In this document: positions 1-64,000 of the stretch, one piece after another
Numbering within the stretch: the stretch's first letter is position 1
Layout: every line of letters starts with the position of its first letter
From: Cedecea neteri
Lineage (GTDB): Bacteria > Pseudomonadota > Gammaproteobacteria > Enterobacterales > Enterobacteriaceae
NCBI RefSeq assembly: GCF_000757825.1
Contig: NZ_CP009451.1
Span: 1,922,001 to 1,986,000 of the forward strand
Direction: 5' to 3'
Length of the DNA: 64,000 nucleotides
The notes under the pieces: generated by a model
Databases searched by the model: none
What the model was told of the DNA's origin: nothing
The model's input: the letters and a program-made list of their open reading frames with translations, nothing else
Position numbers and translations under genes: made by a program

Positions 1-981
1 CGCCAGCTTCGCGGCAACTTTTGCAATCGGGAAGCCCGTTGCTTTAGACGCCAGCGCGGAGGAACGGGACACGCGTGGGTTCATCTCGATGATGATCAGG
101 CGGCCAGTCTTCGGGTTAACGGAGAACTGAACGTTTGAGCCCCCGGTTTCCACGCCGATCTCACGCAGCACCGCCATCGAGGCGTTACGCATGATTTGGT
201 ATTCTTTATCGGTCAGCGTTTGCGCTGGCGCCACGGTAATTGAGTCACCGGTATGAATGCCCATCGGGTCGAAGTTTTCGATAGAGCAGACGATGATGCA
301 GTTGTCGTTTTTATCACGCACCACTTCCATCTCGTACTCTTTCCAGCCGATCAGCGATTCATCAATCAGCAGCTCTTTGGTTGGGGAGAGATCCAGGCCG
401 CGCTCGCAAATCTCTTCAAATTCTTCGCGGTTATAGGCGATACCGCCGCCGGAGCCACCCATAGTAAAGGAGGGGCGGATGATGCACGGATAGCCCACGT
501 CGGCCGCAACGGCCAGCGCTTCTTCCATATTATGTGCAATGCCGGAGCGCGCGGTGTCGAGGCCGATTTTTTTCATCGCGATGTCGAAGCGACGGCGATC
601 TTCAGCCTTGTCGATAGCGTCTGCGGTGGCGCCGATCATGGTGACGCCGAACTCTTCCAGCACGCCCTGGCGCTCAAGCTCCAGCGCACAGTTCAGCGCG
701 GTCTGGCCGCCCATGGTTGGCAGCACCGCGTCCGGGCGCTCTTTTTCGATGATTTTGCGCACCACTTCCCAGTGAATAGGCTCGATGTAGGTCGCATCAG
801 CCATTTCCGGGTCGGTCATGATGGTTGCCGGGTTGGAGTTCACCAGAATAACGCGGTAACCCTCTTCACGCAGCGCTTTACAAGCCTGAGCACCAGAGTA
901 GTCGAACTCACAGGCCTGGCCGATAACAATCGGGCCGGCACCGAGGATCAGGATGCTTTTTATATCTGTACGTTTTGGCAT
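1..981 (-). CDS. carB: Carbamoyl-phosphate synthase large subunit, partial (C-terminus outside window)
   Basis: Only the first 327 codons are present; the gene runs off the left edge. The product starts [20 protein letters not shown] and continues with the first ATP-grasp (carboxyphosphate) domain, including a glycine-rich loop (FTMGGSGGG) and the [18 protein letters not shown] segment. It makes carbamoyl phosphate from ammonia channelled from CarA, bicarbonate and two ATP, feeding arginine and pyrimidine synthesis in the cytoplasm. It lies 16 bp after carA on the same strand, so it is the second gene of the carAB operon. The ATG is preceded by a good Shine-Dalgarno (AGGAG, seen as CTCCT on the plus strand at about 991). 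The family is about 1,070 residues, so roughly 70% of the gene is missing. Confidence 0.97.
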
Positions 982-997
982 TTTATTTCGCTCCTGA

Positions 998-2146
998 TTA
1001 TTTAGCGGTGTTACGGTATTGCTCGATAAGTTCGATAAAGTGGTCGAACAGCGGCGCGGCATCGTGCGGCCCCGGGCTGGCTTCAGGGTGGCCCTGGAAG
1101 CTGAACGCGGCTTTATCGGTGCGATGGATGCCCTGAAGGGTGCCATCGAACAGAGATTTGTGCGTTACACGCAGGTTGGCAGGCAGCGTCGTCTCATCCA
1201 CCGCAAAACCGTGGTTCTGGGCGGTGATCATCACGCAGTCTTTATCCAGGTCTTTCACCGGGTGGTTACCGCCGTGGTGACCAAACTTCATCTTCACGGT
1301 GTTAGCGCCGCTCGCCAGCGCCAGCAGCTGGTGGCCGAGGCAAATCCCAAAGACAGGAATGTCTGTCTCCAGGAAGGATTTGATTGCGCTAATGGCGTAG
1401 TCGCAAGGTGCCGGGTCGCCAGGGCCGTTAGAAAGGAAGATGCCATCCGGGTTCATCTTCAACACTTCTTCCGCCGGCGTTTGTGCCGGAACAACCGTCA
1501 GGCGGCAGCCTCTGTCGACTAACATGCGCAGAATATTGCGTTTTGCGCCGTAGTCATAAGCCACTACGTGGAAAGGTAAATCTTCTGCTTTTGCCGCTTC
1601 CGGCAGATTGCCTTCAAGGGTCCAGCTCCCCTGCTGCCAGGTGTAAGCTTCTTTGGTCGTCACTTCTTTGGCGAGGTCCATGCCGTTCAGGCCAGGGAAC
1701 GCTTTCGCTTTTTCCAGCGCCAGGGCCGCGTCTACGTTATCGCCCGCGATAATGCAGCCGTTCTGAGCGCCTTTTTCACGCAGCAGGCGGGTCAGCTTGC
1801 GGGTATCGATATCGGCAATGGCCACAATGTTATGGCGCTTAAGGTAAGAAGAAAGGTCTTCGGTGCTTCTGAAGTTGCTGGCAATCAGCGGCAGGTCACG
1901 AATGACGAGGCCTTGCGCATGGACCTGGGAGGATTCTTCGTCGGCTTCATTGGTGCCGACATTGCCGATATGAGGATAAGTAAGAGTGACGATCTGGCGG
2001 GAGTAGGAAGGATCAGTGAGGATTTCTTGATAACCGGTCAATGAGGTATTGAAAACGACTTCACCCACTGCCGTACCCGATGCCCCAATGGCCCGACCGT
2101 GGAATTGGGTTCCGTCTTCCAGAACCAACAGCGCTGACTTAATCAA
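998..2146 (-). CDS. carA: Carbamoyl-phosphate synthase small (glutaminase) subunit, TTG start
   Basis: 382 residues, the same length as E. coli CarA. The N-terminal half is the CarA-specific domain and the C-terminal half a class I glutamine amidotransferase with the nucleophile motif [16 protein letters not shown] and the catalytic His/Glu pair in [14 protein letters not shown]. It hydrolyses glutamine and passes ammonia to CarB. The start is set at the TTG at 2146-2144: GGAGG lies 5 nt upstream, and translation from there begins [12 protein letters not shown] as in E. coli, which also uses TTG. A longer reading frame opens at an ATG at 2173, but that would place the Shine-Dalgarno inside the gene. 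Transcribed with carB from the control region at 2147-2284. Confidence 0.96.
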
Positions 2147-2160
2147 AACGTCCTCCAGGG

Positions 2161-2211
2161 AATAAACATTCAATTTATTCGCATATTAATTCAAAACTAA
2201 CGACTGAATCA
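2161..2211 (-). promoter_or_regulatory. carAB proximal promoter (P2) with ArgR-box-like operators
   Basis: On the minus strand the segment just before the carA Shine-Dalgarno contains TTTGAATTAATATGCGAA followed by AATAAATTGAAT, which are AT-rich half-sites resembling ARG boxes (consensus WNTNAATWWWWATTNANW). A candidate -10 (TAATAT, 2183-2188) and a weak -35 (TGATTC, 2206-2211) with 17-bp spacing overlap them. In E. coli the arginine-repressible P2 promoter of carAB has its ArgR operators at the same place. The match is by pattern and by position; the exact boxes are inferred. Confidence 0.55.
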
Positions 2212-2255
2212 AATGCAAAAAGCGTCTGCCCTACGGATTTTTGGCAAACGGCGGC

Positions 2256-2284
2256 ATTCTAGAGACAAGCCGGTCGAAAGTCTA
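2256..2284 (-). promoter_or_regulatory. carAB distal promoter (P1) candidate
   Basis: Minus strand reads TAGACT (2279-2284), 17-bp spacer, TAGAAT (2256-2261), followed by GCCGCCGTTTGCC. The position and the TAGAATGCCGCC context correspond to the pyrimidine/purine-controlled P1 promoter of E. coli carAB, about 70 bp upstream of P2. The rest of the 458-bp gap between carA and dapB (2285-2522) is AT-rich; IHF, PepA and PurR sites are expected there from E. coli but I cannot pin them down by eye. Confidence 0.5.
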
Positions 2285-2522
2285 CCTTAAGACGAAGTTT
2301 TTATGTCTATTTCGCCGCTCAGAGTAAAAATATCTGATTCGAGGGTCAAAATAACCAGCTAACCAGGGAAAAGTAATCGGTTGCCGGCTATGAATAGTGG
2401 AAAAGTGATGGGATAGCAGTGAAAAAGTAGACCAGATGGTCAAAATTAACATTACAACAACACAAAAAAGAGAGATAACCGCTAATTTTAAGCATAAATA
2501 AACACTTAAGAAGCAAGTAGCT

Positions 2523-2554
2523 TATAAAAACAAAAGGGTGATATAAATCACCCT
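2523..2554 (-). terminator. Rho-independent terminator of dapB
   Basis: Perfect 8-bp stem AGGGTGAT / ATCACCCT (2535-2542 and 2547-2554) with a 4-nt loop, followed on the minus strand by TTTTGTTTTTAT. It lies 50 bp after the dapB stop codon and separates dapB from carAB. Confidence 0.8.
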
Positions 2555-2604
2555 AAAATCAATCAATTAAAAACAAACAACCACATTTATAAGGATAGGT
2601 TTAA

Positions 2605-3441
<837 letters not shown>

Positions 3442-3516
3442 TTAAATAATTCGTAGAAACGCTCTCAGGTTAACCAGCCCGCTGCCGGGCCGCCAGCCGA
3501 AAACACCCATAATTAG

Positions 3517-3546
3517 AATTTACTGTCATGGCCCGTCAGTTATCAA
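3517..3546 (-). promoter_or_regulatory. dapB promoter candidate
   Basis: Minus strand TTGATA (3541-3546), 18-bp spacer, TAAATT (3517-3522), about 90 bp upstream of the dapB start. It is the best sigma-70 match in the 153-bp gap between dapB and the repressor gene upstream. Based on pattern only. Confidence 0.4.
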
Positions 3547-3579
3547 TAACGGACATTAAAACCATTTAATTAATAAGGC

Positions 3580-4593
3580 TTAATTCTGACTAAAACCGCA
3601 TGACTCGCGGACGATAAGCGTCGGCGGCAAAATAATTCTTTTTGCCGGCTCATCGTTTCCCTGAATTCGGCTATAAAGCAGCTCTCCTGCTTTGCGGCCA
3701 ATCTCTTTAGCGGCGACAGAGACCGTGGTAAGCGCAGGCTGTACCAGCGATGCTTCGGTCACGTCATCGAACCCAACGAGCGCAAAATCTTTTCCGACAA
3801 CACGCCCCATCTTGCGCAGCGTCTGCATCACGCCCAGGGCGACAATATCCTGGTAACACACCGCCGCGGTGATCTGCGGGAAACGGGTAAAAAGCCCTTC
3901 TGCGACTCTGGCGCCGTCACTTTGAGAGGCCTGCGAGGCCACAATCCATTCGCTTTCAGGCTGAATATTGTGTTCCAGCAGCTTGCTGGTATACCCGCCG
4001 ATACGCTGTGCCCGGCTGGTAGAGCCGTTGCTCCCGCCGATAAAAGCAATATGCCTATGCCCGAGGCGTAACAAATGCTGAGTAGCCAACTGGGTTCCCA
4101 GGAAATTATCGGTGCCAACGAAGTCGAAATCGACATCCTCAAAGGGACGAACCACCATAATCGCTGGGATGTTTCTTCTTCTCAGCGTTTCAAAGAACAG
4201 CGGCGGAGTCTCTCTCGCGCCGCAAAGCACCATGCCGCAGGCATTATTGCGCATCAGAGAGTCGACAAATTTCTGCTGGCGTGCGCAGGATTCTTCGCTG
4301 TTTGCCAGAAAAAGCAGCAGATCGTGACGCTCCATCTCATGGCTTAGCCCGGCGGTCATTTCACCATAAAAAGGGTTGGTAATATCATGCAGTAGCAGCC
4401 CCACCTGATTACTGGTTCTGTTACGCAAATTGGCGGCGGTCTGGTTATACACATACCCCATCTCATCCAGCGTGAGTAATACCCGCTGCCGGGTGGCATC
4501 TGAAATACGCCCACGATTTCGTAGCACCATCGATACGGTTGCGGTTGAGACACCCGCCCGCTCAGCGACCTGAGCAAGAGTTACAGAAGTCAT
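3580..4593 (-). CDS. LacI/GalR-family transcriptional repressor of the adjacent sugar PTS island
   Basis: 337 residues. The N-terminus is a LacI-type helix-turn-helix (LAQVAERAGVSTATVSMVL) with hinge helix (NQTAANLRNRTS), followed by a periplasmic-binding-protein-like effector domain (VGLLLHDITNPFYGEMTAGL ... VGFDDVTEASLVQPALTTV). The overall pattern is close to MalI as I remember it, but the gene context is not maltose. It is divergent from the PTS operon across a 195-bp region containing two copies of a palindrome with a central CG, typical for LacI-family operators, and a CRP site. The third copy precedes the cupin operon at 10468. It most likely represses itself, the PTS operon and the cupin operon, and is released by a sugar or sugar phosphate; the inducer is unknown. 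Confidence 0.93.
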   Translation of the reverse strand: MTSVTLAQVAERAGVSTATVSMVLRNRGRISDATRQRVLLTLDEMGYVYNQTAANLRNRTSNQVGLLLHDITNPFYGEMTAGLSHEMERHDLLLFLANSEESCARQQKFVDSLMRNNACGMVLCGARETPPLFFETLRRRNIPAIMVVRPFEDVDFDFVGTDNFLGTQLATQHLLRLGHRHIAFIGGSNGSTSRAQRIGGYTSKLLEHNIQPESEWIVASQASQSDGARVAEGLFTRFPQITAAVCYQDIVALGVMQTLRKMGRVVGKDFALVGFDDVTEASLVQPALTTVSVAAKEIGRKAGELLYSRIQGNDEPAKRIILPPTLIVRESCGFSQN

Positions 4594-4622
4594 CGGCCCT
4601 CCTTGAAATCAATATCAGCAAA

Positions 4623-4638
4623 GATTAATCGAATAACC
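4623..4638 (-). promoter_or_regulatory. LacI-type operator copy 1 (upstream of repressor gene)
   Basis: Minus strand GGTTATTCGATTAATC, preceded by TTCA; it differs at one base from the two copies at 4745 and 10514. It sits 30 bp upstream of the repressor start codon and has the same orientation relative to its gene as the other copies. This suggests autoregulation. Confidence 0.75.
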
Positions 4639-4657
4639 TGAAACTTGCATCTTTCTA

Positions 4658-4673
4658 TGTGAAAGCCATCACA
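4658..4673. promoter_or_regulatory. CRP-cAMP binding site
   Basis: TGTGA-AAGCCA-TCACA, a perfect match to TGTGA-N6-TCACA. It lies between the divergent repressor gene and PTS operon, so activation by CRP and therefore glucose repression of the island is expected. Its centre is about 123 bp upstream of the PTS-operon start codon and 73 bp upstream of the repressor start codon. Confidence 0.85.
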
Positions 4674-4744
4674 GATAGCCGGTAAAAATCCTCATCATTG
4701 CGAAAAATGGCGGGTTAATCATGTTTACCACTCTGTTCAAAAAA

Positions 4745-4760
4745 GGTTAATCGATTAATC
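4745..4760 (+). promoter_or_regulatory. LacI-type operator copy 2 (upstream of PTS operon)
   Basis: GGTTAATCGATTAATC with the perfect palindromic core TTAATCGATTAA, 28 bp upstream of the first gene of the PTS operon. The 16 bp are identical to the copy at 10514-10529 read on the other strand. An additional half-site, GGTTAATC, lies at 4713-4720. Confidence 0.8.
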
Positions 4761-4788
4761 TTATTTTAAATGAAAACAGGGAGTACTT

Positions 4789-6537
4789 ATGAAACAGGCA
4801 GCGTATAACAAATTTCCTGAAGTCCAGGTTGCTGAGTATGCCGGCCACGCCTGCCAGGGCTGGGAGGCGATCGCCCAGGCGGTAAAGTCGACGCTTTCTC
4901 AAAGCGGAAAAACCGTGCTGGTGATCGATTGTTATCCAGGTGTACGCCTGGACGAGTTACGCCCACAGCTCATTGATGAGCTATGTCCGGCAAGAGTCAT
5001 TAATGTCGAAGAGGCACGCCACAGCGAGCAGCATCTGCATGACCTGCTGGCCGGAAATCTGACCGACGATCGCGTTTTTGGCGTCCTCTCCTGCCACCAG
5101 CTTATCGAGTTTTTCGACGCTGAGAAGCTGGCGCAGATGCAGCATGAAATAGAGGAAATGGATGCTGGCCTGGCGGTGGTTTATGGCTCCGGTGCCGCGC
5201 TGGTTCATGAAGGTGATGTGCTGGTGTATGCCGACCTGGCGCGCTGGGAGATCCAGCAGCGTTTCCGAAGCGGCGAGCTGGGCAACTGGGGAACGGAGGA
5301 TCAGCAGGAAGATATACTGCGCCGCTACAAACGCGCCTTCTTTATTGAATGGCGCGTGTTCGACCGCCATAAAACGCCATTGCTGAAACGCGCGAATTTT
5401 CTGTTGGATACCAATCAGAAGGATTCCCCAGCCCTGGTGACGGGCGAGGCACTGCGCCACGCGTTACAGCAAACAACCCGGCAGCCTTTCCGCGTCGTGC
5501 CCTTCTTCGACCCTGGAGTCTGGGGCGGACAGTGGATGAAGGAAAAATTCGATCTCGATCCCTCGAAGCCAAACTACGCATGGTGTTTTGACTGTGTGCC
5601 CGAGGAAAACAGCCTGTTACTGCGTATCGGTGACGTGCGGATCGAGATCCCCTCTCAGGATCTGGTGCTGCTCTACCCTCGCCCGCTGCTTGGCGAAAAA
5701 GTTCATGCTCGTTTTGGCGCAGAGTTCCCGATCCGCTTTGATTTTCTGGATACCGTCGGCGGTCAGAATCTCAGCTTTCAGGTTCATCCGCTGACCGAGT
5801 ACATCCAACAGCATTTCGGCATGCATTACACCCAGGATGAAAGCTACTACCTGCTGGAAGCCGAGCCGGGAGCAGAGGTCTATCTGGGGACCAAAACTGG
5901 CATCAACCCGCAGGAAATGCTGGACGATCTTGCCGCCGCTCAGCGCGGTGAAAAGACCTTTGATGACGAGAAATTTGTTAATCGTTTCCCGGCGCACAAG
6001 CACGACCATTTCCTGATCCCTGCGGGTACCGTTCACTGTTCTGGCTCAGGCGCTATGGTGCTGGAAATCAGCGCCACGCCTTACATCTTCACCTTCAAAC
6101 TGTGGGACTGGGGCCGATTGGGGCTGGATGGTTTACCGCGCCCCGTGCATCTGGAACACGGTGCTCAAGTTATCGACTGGCAGAGGGATACGCGCTGGGT
6201 CGAACAGCATCTGATAAACCATTTCGAGCCAATAGCCGAGGGAGATGGCTGGCACGAAGAACGAACCGGGCTTCATGAGCGTGAGTTTATTGAAACCCGG
6301 CGCCACTGGTTCAGCAAGCCGGTTACGCACCACACTCACGGTGGCGTGAACGTGCTTAATCTGGTGGAGGGCAGCGAAGCGGTGGTGGAAAGCCCAACTC
6401 ACGCCTTTGAACCGTTTGTTGTTCATTATGCGGAAACATTCATCGTTCCGGCCGCCGTGGGCGAATATCGAATCTCACCTTATGGCGAGGGCGTCGGGCA
6501 GCAGCTCGCCACGATGAAAGCCTGGGTAAGGGGATAA
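4789..6537 (+). CDS. Large class I phosphomannose-isomerase-like protein with an extra N-terminal domain
   Basis: 582 residues, about 190 longer than ordinary ManA. The C-terminal part (about 310-582) is a type I mannose-6-phosphate isomerase cupin: FQVHP (Gln331, His333), Glu351 in QDESYY and His416 in IPAGTVHCSGSG are the expected metal ligands, and FKLWDWGRLGLDG.PRPVH matches the conserved substrate-side motif. Residues 1-240 form a separate region (KTVLVIDCYPGV, KRAFFIEWRVFDRHKTPLL) that looks like a nucleotide-kinase-type fold without a Walker A loop; its role is unknown. First gene of a five-gene operon with PTS genes, 3 bp before EIIA. It probably isomerises the phosphorylated sugar delivered by the PTS. 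Substrate not deducible. Start ATG with GGGAG 7 nt upstream. Confidence 0.88.
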   Translation: MKQAAYNKFPEVQVAEYAGHACQGWEAIAQAVKSTLSQSGKTVLVIDCYPGVRLDELRPQLIDELCPARVINVEEARHSEQHLHDLLAGNLTDDRVFGVLSCHQLIEFFDAEKLAQMQHEIEEMDAGLAVVYGSGAALVHEGDVLVYADLARWEIQQRFRSGELGNWGTEDQQEDILRRYKRAFFIEWRVFDRHKTPLLKRANFLLDTNQKDSPALVTGEALRHALQQTTRQPFRVVPFFDPGVWGGQWMKEKFDLDPSKPNYAWCFDCVPEENSLLLRIGDVRIEIPSQDLVLLYPRPLLGEKVHARFGAEFPIRFDFLDTVGGQNLSFQVHPLTEYIQQHFGMHYTQDESYYLLEAEPGAEVYLGTKTGINPQEMLDDLAAAQRGEKTFDDEKFVNRFPAHKHDHFLIPAGTVHCSGSGAMVLEISATPYIFTFKLWDWGRLGLDGLPRPVHLEHGAQVIDWQRDTRWVEQHLINHFEPIAEGDGWHEERTGLHEREFIETRRHWFSKPVTHHTHGGVNVLNLVEGSEAVVESPTHAFEPFVVHYAETFIVPAAVGEYRISPYGEGVGQQLATMKAWVRG

Positions 6538-6540
6538 ATC

Positions 6541-6969
6541 ATGATTAACGTCATTCTTGCAACACACGGTCCGCTGGCGGAGGCGATGCTGGCAACCGCA
6601 CGCATGGTCTACGGCGAACTGCCGCACGTTTTTCCGGTTATGTTGAGCGAAACCAAGGGCATCAACGGCTTCCAGGATGAGTTTGCTGGCGTGCTTCAGC
6701 AAGCAAGCAAAGGTGCTGACGGCGTACTGGTGCTGTGCGATTTACAGAGCGGTACGCCGTGGAATGTTGCCTGCCATCATGCATTCGCTCCCTCAACGAC
6801 ACCGCCAATCGCGGTGCTGGGCGGCGTTAACTTCCCGATGCTGTTACTCAGCGACGAGCAAAAAACACTCACCGACGTAGAACAAGCCGCCGCCGTACTG
6901 CTTGAGCAAACGAAAGATGCGGTTGTTCAGGCTCGCCTGGTTGAAACCCAGCAATCTGATGATTTTTAA
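6541..6969 (+). CDS. PTS mannose/fructose/sorbose-family EIIA component
   Basis: 142 residues. The N-terminal INVILATHGPLAEAML contains the phosphorylated histidine (His9) of mannose-family EIIA domains, and LCDLQSGTPWNVA matches the conserved GGTP-like loop, with SGTP here. It is a free-standing cytoplasmic protein that takes phosphate from HPr and passes it to EIIB. It follows the isomerase gene after 3 bp and precedes EIIB by 9 bp, so the proteins are surely co-translated. Confidence 0.95.
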   Translation: MINVILATHGPLAEAMLATARMVYGELPHVFPVMLSETKGINGFQDEFAGVLQQASKGADGVLVLCDLQSGTPWNVACHHAFAPSTTPPIAVLGGVNFPMLLLSDEQKTLTDVEQAAAVLLEQTKDAVVQARLVETQQSDDF

Positions 6970-6978
6970 GGGGGCAAG

Positions 6979-7473
6979 ATGAGTATTTCATTTGTACGGA
7001 TTGACGACCGGGTGATCCACGGTCAGTTGATCACCCGATGGGCAAAAGAGCTGCCCTGTGACGGTATCGTGGCCATTGATGACGCCGTCGCAGCCGATCC
7101 GCTGCTTTCCTCAGTGATGAAAGGCGCGGTACAGGATACCAAAGTCTGGCTGTTCGATACCGCCACCGCCATTGAGAAGCTGCCGAAAATCATCGCCAGC
7201 GAAAAGCGCTATTTCGTGATTGGCAAGTCACCGGTCACGCTTCAGCGCATCGAGCAGGCGGGCGTCAGCCTGCAAAACGCTAACCGTAAAATTAACGTTG
7301 GGCCGATGAGCGCCCGCGCCAACACCACCACTATTGGGCCAAACCAGGCGGTCAGCGGAGAAGAAGCTTCGGCATTCGACTATCTGGCAGAGCGTGGGCA
7401 TCAGATTGAGTTTCGCCTGGTGCCGGACGCAAGCTGCTATAGCTGGCAGGACGCCCGTCAAAAAATAAAATAA
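6979..7473 (+). CDS. PTS mannose/fructose/sorbose-family EIIB component
   Basis: 164 residues, usual family length. The signature FVRIDDRVIHGQLITRW holds the active-site histidine (His14), which receives phosphate from EIIA and donates it to the incoming sugar. VGPMSARANTTTIGPNQAVS and the C-terminal EFRLVPDASCYSW segment are typical of the family. It lies between EIIA and EIIC in the operon with a GGGGGCAAG ribosome site. Cytoplasmic, associated with EIIC/EIID. Confidence 0.95.
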   Translation: MSISFVRIDDRVIHGQLITRWAKELPCDGIVAIDDAVAADPLLSSVMKGAVQDTKVWLFDTATAIEKLPKIIASEKRYFVIGKSPVTLQRIEQAGVSLQNANRKINVGPMSARANTTTIGPNQAVSGEEASAFDYLAERGHQIEFRLVPDASCYSWQDARQKIK

Positions 7474-7483
7474 GGAGTGCATC

Positions 7484-8278
7484 ATGGCTTTTGAAGCTGC
7501 GTTAATCGGCATTCTCTGTTACCTCGGTGCGCTCAGCAGCCCCTGGCTGCTCGGGCTCACCGGCGGCTGGTATCTGATTACCCGCCCGCTGGTTTCAGGC
7601 ATGCTGGTGGGGTTTATCCTTGGCGATGTGCAAACCGGGATTATCATCGGCGTGGCCGTGCAGGCGGTCTACATTGCGATGGTAACCCCCGGAGGATCGA
7701 TGCCGGCAGACCTTAACTTTGTCGCCTTCCCGGCGATTGCGCTGGGGATCTTATCGAATAAAGGGCCGGAAGTGGCCGTAGCGCTTGCCGCGACCATCGG
7801 CATTGCGGGCACGGTACTGTTTAACGCCATGCTGGTGCTGAACTCGTGGTGGAACCATCGGGCGGACATTGCACTGGAGAAAGGTGATGAGCGCGGTATT
7901 TACCTCAACAGCGCCATCTGGCCCCAGGCCACCAACTTCCTGATGCGCTTTGTGCCGACCTTCATCGCCGTCTATTTTGGCGCACAGTACATCAATGGAT
8001 TTATGGATAGCCTGCCACACGTCGTGCTATCGACGATGAACGTGCTCGGCGGCATTCTGCCTGCGGTAGGCATCGCCATTCTGTTGAAGCAAATCATCAA
8101 AAACTACAGCATGCTGATCTACTTCCTGGTGGGCTTTATCTGCATCGTTTTCCTGAAGCTAAATATGGTGGCGCTGGTTATCGTCGGCAGCCTTTTAGCC
8201 CTAATCCATTACAACTACAAGCCAGAGCCACAGCCAGCAAATACGGCGAAACCGGCCGATGACGAGGATGAATTCTGA
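7484..8278 (+). CDS. PTS mannose/fructose/sorbose-family EIIC permease
   Basis: 264 residues, strongly hydrophobic with several membrane helices (for example around 5-25, 75-100 and 205-235). The sequence VAVQAVYIAMVTPGGSMPAD is the conserved EIIC loop with the substrate-site glycine/proline pattern. The last residues (PEPQPANTAKPADDEDEF) form an acidic, proline-rich cytoplasmic tail. Start ATG with AAGGAG 6 nt upstream. The stop codon overlaps the EIID start by one base (TGATG), so translation is coupled. Confidence 0.94.
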   Translation: MAFEAALIGILCYLGALSSPWLLGLTGGWYLITRPLVSGMLVGFILGDVQTGIIIGVAVQAVYIAMVTPGGSMPADLNFVAFPAIALGILSNKGPEVAVALAATIGIAGTVLFNAMLVLNSWWNHRADIALEKGDERGIYLNSAIWPQATNFLMRFVPTFIAVYFGAQYINGFMDSLPHVVLSTMNVLGGILPAVGIAILLKQIIKNYSMLIYFLVGFICIVFLKLNMVALVIVGSLLALIHYNYKPEPQPANTAKPADDEDEF

Positions 8279-9096
8279 TGGAAGATCGCAAACTCACCCG
8301 CCAGGATCTGCGCCGCTGCTGGCGCAGCTGGATGATGTATAACCTTTCTTCAATGAGCTTCGAACGCCTGGAATCCTTCGGCTTTTGCCTGAGTATGCTG
8401 CCCGTGGCGAAAAAGCTTTATCCGGATCTTCAGCAGCGTAAGGAGATGCTCAAACGGCATGCGTCGTTTTACAACACGGAACCGCAGCTGGGCGCTATCG
8501 TTAACGGCATGGTGCTGGGTCTGGAAGAGAAACGCGCCAACGGAGAACCTATCGACGGTGAAACCATCAACACCCTGAAAGTGGGGCTGATGGGGCCGGT
8601 CGCAGGGATTGGCGACTCCATGATTCCCGGTATGCTGATTCCTATCCTGTTAAGCATCGGGATGGCGCTGGCGGCAGGCGGCAATATTCTTGGACCGCTG
8701 TTCTACTGCGTGGCCTGGCTGGCAATCATTGTTCCCGGCTCGTGGTTCCTGTTCCTTAAAGGCTACCGGATGGGCTCAACGTCGGTTGAGATGCTGGTCA
8801 GCAGCAAATCAAACCGGCTGCGCGAAGCGCTTTCGCTGCTCGGCGTATTTGTGATGGGCGGCGTGGCTGCGAGCTACGTCAAATTAGGCACCGGGCTGGA
8901 GTTCATCACTAAAGACGGCGTGAATATCCATTTACAGCAAATGCTGGACGGTATTTTCCCGCAGCTTTTACCGCTGGTGGTGGTACTGGGGACCTGGTAT
9001 TTGATGGCAAAACGCGGCCTGTCGCCGGTTAAGGCAATGTTGATGCTGCTGGTTATTGCAGCTCTTGGTGTCGCGGTTGGATTATTTGCAGCTTAA
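8278..9096 (+). CDS. PTS mannose/fructose/sorbose-family EIID component
   Basis: 272 residues. It begins with the family pattern LTRQDLRRCWRSWMMYNLSSMSFERLESFGF and has the GLMGPVAGIGDSMIPGMLIPI segment typical of EIID. C-terminal membrane helices end LLVIAALGVAVGLFAA. With EIIC it forms the membrane channel of the PTS transporter. It is the last gene of the operon; a strong inverted repeat follows at 9103. Confidence 0.95.
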   Translation: MEDRKLTRQDLRRCWRSWMMYNLSSMSFERLESFGFCLSMLPVAKKLYPDLQQRKEMLKRHASFYNTEPQLGAIVNGMVLGLEEKRANGEPIDGETINTLKVGLMGPVAGIGDSMIPGMLIPILLSIGMALAAGGNILGPLFYCVAWLAIIVPGSWFLFLKGYRMGSTSVEMLVSSKSNRLREALSLLGVFVMGGVAASYVKLGTGLEFITKDGVNIHLQQMLDGIFPQLLPLVVVLGTWYLMAKRGLSPVKAMLMLLVIAALGVAVGLFAA

Positions 9097-9102
9097 CGTT
9101 AC

Positions 9103-9131
9103 CCCCTCCTCCGCACGGAGGAGGGGACATT
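9103..9131. terminator. Transcription terminator between convergent PTS and cupin operons
   Basis: Perfect 11-bp inverted repeat CCCCTCCTCCG / CGGAGGAGGGG (9103-9113, 9116-9126) with only CA between the arms, followed by ACATTTTC. It lies between the EIID stop and the cupin-gene stop and could serve both directions. The T-run is short, so efficiency is uncertain. Confidence 0.65.
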
Positions 9132-9132
9132 T

Positions 9133-9915
9133 TCAAGGGTGAAAATTCACCCACTTCTCGGCAACCATTCCCGGTTTTGAAATAAACTGAAAACGAGCCG
9201 GATCGTCCACAAATTGCTGATATAGCGGCTCATCTGTAATCCCAAACTCCCGATATTTACGCGGGGAGGTCGTGTGCAGGCGACCCGGCATATAATGTCG
9301 GTTATGCTGCCAGGCAACGTGCTCATCCTGCAAAATCGGATACCACGCCAGCCCCTTGTAGGCCCGCACCGCCTCATATTCAAAACCGTATTCCCTGTCG
9401 CACCACGCCCCAAACGTTAAAGGCTCGTGCGGCGAAGCAGAAACGGTAGCATGGGCCCAGCCGGGTGGCACCAGCACCTTATCGCCAGCTTCAGCCAATA
9501 TTGCAAAGCAACGGCCCGGATCGTCGGCCACAAACTCCTGCATATAGATAATCGCCTTCCCCTGCCAGATTTCATACAGTTCGGGCGGCGACCAGCCGCT
9601 GTGAGCGCTGACCCGATGAATATGCCCCTGGCTGCGAATGGGTTCTTCGCCCAAACGCCCGGACGCATAGGTCACCACGCCAAAAAGCAACATTCGCTTC
9701 TTCAGTTCGGCAATATCACTTATCCGGGCGACGTCCATTGCAATCGCATACACCTGTTCCGGCCCTGTACATTCAGGATCCCGCAGAGAAGCTCGGATTT
9801 GATCCAGCGTGCGGATTTCAGGCAAAGGCCCCAGCGTTTCTTCGCCATAGCTGAACCCCATAGGCTGATGATGAATCAGCATATCCAGGCCGTATTTTTT
9901 TACGCTGTCAGTCAT
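9133..9915 (-). CDS. Cupin-type glucose-6-phosphate-isomerase-like protein, second gene of pair
   Basis: 260 residues. A single cupin with the metal-ligand pattern SQGHIH (His98, His100), PELYE (Glu112) and PPGWAH (His155), as in the metal-dependent phosphoglucose isomerases of archaea (GPI cupin family). The start is the ATG at 9915, where the reading overlaps the end of the preceding cupin gene by 8 bp; a longer in-frame extension to 10020 lies wholly inside that gene and is discarded. It likely interconverts an aldose- and a ketose-phosphate in the PTS-borne sugar pathway. The true substrate is unknown; a lyxose- or other sugar isomerase activity is also possible in this fold. Confidence 0.85.
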   Translation of the reverse strand: MTDSVKKYGLDMLIHHQPMGFSYGEETLGPLPEIRTLDQIRASLRDPECTGPEQVYAIAMDVARISDIAELKKRMLLFGVVTYASGRLGEEPIRSQGHIHRVSAHSGWSPPELYEIWQGKAIIYMQEFVADDPGRCFAILAEAGDKVLVPPGWAHATVSASPHEPLTFGAWCDREYGFEYEAVRAYKGLAWYPILQDEHVAWQHNRHYMPGRLHTTSPRKYREFGITDEPLYQQFVDDPARFQFISKPGMVAEKWVNFHP

Positions 9916-10468
9916 GGCTAGCCTCCGCGCGCCAGCCAGTGCCGTCGGTCTTGATCCTGACGGAAAATCCGTCCGACAGAGTGGCGTAATCATGCCCGGC
10001 AACCGTTGGCCAAACAGCAAGAGCGGAAAGAATTTCGCCGCCCGTATTGATGAGCCGGTGCGCTGTATACCCGGGAATGATATGCACGGATCCGGCGGTA
10101 ACTATCTCGACCCGGGCTTCACCTCGTTCGTTTTGCAGCAGCAATAATCCGCAGCCGCGCAGGCCGAAATAGACTTCGCCCTGCTCCCGGCGCGCATGAA
10201 AATGGCCACGAGTCATAAAAAACTCATCGCCAACCCGGCCTGGGTGTACGTGAGTCACGCCGGTAAAAAGCGCACCTTCGCAAGTTTCAGTTTGCAGAAC
10301 GTCAACATCATAGACAGCCTGGCCAGGCTCACATCGTTGCCAGCTTTTTGTGTCGGCAAAAACGCCAGCCAGCGCGGCTATATCGGTGGTTTTGCGGATA
10401 ACGGGGCCATTTTTCAGCGCGCCCGTTTGCCATGCCACATGGGGTGGCACGAGAGTAGAAAGTGTCAT
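9908..10468 (-). CDS. Cupin-type glucose-6-phosphate-isomerase-like protein, first gene of pair
   Basis: 186 residues, the usual length of archaeal-type cupin phosphoglucose isomerase. The motif FMTRGHFHARREQGEVYFGL gives His89, His91 and Glu98, and PGYTAH gives His137; the spacing is essentially that of the Pyrococcus furiosus enzyme (His88, His90, Glu97, His136, from memory). GGAGATAAAC precedes the ATG. It is the first gene of a two-gene operon read toward the PTS operon, with an operator identical to the PTS operon's 46 bp upstream. Such enzymes are rare in enterics, which use the unrelated Pgi for glycolysis, so a dedicated role for the imported sugar is inferred. Confidence 0.88.
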   Translation of the reverse strand: MTLSTLVPPHVAWQTGALKNGPVIRKTTDIAALAGVFADTKSWQRCEPGQAVYDVDVLQTETCEGALFTGVTHVHPGRVGDEFFMTRGHFHARREQGEVYFGLRGCGLLLLQNERGEARVEIVTAGSVHIIPGYTAHRLINTGGEILSALAVWPTVAGHDYATLSDGFSVRIKTDGTGWRAEASHD

Positions 10469-10513
10469 GTTTATCTCCGGCCCGAGGAGAACAACTTCAT
10501 CGACACACTAACA

Positions 10514-10529
10514 GATTAATCGATTAACC
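10514..10529 (-). promoter_or_regulatory. LacI-type operator copy 3 (upstream of cupin operon)
   Basis: Minus strand GGTTAATCGATTAATC, identical over 16 bp to the operator before the PTS operon at 4745-4760 and preceded by TTCA as in copy 1. It is 46 bp upstream of the first cupin start. It ties the cupin pair to the same repressor. The remaining 100 bp up to rihC hold no other signal that I recognise. Confidence 0.8.
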
Positions 10530-10630
10530 TGAAGACGAATGAACAAGCTTGCGAACGCAATCACACTCCTGGAACCGGAAGGCAGAGCTTCACCGAAATA
10601 TCCCTATGCTGGCTTGTTTAGTGCATCCAC

Positions 10631-11548
10631 TCAAGGCGCCAGCGCCAGCACCTCAGAGACCCACGCCTGAAAACCGGGAACGTCGATATCCAACGCAACC
10701 TGAGCGTTTGCCGGGCGCTCCAGGCGATGCTCCAGGTCCACAACCGTGGTTCCGCTGGTATAAGTCCCGTGCGTTTCCACCGCAACGAAACAAGGGTAAG
10801 TTTGAAACAGTTCGGGCTTAACCAGCCACGCAATGGCGGTCAAATCATGCATTCGCAGCCCGGTTTCCATGCTGCCGCTGCGGTAATGACTGAATAGCGC
10901 ATGCAGCATTTTCCCGGTGCGATTCAGCTCTGGCAGGCGAGCCAGGTACTCAGGGGAAAGTATGGCCCGGCTGGTAACGTCCAGCCCGCACATGACTATC
11001 TCCAGGCCGCTCTCAAAAACACGGGCCGCGGCTTCAGGATCGATAGCGATGTTGAATTCGGCGGTCGGCGTAAAGTTCCCTCGCCCCGCAGATCCGCCCA
11101 TCATGACCACACGCTTAATGCGCGCCTTGCACTCCGGGTACTGAGTCAGCAGCAAAGCGACGTTGGTCAGCGGGCCAATGGTGACCAAAGTAACCGGCTC
11201 ATCGCTGTTTATCAGGCAATCGTACATAGCCTGAAATGCGGGCACCGGCAGCGCATGACGAGACGTTTCAGTAAAGACATAACCTTCCATCCCCGATTCG
11301 CCGTGCACGTAGGCAGCATCCCGCAATGGACGCAGCAGCGGTACCGAAGCGCCCCTGGCAACGGGCGTATCTTTTTGCCAAAACTCCAGCAGCTGCAGCG
11401 CATTCCGCGTGGTTTTCTCCACCGACACATTCCCGGCGACGGTGGCGATCAGTTTCAAATCCAGCTGGGGTGCAAACAGGGCCGCCGCGAGGGCAACCGC
11501 ATCGTCGATACCGGGATCGGTATCAAGAATAATCGGGGTTCTGGTCAT
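10631..11548 (-). CDS. rihC: Non-specific ribonucleoside hydrolase
   Basis: 305 residues (E. coli RihC 304). The inosine-uridine nucleoside hydrolase signature [14 protein letters not shown] at the N-terminus supplies the calcium-binding aspartates (Asp11, Asp15, Asp16). The active-site regions [13 protein letters not shown] and [12 protein letters not shown] contain the conserved Asn and the catalytic His-Asp. It cleaves purine and pyrimidine ribonucleosides to base and ribose. Start is the ATG at 11548 with GGAGA 6 nt upstream; longer starts at 11560 and 11593 fall in the ispH terminator. It follows the ispH operon but a terminator intervenes. Confidence 0.95.
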
Positions 11549-11559
11549 GCTTTTCTCCA

Positions 11560-11595
11560 TAAAAAATGCCAGCGGGCATACACCAGCTGGCATCT
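11560..11595 (-). terminator. Terminator between ispH and rihC
   Basis: Minus strand: ATGCCAGC (11586-11593), 12-nt loop, GCTGGCAT (11566-11573), then TTTTTT. It ends the ileS-lspA-fkpB-ispH transcript, and its T-run ends only about 12 nt before the rihC start codon, so the rihC ribosome site (GGAGA) directly adjoins it. rihC expression by read-through is therefore likely to be low. Confidence 0.8.
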
Positions 11596-11619
11596 TCTCA
11601 TAAACGTAAATCGACGACG

Positions 11620-12570
11620 CTAGTCTACTTCACGGATGTCGACCCGCAGCTCACGCGGCACTTCAAACACGATGTTCTCTTCGCGCCCGGTCAGCTCCTG
11701 GGCTTCACTGCCGCCCAGCTCACGCAGGCGGGTAATGACGTTCTGCACCAGCACGTCCGGCGCAGAAGCCCCGGCGGTAACGCCGACGCAATTTGCCTCT
11801 TTTACCCAGGATTCCTGGATATCCGCGGCGTCATCAATCAGGTAGGCCGCCTTCCCCATTCGCTGTGCCAGTTCGGCAAGGCGGTTGGAGTTAGAGGAGT
11901 TTTTAGATCCTACTACCAGCACCACATCGGCTTCACTGGCTAGCGCACGCACCGCTTCCTGGCGGTTAGTGGTGGCATAGCAAATGTCATCTTTACGCGG
12001 GCCGATGATTTTCGGGAAGCGCTTGCGCAGGGCGTCAATCACGTCCGAAGTATCGTCCACGGAAAGCGTGGTCTGGGTCATAAACGACAGATTACTTTCG
12101 TCTTTAACCTCAAGCGTCAAGACATCATCCGGCGACTCAACCAGGTACATTCCGCCTTTCGGGTTGCTGTACTGACCCATGGTGCCTTCGACTTCCGGGT
12201 GGCCGGCATGGCCAATCAGAATCGACTCTTCGCCGCGACGGCTGGCACGCGCCACTTCCATATGCACTTTGGTCACCAGCGGACAGGTGGCATCGAAGAC
12301 CGTCAGCTCGCGGCTTTTGGCTTCGTTACGCACCGCCTGAGAAACGCCGTGCGCCGAAAAAATCAGGATCGCACCGTCCGGCACTTCGCTGATCTGCTCG
12401 ATGAAAATCGCCCCACGCTCGCGCAGGCTGTCCACCACGTAGCGGTTATGCACAACTTCGTGGCGAACGTAGATTGGCGCGCCGTAAATCTGCAGCGCGT
12501 TTTCGACAATGCTGATAGCGCGGTCGACCCCAGCACAAAAGCCTCTGGGATTAGCCAACAGGATCTGCAT
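11620..12570 (-). CDS. ispH: 4-hydroxy-3-methylbut-2-enyl diphosphate reductase
   Basis: 316 residues, as in E. coli. The three cysteines that hold the iron-sulfur cluster are Cys12 ([12 protein letters not shown]), Cys96 ([11 protein letters not shown]) and Cys197 ([11 protein letters not shown]). Final step of the MEP isoprenoid pathway, giving IPP and DMAPP. The start codon lies within the 3' end of fkpB (20-bp overlap), in the operon ribF-ileS-lspA-fkpB-ispH. Confidence 0.97.
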
Positions 12571-13021
12571 TCAACGCCTCCAGTACCGGATTAACTTCCA
12601 GTACTTCAATATCAAAATGGATAGTCTGCCCGGCAAGCGGATGGTTAAAGTCCACGGTTATCGAATCTCCGTTAACTTCACGCACCACGCCCGGCATTTC
12701 GCTGCCATCCATTGCGGTAAAAAGCATAATCGCACCCGGCTCAGGTTCGCCCGCCTCGACAAACTCACGGCGCGAAAAGTACTGAATCATATCCGGGCTT
12801 GGAATGCCAAAGGCCGACTCTGGTGCCAGCGAGAACGCTTTTTTATCACCAGCCTTCAGGCCAACCAGCTGATCTTCCATGCCAGGGGACAGTGTCTCAT
12901 CCCCAAGGCGGAACAGCGCAGGCTTACCGTTCGCGCGGGTTGACTCCGCTGTGGAGCCATCCTCAAGCTTTAGCGTGAAATGCACCAGCACCGCGCTGTT
13001 GGTTTGTACGGACTCAGCCAT
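12551..13021 (-). CDS. fkpB: FKBP-type peptidyl-prolyl cis-trans isomerase (SlpA type)
   Basis: 156 residues; E. coli FkpB is 149. FKBP fold of the SlyD/SlpA class: [14 protein letters not shown] and [20 protein letters not shown], with the inserted flap domain (about 73-125, [21 protein letters not shown]) and [17 protein letters not shown]. It acts as a cytoplasmic folding helper. The last seven residues (LNADPVG) are an extension compared with E. coli and overlap the ispH start. Confidence 0.95.
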
Positions 13022-13024
13022 GGA

Positions 13025-13528
13025 TTACCCTTTTTGCTTTGCGGGCTTGTCGGAGGAGACAAAGAAGCCCTCCAGCACAATCAGCGCCGCGCCGATACAG
13101 ATTGCGGTATCGGCCAGATTGAAGGTGGCAAAGTGCCAGTCGCCAACGTAGAAATCGATCATGTCGACGACAAAGCCGTGCCACAAGCGATCGAACAGAT
13201 TGCCGAGCGCACCGCCAATGATTAACGCATAGGCGATGTTATTCAGCTTCTGGCTCGCTTTAGCGCGATACATCATCCACACCAGCGCCACGCAGATACC
13301 GATAGCGATCCCCGCGAAGAACCAGCGCTGCCAGCCGCCTTTGTCGGCCAGGAAGCTAAATGCCGCGCCATAGTTACGGGCGTAGTGCAAATTCAGGGAC
13401 GGGAACAGTGGCACCGTATCCCCCAGCATGAAGTGCTGGAGGATCAGATATTTACTGCCCAGATCCACAATCAGAACTACCACCACCAGCCACAGCCAGC
13501 ACAACCCGGTAGAGAAAATTGGTTTCAT
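13025..13528 (-). CDS. lspA: Lipoprotein signal peptidase (signal peptidase II)
   Basis: 167 residues from the ATG at 13528. Four membrane segments, with the catalytic aspartates in [10 protein letters not shown] (Asp122) and FNLADTA (Asp140). It removes the signal peptide of prolipoproteins at the lipobox in the inner membrane. The start overlaps the ileS stop (TGATG) by one base; a TTG one codon earlier also opens the frame but the ATG arrangement is that of E. coli. Confidence 0.96.
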
Positions 13529-16344
13529 CAAGCAAACTTACGTTGTTCGCCGTCGCCGGCTACGTTGCTGACACAGCGGCCGCAGATTTCTGCGTGTTCC
13601 GCTACCTGACCGATATCGGTGGTGTAATGCCAGCAGCGCGGGCACTTCTCACCGTCGGCTTTACGCAGGGCCACTTTCAGCCCCTTGAGGATTTCGCTCT
13701 GCTGAGCGTCATCGCTCGCCTGCGCATAATCGGCAACGGCAGCGGCCGAGGTCAACAGGACAAATCGCAATTCATCGCTCAGGCTGTTCAGCTTCGCCGC
13801 CAGCTCAGCGTCAGCGTACAGGGTGACTGCCGCTTCCAGAGAACCGCCGATGCGCTTATCAGCACGAGCCTGCTCGATGACCTTGTTCACTTCGCCACGC
13901 ACGGTCAGCAGAGTATCCCAGAACTCATTGTTCATCCCTTCGCTTTCCGCCAGGCCAAACAGACCTTCGTACCACTCGCCGGTGAACACATACTTCTCGC
14001 GCGCACCCGGCAGGAAGCCCCAGATTTCGTCGGCGGTGAAGGACATGATCGGCGCCATCCAGCGCACCAGCGCTTCAGAGATGTGATACAGCGCGGTCTG
14101 GCAGCTGCGACGAGCTACGCTGTCGGCCTTCGCGGTGTACTGACGATCCTTGATGATGTCGAGGTAGAACGAGCCCATTTCGACGGAGCAGAAGCGCATC
14201 AGACGCTGCACCACTTCGTGGAAATCGAAGTTTTCGTAAGAGGCGAGAATATCCGCCTGAGCTTCTTTCGCGCAGCCAACGGCCCAGCGATCCAGCACCA
14301 CCATATCTTCTGGTTTCACCATGTCGGTTTCAGGGTTGAAGCCGCTCAGGTTTGCCAGCAGGAAGCGCGCGGTGTTACGGATACGACGATAAGCGTCAGC
14401 GGAACGTTTCAGAATCTCGTCAGAAACTGCCATTTCACCGGTGTAATCGGTAGACGCCACCCACAGACGCAGAATGTCCGCGCCGAGCTTGTTCATCACG
14501 TCCTGCGGGCTAACGGTGTTGCCGATAGACTTGGACATCTTACGGCCCTGACCATCAACGGTGAAGCCGTGGGTCAGTACCTGGCGGTAAGGCGCTTTGC
14601 CTTTCATCGCCGTGGAGATCATCAGGGAGGACATGAACCAGCCGCGATGCTGATCGGAACCTTCCAGGTACATATCCGCAGAATGGCCGTGGAACTCAGG
14701 GCGTGCGTCGACCACGGAGTAATTGGTTGAACCGGAGTCGAACCAAACGTCCAGGGTATCAGGCACTTTCACGTAGTTGTCGGCGTCGTCACCCATGATG
14801 TCGCGCGGGTCGAGATCCCACCACGCCTGGATGCCGTCCTGCTCAACGCGCTTAGCCACTTCTTCCATCAGCTCAAGCGAGCGTGGGTGCAGTTCTTCGG
14901 TGTCTTTATGCACGAACAGAGACATCGGCACGCCCCAGGTACGCTGACGTGAGATACACCAGTCTGGGCGGTTCGCCACCATGGATTCGATACGAGCCTG
15001 GCCCCAGTCAGGGATCCACTGCACGCCTTTGATCTCTTTCAGGGACTGCGCGCGCAGGCCTTTCTGATCCATGCTGATAAACCACTGCGGCGTTGCACGG
15101 AAGATGATCGGCGTTTTGTGGCGCCAGCAGTGCGGATAGCTGTGCAGCAGTTTTTCAACGTGCAGCAGAGCGCCTTTATCACGCAGGATGTTCACGATCA
15201 GGTCATTAGCTTTGAATACCTGAACGCCGTCCAGGCCTTCGTAGGTACCCGGCAGATAGCTGCCGTCCGGGCCAACCGGGTTAGCGATTTCCAGGCCGTA
15301 TTTCTGGCTGATGGTGTAGTCGTCCGGGCCGTGGCCACCGGCGGTATGTACCGCCCCGGTACCCGCATCCAGGGTAACGTGGTCGCCAAGAATGGCCGGA
15401 ACGTCAAAGCCCATGAACGGATGCTTAAAGCGCAGCAGCTCAAGCTCAGCGCCTTTTACGGTGCCGAGGATCTGGTAATCGGTCACGCCAGCGCGCTTCA
15501 GCACGCTTTCCATCAGGTCCTTCGCCACGATCAGCGCCTGGCCTTCAATCTGCACCAGCACGTAGTCAAACTCAGCGCCCAGGGAGATAGCGCGGTTAGC
15601 CGGCAGGGTCCACGGCGTGGTGGTCCAGATAAGCAGGGAGACCGGGCCATTGACGGCTGAGGCACCAAACTTAGCTTTGACCGCATCGACATCTACAGCG
15701 TTGAACGTCACGTCGATAGACGGGGACGTTTTGTCGTAATACTCGACTTCCGCTTCCGCCAGCGCGGAACGGCAGTCAACGCACCAGTGAACCGGCTTAG
15801 CCCCTTTGTGCAGGTGGCCGTTACCGATGATTTTGCCCAGCGCACGAATGATGTTGGCTTCGGTGCCGAAGTCCATGGTCAGGTATGGACGAGACCAGTC
15901 GCCCAGCACGCCCAGGCGGATGAAGTCTTCGCGCTGGCCATTAACCTGCTCGGCGGCATATTTGCGGCACGCGGCACGGAACTCAGCGGCGGACACTTTC
16001 TCACCCGGCTTGCCGATCAGTTGCTCAACTTTCAGCTCGATTGGCAGGCCGTGACAGTCCCAGCCCGGCACGTACGGAGAGTCGAAGCCGGAGAGCCCTT
16101 TGGACTTAATGATAATATCTTTCAGAATCTTGTTAACTGAGTGACCAATGTGAATGCTACCGTTCGCATAAGGAGGGCCATCATGCAAAATAAAGGTTTT
16201 TTTGCCTTTTTTCGCATTACGGATGATGCCGTACAGATCGTCATCATTCCAACGCGCCAGCATACCCGGCTCGCGCTTGGCTAAGTCGCCGCGCATCGGG
16301 AACCCTGTTTCAGGCAAATTTAGGGTAGATTTAAAGTCACTCAT
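13528..16344 (-). CDS. ileS: Isoleucyl-tRNA synthetase
   Basis: 938 residues, the length of E. coli IleS. Class I synthetase with HIGH at 65-68 ([12 protein letters not shown]) and [10 protein letters not shown] for the KMSKS loop, an editing (CP1) domain with the threonine-rich [15 protein letters not shown] segment, and a C-terminal zinc finger ([10 protein letters not shown] ... ICGRCVSN). It charges tRNA-Ile and edits valine. Located between ribF (32 bp upstream) and lspA in one operon. Confidence 0.98.
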
Positions 16345-16376
16345 TAGATTCTCGGTTCCGTATTTCGGTTAGCCTT

Positions 16377-17309
16377 TCAGGCATTTGACTCAAAAAATTC
16401 TCGGGCTGATACCACATCTCTGGCGATTTGCGCCTTCAGCTCATCGAGTGAAGCAAATCGCTGCTCATTACGTATCTTTTTACGCAGCACTACTTCTATA
16501 TGGCGACCATAAAGGTCCATTACAACGTCCAATAAATGGACTTCAAGCTGCTGGCGTATTCCCGCCACCGTAGGGCGAGTGCCAATGTTTGCCACGCCGG
16601 CAATCGGCTTTTCGCCGAGGCCTGAGACTTCAACCGCATAAACCCCTTTCACCGGGGAGACATGGCGGCGCAGCGGCAGGTTCGCCGTTGGGAAACCAAT
16701 CGTGCGGCCCAGTTCATCACCGTGCACTACGCGACCGGAGATCATGAACGGATGCCCCAACAGGCTTTCGGCCTGCGGCAGGTCGTCATCGGCCAGCGCC
16801 TGACGCACCGCAGTACTGCTGATGCGCACGCCCCCCTCACAAAACGTTTGGGTGCTGGTGATGTCAAAACCGTATTCGCGGCCAGCCTTCTGTAATAACA
16901 AGAAATCCCCCTGGCGACCAGCGCCAAAGCGGAAATCATCGCCGACCGCGAGGAATTTCACCCCGAGACGGTCAACCAGAAGATCGCTGACAAAGTTTTG
17001 CGCGCTCAACGCGGCGAAACGACGGTCGAAGCGAACGCACAGAACATAGTCCACGCCACACTCGGCCAAATAACGCAGCTTTTCTCGCAGACGAGTCAGG
17101 CGAGCTGGTGCCTTTTCCGGTGCAAACAATTCGAGCGGCTGAGGCTCGAAAATCATGACCATCACAGGGAGATTGCGCGCACGCCCCTCTTCACACAGGC
17201 CCTTTAACAGTGCCTGATGGCCACGATGTACGCCGTCGAAGTTACCAATGGTGAGTACACACCCGTGGTGCTCCCGGCGCAGATTATGTATACCGCGTAT
17301 CAGCTTCAT
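16377..17309 (-). CDS. ribF: Bifunctional riboflavin kinase / FAD synthetase
   Basis: 310 residues (E. coli 313). The N-terminal FAD synthetase (nucleotidyltransferase) domain has GNFDGVHRGHQALL and RISSTAVRQAL; the C-terminal riboflavin kinase domain has GRTIGFPTANLPL and the GVYAVEV segment. It makes FMN and FAD. First gene of the operon leading to ispH; start ATG at 17309. Confidence 0.97.
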   Translation of the reverse strand: MKLIRGIHNLRREHHGCVLTIGNFDGVHRGHQALLKGLCEEGRARNLPVMVMIFEPQPLELFAPEKAPARLTRLREKLRYLAECGVDYVLCVRFDRRFAALSAQNFVSDLLVDRLGVKFLAVGDDFRFGAGRQGDFLLLQKAGREYGFDITSTQTFCEGGVRISSTAVRQALADDDLPQAESLLGHPFMISGRVVHGDELGRTIGFPTANLPLRRHVSPVKGVYAVEVSGLGEKPIAGVANIGTRPTVAGIRQQLEVHLLDVVMDLYGRHIEVVLRKKIRNEQRFASLDELKAQIARDVVSAREFFESNA

Positions 17310-17559
17310 GGCTGGCTCAAAACAGTGGAAATTGGCGGATTATACCAACTACCGCGATTAAGGTTAACCGACGATTACCGCCTTTAACGTAAAGCTTGAA
17401 TGAATTCATTGTACTGGGAAGGGCTTTGCACCCGCTTCGCATTTGTCTTGACGAATTTTGATGCGAAAGACTGTATTCCCAAGCCTGATGCTGGTAGAAT
17501 CCGCGCCATCACACGTAAGAGGTGTCGGAAATTTAACGACGCTTATTTGCACAAATCCA
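17310..17559. other. Intergenic region between divergent ribF and rpsT
   Basis: Gap of 326 bp to rpsT. Beside the rpsT promoter given separately, it holds a second TTGACG (17448-17453) and a TAGAAT (17495-17500), either of which may belong to the distal rpsT promoter known in E. coli. No convincing gene is seen; the small open frame at 17400-17717 runs into rpsT in the wrong frame. Confidence 0.5.
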
Positions 17560-17588
17560 TTGACAAAAGAAGGCTAACGGGGCATATT
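17560..17588 (+). promoter_or_regulatory. rpsT proximal promoter
   Basis: TTGACA (17560-17565), exact 17-bp spacer, CATATT (17583-17588), followed by a C-rich start region (CCTCGGCC). It lies 47 bp before the rpsT start codon, in the position of the stronger E. coli rpsT promoter. Confidence 0.75.
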
Positions 17589-17614
17589 CCTCGGCCTTTG
17601 AATTGTCCACATAG

Positions 17615-17899
<285 letters not shown>

Positions 17900-17924
17900 T
17901 CGCCTTTTTGCTGTGAGCTTTGAT

Positions 17925-17952
17925 AAAAAAACCGGCTAACGCCGGTTTTTTT
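17925..17952. terminator. Bidirectional terminator between rpsT and nhaR
   Basis: AAAAAACCGGC / GCCGGTTTTTT (17925-17935, 17941-17951), loop TAACA-type of 5 nt. T-runs follow the stem on both strands, so it serves rpsT (plus) and the convergent nhaAR transcript (minus). Confidence 0.9.
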
Positions 17953-17963
17953 ATGCCTGTCAC

Positions 17964-18857
17964 TCAGCCAACTTTGAAGAGCGCCGAATAATCCTTGCTG
18001 CAGATGCGCTGCACGGCGGGATGCTGAATCATACGCTCAGCAAAAATGGCGTGGTACTCCTCCAGCACGTTATCCATTCTGCCTATCTCGACGATGTTGT
18101 CACCGCTGTAGATGTCCTGCGCGTACAGCGTCGGAGCAACAAAGATAGCGTTGTGCGCGGCACCAAACGCTTTCATCAATGCGGCATCATCAAACTCGCC
18201 CAGAATCTCAATCTTCAGCCCCTGAATGTTAATCCAGTTGAGAAGCTTGCGCCCGAGCATGGAGCGGCGCCCGGGAATAAGCAGACGGCGTGTTTCAAGG
18301 CAGGCAGGGAAAGACTGCTCCGGCGCAGGCCCCTTGCACCAGAAGCTGATACCGCACTCGCCGAGCTTCACCGAAAACAGCCCTTCCTGCTGAGTCGAGT
18401 CTATCGGGCAGTCCGAAATGATCATATCCAGCTTATGCTGGCTCAGCTGCTCGAGCAGCATTTCATGGGTAGATTCAAAGCAGCGCAGGTGAATCTGCTC
18501 ATCCCCAACGACCGCTGCGTCCAGCACGCCGCTGACCAGGCGCTTGGACAACGCATCCGCGACGCCAACATCAAACAGGATATTGGCCTCTTTACGGTAG
18601 TTAACGATATCCAGCATTTCCTGGCTTAGGGTAAACATTCTGTCGGCATAGCGGAACACCAGTTGCCCCAGCTCGGAAGGCACAAGCCCCCTTCCCTGAC
18701 GACGGAATAGCTTGCCCTGCAGGCGCTCTTCAAGCGCTTTAATCTGCCCGGTGATGGTTTGCGGGGTCAGGAACAGTGCCTCAGCGGCACCGACGACTGA
18801 CCCTTCTTTGCACACGTGCCAGAAATAATAAAGATGGTTGTAATTGATATGGGACAT
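17964..18857 (-). CDS. nhaR: LysR-family activator of nhaA
   Basis: 297 residues beginning [20 protein letters not shown], which matches E. coli NhaR closely. N-terminal winged helix ([20 protein letters not shown]), C-terminal effector domain. It activates nhaA in response to sodium. The ATG at 18857 is chosen because AGGGAG is 9 nt upstream; a GTG three codons earlier abuts the Shine-Dalgarno. It follows nhaA by 66 bp on the same strand. Confidence 0.95.
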
Positions 18858-18923
18858 GCCCTTCACTCCCTGAGAGTTAATCCATTATCGGGTCATCTGA
18901 CGATGACCCGGCAGCCAGTACCG

Positions 18924-20096
18924 TCATGAAGCAGCCTTAGGCAACCGTGCTTTTAGCATGGTAAAACCTACGACCGCGGAAAGTAACGATCCCAGCAAAA
19001 TCCCCAGCTTCGCCCAGGTAATAAGCTCCGCATCCACGTCGCCAAATGCCAGCGAGGCGATAAAAATCGACATCGTAAAACCAATGCCGCACAGCACGCC
19101 CACCGCCATAATATCCCTGAAGCTTGTGCCCTCCGGCAGCGAGGCAAGCTTCAGTTTGAGCGCCAGCCAGCAGAACAGGCTAATGCCCAGCGGCTTGCCG
19201 ATAAACAGTCCGGCAATAATGCCGAGCGGTAGCAGAGACGTCAGCCCCTCCAGCGTCACCCCGTTGAGCGAAACCCCGGCGTTGGCAAAGGCAAACAGCG
19301 GCAGGATCAGGAAAGCAACCCAGGGGTGTAGCACATGCTCCAGCTCCTGAGCGGGCGAGCGCCCTTTCTGCTCTTTTAGCGGGATGAAGAAGCCAATAAT
19401 GACTCCCGCCAGCGTAGCGTGCACGCCTGATTTTAATACCGCCGTCCAAAGTATAATGCCAACCAGGATGTAGACGCCTGTACGGCGAACGTTAAACAGG
19501 TTCAGCAGCGCCAGGACAACGATGGCCGCCGCCGCAACGCCCAACGACATCATCGAGAGATCGTGGGTATAAAACAGCGCGATAATCACAATCGCCCCAA
19601 GGTCATCGATAATCGCCAATGCCATCAGGAAGACCTTCAACGCCAGCGGAACTCGGTTGCCCAGCAACGCCAGGATCCCCAAAGCAAACGCGATATCCGT
19701 TGCCGCCGGGATAGCCCAGCCTTCACGCGTGACAGGATCAGCATAGTTGAAAACCAGGTAAAGCAGAGCCGGCACGACCATCCCACCCAGGGCGGCAATG
19801 ACCGGAAACGAAGCCTGACGACGATCGGCTAGCGAACCGATCACCATCTCCCGCTTCACCTCCAGACCTATCATCAGGAAGAAAATCGCCATCAGGGCGT
19901 CGTTCACCCACAGCAGCAGATTTTTACTGATATCCAACGGCCCAATTCTCACCTCAACGGGCGTGGCGAGAAATGCCTCGTAACCGGCGCTGGTTGCTCC
20001 CATGTTCGCCAGCAGCATCGCCAGCACGGCGGCAACAATCAAAAAAATACCGCCAGCGGCATCATTCTGAAAAAAGCGTTGCAGATTTTTAGTCAT
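18924..20096 (-). CDS. nhaA: Na+/H+ antiporter NhaA
   Basis: 390 residues (E. coli 388) with about 12 membrane helices. The ion-binding aspartates lie in [21 protein letters not shown] (the DD pair), and the unwound helix region shows [18 protein letters not shown]. Inner-membrane exchanger that expels sodium and sets cytoplasmic pH. The start at 20096 has GGTGA 6 nt upstream and gives the family N-terminus ([16 protein letters not shown]); the frame remains open to 20156. Confidence 0.96.
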
Positions 20097-20233
20097 TATT
20101 TCACCTAACTCTCTAAGTAGCCGATTCATCCTGAACACTAATATGGTAGCCAGCATAGCGATAATGACACATCGTTAAAAACAGCTTATATAGCAAACAA
20201 TGATCGTTAAAACCGATCAATTGCGGCAGGCAT

Positions 20234-20270
20234 AAAAAAACCTGAACCGAATGAAGCAGTTCAGGTTTTT
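20234..20270 (-). terminator. Rho-independent terminator of dnaKJ
   Basis: AAAAACCTGAAC / GTTCAGGTTTTT (20236-20247, 20259-20270) with an 11-nt loop, followed by more T residues on the minus strand. It lies 23 bp after the dnaJ stop. Confidence 0.88.
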
Positions 20271-20292
20271 GCAGTATTGCAGCCGGAAGAAA

Positions 20293-21426
20293 TTAGCGGG
20301 TCAAATCGTCAAAGAATTTCTTCACGCCGTCGAAGAAGCTCTTCGAGCGCGGGCTGTTATTCGCCCCGGTTGGGCCGCCGAAGCTCTCTTCCAGGTCACG
20401 CAGCAGCTTTTTCTGCTTTTCGTTCAGGCTAACCGGCGTCTCTACAACCACACGGCACAGCAGGTCGCCCTGCGCACCGCCGCGTACAGACTTCACGCCT
20501 TTACCACGCATTCTGAACAGCTTGCCGGTTTGCGTTTCGCCCGGCACCTTCAAGTTAACCCGACCGTCCAGAGTTGGGACTTCAATTTCCCCGCCCAGCG
20601 CGGCCATCGCAAAGTTGATCGGCACTTCGCAGTACAGGTTATTGCCTTCACGTTCGAAGATTGGGTGCTGTTTCACCTGAACCTGAACGTACAGATCGCC
20701 TGACGGCGCACCGTGTTCACCCGCTTCGCCTTCGCCCGACAGACGAATACGGTCGCCGGTATCCACGCCAGCCGGGATTTTCACCGACAGCGTTTTGGTT
20801 TTCTCTACGCGACCGTGGCCGTGACAGCTGTTGCACGGATCTTTAATGATGGTGCCGCGGCCCTGACAATGCGGGCAGCTTTGCTGCACGGTGAAGAAGC
20901 CCTGACGCATCTGCACCTGGCCCTGTCCGTGACAGGTTGGACAGGTCTGCGGAGAAGAACCTTTTTTCGCGCCGCTGCCGTGGCAAACGTCACACTCTTC
21001 CAGCGTCGGGATACGGATCTCTTTGGTGACGCCACGAACCGCTTCTTCAAGCGTTAAGTCCATGTTGTAGCGCAGGTCCGCGCCACGAGACGCACGTTGA
21101 CGGCGTCCGCCACCAAAAATGTCGCCAAATACGTCGCCAAAGATATCGCTGAAGTCCGCACCGCCGCCGCCAAAGCCGCCACCGCCGCCCATACCGCCCT
21201 GCTCAAACGCGGCGTGGCCATACTGATCGTAGGCCGCACGTTTTTGATCGTCGGTAAGGATTTCGTAGGCTTCTTTGATCTCTTTGAACTTCGCCTCGGC
21301 CTCTTTATCGCCCTGGTTACGGTCCGGATGGAACTTCATCGCCAGGCGCTTGTAAGCCTTTTTGATTTCACGCTCTTCCGCTGATTTCGGAACGCCTAAA
21401 ACCTCGTAATAGTCTCTCTTCGCCAT
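20293..21426 (-). CDS. dnaJ: Chaperone DnaJ (Hsp40)
   Basis: 377 residues (E. coli 376). J domain 1-70 with HPD at 33-35, glycine/phenylalanine-rich linker ([16 protein letters not shown]), a zinc centre with four CxxCxGxG repeats ([42 protein letters not shown]) and the C-terminal substrate domain. It delivers substrates to DnaK and stimulates its ATPase. Second gene of the heat-shock operon, 84 bp after dnaK. Confidence 0.98.
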
Positions 21427-21452
21427 CTCTTTTTTCTGCCCTTAACATACGA

Positions 21453-21484
21453 GCACGGGCGTGGAGTAAACTCCGCGCCCGTGC
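21453..21484 (-). other. Strong stem-loop in the dnaK-dnaJ intergenic region
   Basis: Fourteen-base-pair stem (21453-21466 with 21471-21484, one G-T pair) and TAAA loop, GC-rich, in the 84-bp gap. No T-run follows on the minus strand, so it is probably an mRNA processing or stability element rather than a simple terminator. Confidence 0.6.
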
Positions 21485-21510
21485 CGGTTAATTACCCTGC
21501 ATCAGGGCGA

Positions 21511-23433
21511 TTATTTTTTATCTTTAACTTCTTCGAACTCGGCATCAACAACATCGTCGTCTTTGCCGGCGTTGGCGTGGCCTGCATCTGCGGCATTGCC
21601 AGCCTGCTGTTCAGCGTGCTGCTGCTGAGCCAGTTCCATCAGCTTCTGGGAAACTTCAGCCAGTGCCTGGATTTTGGCTTCGATATCCGCTTTGTCTTCG
21701 CCTTTCAGGGACGCTTCCAGCGCGGTCAGCGCAGACTCGATAGCAGTTTTGTCGTCAGCCGGCAGTTTGTCGCCTGCTTCTTCAACCTGCTTACGGGTGC
21801 TGTGCAGCAGATGGTCACCCTGGTTGCGGGTCTGAACCAGCTCTTCGAACTTACGGTCAGCTTCGGCGTTAGCTTCTGCATCACGAACCATTTTCTGGAT
21901 TTCGTCTTCGTTCAGACCAGAAGATGCCTTGATGGTGATCTTCTGCTCTTTACCGCTGTTTTTATCTTTTGCAGAAACGTGCAGGATACCGTCAGCATCG
22001 ATGTCGAAGGTGACTTCGATCTGTGGCATACCGCGCGGTGCCGCGCTGATCCCGTCCAGGTTGAACTGACCCAGTGATTTGTTATCGGATGCGCGTTTAC
22101 GCTCACCCTGAATCACGTGGATGGTTACCGCAGACTGGTTGTCTTCAGCGGTAGAGAACACCTGGCTGTGCTTGGTCGGGATCGTGGTGTTTTTGTTGAT
22201 GAGTGCAGTCATCACGCCGCCCATGGTTTCGATACCCAGAGACAGAGGGGTAACGTCCAGCAGCAGTACGTCTTTCACTTCACCCGTCAGAACACCACCC
22301 TGAACCGCTGCACCGATAGCAACAGCTTCATCCGGGTTAACGTCTTTACGCGGCTCTTTACCGAAGAACTCAGCAACTTTTTTCTGCACCATTGGCATAC
22401 GAGTCTGACCGCCGACCAGGATAACGTCCTGGATATCGGAAACGGACAGGCCAGCATCCTGCAGGGCAACTTTCAGCGGCTCGATAGAACGGTTTACCAG
22501 GTCTTCAACCAGGGATTCCAGTTTCGCACGAGTCACTTTGATGTTCATGTGTTTTGGACCGGTCGCGTCTGCAGTGATGTACGGCAGGTTCACGTCGGTC
22601 TGCTGTGCAGAAGAAAGCTCGATTTTCGCTTTTTCTGCCGCTTCTTTCAGGCGCTGCATGGCCAGCGGATCGTTACGCAGGTCAATGCCCTGATCTTTCT
22701 TAAACTCGTCAACGAGGTAGTTGATCATGCGGCTGTCGAAGTCTTCACCACCCAGGTGGGTATCACCGTTGGTTGCCAGAACTTCGAAGGTTTTTTCGCC
22801 ATCAACTTCGTCGATTTCGATAATAGAGATATCGAAAGTACCACCACCGAGGTCGTAAACCGCGATAGTACGGTTGCCAACTTCTTTATCCAGACCGTAA
22901 GCCAGCGCGGCTGCGGTTGGTTCGTTGATGATACGTTTGACTTCCAGACCCGCGATACGGCCGGCGTCTTTGGTTGCCTGACGCTGAGCATCGTTGAAGT
23001 ATGCAGGTACGGTGATAACAGCTTCGGTTACCGGCTCACCCAGGTAATCTTCAGCGGTTTTCTTCATTTTCTTCAGCACTTCTGCAGAGATCTGCGGCGG
23101 TGCCATTTTCTGACCTTTTACATCAATCCATGCGTCGCCGTTGTCAGCGCCGATGATTTTGTAAGGCATGATGGCTTCATCACGCTGCACTTCTTCATCC
23201 TGGAAGCGGCGGCCAATCAGGCGTTTGATCGCAAACAGAGTGTTTTGCGGGTTAGTCACTGCCTGACGTTTAGCCGGCTGACCTACCAGGATTTCGCCGT
23301 CCTGAGTGTAAGCAATGATAGAAGGCGTGGTGCGGTCGCCCTCGGCGTTCTCCAGCACACGAGCAGTTGTACCATCCATAATCGCGACACAAGAGTTGGT
23401 TGTCCCCAGGTCGATACCAATAATTTTACCCAT
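21511..23433 (-). CDS. dnaK: Chaperone DnaK (Hsp70)
   Basis: 640 residues (E. coli 638). Nucleotide-binding domain 1-385 with [31 protein letters not shown] and the linker [16 protein letters not shown]; substrate-binding domain and lid follow, ending [12 protein letters not shown]-driven folding of nascent and stressed proteins in the cytoplasm; it also controls sigma-32. Transcribed from two sigma-32-type promoters at 23481-23584. Confidence 0.99.
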
Positions 23434-23480
23434 CTAAACGTCTCCACTAAAAATTCGTCATCATGTGGTTGTGAACCTGT

Positions 23481-23507
23481 TATGCGGGCAAAAGCATCTG
23501 TTTCAAC
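23481..23507 (-). promoter_or_regulatory. dnaK heat-shock promoter P2 (sigma-32)
   Basis: Minus strand: TTGAAAC (23500-23506) and GCCCGCATA (23481-23489). It corresponds in position to the E. coli dnaK P2 promoter and follows the sigma-32 pattern (CTTGAAA, CCCCAT-T). Confidence 0.7.
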
Positions 23508-23552
23508 TGCCCGAAGCGTTTTTTTTCAGGTCCGCCAACTGCGGTTGCATAC

Positions 23553-23584
23553 AAGATGGGGTCGCAACGCCTGCCATCAAGGGG
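23553..23584 (-). promoter_or_regulatory. dnaK heat-shock promoter P1 (sigma-32)
   Basis: Minus strand: CCCCTTGATG (23575-23584), 13-bp spacer, CCCCATCTT (23553-23561). It is nearly the sequence of the major E. coli dnaK P1 heat-shock promoter. About 120-150 bp upstream of the dnaK start. Confidence 0.88.
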
Positions 23585-23730
23585 CAGGTGAAAAAAAATT
23601 TTCTGCTTTCCCCCCGCTCAGATCATAGACGGCGACGTGCAGCCTGATTATTATGCCGCGCCCGCAACCGGACTCCCGGCTGCGTGGCATTAATTGACAT
23701 TACATTTCAGATGAATTTTTCAGAGGAACT

Positions 23731-24297
23731 ATGGGCAACACTAAGTTGGCTAATCCAGCTCCCCTGGGCTTAATGGGCTTCGGCATGACCACCATTTTGC
23801 TCAACCTGCATAACGCAGGTATTTTTGGTTTTGACGTTACTATCCTCGCGATGGGGATTTTCTACGGTGGGATCGCGCAAATCTTCGCGGGCCTGCTGGA
23901 GTTTAAAAAAGGGAACACTTTCGGTTTAACCGCCTTCACCTCTTACGGCTCTTTCTGGCTGACGCTGGTGGCGATTCTGCTGATGCCTAAAATGGGCCTG
24001 AGTGATGCGGCCAACGGCCACTTCCTCGGCGCGTACCTGGGCCTGTGGGGCGTATTCACGCTGTTCATGTTCTTCGGCACCCTGAAAGCGCCACGCATGC
24101 TGCAGTTCGTGTTTGCCAGCCTGACCGTGCTGTTTGCCCTGCTGGCGATTGGCCACCTGGCAGATAACGAAGCTATCGTTAAGGTTGCTGGCTGGATTGG
24201 CCTGGTTTGTGGCGCAAGCGCTATCTACCTCGCAATGGGTGAAGTGCTGAACGAGCAGTTTGGCCGCACCGTGCTGCCAATCGGCGAAAAACACTGA
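23731..24297 (+). CDS. satP: Succinate-acetate/proton symporter SatP
   Basis: 188 residues, the E. coli length. The N-terminal NPAPLGLMGFGMTTILLNLHNAG is the signature of the GPR1/FUN34/YaaH family, and six membrane helices follow. Takes up acetate and succinate through the inner membrane. It is divergent from dnaK; AGAGG lies 6-10 nt before the ATG. A terminator follows directly. Confidence 0.96.
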   Translation: MGNTKLANPAPLGLMGFGMTTILLNLHNAGIFGFDVTILAMGIFYGGIAQIFAGLLEFKKGNTFGLTAFTSYGSFWLTLVAILLMPKMGLSDAANGHFLGAYLGLWGVFTLFMFFGTLKAPRMLQFVFASLTVLFALLAIGHLADNEAIVKVAGWIGLVCGASAIYLAMGEVLNEQFGRTVLPIGEKH

Positions 24298-24316
24298 TCT
24301 TCCTTTAGTGGAAAGT

Positions 24317-24347
24317 AAAACGCGGAGCCCTGCTCCGCGTTTTTTTT
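24317..24347. terminator. Terminator between satP and the convergent MFS gene
   Basis: CGCGGAGC / GCTCCGCG (24321-24328, 24332-24339), 3-nt loop, preceded by AAAA and followed by eight T on the plus strand. It can act in both directions. Confidence 0.9.
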
Positions 24348-24349
24348 AT

Positions 24350-25660
24350 TCAGGATTGCGTCAGCGCCCCTTTTTCTATCTTATCCTGATGATGAATATC
24401 TTTTCTTAGCCAAATCCCCATCACCAACCCCACGATAGCCAGCGCCAGCACGTACCAGGCCGGTGCCATTGGCGAAACGCCCATCAGCATGGTCACCGCA
24501 ATTGGCGTCAGACCGCCGAAAATGGCATACGACAGATTGTAAGAGAACGATATGCCGGTAAAACGCACCTGCGCCGGGAACGCACGTACCATAACAAACG
24601 GCACCGCACCCACCACGCCCACGCTCAGCCCGACCAGGCCATACAGCAGGAACAGATGCTCAGGGTGAGTCCCGCTCAGGTGATAAAACATCCAGCTGCA
24701 AACGGCAAGCAGGAAACTGCCTACGGTAAAGGTCTTCCCCGCGCCGAAGCGATCGGCCGCCAGCCCTGCCAGCAGGCAGCCAACGCACAGCATAATCGTC
24801 GCGATACTGTTCGCCTGCAGCGTCAGGGCTGGCGCAATACCGTGCTGTTTTTGCAGCCAGATGGGGGACATCAAAATGACGACCACGATGCAGGCGGAAA
24901 GCAGCCAGGTCAGCAGCATTGAAACCACCACCGCTTTTTTATGGCCAACTATCACCGATTTGAGCGGCAGCTCTTCGGCCAGCGCCTTGCGCTGCTGCAT
25001 TTCGAGGAAAACAGGCGTTTCACGCAGCCAGCGGCGCAGGTACATCGCCACCAGGCCGAAAATCCCGCCCAGGAAGAAAGGAATACGCCAGCCGCCATCG
25101 TGAATAGCCTGCTGAGTCATTGAGGTATTGATGATGGTTGCCACTACAGAACCCAGCAGAATCCCGACGGTCAGCCCCATCGTTAAGATACCGCAGGCAA
25201 TACCGATGCGCTTTTCCGGAACGTGTTCGGAAACGAACACCCAGGCTCCAGGGACTTCTCCCCCAATTGCCGCACCCTGCAGGATACGCATCAGCAATAA
25301 CAGCAACGGAGCCGCAATCCCTAACGACGCATAGGTCGGCAACAGGCCGATAGCCAGCGTCGGAACAGCCATCAGCAGAATGCTGAGGGTAAACATCTTT
25401 TTGCGCCCCACCAGATCGCCAAAATGCGCCATGACGACACCGCCCAGAGGACGCACGAGATAGCCCGCAGCAAAGATGGCGAACGTTTGCACCTGGCGCA
25501 GCCACTCGGGGATATCAGCCGGGAAGAAAAGCTCTCCCAGTACGGCCGCAAAGAAGACGAAAATGATGAAGTCGTAGAATTCGAGGGCACCGCCGAGGGC
25601 GGCAAGCGTCAGGGTTTTATAGTCCTGGCGATTAAGAGGTCTGGCGTGCTGTTTTGACAT
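24350..25660 (-). CDS. MFS transporter, metabolite:H+ symporter (MHS) type
   Basis: 436 residues with 12 predicted membrane helices. RPLGGVVMAHFGDLVGRKKMFT is the MFS loop 2-3 motif and LGGALEFYDFIIFVFFAAVLGELFFP is typical of the MHS group (ProP, ShiA, YhjE relatives). RILQGAAIGGEVPGAWVFVSEH matches helix 5. Substrate unknown, probably a carboxylate or zwitterion. The start at 25660 gives the family N-terminus; the frame remains open to 25708, and neither start has a clear Shine-Dalgarno. In E. coli K-12 other genes lie between satP and dnaK, and satP is directly next to mog, so this gene is an addition. Confidence 0.88.
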   Translation of the reverse strand: MSKQHARPLNRQDYKTLTLAALGGALEFYDFIIFVFFAAVLGELFFPADIPEWLRQVQTFAIFAAGYLVRPLGGVVMAHFGDLVGRKKMFTLSILLMAVPTLAIGLLPTYASLGIAAPLLLLLMRILQGAAIGGEVPGAWVFVSEHVPEKRIGIACGILTMGLTVGILLGSVVATIINTSMTQQAIHDGGWRIPFFLGGIFGLVAMYLRRWLRETPVFLEMQQRKALAEELPLKSVIVGHKKAVVVSMLLTWLLSACIVVVILMSPIWLQKQHGIAPALTLQANSIATIMLCVGCLLAGLAADRFGAGKTFTVGSFLLAVCSWMFYHLSGTHPEHLFLLYGLVGLSVGVVGAVPFVMVRAFPAQVRFTGISFSYNLSYAIFGGLTPIAVTMLMGVSPMAPAWYVLALAIVGLVMGIWLRKDIHHQDKIEKGALTQS

Positions 25661-25785
25661 AGGGGACCGCTTGTAAAGAGGAGTGTTAATTATTTTTTCC
25701 GTTTTCATGTAAAGCCAGAGTTACTATAACGGTTAAATGTTAACACTCCATAACAATTCGATCTTATGTCACAAAAGCTGATTAT

Positions 25786-26373
25786 TCAGGGTTTTGTTTC
25801 GCGACGTGCGCTTTTAGGACGAAAAGCTGCTACGACCCCGGCATCGGTTTCGATATAAGGCCCATCAAGCAACTGTATACAATACGGTACACTTGCAAAA
25901 ATACCCGGCACGACAACTTTCCCGCTTTCGTCCTTCACGCCTTCCAGCGTTTCCTGAATTGATTTTGGCTGCCCCGGCAGGTTAACGATCAGCGCCTGTT
26001 TACGGATAACCCCCACCTGACGCGAAAGGATCGCCGTCGGAACAAAATGCAGGCTGATTTGACGCATCTGCTCGCCAAACCCGGGCATCACGCGGTCAGC
26101 AACCGCAAGCGTAGCGTCCGGCGTTACGTCGCGGCGCGCGGGGCCGGTTCCGCCGGTGGTCAGCACCAAATGGCAGCCCATCTCATCAACCAGCTCACAA
26201 AGCGTTTGCTCAATAATGGGCTGTTCATCGGGGATCAGGCGAGTTTGCATCTCAAAGGGCGTAGTCAGAGTATGTTCCAGCCATTCCTGCAGCGCAGGGA
26301 TGCCCTTGTCCTGGTACACGCCGCTGGAAGCGCGGTCAGAAATGGACACGAGTCCAATGCGTAAGGTATTCAT
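25786..26373 (-). CDS. mog: Molybdopterin adenylyltransferase
   Basis: 195 residues from the ATG at 26373, as in E. coli. The MoaB/Mog signature LVLTTGGTGPARRDVTPDATL and the N-terminal LRIGLVSISDRASSGVYQDKG are present. It adenylates molybdopterin before molybdate insertion. Follows talB after a terminator. Confidence 0.96.
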   Translation of the reverse strand: MNTLRIGLVSISDRASSGVYQDKGIPALQEWLEHTLTTPFEMQTRLIPDEQPIIEQTLCELVDEMGCHLVLTTGGTGPARRDVTPDATLAVADRVMPGFGEQMRQISLHFVPTAILSRQVGVIRKQALIVNLPGQPKSIQETLEGVKDESGKVVVPGIFASVPYCIQLLDGPYIETDAGVVAAFRPKSARRETKP

Positions 26374-26445
26374 AAAGTTTCCGGAAATCAGCAAGCCTGA
26401 GCGGAATGATACACGGGGAAAGAGGATGCAGACAGGAGAAGCGGT

Positions 26446-26476
26446 GAAAAGCGTGGCCGACAGGCGCCGGCCACGG
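26446..26476 (-). terminator. Rho-independent terminator of talB
   Basis: Minus strand CGTGGCCG / CGGCCACG (26452-26459, 26468-26475), 8-nt loop, followed by CTTTTC. It lies just after the talB stop at 26483. Confidence 0.75.
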
Positions 26477-26482
26477 GAATGA

Positions 26483-27436
26483 TTACAGCAGGTCGCCGAT
26501 CATTTTTTCCAGTTTTTCCTGGTCGATAGCAAACTTACGGATACCGTCCGCCAGCTTGTCTACGGCCATTGGATCCTGGTTGTGCTGCCACAGGAACTGG
26601 GACTCGGTGATGCGCTCAGGACGCGCCTTCACTTCACCGGTGTAGCTCAGCTTACGCTCGAGCGCGCCTTCGCTTTCAGACAGCTCTTTCAGCAGAGCAG
26701 GAGCGATGGTCAGGCGGTCACAGCCAGCCAGCTCGATAATTTCACCGACGTTACGGAAGCTTGCGCCCATAACTACGGTTTCATAGCCGTGCTGCTTGTA
26801 GTACTGGTAGATTTCGGTCACGGAAACCACGCCTGGATCTTCCTGCGGGGCGTACTCTTTCTTGTCGGTGTTAGCTTTGTACCAGTCGAGGATACGGCCA
26901 ACGAACGGAGAAATCAGGAATACGCCAGCTTCAGCACAGGCACGAGCCTGAGCGAAGGAGAACAGCAGGGTCAGGTTACAGTTGATGCCTTCTTTTTCCA
27001 GCTGCTCTGCAGCGCGAATGCCCTGCCAGGTTGAAGCCAGTTTAATCAGAATGCGATCGTTGCTGATGCCCGCGTCGTTGTAGAGCTTGATCAGGTGTTT
27101 CGCTTTAGCGATGCTGGCTTCGGTGTCATAAGACAGGCGAGCATCCACTTCGGTAGAAATACGGCCAGGGATCAGCTTCAGAATTTCCAGGCCGATGTTC
27201 ACAGCCAGCTTATCGGAAGCGTCAACCACCTGCTGAGCGCGGTCGCTGCTCTGGCTACGAGCCCAGGTAATCGCTTCGTCAATCAGTTTGCGATACTCAG
27301 GGATCTGCGCAGCGTTAAGAATCAGAGAAGGGTTGGTAGTAGCATCTTGCGGCTGGTACAGCTTCATTGCCGCGATATCTCCGGTGTCAGCAACCACGGT
27401 GGTCAGTTGACGCAAAGAAGTCAATTTATCCGTCAT
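26483..27436 (-). CDS. talB: Transaldolase B
   Basis: 317 residues, the E. coli length. Schiff-base lysine Lys132 lies in [19 protein letters not shown]; the N-terminal signature [10 protein letters not shown] and the proton-relay Asp in VVADTGDI are intact. Pentose phosphate pathway: transfers dihydroxyacetone from sedoheptulose-7-P to glyceraldehyde-3-P. It is divergent from alsT across 217 bp. Confidence 0.97.
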
Positions 27437-27653
27437 AATGAGTGTTTCTCTTCAGGTGTAGCTTGTTAGGGAGATGTAACCGGTCTGACTTGATGATATC
27501 ACGCCGCCCATCAGGTGCAACCGCGACAAGTGCTGTCCGTCCAGTGGACCAGAATATGATAAACTCGGCCGCCAATTTATCTGTAACGTAATGGATTGCA
27601 TGGCACGGGCCCGTCAACCTCGCCGCCATCACGCATTAACAAGAGGGACGTTA

Positions 27654-29093
27654 ATGACAGATTTCTTATTTTTTATCAACGAAGTACTCTGGGGCTCTGT
27701 ATTGCTCTGGCTGCTGATTGGCGCGGGAATCTGGTTCACGTTCCGCAGCGGCTTCGTCCAGTTCCGCTATTTTACCCGTTTACGCATTTTCCTCCGTAAC
27801 AGCGACTCACCGGATCCTTCCGGAATATCCTCATTCCAGGCGCTCTGCACCAGCCTTGCCGCCCGCGTAGGCAGCGGGAACCTTGCGGGCATCGCGCTGG
27901 CTATCTCCGCAGGCGGGCCAGGTTCAGTATTCTGGATGTGGGTTGCGGCGGTACTCAGCATGGCCACCGCTTTTGCCGAATGCTCACTTGCCCAGCTTTA
28001 TAAGAGCCGGGACAAAGAGGGTAATTATCGCGGCGGCCCGGCGTGGTACATGGAGCGCGGGCTGGGCATGCGCTGGATGGGCGTGCTGTTTTCCGTCTTT
28101 TTGATCGTAGCCTTCGGTATGGTCTTTAACGCCGTCCAGGCTAATTCCATTGCTATCGCCACCCACTATGCGTTTGACGTGCCGAAAATCTGGGTGGGCG
28201 TTTTCCTGGTTGCCATGACCGCGCTGGTTATCTGGCGAGGCATGAGAACCATCGCGCGACTCTCGCAATGGCTGGTGCCGCTGATGGCGTTACTGTGGGT
28301 GTGCATGAGCCTGTATGTTGTTGTCCTGCACATTGAACGCTTCCCGGAGGTTATCAGGCTGATTTTCAGCCACGCTTTTGGCTGGCATGAAGCCGCATCA
28401 GGTGCGTTGGGTTATACCGTCAGCCAGGCCATCACCAACGGTTTTCAGCGCGGGATGTTTTCCAACGAGGCGGGTATGGGCTCCACCCCCAACGCGGCAG
28501 CGGCGGCGGCTGCATGGCCTCCGCACCCGGCGACTCAGGGCGTGGTACAAATGTTTGGAGTGTTAATCGACACGCTAATCATCTGCACCGCGACCGCCGC
28601 CATCGTGCTGATGTCCGGCATGATAGACGGCATTGAAACCTCACGTAGCGGCATTATTCTGGTTCAACAGGCGCTTAGCTCAGCCGTGGGCGGCTGGGGC
28701 AGCGGTTTTATCGTGATCGTTGTCTTCCTCTTTGCCTTCACTTCCATCATGGCGAACTACACCTACGCAGAGAACAACCTGCTGTTCCTGAACCAGGACA
28801 GCCGCGTGCTGAAATTTTTACTGCGCTTTATGGTGCTAACGATGGTGATGTTCGGTACGCAGGCAGCCCTGCCGCTGGTCTGGCAGCTGGCAGACGTGGC
28901 GATGGCTATTATGGCGATCACCAATATCACGGCGATTTTATTGCTTTCTCCGGTGGTGAAAGCGATAGCGGCGGATTATTTGCGCCAGCAAAAGCTCGGG
29001 ATCTCCCCAATATTCAACCCAAACCGTTTCCCGGACATTAAGAACCAGCTTGCGCCCGGCGTTTGGGACAGAGACGTGGAAAAAAAACCTTAG
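27654..29093 (+). CDS. alsT: Sodium/alanine (glycine) symporter, AGCS family
   Basis: 479 residues, starting MTDFLFFINEVLWGSVLLWL; equals E. coli YaaJ (476). The AGCS signature LAARVGSGNLAGIALAISAG and FSNEAGMGSTPNAAAAA are present among about 10 membrane helices. Start at 27654 is chosen by alignment and by AAGAGGG 9 nt upstream; the frame is open from 27591. Inner-membrane amino acid uptake is inferred from the family; in E. coli the substrate is not well settled. Confidence 0.92.
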   Translation: MTDFLFFINEVLWGSVLLWLLIGAGIWFTFRSGFVQFRYFTRLRIFLRNSDSPDPSGISSFQALCTSLAARVGSGNLAGIALAISAGGPGSVFWMWVAAVLSMATAFAECSLAQLYKSRDKEGNYRGGPAWYMERGLGMRWMGVLFSVFLIVAFGMVFNAVQANSIAIATHYAFDVPKIWVGVFLVAMTALVIWRGMRTIARLSQWLVPLMALLWVCMSLYVVVLHIERFPEVIRLIFSHAFGWHEAASGALGYTVSQAITNGFQRGMFSNEAGMGSTPNAAAAAAAWPPHPATQGVVQMFGVLIDTLIICTATAAIVLMSGMIDGIETSRSGIILVQQALSSAVGGWGSGFIVIVVFLFAFTSIMANYTYAENNLLFLNQDSRVLKFLLRFMVLTMVMFGTQAALPLVWQLADVAMAIMAITNITAILLLSPVVKAIAADYLRQQKLGISPIFNPNRFPDIKNQLAPGVWDRDVEKKP

Positions 29094-29165
29094 CTGATTG
29101 CAGCCATAGGCCGCTACGTCCGGGAAATTTGCTAAAGTAACGGCCAAACCATGCAAGGAGTGGAC

Positions 29166-29939
29166 ATGCTAATTCTTATCTCACCTGCCAAGACGCTGGA
29201 TTACCAAAGCGAGCTGCCTACGGACCGCTATACACAGCCGGAACTGCTGGAATACTCCCGGCAGTTAATCAGCGTTGCCCGCAAGCTTAGCGCGCCGCAA
29301 ATTGCCTCGCTGATGAGCATCAGCGACAAGCTGGCTTCGCTGAACGAAACGCGCTTCCACGAGTGGCAGCCGGCGTTCACTCCACAAAACGCGCGCCCTG
29401 CTATTCTGGCGTTTAAAGGCGATGTTTATACCGGCCTGCAAGCTGAAGAATTCAGCGAAGCGGACTTTGATTTCGCCCAGCAGCACCTGCGTATGCTTTC
29501 CGGGCTGTACGGCGTACTGCGCCCGCTGGATCTGATGCAGCCCTACCGCCTGGAAATGGGCATTCGCCTGGAAAACCCGAAAGGCAAAGATCTCTACCAC
29601 TTCTGGGGCGACACGATAACCGAGAAGCTCAACCAGGTGCTGGCGACACAGGGCGGCAACATCGTGGTAAACCTGGCGTCTGATGAATACTTTAAGGCGG
29701 TTAAGCCTAAGAAGCTGAATGCGGAAATCATCAAGCCCGTCTTCCTGGATGAGAAAAACGGCAAGTTTAAAGTCATTAGCTTCTACGCGAAAAAAGCGCG
29801 CGGATTGATGAGCCGCTACATCATTGAGAATCGCCTGACGAAGCCCGAACAGCTAAAAGCGTTTAATACCGACGGCTACTTCTTTGATGCAGACGCCTCA
29901 CAGAAAAACGAACTGGTGTTTAAGCGCCACGAGCAGTAA
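29166..29939 (+). CDS. yaaA: Peroxide-stress resistance protein YaaA (DUF328/UPF0246)
   Basis: 257 residues (E. coli 258), beginning [15 protein letters not shown]. Conserved segments [47 protein letters not shown] and the Lys/Arg-rich [15 protein letters not shown] all match. In E. coli it limits free iron during hydrogen peroxide stress and binds DNA. Start at 29166 has GGAGTGGAC upstream; an ATG five codons earlier is less likely. Confidence 0.95.
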
Positions 29940-29941
29940 AA

Positions 29942-29969
29942 AAAACGCCAGCGCTAAGCTGGCGTTTTA
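29942..29969. terminator. Terminator after yaaA
   Basis: AAAACGCCAGC / GCTGGCGTTTT (29942-29952, 29958-29968), 5-nt loop GCTAA. Symmetrical A and T runs allow function in both directions. Confidence 0.9.
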
Positions 29970-29986
29970 ATTTGCACTGGCGCCGG

Positions 29987-30052
29987 TCATCTATCCCAGC
30001 GGTCATCATGATGATAGCGCGGCGGGCCATCGAAATGTTCATGGCGCTGCCA
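29987..30052 (-). pseudogene. yaaX: Possible 3' relic of yaaX (DUF2502)
   Basis: The minus-strand frame reads WQRHEHFDGPPRYHHDDRWD then R and a stop (21 codons). The His/Pro/Arg/Asp/Trp-rich composition resembles the C-terminal tail of YaaX/YpeC-type DUF2502 proteins, and the place between thrC and yaaA is where E. coli has yaaX. There is no signal peptide, no start codon and no room for the rest: the thrC terminator begins directly upstream. Chance cannot be excluded for so short a frame. Confidence 0.35.
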
Positions 30053-30056
30053 GCAG

Positions 30057-30092
30057 AGAAAAAGCCCCCATTTTACCAACCAAATGGGGCTT
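30057..30092 (-). terminator. Rho-independent terminator of the thr operon
   Basis: Minus strand AAGCCCCATTT, 8-nt loop, AAATGGGGGCTT followed by TTTTC; one unpaired G in the right arm. It lies within 10 bp of the thrC stop. Confidence 0.8.
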
Positions 30093-30097
30093 CAGGA

Positions 30098-31384
30098 TTA
30101 AGCTTTAACCATCATGAACTTACGCAGTTCGGCGAAATCAGCCGGAAGATTGTGGGACAGCAGCGGCAGGTCGGCGCGGGATGCCAGCTCCTGCGGCAAC
30201 GGCAGCGCTTCACCCAGAATCTCTTCCACGCTCTCTTTAAACTTCGCCGGATGCGCAGTCCCCAGGAACAGGCCAAACTCGCCAGGCTGCAGCTGGTCGC
30301 GCAGGGCACGGTAAGCAATGGCCGCATGCGGTTCAGAAACGTAGCCAATAGCCTTCAGCTCACGCATCGTCTCTTTGGTGGTTTCATCGGTGACTGCGGC
30401 ATAGCCCAGGTCGGTCAGGCGCCAGATTTTGCGGCGGAACAATTCTTCCACGCGCGGCCAGTTGTTAGGCTGGCTTACGTCCATCGCGTTGGAAAGCGTT
30501 GCAACAGTCGTTTTAGGCGCCCACTGGCCTTCTGCGAGGAAGCGTGGAACGGTGTCGTTGGCATTCGTGGCGGCGATAAAACGCTTAATCGGCAGGCCGA
30601 GTGATTTCGCCAGCAGGCCCGCAGTCAGGTCACCGAAGTTGCCGCTCGGCACGGAGACCACCAGCTGGTTACGGGCTTCCTGCGGCAGCTGAGCCACGGC
30701 TTCAAAGTAGTAGCAAATCTGCGCCAGCAGGCGGCTGATGTTGATGGAGTTCGCCGAGTTTAACCCAAGCGCCACTTTCAGCTCTTCATCGTCAAACGCC
30801 TGTTTTACCAGCGCCTGACAGGCATCGAAATCACCGTCAATCGCCACGGTTTCGATATTGCCGCCGAGGGTACAGAACAGTTTTTCCTGCAGCGGGCTGA
30901 TTTTCCCCCGTGGGTAAAGAATGACTACGCGTACGTTCTCTATGCCATAAAACGCATGAGCCACGGCCGCGCCGGTATCGCCTGATGTAGCGGTCAAAAT
31001 GGTCACCGGTTTGTCGCCGCTGATGTGGGTCAGCATCTGGGCCATAAAGCGCCCGCCAAAGTCTTTAAACGCCAGCGTCGGGCCGTGGAACAGCTCCAGG
31101 CAGCCTACGTCCGGTTCGACCATATTGACCGGTGCAGGGAAGGCGAAAGCCGCTCGCACGCGCTCTGCCAGAATCTCCTGCGGGATCTCATCGCCGATAA
31201 ACGCAGACAAAATTTTGCTGCTGCGGCTGACAAAGTCCATATCCAGCATGGCGTCGATTTCAGTCAGCTCAAACTCCGGCAGGTCGTGCGGGAAGAACAG
31301 ACCCTGCTGCTTGCCCAGCCCCTGGGTAACGGCCTGTGCAAAAGAGACCTGCTCGTTGTGATCTTTAAGGTTGTACAGTTTCAT
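30098..31384 (-). CDS. thrC: Threonine synthase
   Basis: 428 residues, the E. coli length. PLP-dependent fold type II: the PLP lysine lies in FHGPTLAFKDFGGRFMAQ, and TATSGDTGAAVAHAFYG is the phosphate-binding segment. Converts O-phosphohomoserine to threonine. Third gene of thrABC, 3 bp after thrB. Confidence 0.98.
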   Translation of the reverse strand: MKLYNLKDHNEQVSFAQAVTQGLGKQQGLFFPHDLPEFELTEIDAMLDMDFVSRSSKILSAFIGDEIPQEILAERVRAAFAFPAPVNMVEPDVGCLELFHGPTLAFKDFGGRFMAQMLTHISGDKPVTILTATSGDTGAAVAHAFYGIENVRVVILYPRGKISPLQEKLFCTLGGNIETVAIDGDFDACQALVKQAFDDEELKVALGLNSANSINISRLLAQICYYFEAVAQLPQEARNQLVVSVPSGNFGDLTAGLLAKSLGLPIKRFIAATNANDTVPRFLAEGQWAPKTTVATLSNAMDVSQPNNWPRVEELFRRKIWRLTDLGYAAVTDETTKETMRELKAIGYVSEPHAAIAYRALRDQLQPGEFGLFLGTAHPAKFKESVEEILGEALPLPQELASRADLPLLSHNLPADFAELRKFMMVKA

Positions 31385-31387
31385 GCT

Positions 31388-32317
31388 TTATCCCAAAACT
31401 CGTGCGCCAGCCGTATCCAGACGGCAAATATGTACAAAACCTTCCTGGTTCTGCAAATAATGTTGGCTGAGCCAGTCAGCCACGCGCTGTGCGGTGTCGG
31501 TGTTATCGCACAGTGCAAATAAGGTCGGGCCGGAACCCGAAATCCCGCTCGCCAGCGCGCCAATATCCGCGACGGCCTTACGGGACTCATCAAACTTAGG
31601 CAGCAGTTTGGCGCGGTAAGGCTCGGCGATGACATCCCGCATCAATTTTGCGGCAAGCGCAGGCTGGCGGGTGTGGCAGGCATGAATAAAACCGGCCAAA
31701 TGGCGACCGTGACTGATGCAGTCCTGGCGGCGATACTGGGCAGGTAAAATCGCACGTGCTTCTGCGGTCGAAACCTTAATGCCAGGGTAAGCCAGCACCC
31801 ACAGCCACTCATCAAAGCCTGGCACCTGCTGGCTGATGATGCCGCTTTCTTCGATCATCAACTGCATTCCGCCGAGGAAACAAGGCGCTACGTTGTCGTA
31901 ATGAATGCTGCCGGAAATACGCCCTTCCAGCTCGCCCATCAGCCCCAGCAGACGCGTGTCGCTAAGAGGCTTGCCGCAGAATTCATTCATCGCCATCAGG
32001 CCAGCAACCACAGAGCAGGCGCTGGAACCCAGGCCAGAACCAATAGGCATGTTTTTCTCAAGCGTCATCGCCACGGGGATCGTTTTACCTACCTCCTGGC
32101 AAAAACGCTCCCAGCACTGATAAACAATGTTCTCACGCGGCTCATCCGGCAGTTTGCTGGCGAAGCGCCCAAGGTTGGTGAGGCTGAAGCTGTCCGCCGC
32201 CTCCACCGTGACATAATCACCGAGATGTGAACCATCAATGGGCGACACCGCCGCGCCCAGCACGTCGAATCCGACGCTCATATTGGCGCTGGAAGCCGGG
32301 GCATATACTTTAACCAT
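31388..32317 (-). CDS. thrB: Homoserine kinase
   Basis: 309 residues (E. coli 310). GHMP kinase: the ATP loop is [22 protein letters not shown], and [13 protein letters not shown] is the C-terminal motif. Phosphorylates homoserine. Only one base separates it from the thrA stop, so translation is coupled. Confidence 0.98.
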
Positions 32318-32318
32318 C

Positions 32319-34781
32319 TTAAACTCCTAACTTCCATGACAGGGTACGAAGCAGATCCGCGAAAACACCGGCTGCGGTAACGTCATTACCCGCGCCATAG
32401 CCACGTAGAACCATCGGCAACGGTTGATAATAGTGGCTGTAGAAGGCCAGGGCGTTTTCGCCATTTTTCACCTTATACAGCGGATCGTTGCCGTCTACGG
32501 CATCGATTTTCACTTTACAGCTGCCGTCTTCTTCAATAATGCCGACGTAACGTAGCACTTTCCCATCGTCACGCGCCTTCCTCACACGAGCCGCAAACTC
32601 ATCATCCAACTGAGGAAGGCGTGCCATAAAAGACTCGACGTCTCCGCTCGCATCAAAATTTTCCGGAAGCACAGATTCGATCTCGATATCCGAAAGTTCC
32701 AGATCGCTTCCGGTCTCACGGGCCAGAATCAACAGCTTACGAGCAACGTCCATGCCGGAAAGATCGTCACGCGGATCCGGTTCGGTATACCCCATCTCAC
32801 GGGCGGTGCTGGTGGCAAGCGAGAAGCTCATCCCCTCGTCCAGCTTGCCGAAGATGTAAGAGAGCGATCCGGAAAGAATGCCGGAAAAACGCTGCAGTTC
32901 ATCACCCGCATTCAGCAGATTTTGCAGGTTTTCAATCACCGGCAAACCCGCGCCAACGTTGGTGTCGTAGAGGAATTTACGGCGCGATTTCTCGGCGGCA
33001 TTACGCATCTGGTGATAGTAATTCATGCTCGAGGTGTTGGCCTTTTTGTTTGGCGTCACCACGTGGAAACCTTCGCTCAGGAAGTCGGCGTACTGATCCG
33101 CTACGGCCTGGCTGGAGGTACAGTCCACAATGACCGGGTTCAGCAGATGGTACTCTTTCACCAGGCGAATCAGGCGGCCAAGGTTGAACGGCTCTTTCGC
33201 CTGCTCCAGCGCCTGCTGCCAGTTTTCAAGATCGAGGCCGTGAACGTTGGTCAGCAGCGCTTTAGAGTTCGCCACGCCGCAGACGCGCAGGTCGATGTGC
33301 TTCGCCTTCAGCCACGCCTGCTGGCGCTTAACCTGCTCGAGCAAAGCCGCGCCCACGCCGCCAACGCCAACAAGGAACAGCTCGATAACCTGGTCGGTGT
33401 TAAACAGCATCTGGTGGGTGACACGCACGCCGGTCACGGCATCGTCGTTGTTCACCACAACGGAGATCGAACGCTCGGAGGAGCCCTGGGCGATAGCGAT
33501 AATATTGATATTTGCCCGAGCCAGCGCGGCAAAGAACTTGGCGGAGATACCGCGCAGCGTCTTCATGCCGTCACCCACGACGGAGATAACCGCCAGACGC
33601 TCGGTCACCGCCAGCGGCTCCAGCAGCTCTTCTTTCAGCTCGAGATAGAATTCATCTTCCATCGCCTTGCGGGCACGGCCACAGTCAGCCTGCGGCACGC
33701 AGAAGCTGATGCTGTATTCAGAAGAAGACTGGGTAATCAGCACCACGGAGATGCCGGCACGGGACATCGCGGCAAACACGCGCGCGGCCATGCCGACCAT
33801 GCCCTTCATGCCCGGGCCGGACACGCTGAACATTGCCATATTATTCAGATTGGTAATGCCCTTAACCGGCAGTCCTTCATCGTCGCTTTTATCGCCAATA
33901 AGGGTGCCTGGCGCCTGAGGGTTTCCGGTATTTTTAATCAGGCAAGGGATCTGGAACTGTGCAATCGGGGTGATCGTGCGAGGGTGAAGAACTTTAGCGC
34001 CGAAGTAGGAAAGCTCCATCGCTTCCTGGTAAGACATCGACTTCAGCAACCTGGCGTCCGGGACCTGGCGCGGGTCGCAGGTATAAACGCCGTCGACGTC
34101 AGTCCAGATCTCACAACAGTCGGCTCGCAGACAGGCGGCCAGCACGGCGGCAGAATAGTCGGAGCCGTTACGGCCCAGCACCACCAGCTCACCTTTCTCG
34201 TTACCGGCGGTAAAGCCAGCCATCAGGATCATGTGATCTTCAGGAATGCGGCTGGCTGCGATACGGCGGGTAGATTCTGCAATATCCACGCTCGAGTCCA
34301 GATAGTGGCCCACGGCCAGCAGCTTCTCGACGGGATCGATAACCGTAACCTGGTAGCCGCGGGCCTGCAGCACGCCAGACATAATCGCGATCGACAGCTT
34401 CTCACCCCGGCAAATGATCGCCGCGTTGATGCTGTCCGGGCACTGTCCCAGCAGGCTGATGCCGTGCAGAACGTGCTTAAGCTGGGCAAACTCTTGATTC
34501 ACCACGGCCTTTAGCTCGGCCAGCGGGAAGCCCGGCTGCGCCTCTGCCAGGCCAGTCAGCAGTTCGGAGAAAATACGCTCGGCGTCGCTGATATTCGGCA
34601 CTGCATCCTGGCCACCGATAGTTTTCTCTATCATCGCCACAAGGTGGTTAGTAATTTTTGCCGGAGCAGACAGCACGGTCGCCACCTGCCCCTGTTTGGC
34701 ATTACTTTCCAGGATATCGGCAACGCGGAGAAAACGTTCCGCATTTGCCACCGAAGTACCGCCGAATTTCAACACTCGCAT
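32319..34781 (-). CDS. thrA: Bifunctional aspartokinase I / homoserine dehydrogenase I
   Basis: 820 residues from the ATG at 34781, the length of E. coli ThrA. N-terminal aspartokinase ([17 protein letters not shown] ... [23 protein letters not shown]), central ACT regulatory repeats, and C-terminal homoserine dehydrogenase ([15 protein letters not shown] ... [16 protein letters not shown]). Catalyses steps one and three from aspartate to threonine and is feedback-inhibited by threonine. The frame remains open to 34823 through the attenuator, which is not coding. AAGGGG lies about 6-10 nt upstream. Confidence 0.98.
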
Positions 34782-34805
34782 TGTTGTGACCCCTTGATTT
34801 TTTCC

Positions 34806-34845
34806 CGAAAAAAAAGCCCGCACTGTTTAGGTGCGGGCTTTTTTC
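34806..34845 (-). terminator. thr operon attenuator (terminator hairpin)
   Basis: AAGCCCGCAC / GTGCGGGCTT (34814-34823, 34831-34840), 7-nt loop, then eight T on the minus strand. The end of the leader-peptide gene reads GGTGCGGGCT, which can pair with the first arm (AGCCCGCACC) and so form the alternative antiterminator. This is the classic thr attenuation arrangement. Confidence 0.93.
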
Positions 34846-34862
34846 ATTTTTACCTGTATGCG

Positions 34863-34931
34863 TCAGCCCGCACCGTTACCTGTGGTAATGGTGGTTGTGA
34901 TAATTGTGGTAATCAGGCTGAAGCGGAACAT
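34863..34931 (-). CDS. thrL: thr operon leader peptide
   Basis: 22 residues: MFRFSLITTIITTTITTG followed by NGAG. Seven Thr and four Ile codons make translation sensitive to charged tRNA-Thr and tRNA-Ile. The start is preceded by ACACAACATCC as in E. coli. The C-terminal half (TTTITTGNGAG) is the same as in E. coli, whereas the first residues (FRFSL) differ from the E. coli KRIST. The gene ends 18 bp before the attenuator hairpin. Confidence 0.93.
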   Translation of the reverse strand: MFRFSLITTIITTTITTGNGAG

Positions 34932-34966
34932 GGATGTTGTGTGCTCTAAATTTGTATTAGCTCTAT

Positions 34967-34995
34967 TGGTTAAAGCAATCCCCTTATCAAGTCAA
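34967..34995 (-). promoter_or_regulatory. thr operon promoter
   Basis: Minus strand TTGACT (34990-34995), 17-bp spacer, TAACCA (34967-34972), then AATAGAGC. The -35 and the TTTAACCAATA context are the same as in the E. coli thrL promoter. The remaining AT-rich sequence up to lasT (34996-35128) has no gene. Confidence 0.75.
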
Positions 34996-35128
34996 TTTTT
35001 TTTAGTTCTGTCACAAAAAATCGACTTGTTCGGTCACGCTGGTAAATCCGCCAAAAATGGTGGTAAAAACACGAAAAACCGGCATTAAATTAGATATAAA
35101 CTTCAAATAAATTAAATTTAAAGAAATT

Positions 35129-35815
35129 TTATTCTGGTAATTTTTTTTCGATATCATGGAGCAAACGGTGCAGCATTGCGGTGTCTCTCTGCTCGAGCAG
35201 CCCCAGGCGCTGCTGTACCCAGTCGACCATTTTTTGGTCACCGGCAACCTCAAGCCGGTTTAACAACGCGGCAATCCGTAAGCGCAAAGCGTTCAATTGT
35301 TGACCATCACCCTCTGGATTTTCCACCGGCGGGAGCTGCATCAGGGCGGAAAGCTGGTAGCAATAAACCATCACGGCCTGACCCAGGTTGAGCGAAGGAT
35401 AATCCGCAACCATCGGTACGCCGGTTAAAACATCCGCCAGCTCCAGCTCTTCGTTAGTCAGCCCGGAATCCTCCCGGCCAAACACCAGCGCCGCGCACCC
35501 TACCCATTGACGCTTCTCTTCCAGCAGCGGCACCAGCTGCTCCGGCGTGGCGTAGTAGTGGAATTTCGCCCGGCTTCGGGCCGTCGTCGCTATCGAAAAA
35601 TCAACGTCGCTCAGAGCTTCGGCAAGGGTGTCGTAGTGGCGCACGCCGTCAAGGATATCGCCCGCCCCGTGGGCAACCCAACGCGCGGCAGGCTGGAGAT
35701 GTGCATCACTGGCGACGATGCGCAGTTCCGTAAAACCCATCGTTTTCATGGCCCGGGCGGCAGCCCCGACGTTCTCAGCTCTGGCTGGTGAAACCAGGAT
35801 AATTGGCAAACGCAT
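35129..35815 (-). CDS. lasT: SpoU-family tRNA/rRNA methyltransferase LasT
   Basis: 228 residues, as E. coli LasT/YjtD. SPOUT-type methyltransferase: the three motifs are SPARAENVGAAARAMKTMGF, ALVFGREDSGLTNEELELAD and PSLNLGQAVMVYCYQL, like TrmJ. S-adenosylmethionine-dependent 2'-O methylation of RNA is expected, but the target is unproven. Located upstream of thrL on the same strand. Confidence 0.93.
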   Translation of the reverse strand: MRLPIILVSPARAENVGAAARAMKTMGFTELRIVASDAHLQPAARWVAHGAGDILDGVRHYDTLAEALSDVDFSIATTARSRAKFHYYATPEQLVPLLEEKRQWVGCAALVFGREDSGLTNEELELADVLTGVPMVADYPSLNLGQAVMVYCYQLSALMQLPPVENPEGDGQQLNALRLRIAALLNRLEVAGDQKMVDWVQQRLGLLEQRDTAMLHRLLHDIEKKLPE

Positions 35816-36043
35816 TGGAACTCTCTTCTAAAATTCGTAAAAACGTGCGAAGTGATGCACAAATTTTGATAATACGCATCGCAAATTTACTTTGTTGCAA
35901 CATATATTATAACTGTAGCCACTCGCGCAGCGTATAACTTAAGCTTATGCTTTTACATGATTATATGGCATAAGAACGTTGTAAATACATCTTATATCCA
36001 TTTGTTTAGCATGGTTTATTTCTTTACGAGCCGGTGGAAGCCA

Positions 36044-36069
36044 CAGGCCAGATTCGGCCTGGTTTTTTT
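36044..36069 (+). terminator. Plus-strand terminator upstream of arcA, without an upstream gene
   Basis: CAGGCC / GGCCTG (36044-36049, 36056-36061), 6-nt loop, followed by GTTTTTTT. The T-run makes it a plus-strand terminator, but no plus-strand gene lies upstream (lasT is on the minus strand). It may end a small RNA or a distal arcA transcript. Confidence 0.6.
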
Positions 36070-36163
36070 AACGCTTTACGATCTTGATTATTAAATAGTT
36101 GTGACAAAAGCTAGCATTGAGCTACGATGATTTAATGAAACTGTTAACGTGCTACAATTGAAA

Positions 36164-36177
36164 TTGATATATGTCAA
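36164..36177 (+). promoter_or_regulatory. FNR box upstream of arcA
   Basis: TTGAT-ATAT-GTCAA, one mismatch from TTGAT-N4-ATCAA. It lies 279 bp upstream of arcA. Anaerobic activation of arcA by FNR is known in E. coli, which fits. Confidence 0.65.
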
Positions 36178-36218
36178 CGAAGCGTAGTTTTATCAGGTGT
36201 CTAAGCAGCACTAGCCTG

Positions 36219-36359
36219 TTATGTTGCTGTTAAAATGGTTAGGATAATAGCCGTTTTTGACACCGTCGGGTCAAAAGGGAACGTACCCACGACCAAGCTA
36301 ATGATGTTGTTGACGTTGATGGAAAGTGCATCAAGAACGCAATTACGTACTTTAGTCAC
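36219..36359 (-). CDS. yjjY: Small conserved protein YjjY, antisense to the arcA leader
   Basis: 46 residues with a GTG start: VTKVRNCVLDALSINVNNII then SLVVGTFPFDPTVSKTAIIL and TILTAT. This agrees almost residue for residue with my memory of E. coli YjjY, at the same place and orientation between arcA and lasT. Function unknown. It is wholly antisense to the arcA 5' untranslated region, so part of its conservation could come from selection on the arcA leader. No strong Shine-Dalgarno was seen. Confidence 0.65.
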   Translation of the reverse strand: MTKVRNCVLDALSINVNNIISLVVGTFPFDPTVSKTAIILTILTAT

Positions 36360-36455
36360 GTTAAGCCCGGCATGTTAATTTATGGCATGTAACAGGCAGG
36401 TCAGGGACTTTTGTACTTCCTGTTTCGATTTAGTTGGCAATTTTAGGTAGCAAAC

Positions 36456-37172
36456 ATGCAGACCCCGCACATTCTTATCGTCGAAGACGAATTAGTAACA
36501 CGCAACACGCTAAAAAGCATTTTTGAAGCGGAAGGCTATGATGTTTTTGAAGCGACCGATGGCGCAGAGATGCATCAAATCCTTGCCGATAATGACATCA
36601 ATCTCGTCATTATGGACATCAACCTGCCGGGTAAAAACGGCCTGCTGCTGGCGCGTGAACTGCGCGAGCAAGCCAATGTGGCGCTGATGTTCCTGACGGG
36701 CCGTGATAACGAAGTGGACAAGATCCTGGGTCTTGAAATTGGCGCAGATGACTACATCACCAAGCCATTCAACCCACGTGAATTGACCATTCGTGCACGC
36801 AACTTGCTGTCCCGTACGATGAATTTAGGCGCTATCAGCGAAGAGCGTCGCTCCGTTGAGAGCTACAAATTCAACGGCTGGGAGCTGGACATCAACAGCC
36901 GCTCACTGGTTAGCCCGAACGGTGAACAGTACAAGCTGCCGCGTAGTGAATTCCGCGCGATGCTGCACTTCTGTGAAAACCCAGGCAAAATTCAGTCTCG
37001 TGCTGAATTGCTGAAGAAAATGACCGGTCGCGAGCTGAAGCCGCATGACCGCACCGTCGATGTGACTATCCGCCGTATTCGTAAACACTTCGAATCCACG
37101 CCGGATACGCCGGAAATCATCGCCACGATCCACGGCGAAGGTTACCGTTTCTGCGGCGATCTGCAGGAATAA
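36456..37172 (+). CDS. arcA: Two-component response regulator ArcA
   Basis: 238 residues, the E. coli length. Receiver domain 1-120 with Asp10/Asp11 acidic pocket, phospho-acceptor Asp54 ([13 protein letters not shown]) and Lys in [11 protein letters not shown]-terminal OmpR-type winged helix ([20 protein letters not shown] then [10 protein letters not shown]). Redox-dependent global repressor of aerobic genes, activated by ArcB. Preceded by a long leader with an FNR box. In E. coli creD is the next gene; here it is not present. Confidence 0.98.
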
Positions 37173-37188
37173 GCAAGAAGGATTACGA

Positions 37189-37217
37189 AAAGGGCTGACC
37201 AGCGTCAGCCCTTTTTT
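37189..37217. terminator. Terminator between arcA and the hydrolase gene
   Basis: AAGGGCTGAC / GTCAGCCCTT (37190-37199, 37204-37213), loop CAGC, followed by TTTTA on the plus strand and preceded by AAA. It can serve arcA and the convergent hydrolase/ABC operon. Confidence 0.9.
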
Positions 37218-37228
37218 ATGCCCGTCAT

Positions 37229-39250
37229 TCAGCGAGCAATGCGTTCATCCCAGTCGCGGGTAAAGACCGTCTCTTCGTTGTGTTTAACCGTCATTTTTCC
37301 GCTAACGATAAAATGCGTCAGGTCGCTGCGCATCTCCAGCACAATATCCATATCCGTCCACCAGCCTTCTCGCCCAATTTTCATATTCTGAGTCAGCAGA
37401 TAATGCGCCGAGAGCGGGTCAGCATTCTGCACGGTCAGCTGACGCCGAAGGCTATGATCGACGGTCGTATTGATATCGTCAAAACGGTACACGCCCTCGC
37501 CAAACACGCCGCCCACGCCCTCGGTAATGCTCTGCCAGCTATCGCTCACCGCGTCATAGCGCAGCTCGCGTTCGACTCGCCCAGGGGACAGGATCGTAAG
37601 AGGCGTATTTGCCGCAGTTTCCGGCTGAGGATTAGGCCCGGCTATCGGCTTCACTTCCCGGCAAACCGGCAATTGCAGCCGGGCGCTCGCCAGGTCAACG
37701 CTAAGCGTTGCATTTTCGGCCATCGGCCAGACCATCGGCCAGAACGTGGTCGCCAGAGAAACACGCAGCCGATGCCCTGCGGCAAAGCGCCAGGCTATGC
37801 CGTCCAGCTGCACGGTGACGTTGACCTTTTCGCCGGGCACCAGTGCGACGTTCTGCTCCTGCCCCTGCAAATGACTCAGGTTCACCCAACCGTGACTGAC
37901 GCGGGTCGACGCCCCGTCTGGCGCAACGTCCGACAAGCGGACATACAGCATGGCCGCTGGTTTATCGCTGGCGAGCGTAACGTCAAACTGCGGAAAACCG
38001 TAGATCGCCAGACTTTCGTCCAGCGGCGCGCTGTCAAAGCTTTCAGCAAGGCCTTCGTCCATCCGCTGATCGCTCGGGCTTTCCCCCAGCACGCCAGCCC
38101 CCATCCACTCCCCGGCAAACAGCCCGTGGTTCTGTACGCTACGGATCTCCTGCCGGTATGCATTTGCCAACGGCGTTGTCATCAGCCGGCCTGGCTGCAA
38201 ATGCCAGCGCTGAGGTGCGGTCACCGCATCCGTGTCATCCTCAATGGCAATCCACTCCCCGAAGGCCTGCGGACGCTGCGAATCGGGCCGCTGGCTGTCG
38301 TTGAGCCACGCCTGAATGCGCGGGCCGTCCAGCACGTCATTGTCGACCTGCTTCAGCCAGCGATCCCACCAACTCACCGCCTCCTGCAGAAAGCCGATAG
38401 CCGGAGCAGGTGAACCGTCCTGCGGATAAATATGCGCCCACGGACCGAGAATCGCCTTACGAGGAACGTCGAGATTATCCATCAGGCGGAAGACCGCATT
38501 GCTGTAGGAATCCGCCCAGCCGCCCACCGCCATTACAGGGCAGGTAATGGCCTGCCAGTCCTCACCGACCGAGCCGTGTTTCCAGTAATCATCCTTCAAC
38601 GGATGCTCCATCCACAGTGCCGGGAAGAAAGGCATGTTTTCAAGACGATTGAGCCAGGCCTGATACCAGCCCTCCCCCACCAGCTCCGGATCCTGCGGGC
38701 GGCTTTGATAGGCCAGCATAATCCCGCCCCACCACAGGTTATCATTCAGCAGGCAGCCGCCTTTGTAGTGGATATCGTCGTTGTAACGATCGTCCGTCGA
38801 GCAAACCGTCATGATGGCTTTTAAGGCCGGAGGGCGACGAGCGGCAAGCTGCAGGCAGTTAAACCCGCCCCAGGATTTGCCCATCATCCCCACGGCGCCG
38901 TTGCACCAGGCCTGACGGCTGATCCAGTCGATCACTTCCAGGGCATCCTCCTGCTCCTGCAGCAGATACTCGTCGGCCATCAACCCGTCAGAGTCGCCGC
39001 TGCCACGCATGTCCACACGCAGTACCGCGTAACCATTGCCGGCGAAATAGCCATGCATCGGCTCATCACGAGTACGTGTTCCGTCGCGCTTGCGGTAGGG
39101 GATGTACTCGAGGATAGCGGGCACCGGCTGCTGCGAGGCCGACAAGGGCAGCCACATACGCGCGGCCAGGCGAGTCCCGTCTTGCAGAACGATCCACAGG
39201 TGTTCCGTCACGCTCACGCTGTGGGGAAATTGCGTTATCAGAGTTTTCAT
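37229..39250 (-). CDS. CocE/NonD (X-Pro dipeptidyl-peptidase S15) family hydrolase
   Basis: 673 residues. Alpha/beta-hydrolase domain with nucleophile Ser126 in MMGKSWGGFNCL, Asp247 in VGGWADSY and His273 in LGPWAHIYP, giving the Ser-Asp-His triad of the S15/CocE group; the C-terminal part (about 400-550) is the jelly-roll domain of this family (GHRLRVSLATTFWP). No signal peptide, so cytoplasmic. It overlaps the ATPase gene by 4 bp as the last gene of a peptide-type ABC operon, so it likely hydrolyses the imported ester, amide or peptide. The substrate is unknown. Confidence 0.9.
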   Translation of the reverse strand: MKTLITQFPHSVSVTEHLWIVLQDGTRLAARMWLPLSASQQPVPAILEYIPYRKRDGTRTRDEPMHGYFAGNGYAVLRVDMRGSGDSDGLMADEYLLQEQEDALEVIDWISRQAWCNGAVGMMGKSWGGFNCLQLAARRPPALKAIMTVCSTDDRYNDDIHYKGGCLLNDNLWWGGIMLAYQSRPQDPELVGEGWYQAWLNRLENMPFFPALWMEHPLKDDYWKHGSVGEDWQAITCPVMAVGGWADSYSNAVFRLMDNLDVPRKAILGPWAHIYPQDGSPAPAIGFLQEAVSWWDRWLKQVDNDVLDGPRIQAWLNDSQRPDSQRPQAFGEWIAIEDDTDAVTAPQRWHLQPGRLMTTPLANAYRQEIRSVQNHGLFAGEWMGAGVLGESPSDQRMDEGLAESFDSAPLDESLAIYGFPQFDVTLASDKPAAMLYVRLSDVAPDGASTRVSHGWVNLSHLQGQEQNVALVPGEKVNVTVQLDGIAWRFAAGHRLRVSLATTFWPMVWPMAENATLSVDLASARLQLPVCREVKPIAGPNPQPETAANTPLTILSPGRVERELRYDAVSDSWQSITEGVGGVFGEGVYRFDDINTTVDHSLRRQLTVQNADPLSAHYLLTQNMKIGREGWWTDMDIVLEMRSDLTHFIVSGKMTVKHNEETVFTRDWDERIAR

Positions 39251-40869
39251 GAGGCTCCTGCCATCGCGTTTAACTGACGCTGACCCAGCACCTCGTCCAG
39301 CCAGGAGGCGCGCATTTCCGGCACCGAGGTCAGCAGTTTTTCGGTATAGCTGTGCATCGGGGCGCTGAATACCTGCCCGGTCGGCCCCTGTGCCACAACG
39401 TTGCCCTGATACATCACGGCAACCTGCTGGGCGATACGTTTTACCGTGCTCAGATCGTGGGTGATGAATAAGTAAGACAGCCCCAGCCGTTCCTGCAGGT
39501 TTCGCAGCAGCTTCAGAACCTCTTCTGCCACCAGCGGATCGAGCGCGGAGGTTGCCTCATCGCAGATAATCAGATCTGGCTTTGCGGCCAGCGCTCTCGC
39601 AATACATACCCGCTGCTTTTGGCCCCCGGAAAGCGAACCTGGGTAGCGGTCAAGGAGGTAATCAGGGAGTTCGGTCAGCTTCAGCAACTCAAGCACCCGC
39701 GCACGAACCTGCTGTTTATCGAGGCCAAAATAAAACGCCACCGGGCGACCAATAGCCTCAAGCACGGTCTGTCTTGGGTTGAGCGCCACGTCGGGCAGCT
39801 GATAGATCATTTGAATACGCCGCAGCGTCTCTTTATCACGCTGCTGGTAGCGGTTGGCCAGCGTCTTGTCGGCGAAGGTGACCGTTCCCTTCGTGTCGCT
39901 CAGCAGGCCGCACAGGGCGCGAGCCAGCGTACTCTTCCCGCTGCCGGACTCGCCGATAATGGCCATCGTTTCCCCTTTGGCAATACTCAGAGAGACGTTG
40001 TGCACGACGGCCTTACCGTTGTACCCGGTTGAGAGATTTTCCAGCGCAAGGAGCCGCCCTTCAGGTTTACTTCCGGCGTGAACCGGCGTCAGGGCATGAG
40101 CACGTTCCGACACCAGCCGCTGGGTGTAGCTTTCGGCAGGATTTTGCAGAATATCGGCGGTGCTGCCGCTTTCCACTTCGCTTCCCTGCCGCAGGACCAT
40201 GATGCGGTCGGCAATTTGGGCCACGACCGCCAGATCGTGGGTGATGTACAGCGCGGCGGTATTAAATTCTCTGACCAGCTTACGCAGCATCACCAGCACC
40301 TCGATTTGGGTGGTGACGTCCAGCGCGGTGGTAGGTTCATCCAGCACCAGAATATCCGGCCTGCAGGACATCGCCATCGCCGCCATCGCGCGCTGGAGCT
40401 GGCCGCCAGAGAGCTGATGCGGATAACGCTGGCCGATCGTTTCAGGTTCGGGGAGATCCAGCGCTTTAAACAGCGTCACGGCCCAGGCCTGCGCCTCCTC
40501 CTGATTCATCAAACCGTGCCGAAGTGGCCCCTCGCAAACCTGCTTGCCGATGGTTAGCGCCGGGTTAAACGCCGCGGCGGCGCTCTGCGCAACATAGGCC
40601 ACGCGTTTACCGCGAAACTCCCGTTTCTCTTTGCTGGAAAGCGCCACAATGTTTTGCCCGGCAACCAGCACTTCACCGCCCGCAATACGGCAACCCGGCC
40701 TGGCGTAGCCCAAAGCGGCCAGGCCAATGGTCGATTTACCTGCGCCGGACTCACCAATGAGTCCCAGCACTTCACCGGGCATCAGGCTTAGAGAGATACC
40801 TTTCACCAGCGGCAGCCCCTGCTCGGTCTCAATGCGTAAATCGCGCATCTGTAAGATCGGTTGTGTCAT
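39247..40869 (-). CDS. Fused double ATPase of a peptide/nickel-type ABC importer
   Basis: 540 residues with two complete ABC domains, as in GsiA/YejF: Walker A GESGAGKST at 39-47 and GESGSGKST at 306-314, signatures LSGGQ at 153-157 and 413-417, Walker B VLDEPT and ICDEAT, and two switch histidines (ITHDL). It powers the two permeases encoded just upstream. Overlaps both neighbours by 4 bp, so strict co-translation is expected. Confidence 0.95.
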   Translation of the reverse strand: MTQPILQMRDLRIETEQGLPLVKGISLSLMPGEVLGLIGESGAGKSTIGLAALGYARPGCRIAGGEVLVAGQNIVALSSKEKREFRGKRVAYVAQSAAAAFNPALTIGKQVCEGPLRHGLMNQEEAQAWAVTLFKALDLPEPETIGQRYPHQLSGGQLQRAMAAMAMSCRPDILVLDEPTTALDVTTQIEVLVMLRKLVREFNTAALYITHDLAVVAQIADRIMVLRQGSEVESGSTADILQNPAESYTQRLVSERAHALTPVHAGSKPEGRLLALENLSTGYNGKAVVHNVSLSIAKGETMAIIGESGSGKSTLARALCGLLSDTKGTVTFADKTLANRYQQRDKETLRRIQMIYQLPDVALNPRQTVLEAIGRPVAFYFGLDKQQVRARVLELLKLTELPDYLLDRYPGSLSGGQKQRVCIARALAAKPDLIICDEATSALDPLVAEEVLKLLRNLQERLGLSYLFITHDLSTVKRIAQQVAVMYQGNVVAQGPTGQVFSAPMHSYTEKLLTSVPEMRASWLDEVLGQRQLNAMAGAS

Positions 40870-41696
40870 CCCTCTTCTCCCAGCGAAAGGTTATTACGCA
40901 CCAGCAGCCAGTCGACCACCAGGTTGACGCCAATCGTCAGCAGGGCAATGGCCGCGGCAGGGTAAAGCGGAGCAAACTGACCAAAATTGATGGCCTGAGC
41001 GTTGTCGCGCACCATACTGCCCCAGTCCGCCCACGGCGGCTGAATACCCAGCCCAAGGAAGCTCAGCCCGGCAATAAACAGGAAGGTAAAACAAAAGCGC
41101 ATACCAAACTCTGCCAGCAGCGGCGGCATGGCGTTAGGCAGAAACTCTTTGCGCACAATCCACCACAGCCCTTCTCCACGCAGGCGTGCCGCCTCCACGT
41201 ACTCGAGACAAACAATCCCCTGTGCGACAAGCCTGGCAAGGCGGAAAACACGGGTCGCATCTAATAGCGCAATAGTCCCGACCAGGACGGGAATAGACGT
41301 TCCCAGCACGGACAGCACGATCAGCGCCAAAATCAGGACCGGAATCGACATCAGCGTATCAACGATGCGGGTGAGCACGACGTCCACCCAGCGCCCGTAA
41401 ATAGCGGCGGTAAACCCGGTAATAATGCCCACAACAAACGAGATAGCGGTGATCGCCAGCGCGATGGCAATGGTAGTTCTGGCACCGAACAGAATGCGCG
41501 AAAGCATGTCCCGCCCGAGGCTATCAGTGCCGAACGGCATCGAACTGGACGGCAGCATCCAGATGTCACCCACCTGCGCCGTTTCGCTGTGTGGCGCCAG
41601 CCAGGGAGCAAAAAGCGCGGCAATCAAATTGATGGCAATGATGGCCAGGCCCAATATTGCCGACAGCGGCACCGTGCGAATTTTAATATTTTTCAT
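40866..41696 (-). CDS. ABC importer permease, DppC/OppC type
   Basis: 276 residues, about six membrane helices. The N-terminal segment has the OppC-type pattern (APWLAPH ... FGTDSLGRDMLSRILFGARTT), and the EAARLRGEGLWWIVRKEFLPNA sequence is the EAA loop that contacts the ATPase. It pairs with the DppB-type permease 3 bp upstream. Inner membrane. Confidence 0.94.
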   Translation of the reverse strand: MKNIKIRTVPLSAILGLAIIAINLIAALFAPWLAPHSETAQVGDIWMLPSSSMPFGTDSLGRDMLSRILFGARTTIAIALAITAISFVVGIITGFTAAIYGRWVDVVLTRIVDTLMSIPVLILALIVLSVLGTSIPVLVGTIALLDATRVFRLARLVAQGIVCLEYVEAARLRGEGLWWIVRKEFLPNAMPPLLAEFGMRFCFTFLFIAGLSFLGLGIQPPWADWGSMVRDNAQAINFGQFAPLYPAAAIALLTIGVNLVVDWLLVRNNLSLGEEG

Positions 41697-41699
41697 AGA

Positions 41700-42647
41700 C
41701 TACCTCGCATGTCGCAGGCGTGGGTTGCACCAGATAGCCAGCAGGTCCGCCGCCGTATTCAGCAGGATATAGGTCCCGCCAAACAGCAGCCCGCAGGCCT
41801 GTACTACCGGCAGGTCACGCTTCGTTACCGCATCCACCATCAGTTGCCCAATGCCCGGGTAGACGAAGACCACCTCGACCAGAATGACGCCCACCACCAG
41901 GTACGCCAGGTTAAAAGCAATGACGTTGATGATCGGCGCCAGCGCGTTCGGCAGCGCGTGGCTGAGCACGATCCGCCAGCGGGAAAGCCCTTTTAGCAGC
42001 GCCGTTTCGATATAGCTGCTGGACATCACCGCGCCAACCGAGGCACGCGTCATGCGCAGCATATGCGCCAGGACCACCAGCACCAGCGTCAGCATCGGCA
42101 ACGTGCAGGCATAGAGCCGCTCAAGGAGGCTGGCATCAGGGTCGACCAGCGCGAGGCTCGGAAACCAGGCCAGACGAATGGCAAAGAAGATTACCAGCAG
42201 GTAGCCCACGAAAAACTCCGGCACCGAAATGCTCATCAGCGTCAGCGTATTCGCCAGGCGGTCGAACCAGGAGCCACGCCATACCGCCGAGGCAATGCCC
42301 AGCACCACCGCTAACGGAATCGCTATCAGCGCGGCATAAACGGCAAGGAACAGCGTGTTCGCCAGGCGAGGCAGCAGCTCGGCACCGATAGGCTGGTTAT
42401 TGGCAAGCGAAGTGCCCAGGTCACCGTGCAGCACACCGGACAGCCAGTGCAGGTAGCGGTAAACCGCAGGCTGATCGAGGCCCAGCTGTAGGCGCAGCGC
42501 GGCGATGGTTTCCGGCGTGCCGTTCTGGCCCAGGATGGCGCTCGCCACGTCGCCGGGCAGTAACTCGGTACCGACGAAGATCAGCCCCGAAACCAGCCAC
42601 AGCGTCAGCACGCCCAGCAATAAACGATGAAGGATCTGTTTTTTCAT
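41700..42647 (-). CDS. ABC importer permease, DppB/OppB type
   Basis: 315 residues. N-terminal LLGVLTLWLVSGLIFVGTELLPGD is the DppB-type first helix with the LPGD signature, and SYIETALLKGLSRWRIVLSHALPNA is the EAA-type coupling loop. Start overlaps the binding-protein stop by one base (TAATG). Confidence 0.94.
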   Translation of the reverse strand: MKKQILHRLLLGVLTLWLVSGLIFVGTELLPGDVASAILGQNGTPETIAALRLQLGLDQPAVYRYLHWLSGVLHGDLGTSLANNQPIGAELLPRLANTLFLAVYAALIAIPLAVVLGIASAVWRGSWFDRLANTLTLMSISVPEFFVGYLLVIFFAIRLAWFPSLALVDPDASLLERLYACTLPMLTLVLVVLAHMLRMTRASVGAVMSSSYIETALLKGLSRWRIVLSHALPNALAPIINVIAFNLAYLVVGVILVEVVFVYPGIGQLMVDAVTKRDLPVVQACGLLFGGTYILLNTAADLLAIWCNPRLRHAR

Positions 42648-44236
42648 TACGACTCCAGCCAGACGCGTTCAGCCAGGCGGCCACCCATGAAGTTGAACAG
42701 CGGGTGAGGTTTTACGCCGCCGACTTTCTTGCTGGTGGCATCCAGGTAGTCACCAAACAGCGGGATCATTGCGCCACCGTCATCACGGGCAATGCTTTGC
42801 AGCTCGCCATAAATTTCCGCACGTTTTTGCTCGTCCAGCAGCGAACGTGCCTGAATGAGCAGGCTGTCGAACTTGTCGTTTTTCCAGTGGGTGTCGTTCC
42901 ATTTCGCCGTGGACTGCCAGGCGGTGGAAAACATCTGATCCGCGGTTGGGCGCCCGCCCCAGTAGCCCATGCTAAACGGTGCTTTCATCCAGACGTCATC
43001 CCAGTAGCTGTCCGCCGGCTGACGTTTGATACTGACCTGGATCCCCGCCGCGGCGGCTTCGCCCTGGAACAGCGCGGCGGCGTCCAGCGCCCCGGCAAAA
43101 GCCGCATCCGATGAGGACAGCTCGAGCGGCAGCGCGCTAAGCCCCGCTTTTTTCAGGAAGAACTTCGCCTTATCAGGATCGTAGGCACGCTGCTCCAGGC
43201 TCTTGTTGAAGAAGCGATCGGTTTTCGGGATCGGATGATCGTTGCCGAGCGTGCCGTAACCCCGAAGGACGGTAGCCAGTAATTTTTCACGATCGATACC
43301 GTATTTAATCGCCGTACGCACATCGTTGTTGTTAAACGGGGCTACCCGGCAGTCCATCAGGAAGGTGAAATGCTGCCCCCCGGCCGCGCGCACAATGTTC
43401 AGCGCCGGACTGCGCTTCAGGAAATCGACGGTTTTAAAGTCAACGCGGTTGATGGCGTGTACCTGGCCCGAGATAAGGGCATTGGTGCGCGCGGTCGCAT
43501 CGTTGATAACCAACACTTCAACGGCATCCACAAACGCGCGGTTTGGCTTCCAGTAATTAGGGTTGCGCTTGAAGTAGGAGCGCACGCCCGGCTGATACTG
43601 GTCAAAGACGAAGCCGCCGGTGCCAATCGGGTGCTTCCAGTCGGTAAATCCGTCCGGGACCACGACCAGATGGTAGTCCGCCAACAGAAACGGTAAATCG
43701 GCGTTGCCGCTGTCCAGGGTTAAGGTAATTTCGTTCTCGCCGCTCTTTTTCAGCTCTTTGATGGCCGCCAGCTGAGTTTTGATCGCGCTACGCGACTGGT
43801 CGCCACGGTGCAGGTTGATCGAGTAGAGAATATCTTCGACGGTGAGGGTTTTACCGTTGTGGAAGGTCACGCCCTGGCGCACTTTAAACGTCCATTCCTG
43901 CGCGCCCGGCTTCGCCTCCCAGCTTTCCAGCAGCTCCGGCGTGGCCTGGTTAGTTTCATCAATTTCTACCAGACCGTTCATCAGCATGTAGGCCTGATTG
44001 AGCGGCACCCAGTCGCTAAAGAGCGTAGGATCGAGAGAATCGCTGGTATTGCCTCCCGACATTCCCAGCTTGAGCACGCCGCCTTTTTTAGGCGTGGCCT
44101 CGGCGGCAAAACCCGCCAGCGGCGAAAGCGATAACGCGCTGCCCATCCCAATCAGCGCCGCCGTGTTGATAAATGAACGGCGGCTCATGTTCACGCCTTG
44201 CAGGTATTTTTTCACGTCTGAACGATCGTCTTTCAT
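42647..44236 (-). CDS. ABC importer substrate-binding protein (family 5) with Tat signal
   Basis: 529 residues. The N-terminus carries a twin-arginine motif (NMSRRSFINTAALIGMG) and a hydrophobic stretch ending LAGFAAEA, so export of the folded protein by Tat to the periplasm is expected. The mature part is a peptide/nickel-type solute-binding protein (GLVEIDETNQATPELLESWE, WTFKVRQGVTFHNGKTLTVE). First gene of the operon with two permeases, ATPase and hydrolase. GGAG is 9 nt before the ATG. Ligand unknown; a peptide or peptide-like compound is likely. Confidence 0.93.
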   Translation of the reverse strand: MKDDRSDVKKYLQGVNMSRRSFINTAALIGMGSALSLSPLAGFAAEATPKKGGVLKLGMSGGNTSDSLDPTLFSDWVPLNQAYMLMNGLVEIDETNQATPELLESWEAKPGAQEWTFKVRQGVTFHNGKTLTVEDILYSINLHRGDQSRSAIKTQLAAIKELKKSGENEITLTLDSGNADLPFLLADYHLVVVPDGFTDWKHPIGTGGFVFDQYQPGVRSYFKRNPNYWKPNRAFVDAVEVLVINDATARTNALISGQVHAINRVDFKTVDFLKRSPALNIVRAAGGQHFTFLMDCRVAPFNNNDVRTAIKYGIDREKLLATVLRGYGTLGNDHPIPKTDRFFNKSLEQRAYDPDKAKFFLKKAGLSALPLELSSSDAAFAGALDAAALFQGEAAAAGIQVSIKRQPADSYWDDVWMKAPFSMGYWGGRPTADQMFSTAWQSTAKWNDTHWKNDKFDSLLIQARSLLDEQKRAEIYGELQSIARDDGGAMIPLFGDYLDATSKKVGGVKPHPLFNFMGGRLAERVWLES

Positions 44237-44428
44237 TTATTTTTCTCCGTTATTATTTGTTTGTCTGACCACCGGCCAGATGCCATAGCACATCTATTTA
44301 TGATTTATATCAAAACCGCTAAACACTGATGCATGAGTTTTTCGTATCAGACTATGAAAAAAACGCGCAGCAGAGCCGCAGCAAAAAAGATAATTTCCCG
44401 ATCACGGAGTCACACCAGGAAAGAAAAT

Positions 44429-44728
44429 GTGGAACTGCATACCCTTGTAGGCTTAATTGGCGTCTTTTGTTACCTGCTGGCCTACGCACTGGTTCAGATG
44501 CGAAGGCTATCAATAGATTCAAATGGTTATGCTTGTCTTAACATCGCGGGGTGCGTGGGCGGGCTGTATTCACTGAGCCATGACTTTAATTTGGCGTCGG
44601 TCATATCACAGTCGATGTGGTTGGTCTTCACGCTGGTAGGTATGCATACTTCTTATCGCCGCCGGGGGGAGTTAAAAAATAAAATACCGCCTCTGGATCT
44701 GGACACCATAAATAAACCAAAGGATTAA
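44429..44728 (+). CDS. Small membrane protein, CBU_0592 type
   Basis: 99 residues from a GTG at 44429 with AGGA 8 nt upstream. Three hydrophobic segments: LVGLIGVFCYLLAYALVQM, ACLNIAGCVGGLYSLSH and VISQSMWLVFTLVGMH. The FCYLLAYAL ... DFNLASVISQ pattern resembles the short CBU_0592-like integral membrane proteins. The frame is open upstream to 44333, but that extension is basic, lies close to the divergent binding-protein gene and is probably not translated. Function unknown. Codon use is more AT-rich than that of the neighbours, which suggests acquired DNA. Confidence 0.7.
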   Translation: MELHTLVGLIGVFCYLLAYALVQMRRLSIDSNGYACLNIAGCVGGLYSLSHDFNLASVISQSMWLVFTLVGMHTSYRRRGELKNKIPPLDLDTINKPKD

Positions 44729-44857
44729 GATGTTTTAAATGTTTCTTTTTCTCGCCTTTATATAACAAAAGGTTATGGCTAAAGGAACGGTTAAATAATT
44801 TATTGATCGCGGCAATAATAAAATAATCATCTTATATGATTAACGTCTGTTTTCTGC

Positions 44858-45760
44858 TTATTCCGCCGAAGGCTGTCGCTGCAACCAGTTCATGACATGG
44901 CGAACAATCGGCTTCATATAGCGATCCTGAGGGATAAGCAGGAAACATTTACTGGCGGCCGCCAGCTTTCCAGGGTGCGCCGCAACAAGCTCGCCTCTAT
45001 TAAGATAATCCTGCACCAGACCTTCCCAGCCGAGTAATATCCCGTCTCCTCGCACCGCAGTCTCAACCAAAAACGGATAGTTATTGGCGCGCCAGGTCTG
45101 ACGCGGCACAAAGCTCAGGACACTCTGCGAAGCAAACCAGTCGCTCCAGCCGGTCCACTCTCGCTGCGGATCGTCCTGAATCAGCAGCGTGTGCTGCAGC
45201 AGCGCTTCTGCGGGAGCGCCAGGCCCGATGCGTGACAGAAACGCCGGAGAGCACATCGGGTAGCAGACCTCGTCGAAAATCGGCGTGGCATGAAACCCCA
45301 CCGGAACATCCCGAAGGTAAAAAATAGCCAGATCAAATTCCGATGAACGCAGTTCGGAGAAGTTGTCGGTGATTTTCATGCGAACCTGCAAATCCGGCAG
45401 CTCACGATGCAGCGCCGAAAGGCGCGACGACAGCCAAAGCGAACTCATGGCGCTGGTGCAGGCGATGGTCACCTGCGGCAACCCCGTCCAGCCCATCACT
45501 TCCGCCGTAGCATGTGACAATGCCGCCAGCTGTTGCCGCACGTGAGTGGCATATGCTTCACCCCTCGGCGTGAGCAATACGCGCCGCTGAGTACGGGTAA
45601 AAAGCTTACAGCCCAGCATTTCCTCCAGCTGCAGGATCTGGCGGCTGGTCGCGCTTTGCGTCAGGTTTAACTCTTCCGCAGCACGAGAAATATTGCCGTA
45701 GCGGGCAACGCATTCGAAGGCGATAAGGGTATTGAGGGGCGGTAGCGGCTCAATCTGCAT
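44858..45760 (-). CDS. LysR-family transcriptional regulator
   Basis: 300 residues. N-terminal winged helix (LIAFECVARYGNISRAAEEL, NLTQSATSRQILQLEEMLG) and C-terminal substrate domain of the GcvA/AmpR-like branch (PPLNTLIAFE at the start, ITDNFSELRSSEFDLAIFYL in the middle). The ATG at 45760 has AAGG 9 nt upstream; the frame opens with a TTG at 45781. It may regulate the ABC/hydrolase operon or the small membrane protein nearby, but the gene is not divergent from either, so this is only inferred. Confidence 0.9.
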   Translation of the reverse strand: MQIEPLPPLNTLIAFECVARYGNISRAAEELNLTQSATSRQILQLEEMLGCKLFTRTQRRVLLTPRGEAYATHVRQQLAALSHATAEVMGWTGLPQVTIACTSAMSSLWLSSRLSALHRELPDLQVRMKITDNFSELRSSEFDLAIFYLRDVPVGFHATPIFDEVCYPMCSPAFLSRIGPGAPAEALLQHTLLIQDDPQREWTGWSDWFASQSVLSFVPRQTWRANNYPFLVETAVRGDGILLGWEGLVQDYLNRGELVAAHPGKLAAASKCFLLIPQDRYMKPIVRHVMNWLQRQPSAE

Positions 45761-45823
45761 CAATGAAGCCTTAAAAGGCAACGGAACGGTCTCAACACAC
45801 TAATAAGGAAGGCAGGGGCTGAC

Positions 45824-45854
45824 AAGCCTGATGCATCAGAAATACATCAGGCTT
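45824..45854. other. Perfect inverted repeat between creA and the LysR gene
   Basis: AAGCCTGATG / CATCAGGCTT (45824-45833, 45845-45854), 11-nt loop. No T-run follows on the minus strand, so it is a weak candidate for the creA terminator. Confidence 0.5.
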
Positions 45855-45903
45855 CTCATGAAGGTATCGCGGGGGCACATAGGTTGTGCGTGGGTGCAGC
45901 GGA

Positions 45904-46377
45904 TTATTTACCCCACGGAATAATCGGCACCGCGCTGATAGCGTTCTTCGGCGAGCCTTCTACCACCCGGTCAGAGTAGGCAAGGTAGGCCAGAGCGTTA
46001 CGTTTGGCGTCATAGAAACGAACAACCTGCAGCTTTTTAAACACCAATGAGGTCCGTTTCTGGAACACCACGTCGCCCTCCGCTTTGCCGGCTTTAATTT
46101 TGTCGCTCAGCTCAACCGGCCCAACCTGCTGGCAGGAGATTGCCGCATCAGAAGTATCTTCGGCTAAGCCAAGGCCGCCTTTGATACCGCCGGTTTTAGC
46201 GCGGCTGATATAGCAGGTCACGTTCTTCACATCGGGATCGTCAAAAGCTTCCACAACGATCTTGTGATCGGGGCCAAAGACCTTAAACACCGTATCGACC
46301 GAACCAATCTGCTCTGCGCTCGCACCAAAGCTGGCGGCCAGAATCGCACTGCAAAGTGCTAAAGCTTTATATTTCAT
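45904..46377 (-). CDS. creA: Conserved exported protein CreA
   Basis: 157 residues, as E. coli CreA. A signal peptide [20 protein letters not shown] then AEQ is followed by highly conserved segments ([40 protein letters not shown]). Periplasmic, function unknown. In E. coli it is the first gene of creABCD; here creBCD is absent and unrelated genes follow. The start at 46377 is chosen over one six codons upstream because of the signal peptide alignment. Confidence 0.95.
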
Positions 46378-46588
46378 ATTGTTACCATTTTTCAAAGATC
46401 ACCCTGCGGGACTATTCAACAATTGGATGAAAAATCGTTGAATATCACATTATTAGCAAAACCTGCCTCCACAATCGGCAAATTTGGCACAACTTGTTAA
46501 AAAAAAACGGTGAATGCATAAAGTACAAAAATGCTATCATCCGCTACCTTAGTAAACAGGCATTCGCTTGTATGGATGAGGATATTTT

Positions 46589-47458
46589 ATGGATCAGGCT
46601 GGGATCATTCGCGATCTTCTTAGCTGGCTGGAGGGCCACCTCGATCAGCCTCTCGCCCTTGATAATGTGGCGGCAAAGGCAGGTTATTCCAAGTGGCATT
46701 TACAACGGATGTTTAAAGAGGTTACCGGGCACGCTATTGGTGCCTATATTCGCGCCCGCCGACTCTCCAAATCTGCCGTTGCCCTGCGCCTGACTGCGCG
46801 CCCTATTCTGGACATTGCGCTTCAGTACCGCTTTGACTCGCAGCAAACATTTACTCGCGCGTTTAAAAAACAGTTCGCCCAAACGCCCGCGCTTTATCGA
46901 CGTTCTCCTGACTGGAGCGCTTTTGGTATGCGCCCGCCGCTGCGTCTCGGTGAATTTACGCTGCCGCACGCCCATTTCATTACTCTGCCGGAAACGCATC
47001 TGGTTGGGGTAACGCAAAGCTACAGCTGCACGCTGGAACAAATCTCCGACTTCCGTAATGAGATGCGCATCCAGTTCTGGACACAGTTCCTGGGCAACTC
47101 ACCGACGATTCCGCGAGTGCTGTACGGCCTGCATGAACCTCGTCCAAGCTCGGAAAAAGACGACGAGCAGGAAGTCTTCTACACCACGGCGCTCACCCCG
47201 GAGCTGGCCAATGGCTTCCTGCCGGATTCTCATCCGGTAATGCTGGAAGGCGGTGATTATGTGCAGTTCAACTACGAAGGGCTGGGCACCGGGCTGCAGG
47301 ACTTTATCCTGACGGTGTACGGCACCTGCATGCCGTCGCTAAACCTGACTCGCCGTAAGGGCCAGGACATCGAACGTTTCTATCCTCAAGATGAAACGCG
47401 GGATCAGGATGTGCCGATGCATATCCGCTGTGAATACCTGATCCCGGTACGCCGTTAA
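46589..47458 (+). CDS. rob: Right-origin-binding transcription activator Rob
   Basis: 289 residues, the E. coli length. N-terminal AraC/XylS DNA-binding domain (1-105; DNVAAKAGYSKWHLQRMFKE, ALQYRFDSQQTFTRAFKKQF) and C-terminal GyrI-like effector domain. It activates mar/sox/rob regulon genes and responds to bile salts and fatty acids in E. coli. Divergent from creA; the stop overlaps the convergent gpmB stop by 3 bp. Confidence 0.97.
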   Translation: MDQAGIIRDLLSWLEGHLDQPLALDNVAAKAGYSKWHLQRMFKEVTGHAIGAYIRARRLSKSAVALRLTARPILDIALQYRFDSQQTFTRAFKKQFAQTPALYRRSPDWSAFGMRPPLRLGEFTLPHAHFITLPETHLVGVTQSYSCTLEQISDFRNEMRIQFWTQFLGNSPTIPRVLYGLHEPRPSSEKDDEQEVFYTTALTPELANGFLPDSHPVMLEGGDYVQFNYEGLGTGLQDFILTVYGTCMPSLNLTRRKGQDIERFYPQDETRDQDVPMHIRCEYLIPVRR

Positions 47459-48102
47459 CGCTGTATTTCATCCAGAGCAGGGGCATCAAGATGCGAGATG
47501 TCTCCTGCTGTCTCAACGACCCATCCAGAAGCCAGCCACGGGCTGTGCTGATAATCCACGCGGGATATTGAGCAGTTGCGCAGACGCAGGCGACGTTCAG
47601 CCCACGCAGGCAACCCCAGAATCGTGCTAACCAGCCCACCCAGCGCCATGCCGTGACTCACCAGCAGTGGGCGGCTTCCGGCCGGCAGTTCCCGGCAGGC
47701 ATTCAGCGCTTCGTGCATACGGTTGCTCAGCTCCAGCATGCTTTCGCCTTCAGGGATACGCCCGTCAGGCGTGCCGTCCACCAGGCGACGGCGCCAGCTC
47801 TCTTCCTCTTCGGTCAGCGAGTCCATTTTACGACGTTCAAGCACGCCCATGTTTAGCTCGCGCAGGCGGGCATCGAAGATAATCTCGCAGCCGCAGGCTT
47901 CGGCGATGATCTCTGCGGTGCGGCGAGTACGGCCTAAATCGCTGCTGATGATGTGGGTGATGCCAAGGGCCCTGGCCCGCTCGGCCACTTGCCAGGCCTG
48001 GCGTTCTCCGTTATCAGTCAGCGCGCTGTCTGACTGCCCCTGAATGCGGCGCTCCGCATTCCACTGCGTTTCGCCATGACGAACAAGGTATACCTGTAAC
48101 AT
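47455..48102 (-). CDS. gpmB: Phosphoglycerate mutase-like phosphatase (histidine phosphatase family)
   Basis: 215 residues, E. coli GpmB/YtjC length. LVRHGETQWN at the N-terminus has the catalytic His9, and LLVSHGMALGG the second histidine. Member of the cofactor-dependent mutase/acid phosphatase family; mutase activity in enterics is doubtful, and sugar-phosphate phosphatase activity has been proposed. Divergent from yjjX. Confidence 0.94.
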   Translation of the reverse strand: MLQVYLVRHGETQWNAERRIQGQSDSALTDNGERQAWQVAERARALGITHIISSDLGRTRRTAEIIAEACGCEIIFDARLRELNMGVLERRKMDSLTEEEESWRRRLVDGTPDGRIPEGESMLELSNRMHEALNACRELPAGSRPLLVSHGMALGGLVSTILGLPAWAERRLRLRNCSISRVDYQHSPWLASGWVVETAGDISHLDAPALDEIQR

Positions 48103-48154
48103 GCGTTTTTTCCGTTATACTCCGGTCACGAAATATCGAGAGTTCTGACTTATT

Positions 48155-48673
48155 ATGAACCATGTCGTTGCTGCAACAACCAATCCCGCCAAAATTCAGG
48201 CGATTCTGCAGGCGTTTAGCGAGATTTATGGTGAAGGATCCTGCCATATTGAGCCCGTGGTCGTCGATAGTGGCGTGCCGGAGCAGCCCAACGGCTGTCA
48301 GGAAACGCGAACTGGCGCACGGTGCCGGGTAGCAAATGCCCGGGAGATCAGACCAGATGCCGACTTTTGGGTCGCCATTGAGGCCGGAATCGACGAAGGT
48401 AGCACCTTCAGTTGGGTGGTGATTGAGAACCGTCAGCAGCGCGGTGAAGCCCGTTCCGCTACCCTGCCATTGCCGGAAATTATTCTGCAGAAAGTCAGCG
48501 CCGGAAACGCCCTGGGGCCGGTGATGTCTGACTATACGGGCATTGATAAGATTGGACGTAAAGAGGGAGCGATTGGAGTGTTCACCGCCGGAAAGCTCAC
48601 GCGTAGCAGCGTTTATCATCAGGCGGTGATTTTGGCGTTAAGCCCGTTTCATAACGAGATTTACCGCCGGTAG
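48155..48673 (+). CDS. yjjX: Inosine/xanthosine triphosphatase
   Basis: 172 residues (E. coli 170). Starts [20 protein letters not shown], with the NTPase family signature [19 protein letters not shown] and [12 protein letters not shown]. It hydrolyses ITP and XTP, cleaning the nucleotide pool. Convergent with trpR, with a 5-bp gap. Confidence 0.95.
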
Positions 48674-48678
48674 CGTAT

Positions 48679-49017
48679 TTAGCGAGTTGGCTTTCCGCCC
48701 TGCAGCAGCTCTTTTTCAAGCCATTCACGCAGCTCGGTCGGCGCGGCCTTCAGGCTGTTGGAGCCGCGGGTAATGGTTGCAATACCCGCGCCCAGTTCGT
48801 TCTTCAGTTCACGCTGGCTAAGCTCGCCGCGCAGTAACTCTTCGATTATCCGAACTCGCGTTCCTAACGCCGTACGCTCGTCCGGCGTTAACAGCAGCGT
48901 CAGCAGCGGCATATGAAGGTCCTGCCCAAAAGCTTGCTGCAACAGCCCCACAAAGCGGAGCCACTCTTTATTACTTTGCTCGGCCTGTTCCGCCGAATAT
49001 TGAGAGAGCTGAGTCAT
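48679..49017 (-). CDS. trpR: Trp operon repressor
   Basis: 112 residues (E. coli 108). Helix-turn-helix [20 protein letters not shown] is identical to E. coli. With tryptophan bound it represses trp, aroH and its own gene. An operator lies 11 bp upstream. The extra residues come from the N-terminal and C-terminal ends ([12 protein letters not shown]). Confidence 0.96.
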
Positions 49018-49028
49018 GTCAGGCCACC

Positions 49029-49046
49029 ATACTCTTTAACTAGTAC
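49029..49046 (-). promoter_or_regulatory. TrpR operator of trpR
   Basis: Minus strand GTACTAGTTAAAGAGTAT; the left half GTACTAGTT is the perfect trp operator half-site and the right half keeps AA..AGTA. It overlaps the promoter region between slt and trpR and fits autoregulation known from E. coli. Confidence 0.75.
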
Positions 49047-49072
49047 GGCAGCATAACATACTCTCCGCCCAA

Positions 49073-51007
49073 TCAATAACGCCGCTGCCACTCGCTGTCG
49101 GACAGAATTTTGTCAGGTTGCCCCATGAAGTAGCGGTAATAAGCGTCATAAGCCAGCACGTTTTTCACATAGCCACGCGTTTCGGAAAACGGAATACTTT
49201 CCACAAACGCGATGGCATCAATCCGCCCTGCGCTGTTGCCGAGCCACGTCCGCACTCGTCCCGGCCCGGCGTTGTAGGCGGCGGAAGCGAAAATACGGTT
49301 GTTCTCAAACTGCTGGAACACGTACTGCAGGTAGCTGGTGCCGATATTGATGTTGGTGTCAGGATCCAGAAGCTGCACCGGGCTGCTGTAGCCAGGGATA
49401 CTGAACATCTTCACGGTATGGGTGGCGGTACCCGGCATGATTTGCATCAGGCCGCTGGCTCCTACCGGAGAACGCACCTTCGGGTTCCAGGCACTTTCCT
49501 GACGGGCAATCGCCATCGCATAGCTTTGTGGCACGGTTTTGCCGCTCACGTAGCGGGCAAAGGTGCCTTTATAGGCCAGCGGGAAGCGCTCTTCCAGGTT
49601 ATCCCACAGCTTGCCGGCAATGGTTGCCTGCACGCTAAGATCCCACCAGTCCTGCTCAAAGGCGTAGCGCGCCAGCCCACCCTGCTCCTGCTTGCTGCGG
49701 CTGGTGACCAGGTTTGCCCATTCGCTGCGTGCGGTATTGTCCATATTCCAGTACATCAGCTCACGGACTCGCGCCATTTCAGGCCCCTGCACCAGAGCGG
49801 GGTTAACGGGTTCGGCTTTATCCACACGCAGGGGATATTCTTCCCCCAGCCGCTGTGCGGCCACCATCGGGTAGAAACCGCGCTGCTGCATCAGAGATCG
49901 CAGGATCCCTTTGGCTTCATCATCACGCCCGCGTTCCAGCAGCAAATCGGCCTGCCAGTAGCGCCATTCGTCTTTCTCTTTGGCTTCCATCGGCAGACGC
50001 GCAAGCCAGGTATTCAGGCCTGAACGGTCACCGGCGCCCAGAGCCATACGCACTCGTCTCTCAATCAACGATGTAGACTGGGAACGCATAATCGCGTCAT
50101 CCCGCCAGCGGGCCTGCTCATCCGTCACGTCGCTGCCCATCAACCGCCAGGCAACAACGTCACGCAATTCCTGCGCCTGCTCCTCGGTAAGCTTCTGCGC
50201 CTGTACTAAAGACGGGATCATCAGCCGGGCATTTTCCACGTCCTGGCGGGCTACGCTCGCGAAGGCGATAGCCGCAGCCTGCCGCGTAAAGTCCGTCGCG
50301 CCCACCGTATTGGCGAATGTCAGCACCGTACTCGGGTTATTTTGCAGGCTTATCAACGCGCTGAAGATAGTCTGGTAGTCAGCGGGCATCTGGTTCGCCA
50401 GCGCGTTCACCAGCGAGGTGTTGCCCTCTTTCATCGCCAGACGGATGCGCTCCAGGTAAGCCAGCGGATCCTGAGTGCCGGAAGCACGCCATGCGGAAAA
50501 CAGCGCGTCACAGCTCGACGGCTGGCTTTTTCCCGTTAGCCAGAGATCTTTCGCGCCGGCCCAGGCGGCGTCTGTCTGCCCGGTGTTCCACTTGGCAAAA
50601 TAGTAATTACATTTTGCTTCATTGGTTGCAGGCGGCTCTGGGCTGAAGGCCAGCAGACCGCGCCAGTCCTGGCGCCTTGCCAGCTCGTTAACAAAGCGGG
50701 AGCTTAAGTTTCGCGCCGGAGGCAGCGTTGGGTTAGCCTGAATAAACTGAGTCACCGCCACGGTCGGCTCGTTCATCAGGTCGTCGGTTAGCTGACGGTA
50801 TTCGAGATAAGGATAAAGAGGATAGGTTTGCAAAGTGGGCATCAGCTGCTGCACCACGTCCATTTGCTTGTTATCCCAGGCCTGTTTAATTTGCGCGTAG
50901 CGGCTGCGTTGCTCATCCAGAGAATCCGCACGTACCGCGCCGTTTAACATCACCAGGCTAACGCCCGCGGCAAGCAACTGCCATGCGACTTGTTTGGCTT
51001 TTAACAC
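49073..51007 (-). CDS. slt: Soluble lytic murein transglycosylase
   Basis: 644 residues (E. coli 645). Signal peptide LLAAGVSLVMLNGAVRADS, a long alpha-helical superhelix of the U and L domains, and the C-terminal lysozyme-like domain with the catalytic Glu in ARQESAWNPKVRSPVGASGL and LMQIMPGTA. Periplasmic enzyme that cleaves peptidoglycan with 1,6-anhydro products. Directly upstream of trpR on the same strand. Confidence 0.96.
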   Translation of the reverse strand: MLKAKQVAWQLLAAGVSLVMLNGAVRADSLDEQRSRYAQIKQAWDNKQMDVVQQLMPTLQTYPLYPYLEYRQLTDDLMNEPTVAVTQFIQANPTLPPARNLSSRFVNELARRQDWRGLLAFSPEPPATNEAKCNYYFAKWNTGQTDAAWAGAKDLWLTGKSQPSSCDALFSAWRASGTQDPLAYLERIRLAMKEGNTSLVNALANQMPADYQTIFSALISLQNNPSTVLTFANTVGATDFTRQAAAIAFASVARQDVENARLMIPSLVQAQKLTEEQAQELRDVVAWRLMGSDVTDEQARWRDDAIMRSQSTSLIERRVRMALGAGDRSGLNTWLARLPMEAKEKDEWRYWQADLLLERGRDDEAKGILRSLMQQRGFYPMVAAQRLGEEYPLRVDKAEPVNPALVQGPEMARVRELMYWNMDNTARSEWANLVTSRSKQEQGGLARYAFEQDWWDLSVQATIAGKLWDNLEERFPLAYKGTFARYVSGKTVPQSYAMAIARQESAWNPKVRSPVGASGLMQIMPGTATHTVKMFSIPGYSSPVQLLDPDTNINIGTSYLQYVFQQFENNRIFASAAYNAGPGRVRTWLGNSAGRIDAIAFVESIPFSETRGYVKNVLAYDAYYRYFMGQPDKILSDSEWQRRY

Positions 51008-51249
51008 ACCTTCTCCTCACTGTTTTCCTGACGGCATCATGCCTGCGCTGCAATAAGCGAATGAATTCATGCTAACCAGGGGAGACACAATACGCCATGT
51101 CCGAAAGGTATATTTTGGTCATTAAACGTATAAAGACGCCATGCGCGGCAGAACCACGATGCCCCGCTGGGATTAGACCGGGAAAACCGCTACACTTCGC
51201 CTTTGTTATGTACCATCTTACATCACGATAAAAGAGGCAAAGTCGCACT

Positions 51250-52917
51250 GTGGCTCAATTCGTTTATACCATGCATCGTGTCGGCAAAGTTGTCCCGCCG
51301 AAACGACATATTCTGAAAAATATTTCGCTCAGCTTCTTCCCTGGCGCCAAAATCGGCGTGCTGGGTCTGAACGGTGCCGGTAAATCCACCCTGCTGCGCA
51401 TCATGGCCGGCATCGATACCGATATCGAAGGTGAAGCCCGTCCTCAGCCTGGCCTCAAGATTGGCTACCTGCCGCAGGAACCTAAGCTGAACCCGGAACA
51501 CACCGTACGTGAGTCCGTAGAAGAAGCCGTTTCCGAAGTGGTTAACGCGCTGAAAGGCCTGGACGAAGTCTATGCCAAATACGCCGAGCCGGACGCGGAC
51601 TTCGACAAGCTGGCCGCGCAGCAGGGCAAATATGAAGAAATTATCCAGGCGCACGACGGTCATAACCTGAACGTGCAGCTGGAGCGCGCCGCCGATGCCC
51701 TGCGCCTGCCAGACTGGGATGCAAAAATTGAGAAGCTGTCCGGGGGTGAACGCCGCCGCGTTGCGCTGTGCCGCCTGCTGCTCGAAAAACCAGACATGCT
51801 GCTGCTCGACGAACCAACCAACCACCTGGATGCAGAATCCGTGGCGTGGCTGGAACGCTTCCTGCACGACTTCGAAGGGACCGTTGTGGCGATCACCCAC
51901 GACCGTTACTTCCTCGACAACGTCGCCGGCTGGATCCTGGAGCTTGACCGTGGGGAAGGTATTCCATGGGAAGGTAACTACTCCTCCTGGCTGGAGCAGA
52001 AAGATCAACGTCTGGCGCAGGAAGCCTCAACGGAAGCCGCTCGCCGTAAATCTATTGAGAAAGAGCTGGAGTGGGTTCGTCAGGGCGCTAAAGGCCGTCA
52101 GTCTAAGGGCAAGGCCCGTCTGGCACGCTTCGAAGAGCTGAACAACACCGAATACCAGAAACGTAACGAAACCAACGAACTGTTTATTCCACCTGGCGCA
52201 CGCCTGGGGGATAAAGTGGTGGAAGTTAGCAACCTGCGTAAATCCTACGGCGACCGCCTGCTGATTGACGACCTGAGCTTCTCCGTACCGAAAGGCGCTA
52301 TCGTCGGCATCATCGGTCCGAACGGCGCGGGTAAATCCACCCTGTTCCGCATGATGTCCGGTCAGGAACAGCCTGACAGCGGCTCTATTACCCTGGGTGA
52401 TACCGTGAAGCTGGCCTCCGTGGACCAGTTCCGTGACGCCATGGATAACAGCAAAACCGTGTGGGAAGAAGTCTCTGGCGGCCAGGATATTATGCGTATC
52501 GGTAACACCGAGATGCCAAGCCGTGCCTACGTCGGCCGCTTTAACTTCAAAGGCGTCGACCAGGGCAAACGCGTTGGCGAGCTATCCGGCGGTGAGCGCG
52601 GTCGTCTGCACCTGGCGAAACTGCTGCAGGTTGGCGGCAACGTTCTGCTGCTCGATGAACCAACCAACGACCTGGATATCGAAACCCTGCGCGCGCTGGA
52701 AAACGCCCTGCTGGAGTTCCCGGGCTGCGCAATGGTTATCTCGCACGACCGTTGGTTCCTTGACCGTATCGCCACCCACATTCTGGACTACCAGGATGAA
52801 GGTAAAGTGGAGTTCTTCGAAGGTAACTTCACCGAATACGAAGAGTACAAGAAGCGTACCCTCGGCTCCGATGCCCTGGAGCCAAAACGCATCAAGTACA
52901 AGCGCGTTACTAAGTAA
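51250..52917 (+). CDS. ettA: Energy-dependent translational throttle protein EttA (ABC-F), GTG start
   Basis: 555 residues, the E. coli length. Two ABC domains (Walker A GLNGAGKST and GPNGAGKST, signatures LSGGERRR and LSGGERGR, Walker B LLLDEPTNHLD and LLLDEPTNDLD), the arm insertion (EPDADFDKLAAQQGKYEEII) and the charged linker (RQSKGKARLARFEELN). It binds the ribosomal E site and gates the first steps of elongation according to the ATP level. The GTG at 51250 has AAGAGGC 9 nt upstream. Confidence 0.97.
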   Translation: MAQFVYTMHRVGKVVPPKRHILKNISLSFFPGAKIGVLGLNGAGKSTLLRIMAGIDTDIEGEARPQPGLKIGYLPQEPKLNPEHTVRESVEEAVSEVVNALKGLDEVYAKYAEPDADFDKLAAQQGKYEEIIQAHDGHNLNVQLERAADALRLPDWDAKIEKLSGGERRRVALCRLLLEKPDMLLLDEPTNHLDAESVAWLERFLHDFEGTVVAITHDRYFLDNVAGWILELDRGEGIPWEGNYSSWLEQKDQRLAQEASTEAARRKSIEKELEWVRQGAKGRQSKGKARLARFEELNNTEYQKRNETNELFIPPGARLGDKVVEVSNLRKSYGDRLLIDDLSFSVPKGAIVGIIGPNGAGKSTLFRMMSGQEQPDSGSITLGDTVKLASVDQFRDAMDNSKTVWEEVSGGQDIMRIGNTEMPSRAYVGRFNFKGVDQGKRVGELSGGERGRLHLAKLLQVGGNVLLLDEPTNDLDIETLRALENALLEFPGCAMVISHDRWFLDRIATHILDYQDEGKVEFFEGNFTEYEEYKKRTLGSDALEPKRIKYKRVTK

Positions 52918-52921
52918 ATGT

Positions 52922-52949
52922 AAAAGGCACCTTCACGGTGCCTTTTTTA
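52922..52949 (+). terminator. Terminator of ettA
   Basis: AAAAGGCACC / GGTGCCTTTT (52922-52931, 52937-52946), loop TTCAC, followed by TT. It begins 4 bp after the ettA stop. Confidence 0.92.
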
Positions 52950-53073
52950 TGGCTAGCCCCCGATCCATGGGGGATGTTTATTAGTTACAAATACCCACGA
53001 TTATGCCAAGCCCGACTGAGGTTCCGTTCACTTCCAGTCCTGTTTCATATGTCACCCCCGAACCGGTGAACGA

Positions 53074-53102
53074 CTCGGGGAAATCACCGTCATTTCCCCG
53101 AG
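53074..53102. repeat. Perfect 11-bp hairpin in the ettA-nadR repeat region
   Basis: CTCGGGGAAAT / ATTTCCCCGAG (53074-53084, 53092-53102), 7-nt loop. It is the longest uninterrupted stem in the region; no T-run adjoins it, so it is not a standard terminator. Confidence 0.7.
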
Positions 53103-53289
53103 ACCCCGGACTCCCAGCCAAATAAATCGACCGCTAAAGCGGCAGACCTCCGTTTTATCTCCCAGTCCTGGGTCGGCTGAGATGCGTTCCCGACGCTCTC
53201 AGCCTCCGCCCGTTCCCGACGTCCGGACCCTGGCCAGTCGGAGAGAAAACGGAGGCGATTTAAGCCGGAACCGAGCCTCGCTTCTTATT

Positions 53290-53386
53290 TTTACCCTCAC
53301 CCTGGAAGGGAGAGGGAATCAATAATGTACCCCATAGTCTGTTTTCCCCCTCGCCCCTTTGGGGAGAGGGCTGGGGTGAGGGGAAG
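53290..53386. repeat. Two copies of a CCCTCACC/GGGGTGAGGG intergenic repeat in inverted order
   Basis: The first copy (53293-53316) reads CCCTCACC...GGGAGAGGG; the second (53345-53383) reads CCCCCTCGCCCC, TTTGGGGAGAGGG, CTGGGGTGAGGGG. Their outer ends, ACCCTCACC and GGGGTGAGGG, are reverse complements, so together they form an imperfect palindrome of about 90 bp. Such ctcaccc/ctctccc repeats are widespread between genes of Enterobacteriaceae, as I recall them. Confidence 0.65.
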
Positions 53387-53600
53387 ATTTGTTCCCGGTT
53401 CTCATAGCCGGTGAGTTTACCGCTCCAGCGGCGATGAGCTTGCCGGGCGCCGGGGCTGTTCGGGGGATGGCGAGATCCCCCGGACACGTTCACCGTGCGC
53501 TGAAAGTGCAGGGGAAACAAATGTACGAGTGAACGGAATCAGAACCACTCCTACATAACCACAGGAATTCGAGACTAATCTACCGCCCCAAACGAGAGCA

Positions 53601-53622
53601 CAAAACTGAGGGCTCAAAGCCC
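53601..53622 (-). terminator. Weak terminator of nadR
   Basis: Minus strand GGGCT / AGCCC with a 3-nt loop (53610-53622) followed by TCAGTTTTG. Only five base pairs, so confidence is limited. Confidence 0.4.
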
Positions 53623-53627
53623 ATTCT

Positions 53628-54860
53628 TTATCGCTGCTCGCCCATCATCTCTTTCACCAGATCCACGCAGCGCAGGAAGCGTGAGTCATAGTCAGACTCT
53701 TCAACGTGAATAAAGTCGATGTTGTTCTCCTGGAGCATATCCACCAGCAGGTTCTGGAACGATTTTCTGTCTACGTCGCTGCCGAGGCTGCGTAAACCGT
53801 CCGCCACCCACGGCGTATTGTTTTCCAGCAGGATAACCAGATCGAAGCGGTATTCGTCGATCAGCGCCTGCACAAACGGGTGCTCGCGCCCCTCATACTT
53901 CTTGCAGAAGGCCTGAGTGGTAACAAAATCGGTGTCGATAAACGCCACTTTATTGGCGTATTTCACCGCAAAATCGACGTACTGCGCGTGGCCGATGGCA
54001 ATTTTGTCGTAGTCGGAATACTGCAGGGCCATTTCGTCCCCACCAAGGTGAGAGAAGACGTAGTCGCGGCCGTATTCCCAGGCGCTGGTGGTGTTGAAGA
54101 TATTGGCGAGTTTATTCACCATCCATGACTTACCGCTCGACTCGCCGCCCAGTATCGCCACGGTGCGCACGAAGAACGGTTTTACCTCAGTAGGAATGTA
54201 TTCCCAGTAGCGGAACGGGTTTTCGCGGATTTGCGTTCCGCTAATGTTCATAAAAGTGCGCTTAGGATCGACAACCACCGTTTCGATCCCGAGATGCTCG
54301 GTAAACTTTGCCGCATCCCCTTCTTCCGAGGTATAGATTCGATCAGGGGAAATCCCCTTGCTGTCCATAAACGCCTTGATACCTCGGCTCCAGACGTCCC
54401 ATCCGTGTGGATAAGGCTCCATCCCCTCCTCGTTAAAGGAGTGAATGCGAATATTCTTCTGGTACTTAAAGGTTTGCAGCAGCCAGCGCAGACGATCGCC
54501 GGTAGTTGGCTGCTGGGACATCGCGCTATCGTCAAACAGGGCGCGGTCGCGGGGCTCATCGTAGCCCATGATGATATGCAGCTCGTCCACCTGGCTACAG
54601 GCGCGCTGGATTAAGTAGATATGCCCGGTATGCAGGGGATAAAACTTGCCGAACACCACGCCGACTTTCTTTTCGCGGCGCGGGAATTCCAGCCCCAGGA
54701 AGCGGTGCAGCGCTTCCAGTTTCTGCGCGCTGGGGCTTTTGATTTTCGCGTTCAGTAACTGGCTCAGGTAGCCTTTAGTCATGCCGCTGGCATCCGCCAC
54801 CTGCTGCAAGGTACACCCCTGCTGACGAATAGCCGTTTTAATATAGTCGAATGACGACAC
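53628..54860 (-). CDS. nadR: Trifunctional NAD regulator NadR (repressor, NMN adenylyltransferase, ribosylnicotinamide kinase)
   Basis: 410 residues, E. coli length. Helix-turn-helix 1-60 (TLQQVADASGMTKGYLSQLL), NMN adenylyltransferase 63-230 with GKFYPLHTGHIYLIQRA and the IRENPFRYWEY end, and kinase 231-410 with Walker A GGESSGKSWMVNKL. It represses NAD synthesis genes and salvages nicotinamide riboside. The start codon is GTG at 54860. radA lies 46 bp upstream on the same strand. Confidence 0.96.
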   Translation of the reverse strand: MSSFDYIKTAIRQQGCTLQQVADASGMTKGYLSQLLNAKIKSPSAQKLEALHRFLGLEFPRREKKVGVVFGKFYPLHTGHIYLIQRACSQVDELHIIMGYDEPRDRALFDDSAMSQQPTTGDRLRWLLQTFKYQKNIRIHSFNEEGMEPYPHGWDVWSRGIKAFMDSKGISPDRIYTSEEGDAAKFTEHLGIETVVVDPKRTFMNISGTQIRENPFRYWEYIPTEVKPFFVRTVAILGGESSGKSWMVNKLANIFNTTSAWEYGRDYVFSHLGGDEMALQYSDYDKIAIGHAQYVDFAVKYANKVAFIDTDFVTTQAFCKKYEGREHPFVQALIDEYRFDLVILLENNTPWVADGLRSLGSDVDRKSFQNLLVDMLQENNIDFIHVEESDYDSRFLRCVDLVKEMMGEQR

Positions 54861-54906
54861 GCGCTGCCTCCTGCCGGAGCGGGAACGATTCCCGCAAGTT
54901 ACTCAA

Positions 54907-56289
54907 TTATAAGTCGTCGAATACAGAAAGCGCATCAGCAAGTTTTTTCACGCCGAAGACCAGCATCCCTTCAGGAATTTTTTTCGGTACGTTGGCCTGC
55001 GGCACAATCGCACGCTTAAAGCCGTGTTTTGCCGCTTCGGAAATGCGTTCCTGGCCGCTGGGTACCGGGCGGATTTCGCCGGCCAGCCCGACTTCGCCAA
55101 ACACCACTAAATCCTGCGGCAAGGCTCTGTCCCGTAAGCTGGAAACCATCGCCAGCAGCAGCGCCAGATCGGCGCTGGTTTCGGTAACTTTTACGCCACC
55201 GACCACGTTCACGAACACGTCCTGGTCGGCCATTTGCAGGCCACCGTGACGGTGCAGCACGGCCAGCAAAATCGCCAGACGGTTTTGCTCCAGGCCCACG
55301 GCCACGCGGCGAGGGTTGGACATCATCGACTGATCCACCAGCGCCTGAATCTCTACCAGCAGCGGGCGAGTTCCTTCCCAGACCACCATCACCGAGCTGC
55401 CCGGCGTCACTTCATCGCCGCGGCTCAGGAAGATGGCTGACGGGTTGCTCACTTCACGCAGCCCCTGCTCGGTCATCGCGAACACGCCCAATTCATTCAC
55501 CGCGCCAAAGCGGTTTTTATGACTACGCAGAGTACGGAAGCGAGAATCGGCATCGCCGTCGAGCATTACCGAGCAGTCGATACAGTGCTCGAGAACCTTT
55601 GGCCCCGCCAGGGAGCCATCTTTGGTCACGTGCCCGACCATCACGATAGCCACACCTTTCGTCTTCGCAAAGCGCGTCAGGTAGGCTGCGGTTTCACGCA
55701 CCTGGGCCACGCTGCCCGGCGAAGACTGCACGTCCGCCATATGCATCACCTGGATCGAGTCGATCACCATCAGCTTCGGCTGTTCTTCATCGGCGATCGC
55801 ACAGATCTGTTCGATGCTGGTTTCCGACAGCATATTGAGATTTTGCGTCGGCAGACCCAGGCGGTGCGCACGCATCGCCACCTGCTGGAGTGACTCCTCG
55901 CCGGTGACGTACAGGGTTTTCATTTGCTCGCTCAGCTTGCAAAGCGTCTGCAGCAGCAGCGTCGATTTCCCCGCACCTGGGTTGCCGCCGATTAAGATAG
56001 CGCTTCCCGGCACCACGCCGCCGCCCAGCACGCGGTCAAATTCTTTAAAACCGGTGGAAAAACGCGGCAGCTCTTCAAGGCTGATGTCTGAAAGCTTTTG
56101 AACACGGTTGACGCCCGCGCTCCCGGCGTAGCCGGAAAGACGCTCGTTGCGGGCAACCTGAGGAGAAGCGGCGATGCGCACTTCGGTAATGGTATTCCAC
56201 GCGTGACAGGCGCTGCACTGCCCCTGCCAGCGCGGGTAATCCGCACCACACTCGTTACAAACAAATGCGCGTTTTGGAGCTTTCGCCAC
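54907..56289 (-). CDS. radA: DNA repair protein RadA
   Basis: 460 residues, E. coli length. N-terminal zinc finger (CNECGADYPRWQGQCSACHA), RecA-like ATPase with Walker A GGNPGAGKSTLLLQT, the RadA motif KNRFGAVNELGVF, and a C-terminal Lon-like domain. It drives branch migration in recombination. It is 14 bp downstream of serB, so serB-radA-nadR probably form one operon. Confidence 0.97.
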   Translation of the reverse strand: MAKAPKRAFVCNECGADYPRWQGQCSACHAWNTITEVRIAASPQVARNERLSGYAGSAGVNRVQKLSDISLEELPRFSTGFKEFDRVLGGGVVPGSAILIGGNPGAGKSTLLLQTLCKLSEQMKTLYVTGEESLQQVAMRAHRLGLPTQNLNMLSETSIEQICAIADEEQPKLMVIDSIQVMHMADVQSSPGSVAQVRETAAYLTRFAKTKGVAIVMVGHVTKDGSLAGPKVLEHCIDCSVMLDGDADSRFRTLRSHKNRFGAVNELGVFAMTEQGLREVSNPSAIFLSRGDEVTPGSSVMVVWEGTRPLLVEIQALVDQSMMSNPRRVAVGLEQNRLAILLAVLHRHGGLQMADQDVFVNVVGGVKVTETSADLALLLAMVSSLRDRALPQDLVVFGEVGLAGEIRPVPSGQERISEAAKHGFKRAIVPQANVPKKIPEGMLVFGVKKLADALSVFDDL

Positions 56290-56303
56290 CTTTATACCTC
56301 TTG

Positions 56304-57281
56304 TTAGCGTTCTTCCTGAATCAGGCTGCCGGAAAGGATGCAGAACACGCCCATCAGATCCGCGTGGCGGATGCTGACTTCGCTCTTCTCATTCACCTTC
56401 GGCTTAGCGTGATAGGCAATGCCCAGGCCTGCGGCATGGATCATCGGTAAGTCATTGGCCCCGTCGCCAACCGCTACGGTCTGCGCGGCGGGAATTTCAT
56501 ATTTTTCGGCCAGCCGCTTCAGGGTTACCGCTTTAAATTTAGCGTCCACAATCTGCCCCAGCACTTCGCCGGTCAGCTTGCCGTCGCAAATTTCAAGTTC
56601 GTTGGCAACCACCGTCGTCAGGTTCAGCGTATCGCGCAGGTATTCCGCAAAGAAGGTGAACCCGCCGGAAGCAATCGCCACTTTCCAGCCCAGGATATCC
56701 AGGTTTTGCACCAGAGATTTCAGCCCCGGCATCAGCGGCAGTTCATCACGAACCTGGCGCAGAATATTGGCATCGGCACCTTTGAGGGTCGCCACGCGCT
56801 GGCGCAGGCTGGCGGTAAAGTCCAGCTCGCCGCGCATTGCGCGTTCGGTGACTTCGGCCACCATTTCACCCGTTCCCGCCAGTTTGGCAATCTCGTCGAT
56901 GCACTCGATCTGAATGGCGGTAGAGTCCATGTCCATGACCAGCAGGCCAGGCGTTTTTAAATGCGGGATTTTGCCCAGTGGCGCAACGTCGAGCCCGGCC
57001 TCATGCGCAAGTTTGGTCGCGCGCGGCGTTAAAGAGCCTGCCAGGCGAATAACCTGGTAATCTTCCACGCACCAGGCGGTCACAATCACCATCGCCGCGC
57101 CCAGCTTACGCTGGTATTTGTTCAGGCACTGCTTGTCCAGATTACGTCCGTACAGGAGCCAGCCGCTGCGGCCGGCGCGGTAGTCCAGCGGCATCACTTC
57201 GTCACCGCTCAGGGAAAGCGGCAACCCAGGCCAAAGTGAAACATCGTTAGGCAAATCGCACCAGGTCAAACTGTTTGGCAT
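56304..57281 (-). CDS. serB: Phosphoserine phosphatase
   Basis: 325 residues from the ATG at 57281 (E. coli 322). HAD signature VMDMDSTAIQIECIDE with nucleophile Asp117, and AVGDGANDLPMIHAAGLGIA for the metal site. Last step of serine synthesis. The frame is open to 57362, but alignment with E. coli (MPN.TWCDLP) fixes the start. Divergent from ytjB. Confidence 0.97.
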   Translation of the reverse strand: MPNSLTWCDLPNDVSLWPGLPLSLSGDEVMPLDYRAGRSGWLLYGRNLDKQCLNKYQRKLGAAMVIVTAWCVEDYQVIRLAGSLTPRATKLAHEAGLDVAPLGKIPHLKTPGLLVMDMDSTAIQIECIDEIAKLAGTGEMVAEVTERAMRGELDFTASLRQRVATLKGADANILRQVRDELPLMPGLKSLVQNLDILGWKVAIASGGFTFFAEYLRDTLNLTTVVANELEICDGKLTGEVLGQIVDAKFKAVTLKRLAEKYEIPAAQTVAVGDGANDLPMIHAAGLGIAYHAKPKVNEKSEVSIRHADLMGVFCILSGSLIQEER

Positions 57282-57430
57282 TGCGGCTCCAGAATCAAGT
57301 AAACATACCCTTGCGCCGTCGGAATCCGGGAAAATGGCAGAAAGGTATCCGGGTAAAAACAACGCATGAGGCTACCTTGTCCGCCTTGCTTCTGGCAACA
57401 TTAAAGTACGCAATTTTCCAAAGGTGCATC

Positions 57431-58066
57431 ATGGTTCGGGTAAAATTTAAATTTCGGCTCCACCGCGCAGTGATTGTGCTGTCCTGCCTCGCACTTTTAG
57501 TCGCGCTGATGCAGGGTGCCTCCTGGTTTAGCCGGGGCAGCCAGCAGGCGCGAAACGTTCAGATGGAAGAGCTGGCCCGCACCCTCTCCCGCCAGGTAGC
57601 GTTTAATCTGGTGCCGGTCATGAAAACCGAAAACCCTGATGAAAAACGCATCTCGACCGTGCTCAACCTGCTGACCAGGGATAGCCGCGTGCTTGATGCC
57701 GCCGTGTATGACAGCGAAGGCGATCAAATTGCGCGTGCGGGGGAAAATATCGAGGTTCGCGACCGCCTGGCGCTGGATGGCCAAAAAGCCGGTAGCTACT
57801 TCAACCAGCAAATCGTCGAACCTATCGCGGATAAAAGCGGCCCCATCGGCTACCTGCGAATTACGCTGGATACGCATACTCTCGCCACCGAAGCCAAGCA
57901 GGTGGACAACACCACTAATATTCTGCGCCTGATGCTGCTGCTCGCGGTCGCGATCGGCATCGTTCTCACCCGCACGCTGCTGCACGGCAAGCGCACCCGC
58001 TGGCAGCAATCACCGTTCCTGCTGACCGCCAATAAGAAGGTAACGGAGGAAGACGAGTCTAAGTAA
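57431..58066 (+). CDS. ytjB: Membrane protein YtjB (Smp)
   Basis: 211 residues (E. coli 214). An N-terminal membrane helix (AVIVLSCLALLVALMQGASW) and another near the C-terminus (ILRLMLLLAVAIGIVLTRTL) flank a periplasmic domain of about 120 residues. The KRTRWQQSPFLLTA end is conserved. The start at 57431 is set by alignment; the longer frame from 57275 overlaps serB. Function unknown in E. coli. Confidence 0.93.
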   Translation: MVRVKFKFRLHRAVIVLSCLALLVALMQGASWFSRGSQQARNVQMEELARTLSRQVAFNLVPVMKTENPDEKRISTVLNLLTRDSRVLDAAVYDSEGDQIARAGENIEVRDRLALDGQKAGSYFNQQIVEPIADKSGPIGYLRITLDTHTLATEAKQVDNTTNILRLMLLLAVAIGIVLTRTLLHGKRTRWQQSPFLLTANKKVTEEDESK

Positions 58067-58140
58067 AGCTCCCGCGGTAAATGCTCGGTGATGGCGTCAT
58101 GCTAAGATGGCGCCATTCTTCTGGGAAAAGGATCTTTGCT

Positions 58141-59157
58141 ATGTCGACTTTGCGTTTGCTTATATCTGACTCTTACGACCCGTGGTTTAACCTGGCCGTT
58201 GAAGAGACAATTTTTCGGCAGATGCCCGCCACTCAGCGGGTTCTGTTCCTGTGGCGTAATGCGGACACGGTGGTTATTGGCCGCGCCCAAAACCCCTGGA
58301 AAGAGTGTAATACCGGGCGAATGGAGCAGGACAACGTTCGGCTGGCAAGACGCAGCAGCGGCGGCGGTGCGGTGTTCCACGACCTCGGCAATACCTGCTT
58401 CACTTTTATGGCCGGCAAGCCGGAATACGACAAGAGTATTTCCACGTCTATCGTGTTGAGCGCGCTGGAAAGCCTTGGCCTGAATGCCACCGCTTCCGGG
58501 CGTAACGATCTTGAGGTCGAAACCACTGAGGGAACGCGTAAAATTTCCGGATCGGCCTACCGCGAAACCATGGATCGCGGCTTCCACCACGGTACCCTGC
58601 TGCTGAATGCCGACCTTAGCCGCCTGGCAAACTACCTCAATCCCGATCCGAAAAAACTGCAGGCTAAGGGCATTACCTCGGTGAGAGGCCGCGTCGCAAA
58701 CCTCAGCGATATCAAGCCGGGACTGACCCACGAGCAGATAGCCGAGGCGATAACGGAGGCTTTCTTCGCCCACTATGGCGAACGCGTTGAAGCAGAGCAT
58801 ATCTCCCCCGAAGCGCTGCCTGACCTGCCGGGTTTTGCCGATACTTTTGCCCGCCAGAGCAGCTGGGAATGGAACTTTGGCCAGGCGCCAGCCTTTACGC
58901 ATCTGCTGGATAACCGCTTTAGCTGGGGCGGCGTCGAACTCCATTTTGACGTTGAGAAAGGGCATATCACCCGCGCCCAGGTGTTCACCGATAGCCTTAA
59001 TCCTGCCCCGCTTGAAGCGCTGGCAGCCCGGCTAAAAGGCTGCCTGTATCGCAGTATTTTACTGCAGCAGGAGTGCGAAACACTGATCTACAGCTTCCCG
59101 GAACAGGAAGCCGAACTGAAAGAGCTTTCGGCGTGGATTGCCCAGGCGGTTCGTTAA
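58141..59157 (+). CDS. lplA: Lipoate-protein ligase A
   Basis: 338 residues, the E. coli length, starting [20 protein letters not shown]. Lipoate-binding loop [15 protein letters not shown] and the lysine in [10 protein letters not shown] are present, with the accessory C-terminal domain. Attaches scavenged lipoate to E2 subunits and GcvH. Frame open from 58081; start by alignment with GGAAAAGGATC upstream. Its 3' end overlaps the convergent yjjJ by 4 bp. Confidence 0.97.
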
Positions 59158-60482
59158 GCGAGACGTTTAAGCCGCCCGCTTAACTGGCCTACTTGCCCGG
59201 CCATTCCTGCCGCTATTTGCCGGAATGGCTCGCTTATTTTCAAATTAAGGCTTAGCTCACGCCAGTAACGCTGTGCCCACGGCTGCATCTCCAGCCATAT
59301 TTCGCCGGGAACTTCGGCATCAATATTAATTTCAATGCCGCCCTCCCGCATATTGCCCGAACTGCCCGGCGCCCAGGCCATAGGCAGCATATCGTAGACC
59401 GGCGTTAGCTCGAGCGGAAGGTCGGACAAAAAGAAGGAGAGATTCCCGGCATGCATATCGCTGTTACCTGTCAGCCGGCCAAAAGCCCAAATTCGCTGCA
59501 CCTGCCGAAGCGTGGCGGCCTCAACCATACCCTCTTCTTTTAGACGTGCGACGGCCTTAGGCCAGCTAAGTACGCCCGCGGCATATTCACTTTGCACGCT
59601 TTCAAGAGACACGATGCTACGTCGTCCGAAAGCACCGGCACAGTCAAAGCGTTCAACCTCAAGGAAAACCTGCCCGCTTTCAGCCGAGAGCAGGTCACAC
59701 CGGGCGGCAGGAATACCCATTTGATTTAATAGCGCTAAAGCACTGCACTCGGAGGTCAGTAAATCTACCCAGCGGCGCTGGTTATCGTTTCGTATGGGCG
59801 AGGTGAACTTGACGATGACATGCCGTGGCCCGCAAAGCGTTTCACTGTAGCAGGAGAATTTGGGCTGCTCTCCTCCGGCAGATGAACCTACAATTTCGCC
59901 GTCTATTGCCCGGTGAGCAAGCTCAGCGTAAGCCTCAAGGCGCTCATCGAGAGCAATAGGCTTGAGACCGACTATTTGTGTCCAGCGGCGGTAGCTCTCT
60001 TCGCCGACCAGCCATCCGCCCAGGTTTTCCAGCCGCTGCGCAGAGAGGGCAAAAAGCACGTCTTCTTCCCGCCACAGCCGGATATCCTCGGGCAGATCGC
60101 TATTTTTAGCCAGCTCGCGTCCCCAGGCTCGCCCCAAAAAACCCTGCGGGCGGAGATCGTTGAGATACCACGGCAAACCATCAAACCATCGGCTATCCCC
60201 GTTGTTACGCACAACCAGGCAGCTTCCCCTCGGCCACACAGGATAAAGCACGCCAAAGTCCCACGCTTTACCGACGTCATCAATCTGCCACAGCTGAAAT
60301 TCCCGATGCTGCCTTACCGGATGCCTCAGTCCATAAAGCGTCGCTCGGGCCTGGCCAAACTTTATGACGTCCGGCTCAAGTAAAACCCGGCGAGAGAAGG
60401 TCGCCTGACTGATACCCAGCCGTTGGGCCAGCGCCCTGCCAGGAAGTGGACCGGTAAGAAGGAGGTCGGTTAGCTCGCTCAT
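59154..60482 (-). CDS. yjjJ: HipA-like kinase-fold protein YjjJ (orphan)
   Basis: 442 residues (E. coli 443). N-terminal winged-helix-like region ([31 protein letters not shown]), a HipA-type N domain, and a HipA C domain with [41 protein letters not shown] and [20 protein letters not shown] / [12 protein letters not shown] as the kinase loop. E. coli YjjJ has been reported as a toxin (HipH) without its own HipB; here too no antitoxin gene is adjacent. Start at 60482 by length; the frame extends to 60590. It lacks a clear Shine-Dalgarno. Confidence 0.9.
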
Positions 60483-60584
60483 ATGAATAGATTCATGAAT
60501 AGATACTTGAATTGATTTATAGCCAAAATACCCAGTCTGGTAAAGGCTATTCGCTAAAGATGAGAAATAAAATGAATAGATACC
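60483..60584. repeat. Three ATGAATAGAT repeats upstream of yjjJ
   Basis: ATGAATAGAT occurs at 60483-60492, 60495-60504 and 60572-60581; the last two are followed by AC. The first two are 12 bp apart, directly before the yjjJ start codon, where the ribosome site should be. It may be an operator or a structural element; no similar copy was noticed elsewhere in the window. Confidence 0.6.
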
Positions 60585-60589
60585 AGACA

Positions 60590-60615
60590 TAAAAAAGGCG
60601 CCCTCAGGCGCCTTT
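60590..60615 (-). terminator. Terminator of the deo operon (after deoD)
   Basis: AAAGGCGCC / GGCGCCTTT (60594-60602, 60607-60615), loop CTCA, with TTT following on the minus strand. It is 18 bp after the deoD stop. Confidence 0.92.
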
Positions 60616-60632
60616 AAAACGAGAAGAAAAAC

Positions 60633-61352
60633 TTACTCTTTGTCGCCCAGCAGGACGGATTCCAGAGCAATTTTGATCATGTCGTTGAAGGTGGTCTGAC
60701 GCTCAGCGGCGGTGGTCTGCTCGTGAGTACGGATGTGGTCAGACACGGTACAGATGGTCAGCGCTTTAGCACCGAACTCCGCGGCAACGCCGTAGATTCC
60801 GGCCGCTTCCATTTCCACGCCCAGGATACCGTATTTTTCCATCACGTCGAACATGGACGGATCTGGCGTGTAGAACAGGTCTGCAGAGAAGATGTTGCCC
60901 ACGCGAGCGTCAACGCCCAGCGCTTTAGCCGCGTCAACCGCGTTACGAACCATATCGAAGTCCGCGATAGCCGCAAAGTCGTGATCCTTGAAGCGCAGAC
61001 GGTTTACTTTGGAGTCAGTACACGCGCCCATGCCGATAACCACGTCGCGCAGCTTAACGTCTGCACGTACCGCGCCGCAGGAGCCTACGCGAATGATTTT
61101 CTTCACGCCGAAGTCGGTGATCAGCTCTTTAGCGTAGATAGAGCAGGATGGAATGCCCATGCCGTGGCCCATCACGGAGATCTTACGGCCTTTGTAAGTC
61201 CCGGTGAAACCGAGCATGCCGCGCACGTTGTTCACTTCACGCACGTCTTCCAGGAAGGTTTCCGCGATGTGCTTAGCGCGCAGCGGGTCACCCGGCATCA
61301 GTACTACGTCAGCGAAATCGCCCATTTCCGCATTAATGTGTGGCGTAGCCAT
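60633..61352 (-). CDS. deoD: Purine nucleoside phosphorylase DeoD type
   Basis: 239 residues, E. coli length. Signatures [58 protein letters not shown] and the catalytic Asp in [13 protein letters not shown]. Phosphorolysis of purine (deoxy)ribonucleosides. Last gene of the deo operon. Confidence 0.98.
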
Positions 61353-61385
61353 TGTGTATTCCTTGATTTAAAAAGTTAGCAATCA

Positions 61386-61403
61386 GGCGGGCAAACGCCC
61401 GCC
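61386..61403 (-). other. Stem-loop in the deoB-deoD intergenic gap
   Basis: GGCGGGC / GCCCGCC (61386-61392, 61397-61403), loop AAAC, in the 59-bp gap. No T-run on the minus strand; perhaps an mRNA stability element. Confidence 0.55.
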
Positions 61404-61411
61404 CAAAGGGA

Positions 61412-62671
<1,260 letters not shown>

Positions 62672-62687
62672 TCAGATCAGTATACCG

Positions 62688-64000
62688 TTATTCGGTGATT
62701 CGACGATAGACCGTTGGTGTTTCCAGCGGTGCTTTTTCGTCAATCCTGATTGCCGCTTTCACCGCCTTCGCCGCTTCCTGCCAGCTGGCTTCGTCTTTCG
62801 CATGGATAACGGCCAGCGGGCGCTCAGCGTCGATAGATTCACCCAGACGGGCCATATCGGTAAAGCCGACGCTGTAATCGATAGTATCGGAGGCCTGACG
62901 ACGACCGCCGCCCATCGACACCACCGCCATGCCCAGCGCGCGGGTATCCATCGCCGAGACAAAACCGGACGCTTCGGCATATACCGCCTTGCTCAGCATC
63001 GCCGTTGGCAGGTACTTCGCATAGTTTTCAACAAAGTCGCTCGGGCCTTTCTGCGCGGCAACCATCCGGCCAAACACCTCAGCCGCTTTACCGTTATCCA
63101 GCACGGACTGAAGCTTCGCGCGAGCTTCCGTATCGTCTTTGGCAAGCTTGCCGGAAATTAGCATTTCCACGCACAGCGCCATCGTGACGTCGAACAGACG
63201 TGGGTTGCGGTATTCACCGGTCAGGAACTGCACCGCTTCACGGACTTCCACGGCGTTACCCGCGCTGGAAGCCAGCACCTGATTCATGTCCGTCAGCAAG
63301 GCGGTAGTCTTCACGCCAGCGCCGTTGGCAACGCCAACGATAGCTTCGGCCAGCTGCTCTGAAAGCTCGTAGGTCGGCATAAATGCGCCGCTGCCTACCT
63401 TCACATCCATCACCAGCGCATCCAACCCTTCGGCCAGTTTCTTCGCCAGGATTGAAGCGGTAATAAGAGGAATAGAGTCCACCGTCGCGGTAATGTCACG
63501 GGTAGCATAGAAACGTTTGTCCGCCGGTGCCAGAGAGCTGGTCTGGCCGATGATGGCCACGCCGACGTCCTTAATAATGTCGCGGAAGCGGTTATCGTCC
63601 GGGAAGATATCAAAACCCGGAATCGCCTCCAGCTTATCCAGCGTCCCGCCGGTGTGTCCCAGGCCGCGGCCTGAAATCATAGGTACATAACCGCCACAGG
63701 CTGCCACCATAGGGCCGAGCATCAGCGAGGTCACGTCACCCACGCCGCCTGTGGAGTGTTTATCCACAATCGGGCCGTTGAGATTAAGGCTTTTCCAGTC
63801 CAGCACGGTACCGGAATCCCGCATCGCCATCGTCAGCGAGACCCTTTCCGGCATGGTCATGTCGTGGAAGAAAATGGTCATCGCCAGAGCAGCAATTTGC
63901 CCTTCAGAGACGGTGTTGTCGCGAATGCCGTTGATAAAGAAACGAATCTCTTCGTCGCTCAGTACTAGGCCATCACGTTTTTTACGAATAATTTCTTGTG
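62688..64000 (-). CDS. deoA: Thymidine phosphorylase, 5' end outside window
   Basis: 437 codons visible including stop; only the start codon and about two further codons (E. coli begins MFLA) are cut off. The first full codon is at 63996-63998 ([20 protein letters not shown] onward). The signature [20 protein letters not shown] and [20 protein letters not shown] are intact. Converts thymidine and phosphate to thymine and deoxyribose-1-P, feeding DeoB. 52 bp before deoB in the operon. The promoters with DeoR, CytR and CRP sites known in E. coli lie outside. Confidence 0.97.

Follow-up and report, generated by a model that had tools for sequence, protein, structure and literature searches.

MngR-MngA-MngB of E. 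coli is a mannosylglycerate system whose regulator, MngR, is of the GntR type. Among LacI regulators, those of the ManR type target mannose or mannoside genes according to the LacI regulon survey PMC4052901. For the cupin enzyme PfPGI, the part of PMC6627849 describing its active site gives His88, His90, Glu97 and His136 as metal ligands, plus His158, and assigns proton transfer to Tyr152.

Here, we analysed a 64,000-nucleotide stretch of Cedecea neteri (contig NZ_CP009451.1, positions 1,922,001 to 1,986,000; hereafter the window), which contains genes for a LacI-type repressor, a PMI-like protein, four components of a mannose-family PTS and two cupins (Table 1). A preliminary description had read these genes as the uptake and isomerisation pathway for one sugar. 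The evidence for a single regulon and the co-occurrence of the three enzymes bear this out in part; the isomerase roles call for more care. As far as the sequence tells, we consider it somewhat better than an even chance that the genes constitute a CRP-activated, LacI-repressed catabolic regulon for a mannose-type sugar, apart from the housekeeping ManA and the presumed ManXYZ route.

Table 1. Features of the cluster (positions in the window).
Feature	Position	Strand	Support or remark
LacI-family repressor gene, 337 aa	3580..4593	-	PF00356 and PF13377 above cut-off
Operator of the repressor gene, one mismatch	4623..4638	-	Window and genome motif scan; kept in relatives
CRP-like site TGTGA-N6-TCACA, between two operators	4658..4673	+	0 mismatches
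Operator of the PMI-like/PTS operon, exact	4745..4760	+	Window and genome motif scan; kept in relatives
PMI-like protein, 582 aa: N-terminal part of ~225 aa, then type I PMI-fold part	4789..6537	+	
Mannose-family EIIA	6541..6969	+	PF03610
Mannose/sorbose-family EIIB	6979..7473	+	PF03830
Mannose/sorbose-family EIIC	7484..8278	+	PF03609; relative of solved ManY 6k1h/7dyr
Mannose-family EIID	8278..9096	+	PF03613; relative of solved ManZ 6k1h
G+C-rich inverted repeat between two convergent operons	9103..9126	.	By eye; absent from terminator-scan list
Second cupin (GPI2), 260 aa, metal ligands kept	9133..9915	-	PF06560
First cupin (GPI1), 186 aa, close to archaeal-type cupin phosphoglucose isomerase	9908..10468	-	PF06560
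Operator of the cupin operon, exact	10514..10529	-	Window and genome motif scan; kept in relatives
Second CRP-like site, near the cupin operator	10550..10565	+	1 mismatch; weak alone

A conserved operator at three promoters

The 16-bp operator GGTTAATCGATTAATC occurs in two exact copies and one near-copy before three start codons. Coordinates and strands of the two exact copies and of the one-mismatch copy agreed with the preliminary description, which had also given all three a common orientation 28-46 bp before the starts; the orientation is as stated, and we measured distances of 28 bp for the PMI-like gene, 29 bp for the repressor gene and 45 bp for the first cupin gene. The operator is palindromic and even, with a central CG, and lies near both the repressor's own promoter and the target promoters, as fits a local repressor of the LacI family. 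Allowing up to three mismatches, the scan of the window returned six matches, one on each strand at each of the three places, against a chance expectation of 0.31, and six matches were reached in 0 of 100 shuffles. The genome-wide search that had been proposed as a check returned only the three regulon places when up to one mismatch was allowed in the 4.88-Mb genome. At up to two mismatches these were joined by two 2-mismatch sites, at 1534163 and 2916516, and a control search of the genome with the reversed pattern yielded 0 and 0 matches. We therefore rejected, on the strength of the shuffles and the genome-wide scan, the notion of a chance or abundant motif.

The operator is also found in relatives. 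Across 35 related loci, 91 of the 94 matches (up to three mismatches) fall at the corresponding promoters. Of the Enterobacterales loci, 22 of the 23 that have the first cupin carry the copy at the cupin promoter, and the six that lack this cupin all lack the copy as well. In L039, which has both cupins, the third operator was not found at up to three mismatches. These comparisons support one regulon with one operator at three promoters, conserved across genera. In Vibrio L032, the LacI protein is 43% identical to the repressor and no operator match was found at up to three mismatches, so the regulator there may not be the same one. The adjacent rihC was rejected as a regulon member, since the operator is absent upstream and the protein is a plain RihC.

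CRP-like sites were scanned for in the loci with operator matches, 33 of which have an operator near the PMI-like start and 29 of which were testable (L025 and L032 gave no row with an operator near this start). In 23 of the 29, a CRP-like site with at most one mismatch lies 87 or 88 bp from the PMI-like operator, compared with 0.6% of random windows for a site at fixed spacing. The scan of the window alone gave two matches, with 1.26 expected by chance. The inverted repeat that separates the convergent operons is a possible two-way terminator, judging from its sequence. A sigma-70 scan gave a promoter count not above that of the shuffles, and none at the operators.

Repressor, transporter and enzymes

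In Pfam, the repressor combines a LacI helix-turn-helix with a periplasmic-binding-protein-like effector domain, and EIIA, EIIB, EIIC and EIID each score above the cut-off, as expected of a mannose-family PTS; the earlier gene names (LacI family, Man-family EIIA/B/C/D, two PF06560 cupins) were thus borne out. Identity to the corresponding subunits of the genome's three other mannose-family systems is 23-35% for EIIB, EIIC and EIID; EIIA had no match in the compared stretches of these systems. Elsewhere, the genome encodes a canonical PMI, a canonical PGI and three other EIID genes, and GH38 (PF01074) had no match in it. Because of this own PMI and PGI, the other EIID genes and the absence of GH38, a further mannose system looks redundant, which counts against a mannose regulon.

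The PMI-like protein has the double-cupin fold of type I PMIs and matched no Pfam family at E 0.001, PF20511 included; the only PF20511 match in the genome is the separate canonical PMI. The PMI zinc ligands Gln, His, Glu and His are kept: Q331, H333, E351 and H416 are invariant in 44 PMI-like sequences and line up with those of canonical PMIs. Equally invariant in the 44 sequences are Gln349 and Lys437, where the canonical PMIs compared have Lys and Arg. We take these positions to be those of Lys132 and Arg274 of S. Typhimurium PMI, which we presume to act in its active site; the mutants K132A and R274A of that enzyme appear in PDB titles, and the PMI-like protein has neither residue. The genome's own ManA carries the canonical Lys, as do the canonical PMIs encoded in Priestia L040, Maledivibacter L043 and Clostridiaceae L062, and these last three also have the canonical Arg; ManA is misaligned at the Arg position, yet contains the stretch NVLRAG. 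That the PMI-like protein lacks two positions common to the canonical PMIs compared counts against the mannose-regulon reading. So does the short distance between the genes for the canonical PMI and the PMI-like protein in L040, L043 and L062, which would be odd if the two reactions were identical.

The N-terminal part, of about 225 residues, is conserved and has many invariant residues. Pfam (E 10) and PDB sequence searches gave weak, scattered matches for it, and we make no claim of a new fold; by eye, rather than from these searches, we suspect a degenerate nucleoside-kinase-like fold. At least 7,998 relatives of the PMI-like protein were scored, which may include shorter canonical PMIs, and the best 120 were listed; all those named among the matches listed are called mannose-6-phosphate isomerase. 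Our full-text literature searches turned up no biochemical study of this family.

In the first cupin, H89, H91, E98, H137 and H159 are invariant (n = 17) and correspond to the metal ligands and His158 of PfPGI. Its residue at the position of Tyr152 is Trp153, and this position is variable among relatives. The metal ligands of the second cupin (H99, H101, E113 and H156) are likewise invariant (n = 16), and Phe179 and Cys173 stand invariantly at the positions of His158 and Tyr152; by this alignment, the second cupin has lost both proton-relay residues. The earlier term "isomerase-like" therefore needs caution, as active-site positions are changed both in the PMI-like protein and in the second cupin.

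Distribution and gene neighbourhoods

Related loci were sampled as the best 80 of 589 confirmed stretches, comprising 29 from Enterobacterales (including L034, an Enterobacteriaceae MAG) and 51 others; three (L045, L056 and L076) have no PMI-like ORF in the cluster table and are nevertheless counted in the 80-locus denominators. Mechanical gene calls in the loci miss genes under antisense ORFs, and gamma-proteobacterial loci were rechecked by tblastn. Among 295 Enterobacteriaceae genomes, the PMI-like gene was present in 36, the first cupin in 34 and the second cupin in 32, using strict E-value limits; these counts take in partial matches to the PMI-like gene (G243, G292) and to the second cupin (G386), as well as one weak match to the first cupin (G433, 4e-21). 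All 32 genomes with the second cupin also carry the PMI-like gene and the first cupin (Fisher 8e-39), so that the gene-cluster search proposed earlier found the three enzymes tightly associated. The cluster is patchily distributed. By record titles, the PMI-like gene occurs among the matches listed in Pseudomonadota, Bacteroidota, Bacillota, Spirochaetota, Verrucomicrobiota, Acidobacteriota, Deinococcota and Chlorobiota, and together with both cupins in at least Pseudomonadota, Bacteroidota, Bacillota and Chlorobiota. As both cupins are absent from 6 of the 29 Enterobacterales loci, they form a separable module.

The preliminary description had the set moving with dapB and rihC as flanks, at a place where E. 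coli has nothing. The second part held: dapB and rihC adjoin in the one E. coli genome examined, and a megablast search of 5,426 E. coli genomes with the dapB-to-ispH stretch gave no place covering 80% of it. The flanks are found in many but not all loci. Only 18 of the 29 Enterobacterales loci have dapB at a distance of up to 3 kb from the repressor gene, so the set is not tied to the dapB slot; in L008 the distance is about 6 kb, and the L013 stretch starts too close to the repressor gene to judge. One locus, L017, is titled E. coli. A similar second cupin (P0146) is named Escherichia whittamii, so the title may be wrong, and carriage of the cluster by E. coli was rejected because the L017 cluster had no megablast match (approximately 85% identity or more) in the E. 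coli collection.

PMI-like relatives lie near GH38 alpha-mannosidases in 17 of the 51 loci outside Enterobacterales by raw count; GH38 was not found in the other 34 within the stretch covered, which speaks against the mannose reading, and is present in 3 of the 29 Enterobacterales loci (L034 included). GH92 occurs in one of 52 loci (the 51 and L034), and in three Bacteroidota records a PMI-like relative is near GH92. The gene order is SusCD-GH76-GH92-GH76-ROK-PMI-like in Spirosoma and PMI-like-ROK-GH92-MFS-GH38 in Parabacteroides. A Pluralibacter MAG and two Aeromonas have a regulator and an operator of the same type before PMI-like, EIIBC and GH38 genes. The operator also precedes genes for an MngA-like EIIABC and an MngB-like GH38 in Enterobacter L020, an MngA-like gene in Superficieibacter L022 and, inside the PMI-like operon, an MngA-like remnant and GH38 in Enterobacter L025, while in Photobacterium L033 an MngA-like EII gene is found beside the PMI-like gene. 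In L032 and L037, two loci that lack the second cupin, a gene for an AGE-family protein comes after those of the PTS. Contrary to the earlier view that nothing reveals the sugar, relatives thus tie these genes to alpha-mannosidases and a mannosylglycerate-type PTS, and their position beside mannose-cutting enzymes makes a mannose-type sugar the most likely substrate of the cluster.

Discussion

In a regulon for a mannose-type sugar, the repressor would bind all three operators, possibly looping the DNA between those of the PMI-like and repressor genes, which are 122 bp apart, and a sugar phosphate made by the pathway would release it; CRP would activate once better sugars are gone. EIIABCD would import D-mannose or a close derivative as the 6-phosphate, which the 582-aa protein would convert to a ketose phosphate, fructose 6-phosphate in the case of mannose 6-phosphate. 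The first cupin might interconvert fructose 6-phosphate and glucose 6-phosphate, and the second could carry out a similar conversion between aldose and ketose on another substrate or another form; together they make up an optional module with its own operator.

Alternatively, although we regard it as unlikely, the PTS may import another hexose or derivative, which the PMI-like protein and the cupins would take in consecutive steps to mannose 6-phosphate and then, via ManA, to fructose 6-phosphate. The three enzymes would then be a new isomerisation route and not second copies of PMI and PGI, which agrees with the housekeeping PMI and PGI of the genome, the canonical PMI near the PMI-like gene in the three loci named above, the invariant Gln349 and Lys437, Phe179 and Cys173 in 16 of 16 second cupins, and the AGE-family protein in the two loci without the second cupin. 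However, the neighbours seen name no candidate sugar besides mannose, and the Spirosoma and Parabacteroides clusters combine a ROK kinase with the PMI-like gene and show no cupin within the displayed stretch, as would suit an ordinary mannose 6-phosphate isomerase. The operator over MngA-like and MngB-like genes in L020 and L025 and over the MngA-like gene in L022, together with the MngA-like EII adjoining the PMI-like gene in Photobacterium, could also indicate that the PTS imports a mannoside, for example a mannosylglycerate-like compatible solute, the hydrolase having been lost or belonging to another family and the regulon being a trimmed form of a larger one. We find this improbable, given that those loci encode the mannosylglycerate-type EII as a distinct protein of the fructose family, which accompanies or replaces the mannose-family PTS, and that this Cedecea genome has no GH38. 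A regulatory or ligand-binding role of the PMI-like protein, with catalysis left to the cupins, would accommodate its lost Lys and Arg and its conserved N-terminal part with many invariant residues, but is very improbable in view of the four invariant zinc-ligand positions and of Spirosoma and Parabacteroides, where it is the sole annotated isomerase-like protein beside the kinase.

The reading as a catabolic regulon for a mannose-type sugar, which we prefer, would link a widespread PMI-like family to a regulon, an operator and a probable class of substrate. It would also describe a LacI/CRP-type mannose regulon whose modules vary by species (mannose-family PTS; GH38 with an MngA-like PTS; cupins) and whose operator is kept. 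More tentatively, and with a probability clearly below even, the 582-aa protein may not be a PMI but found a separate enzyme family, marked by the extra N-terminal part, that with the cupins would provide a sugar-phosphate isomerisation route in mannan and mannoside catabolism. The name "class I mannose-6-phosphate isomerase" would in that case be wrong for many proteins, and should the altered active site catalyse a different reaction, a common annotation is in error across many phyla.

Among NCBIfam models, the repressor comes closest to the MalI subfamily (NF007449), scoring 303.5 bits and thus below the cut-off of 310; MalI differs from it in targets and operator sequence. Compared with the cupin PGIs of Pyrococcus and Thermococcus, the first cupin shares the family, the metal ligands and the His158 equivalent and differs by Trp153, whereas the second differs by Phe179, Cys173, an additional loop and an extended C-terminus. 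In agreement with the preliminary description, our full-text literature searches turned up no characterised system with this gene set, although the regulator may be listed in the survey PMC4052901. Like the ManR-type regulators of that survey, the repressor is of the LacI family and has probable mannose or mannoside genes as targets. With ManXYZ/ManA of E. coli, the regulon shares the mannose-family EII components and the PMI fold with its zinc ligands, to which it adds a LacI repressor gene, the operator and two cupins; unlike ManA, the PMI-like protein has the additional N-terminal part and changed active-site positions. In contrast to MngR-MngA-MngB, the regulon is LacI-type, uses a different PTS family and resides in a genome without PF01074; what it has in common with that system is a PTS and, presumably, mannose phosphate chemistry, and in some relatives MngA/MngB-like genes join the regulon.

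Operator copies and a CRP-like site in the regulon

In agreement with the preliminary description, which placed one operator at three promoters, we found two exact copies and one single-mismatch copy, with start codons 28, 29 and 45 bp downstream. The 16-bp sequence is almost a palindrome. At up to three mismatches, the window contains six matches (three places on two strands) versus 0.31 expected, and none of 100 shuffled sequences gave six. The motif is not abundant elsewhere: at up to one mismatch it is confined to the three regulon places in the whole genome (4,876,443 bp, one contig), allowing two mismatches adds two operator-like sites, and the reversed pattern gave no matches in the same search.

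Positions of the operator copies in the window
Feature	Position	Strand	Location
Operator, exact copy	4745-4760	+	28 bp before PMI-like start codon
Operator, one-mismatch copy	4623-4638	-	29 bp before repressor start codon
Operator, exact copy	10514-10529	-	45 bp before first cupin start codon

Across 35 gamma-proteobacterial loci (598,852 bases; from the best 80 of 589 related stretches, the source of all locus counts below), 91 of 94 matches at up to three mismatches lie close to repressor, PMI-like or cupin starts. The repressor and PMI-like operators are spaced 122 bp apart in the window, 121-132 bp in most relatives and 111-112 bp in both Pantoea loci. The cupin-promoter operator is present in 22 of the 23 Enterobacterales loci bearing the first cupin (L039 is the exception) and in none of the six without cupins. 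Between the repressor and PMI-like operators, the window has a perfect TGTGA-N6-TCACA (CRP-like site). With up to one mismatch, this site recurs in the same interval in 23 of the 29 loci that could be tested, where its distance to the PMI-like operator is always 87 or 88 bp and its central six bases vary; 0.6% of random 122-bp windows contain one. Since the pattern shows no excess in the window alone (2 matches versus 1.26 expected), the evidence for the site is its conservation.

Distribution of the gene set

A protein named from Cedecea neteri shares 95% identity with the PMI-like protein, which makes the genome probably that of a Cedecea or a near relative. Among 295 Enterobacteriaceae genomes, we detected it in 36, the first cupin in 34 and the second in 32, counts that include a few partial or weak matches (G243, G292, G386, G433). 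Co-occurrence was borne out for the three enzymes: all 32 second-cupin genomes also carry the other two enzymes (Fisher test for PMI-like with second cupin, 8e-39). One genome (G356) lacks only the second cupin, three (G199, G243, G296) have the PMI-like protein alone and one (G275) matches the first cupin alone; three further genomes of the window's genus in this sample have none of the three.

By tblastn, the repressor and PMI-like genes are present in 29/29 Enterobacterales loci, the four PTS genes in 28 and both cupins in 23. The claim that the full set moves with dapB and rihC as flanks held for many loci but not all. The distance from dapB to the repressor is at most 3 kb in 18 of the 29, and no dapB was found within the stretch analysed for the Serratia and Mixta loci, one Buttiauxella and Chimaeribacter. 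In line with the noted absence from E. coli, dapB adjoins rihC at an empty site in the one genome examined, and megablast of the E. coli collection found no cluster.

The two cupins

The first cupin has matches among solved PGI structures of the cupin type (1j3p, 3.4e-35) and keeps PfPGI His88, His90, Glu97, His136 and His158, with Trp153 at the Tyr152 position (residue roles from PMC6627849). The second (predicted model, pLDDT 94.3) gave weaker matches to these structures (best, 1.5e-12; TM 0.55 of query); its metal ligands are kept, and Phe179 and Cys173, both invariant, occupy the His158 and Tyr152 positions.

Two loci with a first but no second cupin, L032 and L037, encode an AGE-family protein after the PTS genes; in Deinococcus such a protein comes after the PMI-like gene. 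In Parabacteroides (L099:8500-10789), the genes for the first cupin, a ROK kinase and the second cupin stand together, next to those for an MFS transporter, a GH2 enzyme and SusCD. The PMI-like gene was not found in the stretch examined, and the two cupins may therefore function independently of it. On a conjugative IncI plasmid of Salmonella with resistance genes (L100:4171-7906), a gene for a glucose-type PTS EIIBC, one for a PF06560-like cupin that is a distant relative of the second cupin (27% identity), hxlB and hxlA adjoin, forming a set of the hexose-to-pentose type. On Sinorhizobium meliloti pSymB (L102:5007-5651), a first-cupin relative has as neighbours D-threitol and glycerol dehydrogenases, a keto-deoxy-phosphogluconate-type aldolase and a SIS-domain protein, which suggests that some PF06560-type enzymes act on other substrates.

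Neighbouring genes and the substrate class

Judged from gene neighbourhoods, the relatives suggest a mannose-type substrate. Near the PMI-like gene in 51 loci outside Enterobacterales (excluding Pluralibacter L034), we found ROK kinases in 23, GH38 alpha-mannosidases in 17 (a raw count that includes any background), Sugar_tr transporters in 11 and GH2 enzymes in 3. Counting against the mannose link, GH38 was not found in 34 of the 51, some stretches being short. Annotated Bacteroidota records bring in GH92 and GH76, ordered SusCD-GH76-GH92-GH76-ROK-PMI-like in Spirosoma and PMI-like-ROK-GH92-MFS-GH38 in Parabacteroides; a Hymenobacter record has PMI-like, MFS and GH92. In Aeromonas L035 and L036 (gene content by protein clusters) and Pluralibacter L034 (by family scan), the operator and a like regulator are followed by PMI-like, EIIBC, GH38, MFS and LamB genes.

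The closest tie to this substrate class is in the Enterobacteriaceae relatives L020, L022 and L025. In Enterobacter L020, the operator, with the CRP-like site at its usual distance, lies directly 5' of a MngA-like EIIABC gene (426.8 bits; cut-off 763), followed by a MngB-like GH38 gene (444.9 bits against a cut-off of 1138; truncated at the end of the locus). As these scores fall under the equivalog cut-offs, the substrates may be other than mannosylglycerate itself. In Superficieibacter L022 the operator is 5' of a MngA-like gene that is likewise truncated at the end of the locus; here the EIID and second-cupin genes are separated by those for a cellobiose/lactose-type EIIC and a GH1 enzyme (12452-15154). 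In Enterobacter L025, the operators are followed by a shortened MngA-like gene and a GH38 gene, with the PMI-like gene after them; this mannoside module, under the same operator, appears to be in decay next to the mannose-family PTS. The shortened gene (4395-5339), before GH38, joins EIIA directly to a C-terminal EIIC piece. No GH38 was found in the window's own genome.

Comparison with known systems

A long G+C-rich inverted repeat lies between the two convergent operons (window 9103-9126) and is absent from the terminator scan list. The PTS subunits are of the mannose family (Pfam) and related to solved ManYZ; EIIB, EIIC and EIID are 23-35% identical to the genome's three other mannose-family systems. 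PMC4052901 describes 54 LacI groups whose specific sugar is not known, as well as five 'ManR' groups, for mannose and mannosides. A study of this gene set was not found by full-text literature search, the supplements of PMC4052901 being outside its scope. The regulon observation is real and its regulatory logic is ordinary; its gene content is, within the literature searched, new.
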